Source: Gammaproteobacteria bacterium (GTDB lineage: Bacteria > Pseudomonadota > Gammaproteobacteria > Xanthomonadales > SZUA-36). From it: a DNA stretch of 32,662 nt. The notes beneath the pieces were generated by a model. It searched no databases, was not told where the DNA came from, and saw only the letters and a list, made by a program, of their open reading frames with translations. The DNA lies in NCBI GenBank assembly GCA_024275935.1, contig JAJRYF010000068.1:1-32662 (forward strand), read 5' to 3'. Positions 1 through 32,662 of the stretch are shown here, one piece after another; position 1 is the first letter of the stretch; every line of letters begins with the position of its first letter. A program made the translations under genes and the position numbers.

Positions 1-1548
1 AATAGAGGCTAGCGGCCCCTGGGTCTGTTGCCATTGGTATTGGCTAATAGTGCCATCGGGGTCGCTACTGCCGCTACCATCAAGTTGGCCTTGAGTAAGT
101 TCCAACAGGGTTTGGGCAGGGCCTGCATTAGCTATTGGAGGGAAGACAGGGGTTATGGTTATACTGATGGGGTCGGCATCTACCATTATTATGCTGCCAG
201 AGTAATAAGCAATCCGCGCCCAGGCTAGTACAATTTCTGTGACTTCGCTAACCTCAGGGGCGATAAAGGTAGTATCCCAGGCGGTATTGTCCTCGATACT
301 GATAGGGGGCCCAGCTAATTGGAACCACCGGTGGGGATCATCCAGAACATTGTTGGAAAGTGGTACTGCGTTCAGATTAACTGTTTCACCTGGGGAGACT
401 AGCAAGTCTTCACCAGCTTCAAAATATTGTGCCTGGTGGGTGCGTGAAACCACCCAGATAATACCAGAACCTGTATCAACACCACCATCTCTGTCGGTTA
501 CCGTTAGGTTAAGGCCCATACTTGTAAATCCGCTAATTTGTGGAAGTATAATGGTTGGATTAAGTGTTGTTGAATCTAAAAATGTGACGGCTGGGCCATA
601 ATATTGGCTCCACTGGTGCTGCTCAATAAAGTTGTCAGGATCATAGCTATATATGCCACTAAGCTGGCTGCTTGTTCCTGCAAGCATGAGTGGGTTTTCT
701 TGGTTATCAATAGCTGCATTGGGGCTGGAATTTACATAAGTGATATACCTGCGGTTGAAATCAGCGGTGCTGGCACCCTGGTCGTCTGTTGCAACCAGCA
801 AAAATACATGTTCGTGCGAAAATCGCTGGCCATTTGCCGGGCCGTAATATGGTGCAAACACAAACTGGGCATTTAATTGGTCACTATCTAATAAGGCTGC
901 AGCAACAGGGCCTGAAACCTGGTACCACTGGGTACTGACAATACTGCCATCGGGATCTGATGCCGTGCCATTGAGGTTATATTCATCATCCATGTGGAAG
1001 TGCAAAGTGTAGTGGTCGATTGAAGTACCGGAGTCCACCACAGGTGGTTGGTTACCATTTTGCGGTCTGTCAGGTACGGTGACGGTTACCTCATCGGATG
1101 CCGTGGCTCCGGTATTGTCGGTGACGGTGAGCCGGATTTGGTAAACACCATCAGGTGTCCAGTTGTCGTAATACAGTGGGTCAGGGCTAATATCAGCGAC
1201 CCAGCTATTTCCTCCAGGGCTGGAAACTATTTCCCAATGATATTCAACAATACTACCATCGGGGTCATAACTGGCACTACCATCCAGGTGCATCATTAGC
1301 GGCGCCAGCGACATATGATCAACACCAGCATTGGCAATAGGTGGCAGGCTATTACCACTGCCTGGTTCGACAATGGTTAGCATTACAGTGTCGATAGAAC
1401 GGGTGCCAAACCTATCTGTAATAATAACTTCAAAGACCAGGATTTCACCGGCTTGCACAGGTGTAACTTCTATGTGGCGATGGTTCTCACCATAGCGAAT
1501 AATCGCCGGGGTTCCCCTCTCCTTGGTAGATATGCAATAGTATTGCAT
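1..1548 (-). CDS. Large PKD/REJ-like repeat surface protein, partial (runs off left edge; start uncertain)
   Basis: An open minus-strand frame (codons in register with positions 1-3) runs from a TAG at 1594-1596 down to the left edge without a stop, so only the N-terminal ~516 residues are visible. The translation is a chain of PKD/REJ (K319-like) immunoglobulin-fold repeats with hallmark phrases such as PPIANAG, LDGSGSSDPDGTISQYQW, LDGSASYDPDGSIVEYHW and NLNGTASDPDGSIVSTQW, each followed by SGP and a late LTVTD-type strand. Such repeats occur in secreted or surface-anchored adhesins and polymer-degrading enzymes. The start is doubtful: the first in-frame ATG (1546-1548) has no Shine-Dalgarno, no signal peptide follows, and the frame opens in the second half of a repeat (from about ITDRFGTRSIDTV). 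A 5'-truncated or decayed gene is likely. The repeat identification is firm; the start and function are not. Confidence 0.75.
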   Translation of the reverse strand, partial: MQYYCISTKERGTPAIIRYGENHRHIEVTPVQAGEILVFEVIITDRFGTRSIDTVMLTIVEPGSGNSLPPIANAGVDHMSLAPLMMHLDGSASYDPDGSIVEYHWEIVSSPGGNSWVADISPDPLYYDNWTPDGVYQIRLTVTDNTGATASDEVTVTVPDRPQNGNQPPVVDSGTSIDHYTLHFHMDDEYNLNGTASDPDGSIVSTQWYQVSGPVAAALLDSDQLNAQFVFAPYYGPANGQRFSHEHVFLLVATDDQGASTADFNRRYITYVNSSPNAAIDNQENPLMLAGTSSQLSGIYSYDPDNFIEQHQWSQYYGPAVTFLDSTTLNPTIILPQISGFTSMGLNLTVTDRDGGVDTGSGIIWVVSRTHQAQYFEAGEDLLVSPGETVNLNAVPLSNNVLDDPHRWFQLAGPPISIEDNTAWDTTFIAPEVSEVTEIVLAWARIAYYSGSIIMVDADPISITITPVFPPIANAGPAQTLLELTQGQLDGSGSSDPDGTISQYQWQQTQGPLASI

Positions 1549-1549
1549 A
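1531..1549. repeat. Perfect 19-bp palindrome at the 5' limit of the PKD gene
   Basis: TATGCAATA, one central base, TATTGCATA: arms of 9 bp match perfectly. It covers the only in-frame ATG of the PKD-repeat gene. It could be an operator or a scar of the rearrangement that removed the gene's 5' end; the sequence alone does not decide. Confidence 0.5.
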
Positions 1550-1845
1550 GATATTTTTTCAGAAACAGCCACAACCCGGGAAGCACCCACCAACTACGGT
1601 TATACTCATTGCGCACCCATCATTTCATGCGTCTGTGGAAGTTTATTCCATGTTCAATATCGTATACCCAAATTATCCTACTGATATAACCCTGTCAAGT
1701 GGTGCATTTACCCTAAATATAATAGGTAAATATACTACTTCGCGTATATCCTGTAGCTGCGATATATCCTGCAGATGATGAATTGCCTGGCCAAAATTGC
1801 CTTGAAACACAATTTACCGACAGCACAAGCCCCCAGGACCAGGAC
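1549..1845. other. Intergenic region with an imperfect inverted repeat
   Basis: There is no convincing coding sequence here. An inverted repeat at 1699-1738 has 14-nt arms ending in ATTTACC / GGTAAAT around a 12-nt loop, with a few mismatches. It lies just downstream of the PagL-like gene but lacks a T-run on the minus strand, so it is not a classical terminator. I looked for the missing N-terminus of the PKD protein in the other two minus frames and found only short stop-broken stretches. Confidence 0.4.
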
Positions 1846-2445
1846 TCACCGGAAGCTGATACCAAAGAGTAATTTAAGGGAATTAATCGAGTCATTTGGT
1901 TTCTCAAGACCGCCATTAGACATATGGTGGTAGCGCAATTCAGCAAACATCTTGTTGCTGGGATTATTCTCATCTGTACGGAATTCTACCCCTATGCCTA
2001 GCTGATATATTCCTCTTAAGTTTGATGAAGTGCCCGGTATCTCTACCCGTGTATAAACCGGGCCACCGCCGATAAGAAAGTACGGCTGACGCTTTAGGTT
2101 TTTCGTCAAGTACCAGGCAGCATTAAAAGTCACCCCTGCTACCACAGCCTTGTCCGGTGAGCTAATCCAGCTAATTGGGAGCTCTATCAATACCGACTTC
2201 CGGTTGACCCATCGTCCTGAGCCACGGGTTTTGGCTTGAGGTCGCTGATGTCGAAGTATTACATCTAGGGTTCTAACTTGCTGATAAGTACTTGCCCAGC
2301 CAGCCTTTGAACTACCACCACCTACCAGCATGGCCCAGCTATTAGCTGTCTCATCAGCAACTGCTGAATTAACAGCAACTAACGCCAAGAGGGCTAGCAA
2401 CAAACGATTAGAATACTTCCTGTAAATCAATTTTGTTAATTGCAT
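1846..2445 (-). CDS. PagL-like lipid A 3-O-deacylase / acyloxyacyl hydrolase family outer-membrane protein
   Basis: 199 residues with a signal peptide (basic start, hydrophobic segment LLLALLALVAVNSAVA, cleavage near residue 30) followed by beta-barrel-like alternation and a C-terminal aromatic/basic end (LLFGISFR). The key signature is HHMSNGG near residue 176. PagL enzymes use an adjacent His-x-Ser pair in a conserved H-x-S-N motif inside the outer-membrane barrel to remove the 3-O acyl chain from lipid A. Strands such as YFLIGGGPVYTR and GIYQLGIGVEF also fit the family. It ends before a non-coding stretch and lies 80 bp downstream of the GT2 gene on the same strand, so co-transcription is possible. 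The family is likely; the exact substrate is inferred. Confidence 0.75.
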   Translation of the reverse strand: MQLTKLIYRKYSNRLLLALLALVAVNSAVADETANSWAMLVGGGSSKAGWASTYQQVRTLDVILRHQRPQAKTRGSGRWVNRKSVLIELPISWISSPDKAVVAGVTFNAAWYLTKNLKRQPYFLIGGGPVYTRVEIPGTSSNLRGIYQLGIGVEFRTDENNPSNKMFAELRYHHMSNGGLEKPNDSINSLKLLFGISFR

Positions 2446-2525
2446 TTCAGGTTTAACTGAATCGCTACGGCATTACTTAAGTTACTCATCATCACACCTT
2501 CTTTTTGGAAATCAAGCTTAACAGT

Positions 2526-3911
2526 CTACTCAGTTAGCTTCTTCAACATTCTTTTATTGCCACTGAGTTGCGCAAAATATCTACCACACCAATACCAGTG
2601 CAGATAAATTGTTTCTACAAATAGTTTACCAATTATCGGAGGCAATACAAATTCATCCTCTGCTGCCAACAGTTTAATTTGTATTCCCATACCCTGGGCA
2701 AGGGTCGAGATTCTTTTAAGGTGATAGCGATTGCTTATCAGCACCGGATCGGTATGATTTTTAATCCAGCCACTGGCCTGGCGTAAGTTATCCAGGGTAT
2801 TAATCGACTTTTCTTCGCATTCAATAAGATCAGAGCGAACCCCATGAGACTTTAAATACTCAGCCCCTAATTGAGCTTCACTAACACCATCTTTAGGCAA
2901 ACCTCCAAGAATCACTATTGGCAAACCGGGCTGCAAGATTGCCCGTTGCAGGCGCTGACTGTAATCGGTGCTTACTTTACCAGCTTTGATCGCATGCCCT
3001 GGAATAACTATGGCATCAATTGAGGCTCGGGTTGAAGGTACTGATTTTGCTCGTTTGATAACTGCGATAAAAATCCATAAATGGCTTAGGCCTAAAGTAA
3101 GAATACCAATAATAATCGACAGCGGCAGCATCCACAGGGCATCAGCATCAATCCCTCTCACCGCACTGCGCTGCAATGCTGGCTGAAAAGTGGATCGGTA
3201 TAGCCCCGGCAAGTACATCCATCTGGAAAATAATCGCTTACTGATCATTTTAGTAATTTTAGTGATGTCTTCTACGCCTTTGAAGTGGCTTGCCCTTAAG
3301 CCTTCAGCGTAAATAGCCTGAATTGGTACTGGAAAAGTACGAATGCCTTGCCAACCCGCCTGAATCAGCACTTCGCTTTCAAACACAAAGCCTTTATCCT
3401 TGCTTACATCCAGTTGCAAGTGACGCAAGAAATCAGCCGGGTAGAGCCGGAAGCCTGTTTGTGAGTCTTCAATTGGATAACCCGACGCCCAGGCCACCCA
3501 GAAATTAGCAAAGCGATTGGCTCGATAACGCGACACCGGAATACTCTTTTTATCATGCAAGCGCGAGCCAATGATAATACTGCCCGGATTGGCTTCAGCA
3601 GCCGCTATAAAACGAGGAATATCTTCCGGAAGATGCTGAGTATCACCATCCAGACTGATAACCGCGTCTACATTACGCTCCAGTGCCCATTGTATACCGC
3701 GCCAAAGACTGGCTGCCTTACCCTGATTGCTTTGGTTGCGCAAAACTGTAACCGGCAAACCCTCAAGCTGAGCGGAGGTTTCATCACTGGAACCATCATC
3801 TACGACTACAATATCCAGCGGGATTTCAGTCGCGACTTTGAGCACGCGTAGAACAATTTCGCGAATAGTTCCAGCTTCATTATAGGCTGGTATTAGCACT
3901 GCTATCTTCAC
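2526..3911 (-). CDS. Fusion protein: GT2 polyprenol-phosphate-type glycosyltransferase plus DUF218 (YdcF/SanA/ElyC-like) domain
   Basis: Residues 1-~225 are a GT-A family 2 glycosyltransferase of the dolichol-phosphate mannose synthase type: MKIAVLIPAYNE start, VVVDDGSSDET, nucleotide/metal motif DGD (~88-90), and the SQTGFRLYP segment. A membrane segment follows (~258-285, LPLSIIIGILTLGLSHLWIFIAVI). The C-terminal part (~300-425) is a DUF218 domain: DAIVIPGHAI, GVSEAQLGAEYLKSHGV, then SINTLDNLRQA. DUF218 proteins are linked to envelope integrity and undecaprenyl-carrier handling. I chose the GTG at 3909-3911 because AGGGG lies 6 nt upstream and the protein then begins directly at the GT fold; a TTG at 3915-3917 is the alternative. 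A GT plus DUF218 on one chain suggests a lipid-linked sugar function in the envelope. Both domains are clear; the substrate is unknown. Confidence 0.85.
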   Translation of the reverse strand: MKIAVLIPAYNEAGTIREIVLRVLKVATEIPLDIVVVDDGSSDETSAQLEGLPVTVLRNQSNQGKAASLWRGIQWALERNVDAVISLDGDTQHLPEDIPRFIAAAEANPGSIIIGSRLHDKKSIPVSRYRANRFANFWVAWASGYPIEDSQTGFRLYPADFLRHLQLDVSKDKGFVFESEVLIQAGWQGIRTFPVPIQAIYAEGLRASHFKGVEDITKITKMISKRLFSRWMYLPGLYRSTFQPALQRSAVRGIDADALWMLPLSIIIGILTLGLSHLWIFIAVIKRAKSVPSTRASIDAIVIPGHAIKAGKVSTDYSQRLQRAILQPGLPIVILGGLPKDGVSEAQLGAEYLKSHGVRSDLIECEEKSINTLDNLRQASGWIKNHTDPVLISNRYHLKRISTLAQGMGIQIKLLAAEDEFVLPPIIGKLFVETIYLHWYWCGRYFAQLSGNKRMLKKLTE

Positions 3912-3938
3912 GCACAACCCCTGATATTACCTAAAAAC

Positions 3939-4015
3939 TGGCGTCCTCGGCAGGACTCGAACCTGCAACCTGCTCCTTAGGAGGGAGCCGCGCTATCCAG
4001 TTGTGCCACGAGGAC
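3939..4015 (-). tRNA. tRNA-Arg (anticodon CCU)
   Basis: Full cloverleaf on the minus strand: acceptor arms GTCCTCG / CGAGGAC, anticodon stem GCTCC / GGAGC around the loop CTCCTAA (anticodon CCT, reading AGG), T-arm GCAGG-TTCGAGT-CCTGC, discriminator G and an encoded CCA (3939-3941). 77 nt including CCA. It ends 27 nt before the GT2 start and is preceded by a TATAAT box. Confidence 0.96.
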
Positions 4016-4028
4016 GGATAGTTGGCAG

Positions 4029-4056
4029 ATTATACAATACTTCATACTGCTGTCTC
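4029..4056 (-). promoter_or_regulatory. Candidate sigma-70 promoter of tRNA-Arg, -35 inside mobile element end
   Basis: On the minus strand, GAGACA (4051-4056), a 16-nt spacer and a perfect TATAAT (4029-4034) lie 13 bp before the tRNA 5' end. The -35 hexamer is part of the terminal inverted repeat of element copy A (CGAGACAGC), so the insertion appears to have contributed it. Confidence 0.55.
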
Positions 4057-4328
4057 GTTAACTATTTTAAGCATAAATTCTGAGTGCTCGTCTGAGACCT
4101 CCACCCGCAGGGCAGGTTTTTGCTCCTGCAAAACCTGCACTTCCGCCATCCTTGGCGGTCGGACGGGGTGAAGAGCCCCCATGGTGTATAGACCGGACAC
4201 ATGGATGGGTTTACGGCGTGTCTCAGGCGGGCGCTCAGAATTCATGCCCTCGGTGGCAAAAAGTAGTACACGCCAATACACAGTAGCGGTTATAGCCAGC
4301 AATGCGCAAAGTTAACGGGACAGCGGTG
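4045..4328. mobile_element. Non-autonomous transposable element (MITE-like), copy A
   Basis: 284 bp with imperfect terminal inverted repeats: left TACTGCTGTCTCGTTAAC, right end the complement of CACCGCTGTCCCGTTAAC. It is flanked by a perfect 11-bp direct repeat ACAATACTTCA at 4034-4044 and 4329-4339, the expected target-site duplication. No transposase is encoded. The core (4073-4245) has its own inner inverted repeats (4073-4098 and 4220-4245, 22 of 26 matching) and hairpins: AGGTTTTTGC / GCAAAACCT and CCGCCA-tcct-TGGCGG. Copy B at 11208-11585 is the same element in the opposite orientation. The element fills the gap between the CoA-transferase stop codon and tRNA-Arg. A duplication of 9-12 bp is typical of IS4-type transposition; that link is inference. 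Confidence 0.85.
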
Positions 4329-4339
4329 ACAATACTTCA

Positions 4340-6535
4340 CTATTTATCTGGCTGTGTTGCTTGCAGCGCCAGAGACAGCAATCTCCGATAGAGTTTCTCG
4401 CTAAAACTTTTCACGGTTAGCAGTTGCATGCGTTCAAATTCTGCATGGTATGCCGTTACTGCTGGTGGTCTAAATCCGGCCTTGAGAATGCTGGTAACCA
4501 AACCTAAGCGTGTTCCGGTAGCTTGCTTTAACCAAGCAAGTGCTTTTATTAGACGAAGTTCAACTGCGGAAAAATCACTACCAAAGGGCCATTCGGGGAA
4601 ACTGCCACTACTTATACCTTGCTGGAACCGTTGTTTGAGCCCTGCTGGTAAATTATCCCGATACTCCGCAGGCAATTCCCAGTCTGGATCCAGCTTGTTA
4701 TATTGTTTGGCGATAGCTATCAAGTCTGCCTGAAAACGACTATCAGCAATACCGATCATTGCCTTGATACAGTCCTCATCTGATTTCCCCCGTAACCTGG
4801 CTATTCCGTACTCGGTCACTACAATATCTCGCAGGTGCCGGGGAATGGTGTCATAGGGATAGGTCCAGACAATATTGCTTTTAAGCTTCTTACCGCTACC
4901 ATGAGTGCTCCGTAACATCAGCACTGAATTTGAGTCTGGCAGGGCATGCGCCATGGCGACAAAGTTGTACTGCCCACCCACACCACTTACAACCTGATTA
5001 TTATCCAGACCATCGGATGCAGCCGCACCTAGCAGGGTTACCTTCATGGTGGTATTTAAGAATCTGGCCTTTACCCGCTGGGCACGATCTAATTCTTCGC
5101 CACCGTATAACTCATTAATTTGGCTTACCGCAGTCATCTGGAAAAGCTCCCGCTCTGCCCCCTGCAAACTGCTTAGCCAGGTATAGAAATCAGCAGAACC
5201 AAGGAAGAATGCTGCGTGTAAAACAGCCCCGCTCTTAAGTTCCCGGCCATCTAGCAAGGCGTGGGTATAAATAGCCTGGCGGTTTTCTGCCACTCGAATA
5301 TCGGGGTTCAAATACTGCCCATCAGTGGTTAACCACTGCTCGTCCTGATACTTAATGGTCTCGCTGATTATACCAAGCCGTTGTAGCCTAACAAGCTGGA
5401 CTTGCTCCAATATTGGCGGCAATATCTGCTGCGCGTATAGCCTTTCAAATAAGTCGATACTTACAATCGGCTCAAGCTTGTACTCACCCAAAAGCCTGTG
5501 CAGACCTGCATCAGGCCAAACCTTACGCTTCAGAATGCCGGCCTTATATAGATGCATAAACCCATCCATAAACATCTCAGAGGCTGCATACAAGCCTTTT
5601 GAGAATTGCTTCAGTTCTTCCACTCGTAACCAACTATGGCGCTTATAAATACCGCTGCTTTTTAATAGTTTTTGATAAGAATCAGCATTACTTTGTCGTT
5701 GGCATAGCGCATAAACTAAAGCATCACTCAGGGAACCAATCCCGATCTGCAGCGTGCCACCATCGGCAATTAAAGTGCTGGCATGTAAACCGATAGCATG
5801 ATCAATAAGTCCGACCCTGCCAATGGGTGGCGCAAACAGCTTATGCTGAGTTTCTGGATCATCAATAATAATGTCGAAAAACTCAGTGCCCCGCTCTGCA
5901 GCGGCGGTCATAAACGGCATATTCCGATTAACCACCCCTACTACCAACGGCCTTGAGCAGCCTCTTCTGCGCAAAATATCCAGTAAATCCTGAGTGGTAT
6001 CCGGGTTAGATCCAAGACTATATACAAGCTCACCTTCACGCTCTTCCTGCGCCACCATCTGCACAATCACATTTACTCCGCGATCTGCCATATCGCGGGC
6101 TGCATGAGTGTAATTTGAACTTGTGTAATTTCTTTGTGCCGCAGGGTTACCGAGAAACTTCCCCGACTGCATATAAAACTCTGCAACACTGGCATTTGCC
6201 GGTATGCTATTACTTAATTGATCCTGAGTGTGCACCAAAGCAGGATAATCTTCCCCAAAATGCTGCTGCAAAAACGGATTAATAAAGCGTTTCTCCAAAA
6301 ACCCGGAGGCATCTGGTAGCGAAAGCGAGAGCGCGGTAAACAGCTCCAGTTCAAACGAATCATCGGCCTTAGCGTGCAACCACAAGGCATTCAACAAATG
6401 GTTTGATTTGCCAATACCTAAGGGCGCACCAACTACCAGCTTGTTTCCAGCCTGGCCGATAATAGCTAACAGGCCAGCATCAATACTAGTGTACTGCTGG
6501 GCGGGCATACTGGATTTGTTTTTCTGGTTTTTCAT
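4340..6535 (-). CDS. Acetyl-CoA hydrolase/transferase family protein
   Basis: 731 residues, a long member of the class I CoA-transferase / acetyl-CoA hydrolase family. Visible family signatures are the GGTLQIGIGSLSDALVYAL glycine-rich segment (~259-277), SEMFMDGF with the presumed catalytic glutamate that forms the glutamyl-CoA thioester (E320), GVGGQYNFVAMAHAL in the C-terminal half, and VVTEYGIARLRGKS. These enzymes move CoA between short-chain acyl groups or hydrolyse acyl-CoA; the substrate cannot be read here. The protein exceeds the ~430-500 residues of simple butyrate/acetate CoA-transferases, with extra N-terminal and C-terminal sequence. The start ATG lacks a strong Shine-Dalgarno; M10 is an alternative. 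It lies 47 bp downstream of the alpha/beta hydrolase and may share its transcript. Its stop abuts the right target duplication of element A. Confidence 0.85.
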   Translation of the reverse strand: MKNQKNKSSMPAQQYTSIDAGLLAIIGQAGNKLVVGAPLGIGKSNHLLNALWLHAKADDSFELELFTALSLSLPDASGFLEKRFINPFLQQHFGEDYPALVHTQDQLSNSIPANASVAEFYMQSGKFLGNPAAQRNYTSSNYTHAARDMADRGVNVIVQMVAQEEREGELVYSLGSNPDTTQDLLDILRRRGCSRPLVVGVVNRNMPFMTAAAERGTEFFDIIIDDPETQHKLFAPPIGRVGLIDHAIGLHASTLIADGGTLQIGIGSLSDALVYALCQRQSNADSYQKLLKSSGIYKRHSWLRVEELKQFSKGLYAASEMFMDGFMHLYKAGILKRKVWPDAGLHRLLGEYKLEPIVSIDLFERLYAQQILPPILEQVQLVRLQRLGIISETIKYQDEQWLTTDGQYLNPDIRVAENRQAIYTHALLDGRELKSGAVLHAAFFLGSADFYTWLSSLQGAERELFQMTAVSQINELYGGEELDRAQRVKARFLNTTMKVTLLGAAASDGLDNNQVVSGVGGQYNFVAMAHALPDSNSVLMLRSTHGSGKKLKSNIVWTYPYDTIPRHLRDIVVTEYGIARLRGKSDEDCIKAMIGIADSRFQADLIAIAKQYNKLDPDWELPAEYRDNLPAGLKQRFQQGISSGSFPEWPFGSDFSAVELRLIKALAWLKQATGTRLGLVTSILKAGFRPPAVTAYHAEFERMQLLTVKSFSEKLYRRLLSLALQATQPDK

Positions 6536-6582
6536 TGGTCACATAATAGTGCAATATCTAGTAATTATGGCAGAAAGTCTTG

Positions 6583-7776
6583 CTACTCTTGAATATATTG
6601 TTTTAGAACCGCATACACCTCACGGTCATTAAGAAGCCCCATGTGGTTAATGCCACGCCCAACCCACTGCTTAGATTGCTTAAAACCCAGATTATATTTT
6701 TGGTCTTTGTGAATACCTAATGCACTGTTTAAACTTACCAGTCCATCTCCAACAAAACCAGCACCCAGGCTACCGGCTTTCGGGGTTGTAATCACCGCGA
6801 TAGCGTAACACTCTACGCCTTGAGGTAATGGTGGTGGAATTCTCTGACCCTCAGACTCCTCAACACTGGCGCCTGCCTGGCTATTATCATCAATAATATT
6901 ACCATGGCGTAAATCATTAATACCGTTACTGCGGATTTTGCTCAACTTCGCAAACGGGGCGCTAAATTGGTTTGCTAGCAATGCATTATCAAACCAGTTG
7001 CCAAACTTCTCCAAAATCGCGCCTTGATGTGGAGTACCCAAAAACAACAGTTTTTTGAGCTTCTTAAGCCAAGTATAATTCTCTTGTTCAGCATAGTAAC
7101 AAGCACTGCGAGTTACCAACCCACCCATCGAGTGAGACACAATATAGAGCTCTTTTAATTCGTAGATATCTTTGCAAGTTATTTCAATCAATTCAGCAAA
7201 TTGCTTACCATTCTCTGCAACCCGCATACCAGAGTTGTAATGCAAATAAACTGCTTCAAGACCCAGCTCTTGAGTCAACTTGTCACCGTGATTGTGGCCA
7301 GCCCTGCGCCATTGCAAATCACTCATGCAGGAGCCGTGAACTAAAATCAACAGCCGACCCTTAGAGCTAACAATTTTCTGCAGCAACTCCTTCTCAGTTA
7401 GCGCTTTTCCCTTGCTGCGAAATTGCATCTTGATAGCCAAAGGATTTCCCCTGCTATGCAAGTGGTCACCAAGAACTCCATTCAACGCCGATACCAAAGC
7501 TTCACGATTAGGGGATAAAACCTGGCTGCCAACCAATAAATCAAGCCTCCCAAGCAATACATCAACACCACTACCAACAAGCCCGGTAATATTATTTATA
7601 TTTCTATAAACCACACCAGAAACCGCCTTTGTTCGGGAGTTTTCCCGGTCGGTTGGCAAGCCGATAAAGCTTGCAATGCTTTGGTGCAAAGATTCAACAA
7701 TGCTGGTGATGCCCTTGATAGCATCAATTGTTAAGCGGCCTGCACCCTGAAGGTCTGCTGGTGATTTATTCGACAT
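6583..7776 (-). CDS. Alpha/beta hydrolase (lipase/PGAP1-like)
   Basis: 397 residues. The hydrolase core starts around residue 140: strand LLILVHGSC (oxyanion region), nucleophile elbow SHSMGG with serine ~216, FLGTPHQGA after it (typical of PGAP1-like and lipase families), candidate acid in VGDGLVS (~D344) and histidine in INHMG (~H378). The ~140-residue N-terminal extension is probably helical and unassigned. There is no obvious signal peptide, suggesting a cytoplasmic or membrane-associated role. AGG lies 4-6 nt before the ATG. The gene is transcribed away from hppD, sharing a 207-bp intergenic region that contains the 24-bp palindrome. Likely a lipase or esterase; substrate unknown. Confidence 0.8.
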   Translation of the reverse strand: MSNKSPADLQGAGRLTIDAIKGITSIVESLHQSIASFIGLPTDRENSRTKAVSGVVYRNINNITGLVGSGVDVLLGRLDLLVGSQVLSPNREALVSALNGVLGDHLHSRGNPLAIKMQFRSKGKALTEKELLQKIVSSKGRLLILVHGSCMSDLQWRRAGHNHGDKLTQELGLEAVYLHYNSGMRVAENGKQFAELIEITCKDIYELKELYIVSHSMGGLVTRSACYYAEQENYTWLKKLKKLLFLGTPHQGAILEKFGNWFDNALLANQFSAPFAKLSKIRSNGINDLRHGNIIDDNSQAGASVEESEGQRIPPPLPQGVECYAIAVITTPKAGSLGAGFVGDGLVSLNSALGIHKDQKYNLGFKQSKQWVGRGINHMGLLNDREVYAVLKQYIQE

Positions 7777-7886
7777 AAAGCCTGCCTATATTGGTTGCCG
7801 TAATCTTAACCTCAGGTATATTCAGAAATCAGCTCCGAGGCAGCAAAAATATAGTACCAGAAATTTGAATTCTCAGGCACCTGGGG

Positions 7887-7910
7887 ATATAGTTACATAT
7901 GAAACTATAT
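7887..7910. promoter_or_regulatory. 24-bp near-perfect palindrome, candidate operator of the hppD operon
   Basis: ATATAGTT and AACTATAT form perfect 8-bp outer arms, and the centre CATATG is itself palindromic; only one base pair on each side of the centre fails to match. It lies 74 bp upstream of hppD and 111 bp upstream of the divergent hydrolase, a good place for a repressor or activator dimer sensing an aromatic metabolite. The regulator is not in the window as far as I can tell. Confidence 0.6.
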
Positions 7911-7983
7911 TTAACAGAATCGGTCATACTCAGCAGGACTTAGACACTTTGTTGGCTGCAACTTTTATCAGAGAGAAGAAATC

Positions 7984-9033
7984 ATGACAACCACTAATGA
8001 AAGCTACAACCCCCTCGGCCTGCGCGGCATTGAGTTTACTGAGTTTGCCACCCCAGATAGTGAGTTTATGGAGCAGGTGTTCCATGCTTTCGGCTTCTCT
8101 AAACTACAAACTTTCGCCGGTAAGGACATCAGCTACTTCAACCAAAATGACATTCATTTTCTTCTAAACAATGAAAAAAATGGTTTTTCCAGAGATTTCG
8201 CCCGCCGCCACGGACCGGCTATCTGCTCGATGGGATGGCGGGTAGATGATGCCAAACAGGCGCGTACAATTGCAATCGAAAATGGTGCCAAAGGCGCCGA
8301 CCCTGAAATTACTGACCTACCCTACCCGGCCATCTATGGTATCGGCGATAGTCTGATATATTTTATTGACAAGTTTGGCGACCGCGGATCAATTTATGTA
8401 GATGATTTTGAAGACCTAGATAATCCAGTTATTGCTGCCGGAAAAGGTTTCTTGGCAATTGACCACTTAACCAATAATGTGCGCAAGGGAACCATGCACC
8501 AATGGGCGGATTTTTACAAAAATGTATTTGGCTTTACTGAAGTCCGGTATTTTGATATCCGCGGGAAAGAAACCGCGCTGATCTCGTATGCCCTACGCTC
8601 GCCGGATGGTAGTTTCTGTATCCCTATCAATGAAGGCAAGGGCGATGATCGCAACCAGATTGATGAGTATTTGCGGGAATACGATGGCCCCGGGGTTCAA
8701 CATCTAGCCTTTCTTACCGAAGATATTATCAACTCAGTCGAGCAACTAGACAACGGAGTCATAGATACTCTAGACATTAGTGATGACTATTACCAAACCG
8801 TGTTTGACCGTGTCCCAAATGTCAAAGAAGACCGCCAACGCCTTCAGGATTATCAAATATTAGTGGATGGAGATGACGACTCATATTTACTACAAATTTT
8901 CACCCGCAATCTGTTTGGGCCAATATTTATTGAAATAATTCAGCGTGAAAACAACCTGGGCTTTGGCGAAGGTAACTTTCAGGCACTGTTTGAGTCAATC
9001 GAACGCGACCAGAAAAAACGCGGGACTTTATAA
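7984..9033 (+). CDS. hppD: 4-hydroxyphenylpyruvate dioxygenase
   Basis: 349 residues, close to the usual bacterial length. It converts 4-hydroxyphenylpyruvate to homogentisate, the committed step of tyrosine breakdown, with Fe(II) and O2. Two vicinal-oxygen-chelate halves are present, and the expected iron ligands sit in the C-terminal half: H161 (AIDHLTNN), H240 (VQHLAF) and E317 (FIEIIQ). An AGAGAGAAG ribosome-binding region precedes the ATG. phhA starts 9 bp after its stop, so the two are one operon: phenylalanine to tyrosine by phhA, and later homogentisate by this enzyme. Genes for homogentisate breakdown are absent from the window. Confidence 0.97.
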   Translation: MTTTNESYNPLGLRGIEFTEFATPDSEFMEQVFHAFGFSKLQTFAGKDISYFNQNDIHFLLNNEKNGFSRDFARRHGPAICSMGWRVDDAKQARTIAIENGAKGADPEITDLPYPAIYGIGDSLIYFIDKFGDRGSIYVDDFEDLDNPVIAAGKGFLAIDHLTNNVRKGTMHQWADFYKNVFGFTEVRYFDIRGKETALISYALRSPDGSFCIPINEGKGDDRNQIDEYLREYDGPGVQHLAFLTEDIINSVEQLDNGVIDTLDISDDYYQTVFDRVPNVKEDRQRLQDYQILVDGDDDSYLLQIFTRNLFGPIFIEIIQRENNLGFGEGNFQALFESIERDQKKRGTL

Positions 9034-9042
9034 GAGAACACT

Positions 9043-9873
9043 ATGGCAGCAGCCAGTAAAATATCCGGATACCACGCTATAACCGCTGATGCGCAGGGCT
9101 TGGTAGCCTACAGCGGAAGTGACGACAAAACCTGGGAACTACTCTACCAACGCCAGGCAGAGTTGATCCAGAAGCGTGCAAGCAGTGAGTATTTACACGG
9201 CTTGGACATACTCCAATTACCCACTGACAGGGTCGCCCAGGTACCGGAAGTTAACCGGCGCTTAGGCGAGGCTACCGGTTGGCAGTTAGAGCCGGTTGCC
9301 GCGGTAATTCCATTTGCTCAATTTTTTGATTTGTTGTCACAACGAAAGTTCCCAGCAGCTACATTTATGCGCCGCACTGAAGATATTGACTACTTGCAAG
9401 AGCCTGATATTTTCCATGAAATATACGGACACTGCCCAATGTTAACTGACCCGGTGTTTGCAGACTTCGTGCAAGCTTATGGAGCGCTAGGTTGCAAGGC
9501 CAACCCTAGAGAGAGGGTATATTTGGCGCGCCTATTCTGGTTTAGTGTAGAGTTTGGCTTAATTAAATCTGCCAACGGCCTGCGGGCATATGGAGCAGGC
9601 ATTCTTTCTTCCAGTGACGAAACTGTTTACGCTTTGGAAAACAACACTGTTGAGCGTAAACCGTGGGATGTTATGGAAGCACTTAGAACACCCTATCGAA
9701 TTGACATTATGCAACCTGTATATTATGTAATTGACAACTACCAACAACTCTATAACGCTATGGACAAATACTTGATGGACAATGTACATACCGCTATGGA
9801 GCTTGGACTGTTTGCCCCGAGCTACCCAACTCCAGCAGTGGCAAGTTCAATCAGTAATAAACACGACTGTTAA
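9043..9873 (+). CDS. phhA: Phenylalanine 4-monooxygenase
   Basis: 276 residues, the normal length for the single-domain bacterial enzyme without the ACT regulatory domain. It hydroxylates phenylalanine to tyrosine using tetrahydrobiopterin-type cofactor and O2. The iron ligands are seen in order: H125 and H130 in FHEIYGHCPML and E170 in WFSVEFGLI; ...RTEDIDYLQEPDIFHE and YGAGILSS are also characteristic. It lies 9 bp downstream of hppD and 30 bp upstream of the VOC gene, consistent with a phenylalanine/tyrosine catabolic operon. A pterin carbinolamine dehydratase (phhB), often adjacent, is not seen in the window. Confidence 0.97.
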   Translation: MAAASKISGYHAITADAQGLVAYSGSDDKTWELLYQRQAELIQKRASSEYLHGLDILQLPTDRVAQVPEVNRRLGEATGWQLEPVAAVIPFAQFFDLLSQRKFPAATFMRRTEDIDYLQEPDIFHEIYGHCPMLTDPVFADFVQAYGALGCKANPRERVYLARLFWFSVEFGLIKSANGLRAYGAGILSSSDETVYALENNTVERKPWDVMEALRTPYRIDIMQPVYYVIDNYQQLYNAMDKYLMDNVHTAMELGLFAPSYPTPAVASSISNKHDC

Positions 9874-9903
9874 ATATTCATACTAATTACTCAGGAATCA
9901 CCC

Positions 9904-10440
9904 ATGAAAATCCAAAAAATCCACCATGTAGCCTACCGCTGCAATGATGCCAAAGAAACGGTAGAGTTTTACACCAAACGCTTGAATATGGATTTCATCC
10001 TGGCTATAGCTGAAGACAGAGTGCCCTCAACCAAAGAACCTGACCCCTATATGCATGTTTTTCTGGATGCTGGTAGCGGCAATATATTGGCATTCTTTGA
10101 AATCCCAAATTCACCGCCAATGGGATTCGATGAAAACACCCCGCGCTGGGTACAACATATTGCTTTCCAGGTTGAGGATGTGGCGACTCTAATGCAGGCC
10201 AAAACCGAGCTTGAGGAAAGTGGTATTAGTGTAATCGGACCTACTGATCATGGCATTATAAAATCCATTTATTTCTTCGACCCTAATGGTCATCGGCTGG
10301 AGCTAACCACTATTACCGGAACCCCAAAAGAAATGGATAAACTAGATCAGGTTAAGTGGGATATGCTCAACGAGTGGGCAATCACCAAAAAAGCCCCACA
10401 ACATGCAGCATGGATGCATGAGAAGGAGTTTGCCGAGTAG
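9904..10440 (+). CDS. VOC-family (glyoxalase/dioxygenase-like) metalloprotein in the hppD-phhA operon
   Basis: 178 residues with one complete VOC module in two halves. A full 2-His/2-Glu metal set is visible: H8 (IHHVAYR), E66 (AFFEIP), H85 (VQHIAFQ) and E133 (RLELTT), in the order seen in glyoxalase I and fosfomycin-resistance-type proteins; DPNGHRLEL is a standard VOC motif. It is unlike the two-domain HPPD upstream. A C-terminal extension of about 40 residues (KWDMLNEWAITKKAPQ) is unassigned. It starts 30 bp after phhA on the same strand and ends exactly where the convergent GIY-YIG gene ends. The operon position suggests a role in aromatic catabolism (isomerase, detoxification or ring-cleavage side step), but this is inference. 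Confidence 0.85.
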   Translation: MKIQKIHHVAYRCNDAKETVEFYTKRLNMDFILAIAEDRVPSTKEPDPYMHVFLDAGSGNILAFFEIPNSPPMGFDENTPRWVQHIAFQVEDVATLMQAKTELEESGISVIGPTDHGIIKSIYFFDPNGHRLELTTITGTPKEMDKLDQVKWDMLNEWAITKKAPQHAAWMHEKEFAE

Positions 10441-10698
10441 TTATTGCTCCTGCAACAACTGGAGCTTCTGAGAACGCTTGAGCTTTTTGATTTCAGCTTC
10501 GCGCTGACTAGCTGTGCTTCGATCTGCGCAGCTCTGGCGATAAACCACTTTCAATGGTTTTCGTCCATAAAAATATTTGGCCTGCTTGCTCCTTCCCAGC
10601 ACTCCTGCGTGCTCGTCAAAGCGCCGTTCAATATCAGTAGTAATGCCAGTATATAGGCTAGCATCATCGCAGCGAATTATATAAACCCACCAACTCAA
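10441..10698 (-). CDS. GIY-YIG nuclease-superfamily protein (YhbQ-like)
   Basis: About 85 residues from the TTG at 10696-10698, which overlaps the sprT stop (TTGA) and gives the start MSWWVYIIRC, matching how small GIY-YIG proteins usually begin. A longer reading from 10734 also uses TTG and would overlap sprT by 40 bp, so I prefer the short form. The GIY-YIG signature is VYIIRC...LYTGITTDIERRFDEH, followed by KPLKVVYRQ and the basic SQREAEIKKLKR segment. Members are small nuclease-like proteins of uncertain cellular role. It is the last gene of the cyclophilin-PhyH-EamA-sprT operon and its stop directly abuts the VOC stop in convergent orientation. Confidence 0.85.
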   Translation of the reverse strand: MSWWVYIIRCDDASLYTGITTDIERRFDEHAGVLGRSKQAKYFYGRKPLKVVYRQSCADRSTASQREAEIKKLKRSQKLQLLQEQ

Positions 10699-11234
10699 GG
10701 TATTGCCCGCAAACTTGAGCCACACAAACGGCAAAAATACTGCACTTTGCCTGCTTGGATTTTATTGTGCTTACGACAACTTAGCTGGTGTTCCTGGCAG
10801 GCGCAGTGATAACTAAAACGCCTTTCCTTGCGTTGTGGCAAACCCGCAAGGTCAAACTGGTGGCAGACACTATCGTCCGCACCCAAAACCGCCATTACCT
10901 CACGCCACTCTATACCGTGGGGCTTTAGTCGACGGCGCGGATACAACACTTGCACAGCAAAGTGGCCAACCTCATGGGCAATAGTCGAATCCAAATTCTG
11001 TTTGAAATAACGCTTAAAAATGGCCACATTGTAACGAATAAAATATTTTTTACGCCGCTGACTAAACTGCCCTGCAGCCCTGCCTTTAAGATCAAAGCGA
11101 ATCTCTATATCAGGAAATTTTTTTTTGTAAGCCAGTTCCAATTTGGCAATTTCTTGAAGTGTTTTCGCCCTTACCAGCTCTTCCTGATTAAAAGATAATT
11201 CTAATATCACTGTTGTCCCGTTAATTTTGCGCAT
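10695..11234 (-). CDS. SprT-like zinc metalloprotease with start supplied by mobile element B
   Basis: 179 residues. The zinc protease motif is HEVGH (H87, E88, H91) with a third histidine in KPHGIEW (~H106), as in SprT/SPRTN proteins, and a C-terminal zinc ribbon: YHCACQEH...CRKH...FCRLCG. SPRTN relatives cut DNA-protein crosslinks; the bacterial SprT role is less settled. The first nine codons (MRKINGTTV, 11208-11234) are the end of transposable element copy B; native sequence resumes at ILELSF. Without the element and one target duplication the frame runs back to an ATG at 11619-11621 that overlaps the EamA stop. The catalytic region lies well after the altered start, so function may persist, but translational coupling to EamA is lost. 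Confidence 0.88.
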   Translation of the reverse strand: MRKINGTTVILELSFNQEELVRAKTLQEIAKLELAYKKKFPDIEIRFDLKGRAAGQFSQRRKKYFIRYNVAIFKRYFKQNLDSTIAHEVGHFAVQVLYPRRRLKPHGIEWREVMAVLGADDSVCHQFDLAGLPQRKERRFSYHCACQEHQLSCRKHNKIQAGKVQYFCRLCGSSLRAIP

Positions 11235-11585
11235 TGCCTATTAAAGCTCTTACTGTATTTGGGGTGTGTCAATTTTTCAACTTTCGAGACATGAATTCTG
11301 TGTCCGCCTGAGACACGCCGTAAACCCATCCATGTGTCCGGTCTATACACCATGGGGGCTCTTCACCCGTCCGACCGCCAAGGAATGGCGGAAGTGCAGG
11401 TTTTGCATCGTTACATGGATGTAACTTATTAGAGCAATGCAGGACGATTCCATGGATGGAATCGGTAGAATCGAGTCTGGAACAGAGATCGAGCAATTGC
11501 CGAGGAGCAAAAACCTGCCCTGCGGGTGGAGGTCTCAGGCGAGCACCCAGAATTCATACCTGAGGTAGTTAACGGGACAGCACTG
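11208..11585. mobile_element. Non-autonomous transposable element (MITE-like), copy B
   Basis: 378 bp, homologous to copy A (4045-4328) in reverse orientation. Left end CACTGTTGTCCCGTTAAT, right end the complement of CAGTGCTGTCCCGTTAAC. A perfect 9-bp duplication TTCTAATAT flanks it at 11199-11207 and 11586-11594. The core inner repeats are at 11291-11314 and 11532-11557. Relative to copy A it carries 96 extra bases (11408-11503) exactly in the loop of the AGGTTTTGC / GCAAAAACCT hairpin; this insert is itself made of hairpins, including GTTACAT-gg-ATGTAAC (11410-11425) and CGATTCCATGGATGGAATCG (11445-11464). The left end encodes the start of the sprT-like gene. No transposase is encoded. Confidence 0.85.
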
Positions 11586-11613
11586 TTCTAATATCTTACT
11601 TGTTACTGTTGCT

Positions 11614-12504
11614 TTAACCATTTAATACTAACAGAACCCCAGCAAAAGTTAAGCCCAAGCCCAGCAACATACGCCGCGTTAACGGCTCTTTCAGCCACCA
11701 CCATGCCAAGATAACAATAAACCCGCCAGCGGTCTCATTAAGCATAGCAGCTACCGCCGCATCAGTTAGTTTATAGCCCGCCAGCCAGAGCATCATGGAT
11801 AAATAACTGGCTAAAAAACTTCCAAGTAGAATTATTCTCCAAGGTTGTGGTTGTCTTAAATGCTTGCTAATCTGACCCCATTGACCACGCACACTGGCAA
11901 ATATAAGCAAACCAATCAAGCCTGCAAATAAACGCCAATGTACGGTCCAGAAAAACGACTGCGTCTCCAGAATTCGTTTAACCATGATTACCCCCAGAGC
12001 CATAAGCAACACGGAAATAACCCCAAAGAACACACCCTTACGCATATCCTCCTTAGTAACTACAGTCTGATGTCGGTGCCAGGCAACCAGCAAAATACCA
12101 CCCAGTACCAGGGAAAACCCCAGCCACTGGTACCAACCAAGGCTTTCACCTAAAAAAGCCATAGACAGCAAAACAACGAATGGCGCGTACAAGCTGGCTG
12201 TAATAGCAGTGCGCCCAGCTCCAAGCAAATTCAAGGCACGCAAGTACCAATAATCTGCCAGCGCAATACCTAAAACTCCGCTACCAATTACCAGCATCCA
12301 ACCAGTTCCACCGTATTGTGGAATAGCTCCGCCAAAAATCAACGCGGTTGGGAACATTAATAAAACCCCAACCAGGTTTTTAACCAAATTCAACTCAAAG
12401 GCAGGTAGGGTCTCACCAGATTTGCGGAACAACACCACCGCACAAGCCCAACCCAAGGCACAGGCGATGGAAAAGAACTCGCCCCAACCGAACTCCAAAC
12501 TCAT
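11614..12504 (-). CDS. EamA/DMT-family permease
   Basis: 296 residues with about ten hydrophobic segments arranged as two EamA repeats (for example GWACAVVLFRKSG, LGIALADYWYLRALNLLGAGR, TAITASLYAPFVVLLSMAFLGE in the first half; LSMMLWLAGYKLTDAAVAAMLNET, MLLGLGLTFAGVLLVLNG in the second). DMT permeases export or import small metabolites across the inner membrane; the substrate cannot be predicted. It begins 20 bp after the PhyH gene and so belongs to the same operon. Its last codons (AAT GGT TAA) contain an out-of-frame ATG at 11619-11621 that would have started the sprT-like gene before element B inserted. Confidence 0.9.
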   Translation of the reverse strand: MSLEFGWGEFFSIACALGWACAVVLFRKSGETLPAFELNLVKNLVGVLLMFPTALIFGGAIPQYGGTGWMLVIGSGVLGIALADYWYLRALNLLGAGRTAITASLYAPFVVLLSMAFLGESLGWYQWLGFSLVLGGILLVAWHRHQTVVTKEDMRKGVFFGVISVLLMALGVIMVKRILETQSFFWTVHWRLFAGLIGLLIFASVRGQWGQISKHLRQPQPWRIILLGSFLASYLSMMLWLAGYKLTDAAVAAMLNETAGGFIVILAWWWLKEPLTRRMLLGLGLTFAGVLLVLNG

Positions 12505-12524
12505 AAATTCTAATTAGTTACGGC

Positions 12525-13295
12525 CTAAACCGCAACATCCTCCAGCACTGTAGAGCTGGTGTTATCAAACGGCTGATTACTTTGGCAACGATATGATAAA
12601 ACCAGTGCATATTTAGCTTTATGGGTAAAATTTCTACCCGCCATGTGAAACAAATTGGCATGGAAAAACAACACATCCCCAGCTTGCAACTCCGCCAGTA
12701 CAGCCTGATCTATCAGTTCCTGGTTTTCTGCCAAATCTTCACGCAAAAACTTTTCCGAATCATAGCGCTGAGACTGAAAATCCATATTATGGCTGCCGGG
12801 AATTAGTTGCATACCACCATTGACCTGCTCTTCATGACCCAATGCAAGCCATGCGTTTACCAACTCTGGAGTACCAAAGTTCCAATAGCGAACATCCTGA
12901 TGCCAGCCAGTGTGGCTACTAAACCTTGGGTGCTTTGTCATTATTGAGTTGTGGTGATTGAGCACTAACATTAACTGCTCGGTACTCAATAACTGGCGCA
13001 TACGACCTGCTACTCTGCCACTAAGTGCCCAATCGTCTATGGCAGGATCACGCCCAAATACAGACTTCAAGCGCCTAACAGTGTGCCCTCCAAGTGCTTC
13101 TAGAGACTTAGGGGAGCCCGGGTATTGGACCTCGGCTTCGTACTCAAGCGGCTGTTTTTCAGCTGCCAGATCGCGCTCGGTTACGGCGTTAATTGCAGCT
13201 ACTTCAGCGACTGTAGCCAGCGAGGGGACAATTAGATACCCATTGCGCTCGAAGAACTTTAATTGCTCAGCAGAGAAGCCCGACTTAATTGACAT
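12525..13295 (-). CDS. Phytanoyl-CoA dioxygenase (PhyH) family Fe(II)/2-oxoglutarate oxygenase
   Basis: 256 residues. Typical PhyH order: FFERNGYLIVPSLATVAEV at the N-terminus, facial-triad H132 and D134 in GWHQDVRYW, VNGGMQLIPGSHN, then the distal histidine H217 in FHANLFHMAGRN, followed by the ALVLSYR strand. The family hydroxylates varied small molecules using 2-oxoglutarate; sequence alone does not give the substrate. The ATG shares an A with the cyclophilin stop (TAATG), so translation is probably coupled. It precedes the EamA permease by 20 bp; an oxygenase and permease in one transcript suggest a shared metabolite, which is inference. Confidence 0.88.
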   Translation of the reverse strand: MSIKSGFSAEQLKFFERNGYLIVPSLATVAEVAAINAVTERDLAAEKQPLEYEAEVQYPGSPKSLEALGGHTVRRLKSVFGRDPAIDDWALSGRVAGRMRQLLSTEQLMLVLNHHNSIMTKHPRFSSHTGWHQDVRYWNFGTPELVNAWLALGHEEQVNGGMQLIPGSHNMDFQSQRYDSEKFLREDLAENQELIDQAVLAELQAGDVLFFHANLFHMAGRNFTHKAKYALVLSYRCQSNQPFDNTSSTVLEDVAV

Positions 13296-13912
13296 TAAAA
13301 TTCCGCCGGTAACAGCACTGCTTTATAGATAAACACAGGCTTGATAGGAACATTCTCGAAACCGCTATCAGGGTCAGTATGAACTTGGCTTGCGCCAATT
13401 TTGGCGATAACTTCATCACCTTCAACAACCATACCAAAAACCGTATAGCCCCAACGCTTACTGCTGGGGTTGAGCTTGTCATTATCAACCAGATTAAAAT
13501 AGAATTGAGAAGTAGCTGTATGTGGCGGGTTCTCTCTAGCCATGGCAATGGTATAGATATCATTGTCTAGGCCATTACCCGACTCATTGATAATCTCAGC
13601 ATGAGTCTTGCGATCACTTAGGCTTTCAAAATAACCGCCCCCTTGAATTACAAAATCCGCAACCACCCGATGAAAAACTGTGCCATTGTAAAACCCCTCC
13701 GTTACATAACGCAGGAAATTATTCACTGTAACCGGCGCCCGTTGACGATTTAGCTCAATTTTTATTTTGCCTTCACTGGTTTCTAGAACCACCACCGGAA
13801 AGGAATTATCCGCCGCAATCTCAGGGACTCCGAACTGCTCTGCAGAAAGGGGCTGCGGGCTCAGCCACAAGCTTAAAGCCACCACGCAAGATAGAAAATA
13901 TTTTTTACTCAT
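13295..13912 (-). CDS. Periplasmic cyclophilin-type peptidylprolyl isomerase
   Basis: 205 residues. A signal peptide (KKYFLSCVVALSLWLSPQPLSA, cleavage near residue 24) directs it to the periplasm, where it would catalyse proline cis-trans isomerisation in folding outer-membrane and periplasmic proteins. Cyclophilin motifs: APVTVNNFLRYV, the active-site FHRVVADFVIQGGGY, ARENPPHTATSQFYFNL, and GYTVFGMVVEGDEV. It resembles PpiA-type proteins with a short C-terminal tail. GAGAGGCGG lies upstream of the ATG. It is the first gene of the operon that continues with PhyH, EamA, sprT and GIY-YIG genes, and overlaps PhyH by one base. Confidence 0.93.
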   Translation of the reverse strand: MSKKYFLSCVVALSLWLSPQPLSAEQFGVPEIAADNSFPVVVLETSEGKIKIELNRQRAPVTVNNFLRYVTEGFYNGTVFHRVVADFVIQGGGYFESLSDRKTHAEIINESGNGLDNDIYTIAMARENPPHTATSQFYFNLVDNDKLNPSSKRWGYTVFGMVVEGDEVIAKIGASQVHTDPDSGFENVPIKPVFIYKAVLLPAEF

Positions 13913-13997
13913 AAACCGCCTCTCGCCATCACTGTGGCATACTTATTATGTCATGCACTATGATAAACCCCTAAACAGCAATCACCAAGCCTAAATA

Positions 13998-14939
13998 ATG
14001 AATAGTAGCCTTACAATTACTCTGGTCATTGGCCTCCTAGCCGGGCTGATATGGATTCTATTCCCTGTGTTTTGCGCCCGCCTGCTGATCCGCGCCAATA
14101 ACTTCCGCCTGGGTTTCAAAAACAAACACGCCCAAGTGGACAATTGTAACTGGCATTGGCTGGAATCCGGCTCTGCTGAGCAACCAGTGATAGTAATGAT
14201 TCATGGCTATAACGGCGATTCGGGAAACTGGATAAACATGGCCCCGTGGCTCAAAGATTATCGCCTGATAATCCCGGACATCCCACCATTTGGGGACAGC
14301 ACCTGCACTGCCAGCTATGCCAATAAAGTCGACTACAGCATTCCCGCGCAAGCACGGCGGCTGGACAGATTTCTTCAACATCTTGGAATCGATAAATTCT
14401 ATCTTGCCGGAAACTCCATGGGCGGCTATATCACCGGGTCTTATACCCAGCAGTTTGAGTCGAAAGTCTTGGGGCTAATATTGTATTCTCCAGCAAATAT
14501 CACTGCTGTACCGCCACTGATCAAATTTCGAGCAGCTTTGAATAAAGGCGACAACCCATTAAAAGTGGAAACTATCGCTGACTTTGAATGGCTTATAAAT
14601 AGTTCGTTCTCACATAAAGCCCCGTATGTACCCGCCCCAGTCAAGAAGATGCTAGTCAAACGAATTCGGGCCATAGGCGAGGCCGAAGACTGGATTTTCT
14701 TCAATATGATAAATGACACACAATCTCTAGAAAAGATACTTGCCACGGTAGCTACTCCAACTTTGATTTTCTGGGGCGAGGCGGATGAAATCCTGAATCC
14801 TGCTGGCGCGGTAATACTGCGTGATCAGATGCAAAATGCCAAGCTCTTAATGCCGGAAAAAACCGGCCATGTGCCCATGCTTGAATACCCTCGTCTGGCA
14901 GCTAAAGAGCTTACCAACTTTATTGAAACTCTGGTATAG
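13998..14939 (+). CDS. Membrane-anchored alpha/beta hydrolase
   Basis: 313 residues. A single N-terminal hydrophobic segment (~7-28) probably anchors it to the inner membrane, with the hydrolase domain after it. The fold is clear: VIVMIHGYNGDSGNW (oxyanion loop), nucleophile elbow GNSMGG (S140), acid in FWGEADEILN (~D263) and histidine in TGHVPMLEYP (~H291). Likely an esterase, lipase or monoacylglycerol-lipase-like enzyme. It is transcribed divergently from the cyclophilin operon across 85 bp and ends convergently with the MBL-fold gene. It is unlike the larger hydrolase at 6583-7776, which lacks the N-terminal anchor. Substrate unknown. Confidence 0.85.
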   Translation: MNSSLTITLVIGLLAGLIWILFPVFCARLLIRANNFRLGFKNKHAQVDNCNWHWLESGSAEQPVIVMIHGYNGDSGNWINMAPWLKDYRLIIPDIPPFGDSTCTASYANKVDYSIPAQARRLDRFLQHLGIDKFYLAGNSMGGYITGSYTQQFESKVLGLILYSPANITAVPPLIKFRAALNKGDNPLKVETIADFEWLINSSFSHKAPYVPAPVKKMLVKRIRAIGEAEDWIFFNMINDTQSLEKILATVATPTLIFWGEADEILNPAGAVILRDQMQNAKLLMPEKTGHVPMLEYPRLAAKELTNFIETLV

Positions 14940-15070
14940 GGCAACGCATGGAGAGGTTGCCGAACGCACCGGCAAGTTAAATTAAGAACACGGATAAACA
15001 AATCTCAGCAGGGCTTGTTTCGGCAGGGATGACAATAAAATCTGCTTCGTTCAGGATGACAGCGGCAAGG
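14940..15070. other. Convergent intergenic region with hairpin and short repeated words
   Basis: GGCAAC (14940-14945) and GTTGCC (14956-14961) form a 6-bp stem after the hydrolase stop but no T-run follows. Two copies of a CAGG(G)ATGACA word (around 15024 and 15050) resemble degenerate dispersed repeats. I see no gene here. Confidence 0.35.
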
Positions 15071-15877
15071 CTAATTGAAGGTTTTGCTGGACATCCGTTG
15101 ATCGAAAATTACTGCATCAGGATAGTCAGCGCGAATCGCCGCGGCAATTTCCAGCACTTCTTTCGGCGGGATGTGCCCAACAATTTTAATTGCTGAACTT
15201 AGGTACTGTGAAAGAATTAATTTACCCGATGGTCGGTGAAAGTATGTGTATGGCACCAAAGCTATATCTATCTTGCGGTTTTGCAGGCCAGCGGCAATAA
15301 AATCAGCAGGCGCGGCGGCGGCATCACCAATATGCAGGATAGTTTTACCACCTACCGTCATCAGGTGGCCGTAATGCTGCAAACTTGCGTATTTTCCAAC
15401 CCCATGACTAAGCGGGAATATTTCTACCTTCGCCCCGCCCTGTTTATAAATCGCTGGAACCCCAGGCTTTAACTGCACAACCTTTACTTTTGGATGGGCT
15501 TTAGCAAAGGGTTTGCAACGCTCGCGTAGCACAGTAATAACCTGAGCTGAGGAAACCATCAGAGTAGCTTTGCTGGCCTTAATAAAACTACAGGCAGTAT
15601 CGGGTTGGAAGTGCTCAAAGTGGCGGTGACTGGCAAGGCTTATATCAACCCCCTTAAACACCCCAGAAGCCTGTTGCATAGCTTTAACCGCGCCCGGCTC
15701 CAGACCCTCAAAAATGGCATATGACTCACCTAAAAAACCATCTATAAGAATCTTTCCCTTCGTATCACTAAGCAAATAGCCATGATTGCCTAGAAAAGTA
15801 ATTTTTACCTCAGCCACAGCCACAATACTTACCAAGAACAAACTAAAGGTGAAAATTAATCGCCGTATGTTTTGCAT
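15071..15877 (-). CDS. Exported metallo-beta-lactamase-fold hydrolase
   Basis: 268 residues with a signal peptide (LIFTFSLFLVSIVAVAEV). The MBL fold begins KITFLGNHGYLLSDTKGKILIDGF. The metal motif reads HRHFEH (H84, H86, H89), so the position of the conserved Asp in HxHxDH is Glu (E88). Further ligand candidates are H158 (PLSHGV) and D185 (HIGDAAA). It resembles UlaG-like or general MBL-fold hydrolases rather than antibiotic beta-lactamases. It starts 3 bp after the kdkA stop, so the two are co-transcribed; a periplasmic hydrolase paired with an LPS kinase hints at an envelope role, which is inference. The Asp-to-Glu change could alter metal content. Confidence 0.82.
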   Translation of the reverse strand: MQNIRRLIFTFSLFLVSIVAVAEVKITFLGNHGYLLSDTKGKILIDGFLGESYAIFEGLEPGAVKAMQQASGVFKGVDISLASHRHFEHFQPDTACSFIKASKATLMVSSAQVITVLRERCKPFAKAHPKVKVVQLKPGVPAIYKQGGAKVEIFPLSHGVGKYASLQHYGHLMTVGGKTILHIGDAAAAPADFIAAGLQNRKIDIALVPYTYFHRPSGKLILSQYLSSAIKIVGHIPPKEVLEIAAAIRADYPDAVIFDQRMSSKTFN

Positions 15878-15880
15878 ATC

Positions 15881-16606
15881 CTATTTACTCTCCATGTATG
15901 AAGTCTGAAGAATTCCCCAACCAGTTGCCGGAAAATTATCGCCTGGAAATAGCTTTTTCAATGAACGCCGCAGCCGCTGAAGGTTAGCTTTTTGCCAGTC
16001 TTCGCTAGCGATTCTTTGTCGAGACTTATCAAAGTCTACCAAAAAAACCTGGTTCTGATTGTTTAGTAAAATATTGTTGGCATTTAGATCTGCGTGGCAA
16101 ATGCCATGTTGATGGAATAATTTTATGGTCTGACCAATGCTTTTCCAGACCATTTCTGCAACCGGTTGCTTTTGTTGACGCTCCGCCAGAGTCTCGGTAT
16201 CAGCAATCATACGGGTTAACAACGCTTGCCGGTATGCGATAACGCCTACCACCTCACAATATGCAGCCAATGGCTCTGGAACAGGCAAACCAAGACCATG
16301 CATGGTCTGTAAAAGCTCAAACTCACGGAACGCACGGCTGCGAGAATAGCCGGTAAATGCGTAAAGTGACTTATTCAATCTAGCTATCACACCGCCGCGT
16401 AAATATCGTTTCAGCAAAGCTTGTCCAGAAGCAACCTCAATCACTGCCGCACTACCCCTGCCGGGTGGCAAGCTGATAACTTGGTCGCGAGATTCCCAGT
16501 AGCCAAGCTCAAACTGTTCAGCTACAGGCACCGCAATAGCGTCAGCAGCGTATAATATACGCCCAGAATGACCATTGTATTTACTGGAGATGGTATTTAC
16601 TTTCAA
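15881..16606 (-). CDS. kdkA: 3-deoxy-D-manno-octulosonic acid (Kdo) kinase
   Basis: 241 residues of the KdkA/WaaP protein-kinase-like family, which phosphorylates Kdo of the LPS inner core. The catalytic loop is HADLNANNILL (H171, D173, N178), with metal-binding DFDKS (D191-F-D193) after it. Upstream is the substrate-side segment RSRAFREFELLQTMHGLGLPVPEPLAAYC seen in Kdo kinases. The start is a TTG (16604-16606); AAGGA lies 10 nt upstream. A four-codon mini-ORF (ATG TCT GAA GCT TGA, 16603-16617) ends on the TTG, so coupled initiation is possible. Its partner gene is the MBL-fold protein, and a GT9 heptosyltransferase is divergent, forming a small LPS-core locus. Confidence 0.88.
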   Translation of the reverse strand: MKVNTISSKYNGHSGRILYAADAIAVPVAEQFELGYWESRDQVISLPPGRGSAAVIEVASGQALLKRYLRGGVIARLNKSLYAFTGYSRSRAFREFELLQTMHGLGLPVPEPLAAYCEVVGVIAYRQALLTRMIADTETLAERQQKQPVAEMVWKSIGQTIKLFHQHGICHADLNANNILLNNQNQVFLVDFDKSRQRIASEDWQKANLQRLRRSLKKLFPGDNFPATGWGILQTSYMESK

Positions 16607-16898
16607 GCTTCAGACATCCTTGAGGAGCCTCTGATTTATTCTGGATAAAGTCGATTGAGAAACGGAATTCTACCAGAGCAAGGCGATAAGTGCTGGTAAT
16701 AACAACACTATTGGGAATTTGGGTATGTAGATACAAGGATGTGTCATGCTTAGCGGGTGTACTGGGAGTTTCGGATTTGTATCAATTCACCGGTGCGCTA
16801 CGCCTGCGGCTAACACACCTTACGCGAAAACCGAATGTTTATTCACGCGGATCCTTGATACTATAATCATTTTGCAGGCAGCATTGAAGCAGGTTCAT
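16607..16898. other. Divergent intergenic region with dispersed-type hairpin repeat
   Basis: Between kdkA and the GT9 gene. At 16792-16819 the minus strand reads GGTGTGTTAGCCGCAGG then CGTAGCGCACC, a stem of about 9 bp with two G-U pairs when transcribed leftward. This word (GGTGYGTTAG...CGTAACGCACC type) is a common dispersed hairpin in proteobacterial genomes. An open frame reaching into it extends the GT9 gene only artificially. I see no other gene. Confidence 0.5.
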
Positions 16899-18002
16899 AT
16901 GAAAAAACATCCGCATACTAAAGATATAGATTTATTGCCGCTTACTAGTGCGCCAAATTCAATTTGTATCTTGCGGTTATCAGCTTTGGGGGACGCTACC
17001 CATGTGCTACCGGTTATCTCCGCAATCTCTAAATTCTGGCCGCAAACCAAAATCACCTGGATCCTCGGAAGCCTTGAATATCAATTACTAAAACATCTGC
17101 CAGGGATTGAATTCATTATTTTTGATAAAAAACACAGTTTCAGGTCATACCGCAAGCTTAAGCGAAAGTTACGCGGTAGAAGATTCGATGTGCTACTGCA
17201 TATGCAGGTCGCTTTACGCGCCAATTTGGTCAGCAGATTAATCTCCAGCCCCATTAGGCTGGGCTGGGATAACTTACGCTCCAGAGATTGGCACCAAAAA
17301 TTCATCAACCATCAAGTACCCGAAGTAGCTTTCCAGCACCAAGCCCAAGGCTTTCTATCTTTTGCCCGCAGACTGGGGCTTGCAGCAAACGAGCCGCTAT
17401 GGAATCTGGAGCCTGCGCCAGAGGCTATAGTGTTTGCAGATAAGTATATCCTGGGAGATCGCGAAACCTTGGTTATTAGCCCTTGCTCCAGCCACAGCTT
17501 AAGGAATTGGTCCAGCGAAGCTTATGCGGCAGTAGCTGACTATGCAATCAGTGAAATGGGTATGCAGGTGATCTTAAGTGGGGGACCGAGCGAACAAGAG
17601 CTAAAAATGGCGCAGCAAATTGAAACCGCCATGCAAAACCAGCCAACCAATCTGGTAGGCAAAGATACCTTACAACAATCATTAGGGGTGCTCTCTAAAG
17701 CCAGCGTAGTAATCTCTCCCGACTCTGGCCCTGCCCACATAGCCAATGCACTAGGAGTACCGGTAATCGGTTTATACGCCGCCACCTGGTCAAGGCGAAG
17801 CGGCCCCTACAATAGTTTGTATTTATGTGTAGACCAATTCCCTCAGGCAGCCACTGAGTTCCTAGAAAAACTGCCCAGAGAATTACGCTGGGGTACGAAG
17901 ATAGAAAAACCCGGTGTTATGAATTTAATTACAGTTGAGGCGGTTATAGAAAACCTTAAACAATGGAGAAACCCAATACTGACGCCTGTAAAGAAACTAT
18001 AA
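16899..18002 (+). CDS. GT9-family glycosyltransferase (LPS heptosyltransferase-like)
   Basis: About 367 residues from the ATG at 16899, which is preceded by GCAGG. An in-frame ATG at 16746 would add 51 residues read from the hairpin repeat and is rejected. GT9 features: ICILRLSALGDATHVLPVISAI (N-terminal acceptor domain start), ISPCSSHSLRNW replacing the usual PGA-x-x-K-x-W phrase, VILSGGPSEQE, NLVGKDTLQQSLGVLSKASVVI, and SPDSGPAHIANALGVPVIGLYAATW. The family adds heptose to the Kdo-lipid A inner core; heptosyltransferase I or II cannot be told apart here. It sits divergent to kdkA, as expected for an inner-core locus. The unusual PCSSHSLRNW motif may indicate a different donor or acceptor. 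Confidence 0.85.
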   Translation: MKKHPHTKDIDLLPLTSAPNSICILRLSALGDATHVLPVISAISKFWPQTKITWILGSLEYQLLKHLPGIEFIIFDKKHSFRSYRKLKRKLRGRRFDVLLHMQVALRANLVSRLISSPIRLGWDNLRSRDWHQKFINHQVPEVAFQHQAQGFLSFARRLGLAANEPLWNLEPAPEAIVFADKYILGDRETLVISPCSSHSLRNWSSEAYAAVADYAISEMGMQVILSGGPSEQELKMAQQIETAMQNQPTNLVGKDTLQQSLGVLSKASVVISPDSGPAHIANALGVPVIGLYAATWSRRSGPYNSLYLCVDQFPQAATEFLEKLPRELRWGTKIEKPGVMNLITVEAVIENLKQWRNPILTPVKKL

Positions 18003-18061
18003 AAATACAGTATTTTCAATGATTTTTGCTTACCCCAGCCCCCATATGAAGCCACAATTTA

Positions 18062-18090
18062 TTGACATTTATACAAAAATAAGGTTAAAT
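18062..18090 (+). promoter_or_regulatory. Sigma-70 promoter for the small secreted protein
   Basis: A perfect TTGACA (18062-18067), a 17-bp spacer and TTAAAT (18085-18090) lie 34 bp before the ATG at 18124. Spacing is ideal and no other open frame lies between. Confidence 0.65.
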
Positions 18091-18123
18091 TAATGCCCAT
18101 ATACTGAGTCGAGCAAAACATTA

Positions 18124-18453
18124 ATGAAGAATATTATAATTTTATCTACAACCATTGTTCTTATGGGCGTATTTGCCAATCCCACTATTGCCAATACCGA
18201 TGCAGAAAAGGAAAGACTCATTCAAATGACCCCAGAAGCTCAGAAGGCTCTCGACAGGAATGAAGGTAAACTTGAGGGCAAAAGCGACAAAGATAAGATC
18301 ATCTGTCGCAAAGTCGCCCGTACAGGCAGCCGTATTGGTCGTCGCGTATGCTTCACTGCTGCTGAAGAAAAACAGCGGCGCAAAGATGATAAGCATGCTC
18401 TTAGCGCGACACGGCAAACTGACTTCAGCTCATCCCAACCAACTGCACAGTAA
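18124..18453 (+). CDS. Small secreted protein with paired cysteines, function unknown
   Basis: 109 residues. An N-terminal signal peptide (KNIIILSTTIVLMGVFANPTIA) is followed by a short charged mature protein. The only distinctive part is ICRKVARTGSRIGRRVCFT, where two cysteines bracket a basic TGSR segment; similar C...TGSR...VC words occur in small periplasmic proteins of gammaproteobacteria, but I do not know a function. The mature part is very rich in Lys, Arg, Asp and Glu. It has its own TTGACA promoter and ends before the strong bidirectional hairpin at 18498-18524, so it is a monocistronic unit. The mature domain may form a disulfide hairpin. Confidence 0.7.
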   Translation: MKNIIILSTTIVLMGVFANPTIANTDAEKERLIQMTPEAQKALDRNEGKLEGKSDKDKIICRKVARTGSRIGRRVCFTAAEEKQRRKDDKHALSATRQTDFSSSQPTAQ

Positions 18454-18497
18454 TAATATACCAACAACCTTGAGCAATTTTCTCGGAGCTTATCGTT

Positions 18498-18524
18498 AAA
18501 AACCCCAATTACATTGGGGTTTTT
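18498..18524. terminator. Bidirectional intrinsic terminator
   Basis: AAAAACCCCAAT / ATTGGGGTTTTT: 12-bp perfect stem, 3-nt loop, T-runs on both strands. It serves the convergent genes ending at 18453 (+) and 18546 (-). Confidence 0.9.
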
Positions 18525-18545
18525 AATCAACTATAAGTGTTAACC

Positions 18546-18938
18546 TTACAGGTAATCCTGATAAGACTTTTCCTCAACAATATCTGAACCAAGATACAGA
18601 TTCAGTTCTTTTTTTGCCGCTGCCCGCTGATCGTTAGTAACATATACCGCTCGCGCCAGGCGAACAAACTCAGCGCTAAAGTCTTTTAACCGCTCCTGTT
18701 CACGAATATCATCCTCGATCTCCCACAACTCTTCGTTAATTCTCTTCATCCGTTGGCGGATGGCTTGGATTTGCTCATCATCCGCTACAGATTTATCCCA
18801 CACAGCATTCAGCAAACCCAGCTCATGTTGAACATTGGCAACCTTTTCAGCATCTTGAATGCGCTCGGACTTTATCTCCAGAATGGTAATTTTATCCAGC
18901 ATCTCGCCTGGGGAAACAGGAACTGTAATCTCTTTCAT
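18546..18938 (-). CDS. DUF6165 family protein
   Basis: About 130 residues from the ATG at 18936-18938, which gives the family-typical start MKEITVPVSPGEMLDKITILEIKSERI. An ATG 33 bp upstream (18971) would add MHSIITLRDKL and is less likely. The protein is largely alpha-helical, with a charged coiled-coil-like centre (QAIRQRMKRINEELWEIEDDIREQERL) and no signal peptide. DUF6165 has no established function, but the genes are often found among LPS and glycan assembly genes; here kdkA and the GT9 gene are within 2.5 kb. It is flanked by terminators on both sides, so it appears to be a single-gene unit. Confidence 0.8.
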   Translation of the reverse strand: MKEITVPVSPGEMLDKITILEIKSERIQDAEKVANVQHELGLLNAVWDKSVADDEQIQAIRQRMKRINEELWEIEDDIREQERLKDFSAEFVRLARAVYVTNDQRAAAKKELNLYLGSDIVEEKSYQDYL

Positions 18939-19015
18939 AAGTTTATCTCTAAGAGTAATAATGCTGTGCACCTGACACTATTGTATAACCACAAACCGCA
19001 ACTTGCACTAAACAT

Positions 19016-19047
19016 AAAAAAGGCGCACCTGAAAACTCAGGCACGCC
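19016..19047 (-). terminator. Intrinsic terminator of pnp
   Basis: On the minus strand GGCGTGCCTGA, a 4-nt loop and TCAGGTGCGCC form an 11-bp stem with two G-U pairs, followed by six T. It lies 26 bp after the pnp stop. Confidence 0.88.
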
Positions 19048-19072
19048 CTAATTCAAACACTAAACAGTGCTC

Positions 19073-21166
19073 TTATTCGTCGTCACCAACATCTTTCATT
19101 GACAGACGAATACGGCCCTGCTTATCAACTTCCAGAACCTTAACCTTCACTTCCTGACCTTCGGTAAGCACATCGGTTACTTCCTCAACTCGCTCGTTGC
19201 TAATTTGGGAAATATGTACCAACCCGTCACGCCCAGGAAGAATGGTAACGAAAGCACCAAAGTTCATGATTTTGGTAACCTTACCATTGTAAATTGTGCC
19301 CGGCTCAACATCGGCAGTGATTTGCTCGATAATCTTGCGCGCAGCATCAGCGTCTTCACCGCGTACAGAAGCAACAGTAACCGTACCGTCATCACTAATG
19401 TCGATGGTAGTGTTAGTGTCTTCGGTAATCTGACGAATAGTCGCACCACCTTTACCAATAATATCGCGGATTTTATCCGGGTTGATTTTAATGGTCATTA
19501 AGCGCGGGGCAAAATCAGACATTTCTTTACGCGACTCAGAAAGAACCTTATTCATTTCTTCAAGAATAAAGTTACGGCCACCACGCGCTTGATTCAAGGC
19601 AATTTCCATGATTTCAGCGGTAATTCCTTCGATCTTAATATCCATTTGCAGAGCAGTGATACCTTCTTCAGTACCAGCTACTTTGAAATCCATATCGCCA
19701 AGGTGATCTTCGTCACCAAGAATATCACTCAGTACGGCGAAGCTGTCGCCTTCTTTGATAAGACCCATTGCAATACCAGCCACTGGAGCTTTCAGAGGCA
19801 CGCCTGCGTCCATCAGAGCTAAAGAAGTACCACAAACAGAGGCCATCGAACTGGAGCCGTTAGACTCAGTAATTTCTGCTACCACCCGCAATACATACGG
19901 GAACTCTTCACTTGTTGGCATAACCGCCTGAACACCACGCTTAGCTAACTTACCATGACCAATTTCACGCCGCTTAGGACCGCTCATAAAGCCGGTTTCA
20001 CCAACTGAATATGGAGGGAAGTTATAATGCAGCATGAATGGGTCTTTATATTCACCCTCTACCGCATCAATTATTTGTGCATCTCTGGTAGTTCCCAAAG
20101 TTGCCATAACCATGGCCTGAGTTTCACCGCGAGTGAACACTGCTGAACCATGCACCCGCGGCATAGTGCCAACTTCAACGTTAATTGGGCGGACAGTGGT
20201 TAAATCCCGACCATCAATTCGAGTAGCTGTAGTTAGAACCTGCTGACGAACGATATTTTTCTCGATTTTGTAAAGCAAATCTTGAACTTCACCAGCAGTG
20301 GCGGCATTTTCATCATCGCTGGCACAAAGATCATCAATACAGGCAGAACGGGCAATTGCGATAGCATCCCGGCGCGCCATTTTATCGGTATTGGTATAGG
20401 CTTCACGGATAGCATCAGCTGCCACTGCCTCTACTTTAGCTAACAAGTCAGCATCAACTGCTGGAGCTTCCCAGCCCCATGGCTCCTTACCACACTCTGC
20501 AGCCAGTTCATTAATTGTCTGGATTGCTACCTGCATTTGCTCATGACCGAAGCTTACCGCCCCTAGCATTACAGATTCTGATAACAAATCAGCTTCAGAC
20601 TCCACCATAAGCACTGCGTTTTCGGTACCGGCAACAATCAAGTCAAGATCAGAGTCTTCCATTTGGCTGGTTAACGGATTAAGCACATACTCACCGTTTA
20701 TATAGCCTACTCGAGCAGCGCCAATTGGCCCGGCAAATGGGATTCCAGAAATTGCCAGCGCAGCTGATGAACCAATTAAAGCTAAAATATCAGCATTAAT
20801 TTCAGGATTGCACGACATCATTGTTGCCACAACCTGAACTTCGTTCAAAAAGCCCTTTGGAAATAGTGGCCGCAAAGGTCTATCAATAAGCCTGGAAGTT
20901 AGGGTTTCTTTCTCTGTAGGCCGTCCTTCGCGCTTGAAAAAGCCACCAGGAATACGCCCAGCAGCGTAGAACTTTTCCTGATAATTAACTGTTAACGGGA
21001 AAAAGCTTTGCCCAGGTTTGGCTTCACGCCGGCCTACCGCAGTAACTAATACTTTGGTATCGCCACAAGAAACCATAACCGCACCATTAGCTTGGCGCGC
21101 GAGATTGCCGGTTTCCAAAGTAATACTGTGGTCACCGAACTGAAATGTTTTTGAAATTTTTTGCAT
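19073..21166 (-). CDS. pnp: Polyribonucleotide nucleotidyltransferase (PNPase)
   Basis: 697 residues from the ATG at 21164-21166 (start [20 protein letters not shown]); an upstream in-frame start at 21217 would lie in the leader hairpin and is rejected. The enzyme degrades RNA 3'-5' by phosphorolysis as a trimer and takes part in the degradosome. Domains in order: first RNase PH core, all-alpha linker, second RNase PH core (ending near [23 protein letters not shown] and the [12 protein letters not shown] active-site region), KH domain ([19 protein letters not shown]) and S1 domain ([34 protein letters not shown]). It ends soon after S1 without a long degradosome tail. It follows rpsO as is usual and is preceded by a leader hairpin at 21213-21244. 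Confidence 0.97.
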
Positions 21167-21212
21167 GAATTTTCCCGTAATTAAATTATCTGTTCCAACT
21201 TCCAATATAAAA

Positions 21213-21244
21213 CTCAAATATCTTTTAGGGTACCTTTATTTGAG
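21213..21244 (-). promoter_or_regulatory. pnp 5' leader hairpin
   Basis: CTCAAATA and TATTTGAG form a perfect 8-bp stem with a 16-nt loop in the leader between the rpsO terminator and the pnp start. In E. coli a leader stem cut by RNase III lets PNPase repress its own synthesis; this one is placed similarly. Function by analogy. Confidence 0.55.
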
Positions 21245-21250
21245 CTTCCT

Positions 21251-21284
21251 AAAAAAACGCTCCGGAGGTTGCCCTGCGAAGCGT
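21251..21284 (-). terminator. Intrinsic terminator between rpsO and pnp
   Basis: On the minus strand ACGCT...AGCGT with an inner CG and AGG/CCT pairing and a gcaa loop, followed by seven T. It lies 20 bp after the rpsO stop. Read-through would feed pnp. Confidence 0.75.
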
Positions 21285-21303
21285 CATATTTGCGTTACTA
21301 CTC

Positions 21304-21573
21304 TTAGCGGCGTAAGCCTAAGCGCTTGATCACATCCCGATAACGCTCAACATCTTTGCGTTTGAGGTAATCAAGCATGCTACGACGCTGATTTACCAAG
21401 CGCAATAAGCCGCGCCGTGAATGGTGGTCATGTTTATGGGCTTTGAAGTGACCGGTAAGGTCATTTATCCGCAGGGTCATTAGTGCCACCTGAACTTCAG
21501 GCGAACCCGTGTCGTTCTCGCCGCGGGCGTAATCGGCAACTACTTTTGCCTTATCTGCAACTGTTACAGTCAT
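21304..21573 (-). CDS. rpsO: 30S ribosomal protein S15
   Basis: 89 residues, the standard S15 length. Family sequence is clear: [59 protein letters not shown]15 binds the central domain of 16S rRNA early in 30S assembly and, in other bacteria, represses its own mRNA. It is separated from pnp by an intrinsic terminator. Normally truB lies directly upstream; here an ompW gene on the other strand sits between them, so rpsO must have its own promoter in 21574-21852. Confidence 0.98.
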
Positions 21574-21782
21574 GGTTTGTACTCCACTTGCGTAACGCCA
21601 AGCTTAAACTTGAAAGGCATTCAAATTTGCCCGGCGCACGTGCTAAAAATAAAATTATTATTAAGTATTTTTGATGGTGTTCGCAACCTTAACCACAAAC
21701 CCCCATCGAGCGAGGCATTATACAACTTAAAACTATAGCTAACAAGCGGTTATTTATCCCTCAAATACCCAGATCAAGGTGC

Positions 21783-21798
21783 GTTTTTAGCTAAAAAC
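21783..21798. promoter_or_regulatory. 16-bp perfect palindrome at the ompW promoter
   Basis: GTTTTTAGCTAAAAAC is fully self-complementary. It ends 3 bp before a TATACT -10 box (21802-21807) upstream of ompW, covering the spacer and -35 region. No good TTGACA is present at the right distance, so an activator or repressor site is plausible. The word TATACAGGC then follows twice in tandem (21808-21825). Confidence 0.55.
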
Positions 21799-21852
21799 TA
21801 TTATACTTATACAGGCTATACAGGCCAACAACATTAAGGGAGTAATAGTTCA

Positions 21853-22446
21853 ATGAAAATCAATAAAACCATCCTTGCCAGCAGCCTCCTGCTCGCATCA
21901 GGGTTAGCTATAGCAGATACTAGCTGGATCGTCCGCGCAGGTTTCTCAACTGTAGCGCCCAAATCCAATAACAACCCGATTGTTTCTGTAGATAACAGCT
22001 CATCATTCAGCTTTACTATAGAAAAAATGCTAGGTCCCAAACTAGGGCTTGAAGTACTGGCTGCTTATCCTTTTGAGCACGATATCAGGCTGGTTGGTGG
22101 GGCTAGAGTCGGTTCTGCTCAACAGCTACCCCCAACCGTTAGCCTCAACTGGCACTTTCTCCCGGATTCCACATTCTCACCATATGTGGGTGCCGGCGTT
22201 AACTACACTATTTTCTGGGATGAAAGCACCAGTGGTGCTCTTGCTGGCAGCAAATTGGACCTGAGCAACTCGTTTGGTCTGACGGCGCAGGTCGGGTTTG
22301 ATATTAACCTCTCCAACAACTGGTTATTAAACGCTAGTGCTCGGTATATATCCATTTCTACCGAAGCCAAGCTAGATGGCGCTTCTATCGGTGATGTAGA
22401 TATAGACCCACTGGTTTACAGCTTCAGTGTTGGTAAGCGATTCTAA
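21853..22446 (+). CDS. ompW: OmpW family outer-membrane protein
   Basis: 197 residues: signal peptide (KINKTILASSLLLASGLAIA, mature protein from about residue 22), then an eight-stranded barrel ending in YSFSVGKRF with the C-terminal Phe required for outer-membrane assembly. OmpW features include DTSWIVRAGFSTVAP, QQLPPTVSLNWHFLPDSTFSPYVGAGVNYT and FGLTAQVGFDINLSNNWLLNASARY. OmpW forms a small hydrophobic-molecule channel and usually responds to iron, oxygen or osmotic change. AAGGGAG lies 9 nt upstream of the ATG. It is a single-gene unit inserted between rpsO and truB on the opposite strand, with a palindrome at its promoter and a hairpin downstream. Confidence 0.93.
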   Translation: MKINKTILASSLLLASGLAIADTSWIVRAGFSTVAPKSNNNPIVSVDNSSSFSFTIEKMLGPKLGLEVLAAYPFEHDIRLVGGARVGSAQQLPPTVSLNWHFLPDSTFSPYVGAGVNYTIFWDESTSGALAGSKLDLSNSFGLTAQVGFDINLSNNWLLNASARYISISTEAKLDGASIGDVDIDPLVYSFSVGKRF

Positions 22447-22460
22447 TAGTAGTCTATCTG

Positions 22461-22484
22461 TCGGGTGCGCGTTAACGCACCCGA
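22461..22484. terminator. Hairpin between convergent ompW and truB, probable bidirectional terminator
   Basis: TCGGGTGCG and CGCACCCGA form a perfect 9-bp stem with a 6-nt loop. No T-run follows on either strand, so it may act only partly as a terminator or be a dispersed hairpin repeat of the GGTGCG...CGCACC type. Confidence 0.55.
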
Positions 22485-22489
22485 TAGCT

Positions 22490-23458
22490 TCATCTTACAG
22501 GCTTGTAAAGACCTGGAAATAAGCGCACCGACCGCACCACCCCAACTTCAAACCTGCCCATACCCAGCAAATAACGATTGCTCTTGCCTTTACCTGTATA
22601 CAGGCGATAAATTTCGTCGCTGTCAGCTAAATACTGACCAGCGAGTTCACTTATGTCGATTTTACGCCCCTGCTGCAAAGCCAGCGCCTGGGAGTGATCA
22701 AGCTCTATGCTTGGGAACCCAGCCAAAGCAGCATCAAGCGGCAACAGCAAAGCATCAAGGCTGGTAAAATCGTTTAGCTGTGTTTCTTCCAACAGTGGCT
22801 CAAGAGTATCTATACTGACAGCCTGATCAACACTGAAATCCCCTGCCTTGGTGCGCCGTAATTGCTGCAAATGCGCGCAAGTCCCAAAGTCTTTAGCCAG
22901 GTCTTCTGCCAGCACCCGGATATAGGTTCCCTTAGAGCAACTAACCTCAAAGCTTAAATCCGGGCTCTGCCAGCTTACTAGTTGCAACTTATGCAGCGTA
23001 ATATCTCTAGCTGCTCGCTCTACTTCTATACCCTTTCTCGCCAACTCATACAGCTTTTTGCCATCGCGCTTTAGCGCAGAGTACATATGCGGAACCTGGC
23101 TCTGTGGGCCGGTGAATTTTTCCAAGGTTGCCAGAATATCAGCTTCCTGCAATGCTGGTACTGGCAAGGTTTCGCGCACCTCACCCTCAGTATCCGCGGT
23201 AGTAGTGGCGACTCCAAGACGGGCAGTAGCCAGGTAGGTTTTATCGGCATCCAGCAGAAATGCTGAAACTTTAGTGGCTTCGCCAAAACAAATTGGTAAT
23301 AAACCGGTGGCAAATGGGTCCAGGCTGCCAGTATGCCCGGCCTTTTTTGCCCCAAACAGGCGTTTTACGATTTGTAATGCCCGGTTGGAGCTTATTCCGG
23401 CAGGTTTATCCAGCAGCAGTATACCATTGAGGTTTCTGCCGCTACGACGGCTAGCCAT
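22490..23458 (-). CDS. truB: tRNA pseudouridine(55) synthase
   Basis: 322 residues. TruB makes pseudouridine 55 in the T-loop of tRNAs and also acts as a tRNA chaperone. The catalytic aspartate lies in HTGSLDPFATGLLP; further signatures are NGILLLDKPAGISSNRALQIVKRLF at the N-terminus, VPHMYSALKRDGKKLYELARKG in the middle and the SCSKGTYIRVLAEDLA motif. A PUA-like C-terminal domain follows. The ATG overlaps the rbfA stop (TAATG), so translation is coupled. It is the last gene of the rimP-nusA-infB-rbfA-truB operon, and ompW follows on the other strand where rpsO would be expected. Confidence 0.97.
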   Translation of the reverse strand: MASRRSGRNLNGILLLDKPAGISSNRALQIVKRLFGAKKAGHTGSLDPFATGLLPICFGEATKVSAFLLDADKTYLATARLGVATTTADTEGEVRETLPVPALQEADILATLEKFTGPQSQVPHMYSALKRDGKKLYELARKGIEVERAARDITLHKLQLVSWQSPDLSFEVSCSKGTYIRVLAEDLAKDFGTCAHLQQLRRTKAGDFSVDQAVSIDTLEPLLEETQLNDFTSLDALLLPLDAALAGFPSIELDHSQALALQQGRKIDISELAGQYLADSDEIYRLYTGKGKSNRYLLGMGRFEVGVVRSVRLFPGLYKPVR

Positions 23459-23861
23459 TACTCACTATCACCGTCGCTATCAGCAGCATCGGGATTCCAC
23501 TCAGGGTGCTGACTATCTTGATGTAAGGCTTTGGCAATCAAAGCATCAACAGCACTACCAGTTTCGACTGAAGCATCGTGCAGGAAGCGTATCTCAGGCA
23601 CTGAGCGCATCCGCATTTCCTTGCCCAAACGAGCACGAATAAAGCCGGCTGCCTTATTCAGAGCCTTAATACTGGTTACCGCCTGCTCGGGGTCAAAAAC
23701 AGTCACATATACTCTGGCCATAGAAATATCGCGCGTAACATCAACCTCTGAGACACTAACAAAGCCAACATCAGGATTTCTACCTGCTGCTGAATGATTA
23801 TCGCAATATCACGCCGCAGTTGCGCGGCAACCCTTTCTGAGCGTGTAAATTCCCGAGGCAT
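23458..23861 (-). pseudogene. rbfA: Ribosome-binding factor A, broken by a -1 frameshift
   Basis: RbfA is needed for 16S rRNA 5'-end maturation and cold growth. From the ATG at 23859-23861 (5 bp after infB) the first frame reads MPREFTRSERVAAQLRRDI...IIQQQV, then goes out of phase and stops at 23703-23705. The second frame gives RNPDVGFVSVSEVDVTRDI followed by MARVYVTVFDP and the rest of RbfA to the stop at 23458. One base added near 23781-23782 (GTA GAA AT read as GTx AGA AAT) joins them into a normal ~134-residue RbfA. Starting at the internal ATG (23719-23721) would lose the N-terminal helix and first strands. A sequencing or assembly error is the likeliest cause, because the gene is important and otherwise intact; a real mutation or frameshifting cannot be excluded. 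Confidence 0.85.
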
Positions 23862-23866
23862 CATAA

Positions 23867-26461
23867 TTAATCTTCTGCAGTTGCTGCATCAAGCGTTCTT
23901 TGCACTTCAATCCGCTCGAAGCACTCTATGTTATCACCGGCACGAACATCGTTGTATTGCTTAACGCCAATTCCGCATTCGGTACCAGCCTGAACTTCCT
24001 TGACATCATCTTTATGCCGTCGCAATGACTCAAGCTCACCCTCAAAGATTACTACATTATCACGCAGCACCCTGATTGGATTCGCTTTTCTGACTACACC
24101 TTCGATAACTATACAGCCTGCAATTGGGCCCATTTTGGATGAGCGGAATACATCTTTAACCTCCGCTGTGCCAAGAATTTGTTCTTTAGTTTCCATCCCC
24201 AAAGTACCAATCAAGGCTTGCTTAACATCATCAATGGCATCATAAATTATGCTGTAGTAACGCAGATCCAAACCAGTGTCCTGAATAATCTTGCGGGCTT
24301 TAGCATCAGCACGAACATTAAAACCAACCAAGATGGCCCCGGATGCATGTGCCAAGGTAGCGTCTGATTCGGTAATGCCGCCAACTCCACTGGAAATAAC
24401 ATTTACCGCAATATCATCATTAGACATTTTCACCAGAGAGTCTTTAAGCGCTTCCACACTACCTTGTACATCCGCCTTAACCAGAACATTAACTTCCAGT
24501 TTTTCGCCTTTGCCCATATTATCGAACAAATTCTGCAGTTTAGCTGCCTGCTGGGCTGCTAAACGCTGGTCCCGCTTGGTTTCTGCGCGTTGACTAGCCG
24601 CTTCTTTAGCACGGCGTTCGTTAGCAACCACCAACACCGTATCACCAGCTTCTGGAACACCAGAAAGGCCAAGTACGGCAACCGGTATAGACGGGCCAGC
24701 CGAAGCAACCGCTTTTCCATTTTCATCAAACAGGGCACGCACACGACCAAACTGGGTGCCCGCCAAAATCATAACGCCTTTTTTCAAAGTACCATCTTGT
24801 ACCAAAATAGTTGAAACCGGGCCGCGACCTTTATCCAGGCTAGCCTCAACCACGATACCAGCGGCAGGATTCTCAGGATATGCGATTAATTCCATTAATT
24901 CAGCCTGCAAGTTAATGGCCTCCAGCAAAGCATCAATGCCTTCGCCGGTAATTGCAGAAACTGCAACAAACTGCTCTTCACCACCCCAATCTTCCGGGAC
25001 GACTTCTTCAGCCGAGAGTTCATTTTTGACTCTGTCAAGGTCAGCATTCTCTCGATCAATTTTATTGATCGCAACAATTAACGGCACGCCAGCTGCACGC
25101 GCATGCTGAATTGCCTCTTTAGTTTGTGGCATCACTCCATCATCGGCAGCAACTACCAAAATCACGATATCAGTTGCCTGAGCACCACGCGCCCGCATCG
25201 CGGTAAATGCCGCATGGCCAGGAGTATCAAGGAAGGTAATCACGCCGTTATCTGTGGTTACATGGTATGCGCCAATATGCTGGGTAATTCCGCCAGCCTC
25301 GCCCTCGGTTACTCGAGTTTTGCGAATATAGTCAAGTAAGGAGGTTTTGCCATGATCTACATGGCCCATAATGGTAACAACCGGTGGGCGTACCTTAGCC
25401 TCGCCAATTGCTTCCACTGCATCGCCAAGCATTTCTTTTTCAACATTCTTTTCTTCAACCAGCTTGGCGTTATGCCCCATTTCCTCAACCACCAAAATGG
25501 CTGTATCCTGATCCAGTGATTGATTGATGGTGACCATAGCGCCCATGCCCATCAGCACCTTGATCACTTCAGCGGCTTTAACCGCCATAGCTTTAGCCAG
25601 ATCAGAAACTGTTATTGATTCTGAAATCTCTACATCGTAAATAATCTCTTCAGTAGGCGCCACAAAGCCATGCTCTGTTGGGGCACTAACCGTACCGCGT
25701 CTGGCACCATGTGCTTTACGCGACTTACCTACCCCACCGGCAACATGCAGTTGCTTACGCCCACCATAGGTAGGTTTTTTATTACCGCCCGCTGGTCTTT
25801 CACCCTTAAGTGCACGGCGACGCTCTTCCTTCTCACGATTTTCCCGGGCTTCGCGTTCACGATTCGCAGTTTCTTCACGCGCCACAGATTCCTTGCGAGA
25901 AACTTCTTCAGCTTCCTGACGCTGCGCCTCATCAGCCTGTTGCTGCTGTGATTCGGTACTTAATTCTTCTTCACGCTGCTTTGTTTTGGCCTCTAAAGCT
26001 TCTTTTTCCGCAGTTTCGCGAGCAGTTCTGGCAGCCTCAACTTCACGATTCGCCCGATCTTCGGCTTCACGCTTTTGCCGCGATTCTTCCAGAGATTTAA
26101 GTGCAGCTTCCCGCTCCTCGTTACCAACCTGAGTGCCTTCCATATCTGAGCGTTTTACATAAGTGCGTTTTTTACGCACTTCCACGCTAACAGTTCTGGT
26201 GCTGGCGCGGGGGCCGCTACCGGAAACCTTTAACTCAGAATAGCTTTTTCGTTTAAGAGTTACTTTTCTGGGAGCCCTTACATCGCGTTCCTGTTTGCCA
26301 TGCGATGAGCGCAACCAGGTAAGCAGAGTGCGCTTGCTTTCATTGGAAAGCTCATCTTTAGCACCAGCCGCAGGAATTCCTGCCTGCTCTAGCTGCTCCA
26401 ACAATTTTTCTGTGCTCACACCAAGAACTTCGGCAAGTTGAGCTACTGTAATTTGTGACAT
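23867..26461 (-). CDS. infB: Translation initiation factor IF-2
   Basis: 864 residues. IF-2 is the GTPase that positions fMet-tRNA on the 30S subunit and promotes subunit joining. Parts: N-terminal IF2 motif ([25 protein letters not shown]), a long charged and repetitive linker (~95-280, Lys/Glu/Arg-rich), G-domain with [11 protein letters not shown] (G1), DTPGHAAF (G3) and NKID (G4) near residues 370-480, then the beta-barrel domains II and IV with a normal C-terminus ([12 protein letters not shown]). The ATG lies 34 bp after the nusA stop, and rbfA begins 5 bp after this stop; all belong to the rimP-nusA-infB operon. Confidence 0.97.
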
Positions 26462-26495
26462 TTTTTTCTCCGGCTCTGCTATTTAGCAGGCTCAA

Positions 26496-27989
26496 TCAAG
26501 CTTCTTCTTCGAACCAGGGGGCGCGTGCCAACATAATTAATTTGGCCGCATCTTCTGCATCTAGCCCTTTAACATCCTCAAGTTCATCAGTGGCACACTC
26601 GGCCAAATCTTCCTGGGTACGAACCCCAATTTCAGCTAAGCGGAAAGCCACCGCCTGGGTCATACCTTCAAGCTTGAGCAAATCTTCAGATGGCTGGTTA
26701 TCGTCCAGAGTTTCTTCCTGAGCAATTAACTGCGTCAACAACGCATCGCGAGCCCTACCGCGCAATTCAGCTACGATATCTTCATCAAACTCGTCAATTG
26801 CCAGCAACTCAGATTCTGGTACATATGCAATTTCTTCAACATTGGTAAAACCTTCCTGTACCAAAATTGTAGCTACATCTTCATCTACATCTAGTTTGTC
26901 AACAAAACCCTGTAAAGTTTCTTTAGCTTCATCTGCGCCTTTTGATTCGGCTTCTTCCAAAGTCATAACATTCAACTGCCAGCCGGTAAGCTCGGCAGCA
27001 AGGCGGATATTTTGCCCACCCCGACCAATAGCCTGTGGCAGGTTTTCTTCTTCTACGGCAACTTGCATTATGTGATTGTCCTCATCAACAACAATAGAAG
27101 CGACTTCCGCTGGCGCCATCGCGTTAATCACATACTGTGCCGGGTTATCGTCCCAAAGGATAATATCTATGCGCTCACCCGCCAGCTCATTAGATACAGC
27201 CTGTACCCGTGAACCACGCATTCCCACACAGGCACCAATGGGGTCAGTACGCCGATCTTCAGCCCGCACCGCAATTTTTGCGCGCCTGCCAGGATCGCGT
27301 GATGCGCCCATAATAGAAATTAATTCTTGGTCTATCTCTGGAACTTCTAACTCAAATAATTTAATTAGAAACTCAGTATTTACCCGACTAACAAATAGCT
27401 GCGGGCCGCGAACTTCGCTTTTAATTTCGAATAGATGTCCACGCAAACGGTCGCCGGAACGAACCGACTCACCAGGCACCATGCAGCGGCTGGGTATATA
27501 TGCCTCAGCATTACCTCCTAAATCCAGATACACACTACCGCGCTCTACCCGCTTAACAATTCCGTTTACCAGCTCACCCATGCGATCTTCAAATTGCTCA
27601 ACCACCTGAGCTCTAGCTGCTTCACGCATGCGCTGCACAATTACCTGCTTAGCCGCCTGAGCTGCTATTCGCCCGAACTCTACTGAATCCATTGGCTCTT
27701 CAAGATAGCCTTCAATTTCTATATCGGCATCGTACTCGCGTGCATCAGTCAGCCTGATTTGGCGATCAGGAAACTCAAGCTCCTCATCATCTTCAATCAC
27801 CTGCCAACGACGGAAAGTATCATAATCGCCAGTTTCGCGATCTATAACTACCCGCGCTTCAATATCTTCTTTATGGCGTTTTTGGGTTGCCGTAGCCAGC
27901 GCCTGCTCAACGGCGTCAAATATGACTTCCTTACTCAAGCCTTTTTCATTGGCGGCTGCATCTGCAACTAAAAGAATTTCTTTGGACAT
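26496..27989 (-). CDS. nusA: Transcription termination/antitermination protein NusA
   Basis: 497 residues, the usual gammaproteobacterial size with two C-terminal acidic repeats. NusA binds RNA polymerase and regulates pausing, termination and antitermination. Order: N-terminal RNAP-binding domain, S1 domain (VNGIVKRVERGSVYLDLGGNAEAYIP), KH1/KH2 (DPIGACVGMRGSRVQAVSNELAGERIDI and NLPQAIGRGGQNIRLAAELTG), then two helix-hairpin acidic repeats near residues 365-420 and 440-490 (LKLEGMTQAVAFRLAEIGVRTQEDLA). It lies 23 bp after the rimP stop and precedes infB in the operon. Confidence 0.97.
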   Translation of the reverse strand: MSKEILLVADAAANEKGLSKEVIFDAVEQALATATQKRHKEDIEARVVIDRETGDYDTFRRWQVIEDDEELEFPDRQIRLTDAREYDADIEIEGYLEEPMDSVEFGRIAAQAAKQVIVQRMREAARAQVVEQFEDRMGELVNGIVKRVERGSVYLDLGGNAEAYIPSRCMVPGESVRSGDRLRGHLFEIKSEVRGPQLFVSRVNTEFLIKLFELEVPEIDQELISIMGASRDPGRRAKIAVRAEDRRTDPIGACVGMRGSRVQAVSNELAGERIDIILWDDNPAQYVINAMAPAEVASIVVDEDNHIMQVAVEEENLPQAIGRGGQNIRLAAELTGWQLNVMTLEEAESKGADEAKETLQGFVDKLDVDEDVATILVQEGFTNVEEIAYVPESELLAIDEFDEDIVAELRGRARDALLTQLIAQEETLDDNQPSEDLLKLEGMTQAVAFRLAEIGVRTQEDLAECATDELEDVKGLDAEDAAKLIMLARAPWFEEEA

Positions 27990-28012
27990 TTTCCGATACT
28001 CCGTTCTCGGTG

Positions 28013-28498
28013 TTAGCTTTTTTGAGTATTTGCCTGACGCAAAATCTCATCAAAATCTGGTTCGATACGCGCTTTAGCGATATCGCTGTAATTAATCGTA
28101 ACTGTGTTGCCCTTATATAAGAGCTGAATTTCATTTTCATCTGCCGCCGTCAAATCGGCAACATACTTGCGCCTGCCTGCCACCGGGGCGAACAGCTTGA
28201 TTCTAACTTTCTCACCCACAAATTCCTGGAACTGCGCCGGATTAAACAACGGCCTATCCAGGCCTGGAGATGAAACCTCAAGCCGATACTCACCCCGAAT
28301 AGGGTCTTCCACATCCAAAGTCGCGGCTAATTCCCGGCTAACCCTGGCACAAGCCTGAATCGGCACCCCATCAGCGTGGTCGATATACACCCGCAACAGC
28401 CTGCAACCAGGCTCGGTAGCCATTTCCAGGCCCACAAACTCATACCCCAGCTCTTCAACCAGAGGACTAAGCATTGCTGACAAACGCGCATTCGACAT
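28013..28498 (-). CDS. rimP: Ribosome maturation factor RimP
   Basis: 161 residues from the ATG at 28496-28498 (start MSNARLSAMLSPLVEELGYEFVGLEM). A longer reading from 28528 would begin inside the terminator hairpin and is rejected. RimP helps early 30S assembly. Family features: CRLLRVYIDHADGVPIQACARVSRELAATLDVEDPIRGEYRLEVSSPGLDRPLF and GRRKYVADL in the C-terminal SH3-like domain. It is the first gene of the rimP-nusA-infB-rbfA-truB operon and lies about 30 nt after the leader terminator. No tRNA precedes it, unlike the metY gene found there in E. coli. Confidence 0.95.
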   Translation of the reverse strand: MSNARLSAMLSPLVEELGYEFVGLEMATEPGCRLLRVYIDHADGVPIQACARVSRELAATLDVEDPIRGEYRLEVSSPGLDRPLFNPAQFQEFVGEKVRIKLFAPVAGRRKYVADLTAADENEIQLLYKGNTVTINYSDIAKARIEPDFDEILRQANTQKS

Positions 28499-28526
28499 AT
28501 TTAACCAACACCAAAAGTAAACAGAC

Positions 28527-28748
28527 ACAAAAAAAGGGCAAACTGCCCCTGAACATCAGCCGCAAACACACCAGCTGTAACACTCCAGCGCTTTCACGCT
28601 GGCGACTAGAAGGGGTTAATATTTCATTTCAAGTCGCTCATGAGCCGAATAAATCCTTATTCAGGGATCAAAATTAATGGAGATGCTCTCCTAACTGGAT
28701 CATTATAAACGAAACCGGCTACTCCGAGCAAAGGTTACTTTCCACAAT
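28527..28748 (-). ncRNA. Structured leader or small RNA upstream of rimP
   Basis: From a promoter near 28755-28783 a transcript of about 220 nt would contain, in order: GGAGA-gca-TCTCC, CTGAATAA-ggat-TTATTCGG, CCAGCG-tgaaag-CGCTGG, and an intrinsic terminator AGGGGCA-gtt-TGCCCTT with a T-run (28530-28550). A CCCCT (28611-28616 region) could pair with the AGGGG of the terminator and act as antiterminator. No open frame of note is inside. It could be an attenuated leader of the rimP-nusA operon or a separate small RNA. Structure is visible; function is inferred. Confidence 0.5.
28530..28550 (-). terminator. Intrinsic terminator before rimP (candidate attenuator)
   Basis: AGGGGCA / TGCCCTT with a 3-nt loop gives a 7-bp stem including one G-U pair, followed by a T-rich run on the minus strand. 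It lies about 32 nt upstream of the rimP start. Confidence 0.75.
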
Positions 28749-28754
28749 TCGCAT

Positions 28755-28783
28755 ATAATAAACACGACCTCAGTGTATGCCAT
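28755..28783 (-). promoter_or_regulatory. Candidate promoter of the rimP-nusA operon
   Basis: ATGGCA (28778-28783), a 17-nt spacer and TATTAT (28755-28760) on the minus strand. The two hexamers match consensus in 4 and 5 of 6 positions. An 18-bp inverted repeat ATTGTAT-gtca-ATACAAT (28806-28823) lies upstream and could bind a regulator. Confidence 0.4.
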
Positions 28784-29159
28784 TGATTTCGCAATGCAAT
28801 TTGTGATTGTATGTCAATACAATTCCAACACACCTTTGCTAGACCAGGAAGTCCAGCCTATAATCCTAAACTAAGCCTTTCTCGCTCTTGAGGACTAATA
28901 TCTGGAAGCCAGTCGAAATTTGTCAGTAAAGAGGCGAGTATTATTAAACGCTGAGACCTTACAGCCTGAACACTGGCCGGTACATAGTGCCCTTAACGCC
29001 TTTTATCGACTCTATGCTGCCCAGGAACCTGACTTTCAGAACTTACGCGGGAATTAACGGTATGAGGCCTTGATGGGACTTTGAGTGCTGAACCGGCAAG
29101 ATTGCCATTTTGCGCGTTACGGCCATAAAAATCAGAAATCGAGTTTAGGCGGGATGAGC
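28784..29159. other. Region without a clear gene between the rimP promoter and the AraC-type gene
   Basis: No complete open frame with a ribosome-binding site was found. One plus-strand frame from 28899 to 29055 reads YLEASRNLSVKRR...NAETLQPEHWPVHSALNAFYRLYAAQEPDFQ before a stop, and appears to continue in other frames with stops. It looks protein-like but I cannot assign a family; it may be a decayed gene. Confidence 0.3.
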
Positions 29160-30158
29160 TCATAACGACAAACCATGAACCCGCGCCTCAGTCGGTGACA
29201 TACCAGTCCAACCACGATACGCCCGCGAAAAAGAACTTTGCTCGGAAAACCCTAATAAGTAAGAAATCTCCGTAAGTGTTAATGCGTTATCTCTTATGTA
29301 GCTAATGGCTAGCTCATGCCGGTAATCGGAAAGCAGTTCGCGGAATGTTGTTCCTTCAGCATCAAGTCGGCGGCTAAATGTGCGGGCTGAGATATGCAGT
29401 TGCTTGGCGATGGATTCAGCAGAAATATCACCTATCTCTAATAATTCTGCAATGGCTAGCTTTGCCTGACTAATGATGTCATTTTTGTCACGAAATGCGA
29501 GATAACGGGTAATTACTTCATCATGTATGGTCGAGAGTTCAGGGTGTGCCAGCGTTGCTCGTTTATCCATTAAGCCCATTGGAATAATTACGGCGTTAAA
29601 CTTAGCCCCAAATTCCAGTGGGCATTTGAAGTGCTCTTCGAATGGCTCAATATCTTCTGGCATATCTTCTATAAAGCTGACCTTTTCTGGGGCAAATTCC
29701 TGCCCAAGAATTAATCTACACAAGTGCATAAAAAGACCCATAGATAGGTGTAAATGCCACAGACTACTCTGCACTTTCTTCGGCCTGGTGAAATCAACTA
29801 CTATATTTGGCGTATTTTCTTTAACTTTAAGAAAGTGGGTATCTGAGACAACTTGCGAGTAGCGTAAAAATTTCTGTAGTGCAGTTGAGAGGCTACTACT
29901 GGTAAGCCAGGAATACCCGAGCGCGCCAAAGTGCGACGGGTGGTAGCGGACGGTGGCGCGTAAACCGAAAGCCGGATCATCACACGCTTGAGCCGCTAGA
30001 TCAATCAGGCGCAAAAATGACTCACGAGTTACTCTTTTCTTTGTGTCAAAGCGAACTTTTGGATCAATACCAGCCTCTAAAAAAATCGGGTGCGGATCAA
30101 TGGATCTAGATTGGACTAGCTCCCAAATATAGTCCGTAGTTGGTGCATATACGCTCAT
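29160..30158 (-). CDS. AraC-family transcriptional regulator
   Basis: 332 residues. The C-terminal ~100 residues hold the paired helix-turn-helix of AraC proteins: DISAESIAKQLHISARTFSRRLDAEGTTF and the second helix pair LTEISYLLGFSEQSSFSRAYRGWTGMSPTEAR. The first ~210 residues match the AraC N-terminal type that accompanies this HTH (LIDLAAQACDDPAFGLRATVRYHPSHFGALGYSWLTSSSLSTALQKFLRYSQVV...), probably binding a small effector. It is transcribed divergently from the small ORF at 30286 across 127 bp, a natural place for autoregulation or target control. The effector and targets are unknown. Confidence 0.93.
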   Translation of the reverse strand: MSVYAPTTDYIWELVQSRSIDPHPIFLEAGIDPKVRFDTKKRVTRESFLRLIDLAAQACDDPAFGLRATVRYHPSHFGALGYSWLTSSSLSTALQKFLRYSQVVSDTHFLKVKENTPNIVVDFTRPKKVQSSLWHLHLSMGLFMHLCRLILGQEFAPEKVSFIEDMPEDIEPFEEHFKCPLEFGAKFNAVIIPMGLMDKRATLAHPELSTIHDEVITRYLAFRDKNDIISQAKLAIAELLEIGDISAESIAKQLHISARTFSRRLDAEGTTFRELLSDYRHELAISYIRDNALTLTEISYLLGFSEQSSFSRAYRGWTGMSPTEARVHGLSL

Positions 30159-30285
30159 TAATAATACTCCCTTATTTTTTCGGCTTAAGCGGCCGATTGT
30201 GACAAGCGATTGGCGGATTAAGTCAAGTCATCCAGAAGCATACGGCATATCCTAGATCAAATCTATATTAAGGTTACTGAAAACC

Positions 30286-30477
30286 ATGCCTAATTTAAAT
30301 AAAGCGCTTCTAGAGGAAGCCAAATTCTGGGAAGGATTAATAGAATCTGCAAGACTCACCGAAACAGAAGAAGTTCTTCAGCGAATGGAGGCTGCCAAAC
30401 AGTTGGTGCTAACTAAATTATCCCAAAATGCCTTAGAAGAAACGGATAAACCAAAGCCTAATTCATCGATAAACTAA
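30286..30477 (+). CDS. Small hypothetical protein
   Basis: 63 residues, helical and charged (ALLEEAKFWEGLIESARLTETEEVLQRMEAAKQLVLTKL), with no signal peptide or membrane segment. AAGG lies about 12 nt upstream of the ATG, rather far for a strong site. It is divergent from the AraC-type regulator and convergent with the secreted protein gene. I do not recognise it; coding is plausible because of its frame length, composition and position. Confidence 0.45.
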   Translation: MPNLNKALLEEAKFWEGLIESARLTETEEVLQRMEAAKQLVLTKLSQNALEETDKPKPNSSIN

Positions 30478-30537
30478 CAAGCACTTTTCCTGATGTTAAA
30501 TGTGTAGTGGCAGAGTTAATTACCCTGCCTAACTAAC

Positions 30538-32662
30538 CTACTGACATTCAATTGCACCACTTAGCCGAAACACAGCCATGGTTCGGTCAAATATCGAATT
30601 ATTTGGTGGTAACAGCGTGAAATCCAAAGTTTGTGAGCCTTCTGTATCTGAGCTGTAAGACTGAGAAACAGTGCCAATTTCAGAGTAAGTTGGCTGTACA
30701 AAGGTACAGGTTGGACAATAACCTCTAAACTCCCATGCCTCACGCGCCGGGGCTGGTGGTGCAACTTGCGTACCACTTATAACCCAACGCGGCTCGCCAG
30801 CGTCATCATATATATAGTGGATTAATGCTTCAGTCATGCCATATTCAACTGATGAGCCACCAATGCCGCCTGAAATATTGATATCAGGTGACCAGGTTCC
30901 AGTTATGGGGGCCAGGTTCCCGTCTTGCGTTTGACAGGTGTTAGTTGAAAGAGGGAAAGCGCTACTGCCACCATACTCACCGTTAAGAACATAGCTAATT
31001 TTTATATCAGTCTCAGATATAGCAGTAAATGTTGCCTTTCCAACAACCGTAAACTTCTGCGTAGGCGGGTTTACATTGGGGTTATTGGTAAACTCTAATA
31101 TGTCCACCGTATGACTATTACTCATAGGCTCTAGCGCGCCTGAATTAATAAAGTACCAAGTTGGTGTACCATCTTCATTATAGGTATACCAGATACCAAA
31201 CCAGACTCCATCAACTTCCGCATACTCAAAACCCTGGGCACCAGCGGCGTCATGGGAGCCATCGCCCCAAATCCCAGTACGAGGTTTTATGCGTTCGCTG
31301 CCACCTTGATAAATAGCTTTGGCGGTCACCCCAATGGTTTTATCACCAAGATTCTCTGCAGCGATATAATAACGACCAGGGTTAAGGGCGCCATTGCTAA
31401 CGGTTACGCTAGGCCCTGATTTTCTACCTGTACTCCGGCCTTTGGCCTGCAATCCCCCAGGCATTTTAGTTACAAATGGTGCATCATTAAAGGCATCAGA
31501 AAAACCCATGCGAAGAACCCTAAATTCGAGGTCGCTATTATATTCAGGGTCGTCTGCCGTTAATGAAAATTCCACCATACCCCCGCCCGGAGGTACATCA
31601 AACACCAAGCGTCTGTGGGTAGCGCCGGACGGAAGGGCAAAGGCTGCCGGGCTATCGTTGCCAAGAATAATGGATTTTTGTATGTCATCTTCACCGGTGC
31701 GGGTATAAGTGACTGGAACAATAACTAAATCTTGCGGGCTAGAAGCTGTTGTTCCAACTGCAACAGCACCCCATAATTGCTCGCCCTCTGATATTTGAAC
31801 ATCGCGCCAACTAATTCGCAGCTGACCATCTTCGCTTGCTGCCAGAATAGCTGGTCCAGTAGCTGTCAAATTCGCTTCAGCACTGGAGTCAACCACCACT
31901 GCCGCGGTCAATGTTGCCTCTGCTTCTGTTGGGTTCCAGAGCGCCTGCATCATAACCCACCACTGGCCAGGAGCCGGTGATATTATTTCGCAAAGTTCAT
32001 CAGAAACGCTCCATAGCTGACCAAAACAAGCAAGCTCATCCTCGTCCGCAATACCATCGCCATTGCTATCTAGGCCTATATACAAGTCCATATCATAGGC
32101 ATCAGTATTTCCAATCGTGGCCCGTAACATTAGTGCGCCAAGCGGAACATCAAATAATTCGACTATATTGCCGCCATCGCCATTGAATGGATCAAATGGA
32201 GTATCGTCGCTTATTACCACCTCGGTACGAACAGTTGGCTTGACCAGACCCACAGCCTGAAATTCAGCGTCGGGCATCGCGACCAGACCTTTTATTGGGT
32301 GCAATTGAGAACCGGATGAGAATGCTGTGCTGATGTTTACCTCTTCAAGCCTATCAGTGAGCACTATATTTACTTCAAAGCCATTCGCAGTTTCAGCTAA
32401 TACTTCGAGCTTAAAACCGTTTTTCATGTCGACAAAAGTTTCTCCAACTTTCCACATCACCCCTTCAGTATCTGCATATTCTCCTGCGGGGTTGTCTGCA
32501 TCAACCACCCAGGAAGGCTCGTATTTTTCAGGGATAACATGATGGATAATGATTGCGTTGCCCGGCAGTGCGGCCTCATACTCGCCAGTTTTCTTCCTCG
32601 CCTCAACTGTGTAATACCTCTGACCTGGCAGGTTAATTTGTGCCATTCGATAGTTTGTTGTG
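30538..32662 (-). CDS. Secreted multidomain protein, C-terminal part (probably protease-type), runs off right edge
   Basis: The frame stays open to the right edge; an internal ATG at 32646 is preceded by in-frame codons, so the real start is outside. The visible start, YYTVEARKKTGEYEAALPGNAIIIHHV, resembles the segment near the end of M6-type secreted metalloprotease domains. Next comes a PPC/subtilisin-tail-like beta domain with an EF-hand-like calcium loop (GLDSNGDGIADEDEL), another PPC-like unit (LRISWRDVQ...AVAVGTTASSPQDLVIVPVTY), a beta unit (FDVPPGGGMVEFSLTADDPEYNSDLEFRVL), and two related aromatic repeats at the C-terminus: GVWFGIWYTYNEDGTPTWYFI and ALIHYIYDDAGEPRWVISG. Probably an exported enzyme; the catalytic part is not in the window. 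Domain reading is moderately sure; the protease assignment is inferred. Confidence 0.7.
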   Translation of the reverse strand, partial: TTNYRMAQINLPGQRYYTVEARKKTGEYEAALPGNAIIIHHVIPEKYEPSWVVDADNPAGEYADTEGVMWKVGETFVDMKNGFKLEVLAETANGFEVNIVLTDRLEEVNISTAFSSGSQLHPIKGLVAMPDAEFQAVGLVKPTVRTEVVISDDTPFDPFNGDGGNIVELFDVPLGALMLRATIGNTDAYDMDLYIGLDSNGDGIADEDELACFGQLWSVSDELCEIISPAPGQWWVMMQALWNPTEAEATLTAAVVVDSSAEANLTATGPAILAASEDGQLRISWRDVQISEGEQLWGAVAVGTTASSPQDLVIVPVTYTRTGEDDIQKSIILGNDSPAAFALPSGATHRRLVFDVPPGGGMVEFSLTADDPEYNSDLEFRVLRMGFSDAFNDAPFVTKMPGGLQAKGRSTGRKSGPSVTVSNGALNPGRYYIAAENLGDKTIGVTAKAIYQGGSERIKPRTGIWGDGSHDAAGAQGFEYAEVDGVWFGIWYTYNEDGTPTWYFINSGALEPMSNSHTVDILEFTNNPNVNPPTQKFTVVGKATFTAISETDIKISYVLNGEYGGSSAFPLSTNTCQTQDGNLAPITGTWSPDINISGGIGGSSVEYGMTEALIHYIYDDAGEPRWVISGTQVAPPAPAREAWEFRGYCPTCTFVQPTYSEIGTVSQSYSSDTEGSQTLDFTLLPPNNSIFDRTMAVFRLSGAIECQ

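Follow-up and report, generated by a model that had tools for sequence, protein, structure and literature searches.

Palindromic GGA-loop modules nested in hairpin loops in the core of a gammaproteobacterial MITE

The window, the whole stretch of 32,662 nucleotides of gammaproteobacterial DNA that was analysed, contains two MITE copies, A and B, whose cores are built from short palindromic modules placed one inside another (Table 1). These modules are units and occupy hairpin loops, and two of the insertions, the 50-bp module Y and a 20-bp IS481-type end, share the same point, GG^A, in the loops of the host module X. Our interpretation is that both elements belong to a MITE with 9-bp target duplications and that the core consists of nested modules, each of which would typically have two hairpins with GGA in or next to the loop and usually an outer stem that closes them. 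A guest module enters the apical loop of a hairpin of its host, at GG^A in the case of Y and the IS481-type end, and the stem of the host hairpin becomes the outer stem of the guest, as shown by empty and filled versions of the same loops. Read as RNA from the GGA strand, X may form a structured element that presents CsrA/RsmA-type sites. The probability that this explanation holds as a whole, from nested GGA modules in the MITE core and loop insertion to GGA-strand RNA with CsrA/RsmA-type sites, is put at about 0.6.

Table 1. Positions of the two MITE copies, their target duplications and the nested modules in the window.
Feature	Position	Strand	Remarks
Target duplication of A, left copy ACAATACTTCA	4034-4044	+	family rule 9 bp
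Element A, MITE copy	4045-4328	+	ends TACTGCTGTCTCGTTAAC / GTTAACGGGACAGCGGTG
Module X in A	4073-4245	+	outer stem 4073-4098/4220-4245 around two hairpins
Module Y in A, 50 bp	4113-4162	-	between GG (4111-4112) and A (4163), loop of X hairpin 1
IS481-type end in A, TGTATAGACCGGACACATGG, 20 bp	4185-4204	+	between GG and A, loop of X hairpin 2
Target duplication of A, right copy	4329-4339	+	
Target duplication of B, left copy TTCTAATAT	11199-11207	+	
Element B, second MITE copy	11208-11585	-	inverted relative to A
Module X in B	11291-11557	-	outer stem arms 11291-11314/11532-11557
IS481-type end in B, TGTATAGACCGGACACATGG, 20 bp	11330-11349	-	loop of X hairpin 2
Module Y in B, 50 bp plus one base	11371-11517	+	split by 96 bp; GGA loops on plus strand
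96-bp insert, Z1 + Z2	11408-11503	+	in hairpin loop of Y, TTTTGCA^GGAGCAAAA
Module Z1, first part	11408-11444	+	48 bp in total with 11493-11503
Module Z2, 48 bp	11445-11492	+	in loop of Z1 hairpin GCAATGCAGGA^GCAATTGC
Module Z1, second part	11493-11503	+	
Target duplication of B, right copy	11586-11594	+	

The family to which A and B belong meets the criteria for a MITE, namely terminal inverted repeats, target duplication, absence of coding sequence and many copies. When the draft genome (2.42 Mb in 155 contigs) was searched with the MITE end CTGTCCCGTTAAC, 62 matches with at most one mismatch were obtained, against 3 with the reversed control. The extended ends read CACTGCTGTCCCGTTAAC, the terminal inverted repeats are 18 bp long, and the commonest copy measures about 202 bp between its TGTCCC ends. 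Most of the 14 two-ended copies inspected have a 9-bp direct repeat that starts 6 bases outside TGTCCC, such as ATGATAATT, AGTAGTTGG and TTTTGATTT, with TTCTAATAT for B and ACAATACTT(CA) for A. From these ends and target duplications, the MITE itself is inferred to move by ordinary cut-and-paste type transposition. An autonomous partner transposon with the same ends was not found in the draft genome, which is broken at these repeats. Elsewhere, the X core is missing altogether from one MITE copy (L125, 381-491), lost between two CTCG repeats, and a group II intron fragment (RF02001, 66 bits; L074, 84-179) lies some 220 bp away from a MITE copy whose X core has diverged. In the window, a tRNA gene on the minus strand (3942-4015) lies 18 bases ahead of element A's target duplication; it was the sole match in the window to Rfam at gathering score.

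The centre of X in its common copy is a three-way junction composed of an outer stem, hairpin 1 (CACCCGC-ATGGAT-GCGGGTG), hairpin 2 (GAG-CC-CCCATGGATGGG-TTT) and then ACGGCG. The sequence-only reading of this DNA had described inner inverted repeats in both cores, and these indeed pair at 22 of 26 positions in A, and well in B, where the arms of 24 and 26 nt are interrupted by a 2-nt gap. It had also listed two hairpins. The second, AGGTTTTTGC/GCAAAACCT, is exact in the DNA, while the first, CCGCCA-tcct-TGGCGG, is exact in A only and has a loop one base longer in B. The 96 extra bases of B were correctly placed in the loop of the second hairpin, as their removal restores the sequence of A there. 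The cores were likewise said to be more alike than the arms; with the 96 bases removed, they are identical over 135 aligned bases, with two compensating 1-base indels, and the left and right arms are 78% and 83% identical, respectively. Nearly identical cores between arms that are 78-83% alike would be expected after gene conversion, and A and B could in principle be conversion products of one MITE, their inner differences being deletions from a longer ancestor. This is very unlikely, because the compact form of the X hairpins is the usual one, both in the genome and across genera, and modules Y, Z and W are found elsewhere as units.

The nesting could be followed by comparison of copies. Y has the sequence CAGGTTTTTGC-TCCT-GCAAAACCTG CACTT CCGCC-ATCCTT-GGCGG TCGG, and its GGA loops in A lie on the minus strand, antisense to X. 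The 96 bases, which had been taken as a set of further hairpins, consist of hairpin pieces and were resolved beyond this into two nested 48-bp pieces, Z1 and Z2, by comparison with two copies (L143 and L144) that carry Y and Z1 without Z2. In another copy (L142), a further piece, Z3, lies within the loop of Z2. A comparison of genomic copies for modules and loop insertions had been proposed as a check, and it yielded both empty and filled loops. X was found without either insert, with Y alone (L002-L004 and L006) and with just the 20 bp (L139); Z1 is present in some copies of Y and absent from others, and the same holds for Z2 in Z1. The view of the core as a separate modular unit was also upheld, since X is found independently of this MITE in at least 33 named genera of Gammaproteobacteria (including Stenotrophomonas, Xanthomonas, Marinobacter, Microbulbifer, Rheinheimera, Methylotuvimicrobium and Yersinia), and copies of Y and of Y+Z occur outside it. 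On the appropriate strand, GGA stands in or beside the loop in most of the hairpins that make up X, Y, Z1, Z2 and W. Z1 entered before GG and Z2 after GGA, and GG^A is therefore not universal as a target.

In A, B and L139, the 20-bp piece is flanked by CATGG on both sides. In a further X (L041), it occupies the equivalent position and runs on into a longer sequence similar to the one immediately preceding an annotated IS481 transposase on a Legionella plasmid (78.9% over 57 bases). The piece thus fulfils the criterion for the IS481 family, a terminal sequence next to an IS481 transposase. An insertion sequence may have entered at GG^A and later been deleted between the CATGG repeats; this is an inference, and the paired CATGG is as expected from it.

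Loop insertion was also observed in other loci and genomes. A first automatic screen of hairpin 1 over-called, with 19 inserts of which about 6 were real on inspection, and a stricter screen was therefore used, with the 3' motif and a closed outer stem as its sole criteria. It returned 121 X cores, 111 compact and 10 long, one of the latter being two adjacent copies misread as one. All nine genuine over-length cores have extra DNA in the loop of hairpin 1 and none has it in a junction; in two of them (B and L236) the loop of hairpin 2 is filled as well. Within this one screen, the earlier suggestion that the core grows by insertion in hairpin loops was supported. Three of the nine are this genome's MITE and were counted as one event. 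The other long cores belong to a Cellvibrionaceae MAG, Zobellella, two Gammaproteobacteria and a Stenotrophomonas-like genome (G106). Further nested cases were found in Methylomicrobium (L181, Y with a Z1-like piece), Stenotrophomonas geniculata (L191, W) and Saccharospirillum (L230). In an orthologous pair from the edd-eda locus of a Stenotrophomonas-like genus, L339 carries module W, of about 80 bp, in the loop where the empty X of L300 has GCGGCATGGATGCCGC; edd and eda were named by eye from the translated flanks.

The length of Y is exactly 50 bp in most copies, and its removal restores a GGA-loop hairpin in most hosts. Collapsed Y sites reach a stem score of at least 5 in 7 of 12 cases, compared with 1% of random GG positions, and an uninserted sibling, CCGCGCCAAGGATGGCGCGG (L195), has the same site. 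Since loops tolerate insertion best and the fold is under selection, random indels that survive only where the fold is unbroken might produce a similar picture, the loops being spared by selection and not targeted. We consider this unlikely. The inserts are not random, as almost all of them are further GGA-hairpin modules or IS ends, and the 50-bp Y occupies the same GG^A position across unrelated genomes. A Y-like hairpin pair was also noticed at the C-terminal end of an ISCR/IS91-type transposase frame (L052, about 1501-1542; also L034, L039 and L044). It lies just upstream of, and apparently within, the end of the frame, of which 64 aa match NF052416 (73 bits). Such a transposase is a possible vehicle for spread.

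The plain fold energy of the core was unimpressive against mononucleotide shuffles (z about -2, and -3.7 for the 96-bp insert); covariation and the comparison of copies carry the case. In an alignment of 142 distinct X copies that was fitted to the structure (A2), 93.3% of cells are paired versus 59.0% in shuffles, the double-changed cells number 1535 versus 457, and the covariation score is higher than in all 500 shuffles. A register based on Watson-Crick pairs only agrees (1398 of 1584 cells). From copy to copy, the distal outer arms show no relationship (median identity 25%), yet they are almost perfectly self-complementary, and GGA is kept in the loop of hairpin 1 in 94 of 96 compact copies while the stems vary. 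Orthologous X copies in the edd-eda intergenic region of one genus (L035 and L274-L302) have wholly different, near-perfect outer stems, which implies either very fast compensatory change or repeated replacement of stems. L333 was considered as an empty site of X in this region, with a possible target duplication, and was rejected; the locus sits within a group of relatives that carry X and seems to have lost the left arm together with X by deletion, and no insertion rule was thus obtained from it.

The pattern of hairpin 2 and its flank was found in at least 120 stretches of genome_contigs; among the matches listed, 115 were from Gammaproteobacteria and five had no class. A covariance model of X gave matches in 18 of 299 genomes of the phylum, all of them Gammaproteobacteria. 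A YPAL-type X was also seen on a viral contig (IMG/VR; L272, 6229-6254).

X is the core of the known Yersinia repeat YPAL/RU-2. The published RU-2 sequence (PMC2759123) contains X, with the hairpins gcgcc-aagga-tggcgc and cctacatggatgta; an X-type core with two GGA hairpins is what they have in common, and the whole 168-bp repeat is not. YPAL is dispersed and mobile, and its targets are at or near dyad symmetry (PMC2229807). However, it is one uniform 168-bp repeat with target duplications of 3-26 bp, whereas X here lies in an unrelated MITE with 9-bp duplications and hosts nested modules, and elsewhere it has arbitrary outer stems. X also resembles the TwoAYGGAY RNA (RF01731) in its outer stem and two hairpins with AYGGAY loops. 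No match to this model was found in the window, and the best among the copies tested reached 37.5 bits, under the gathering score of 43; in the literature examined, TwoAYGGAY is described neither as repeats nor as nesting. The Ysr224 model (RF02770) is matched above threshold by Yersinia and Sodalis copies of X, on the opposite strand, but it covers close YPAL relatives, and Stenotrophomonas-like copies remain below threshold. Outside bacteria, the GC clusters of yeast mitochondria nest in loops. Like the X modules, these clusters are short mobile palindromes that merge into larger ones (PMC4478555), but they are mitochondrial, have an AG target and lack GGA-loop modules of about 50 bp.

The outer stems of X show a strand asymmetry. 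In the Watson-Crick-only register, G.U on the GGA strand outnumbers A.C 54 to 24 (p 9e-4; in a sign test, 30 copies to 6), and G.A/A.G outnumber C.U/U.C 50 to 15. This asymmetry would reverse on the other strand, and it points to selection on RNA of the GGA strand. The SELEX consensus of CsrA is RUACARGGAUGU, with GGA preferred in loops (PMC4347634), and the hairpin 2 variant UACAUGGAUGUA differs from it at one position of the shared core. TwoAYGGAY RNA has been proposed as a CsrA ligand on the same grounds (PMC4333381). Of the genomes examined, all 23 that are X-positive have CsrA, as do 15 of the 19 that are X-negative, a comparison confounded by kinship; given how nearly universal CsrA is in the class, finding it counts only as weak evidence. 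The binding of X RNA to CsrA is an inference, and no transcript or binding data support it. In one X-rich genome (G238), nine csrA matches and eleven Y1 transposase matches were counted.

The X modules share several GGA-loop hairpins with the CsrB/RsmZ decoy RNAs, which are sRNA genes and not dispersed repeats. Nesting could, by inference, build CsrB-like decoys with more sites; however, Y runs antisense to X in all composites seen, and a single transcript would therefore not present every GGA loop. A function of X as a cis element of mRNA was rejected for lack of a sense-strand bias: X shows no preferred orientation towards its neighbouring genes (13 sense, 16 antisense, 18 convergent and 9 divergent, from crude ORF calls), and the edd-eda X is antisense to the operon. 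This lack of bias would also suit selfish palindromes at the DNA level, spread by processing of single-strand DNA or cruciforms, with GGA loops as insertion targets and without any RNA function. The insertion point at GG^A in loops fits them too, as does a loop-to-loop deletion in L145, where two X hairpins are joined at CATCCATG, which suggests that loops do recombine. On the GGA strand, the bias towards G.U rather than A.C, and towards G.A rather than C.U, would not be predicted from a strand-neutral DNA constraint, and we regard this account as possible but doubtful.

In the reading preferred here, nested GGA modules expressed on the GGA strand, the insertion step would most likely be loop recombination or template switching at shared GG, CATGG or AGGA, or would require an unidentified loop-targeting recombinase; a recombinase with a GG core is a conceivable variant. 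Some serine transposases (IS607) cross over at GG. No enzyme that inserts the modules was found. A more ambitious proposal, in which class-wide RNA modules are inserted site-specifically at GG^A in loops by a dedicated recombinase or by template switching and form nested, multi-site CsrA decoys of up to five layers, can only be advanced tentatively.

A REP-associated RAYT (TnpA-REP) enzyme had been named in the sequence-only reading as one to look for. X copies are dispersed, high-copy palindromes that frequently form inverted pairs about 100-300 bp apart (L211, L175, L263, L042, L207, L214, L216 and L170), an arrangement reminiscent of BIME/REPIN organisation, and this genome contains two matches to Y1 transposases, of which one is interrupted by stops. 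That X is a REP/BIME-type element moved by such an enzyme is nevertheless highly improbable. Y1 transposases are no commoner in X-positive (13/21) than in X-negative (13/19) genomes, and several X-rich genomes lack them altogether. Moreover, the modules are 48-90 bp long with branched folds and no GTAG tag was noted in them, whereas REP repeats are small hairpins of 20-40 bp tagged GTAG or CGTC (PMC3733652).

Neither the exact X sequences nor nested hairpin insertions in bacteria were found in the open-access literature. As far as that literature goes, the features that appear to be new are the placing of modules loop in loop, GG^A as their shared target, the RNA-strand signature and the class-wide breadth. 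The YPAL repeats, the TwoAYGGAY RNA motif and hairpin-in-hairpin repeats are hereby tied into one family that extends across the Gammaproteobacteria, and GG^A in a loop provides a precise, testable insertion point. These features suggest how mobile parts could build multi-hairpin regulatory RNAs or decoys.
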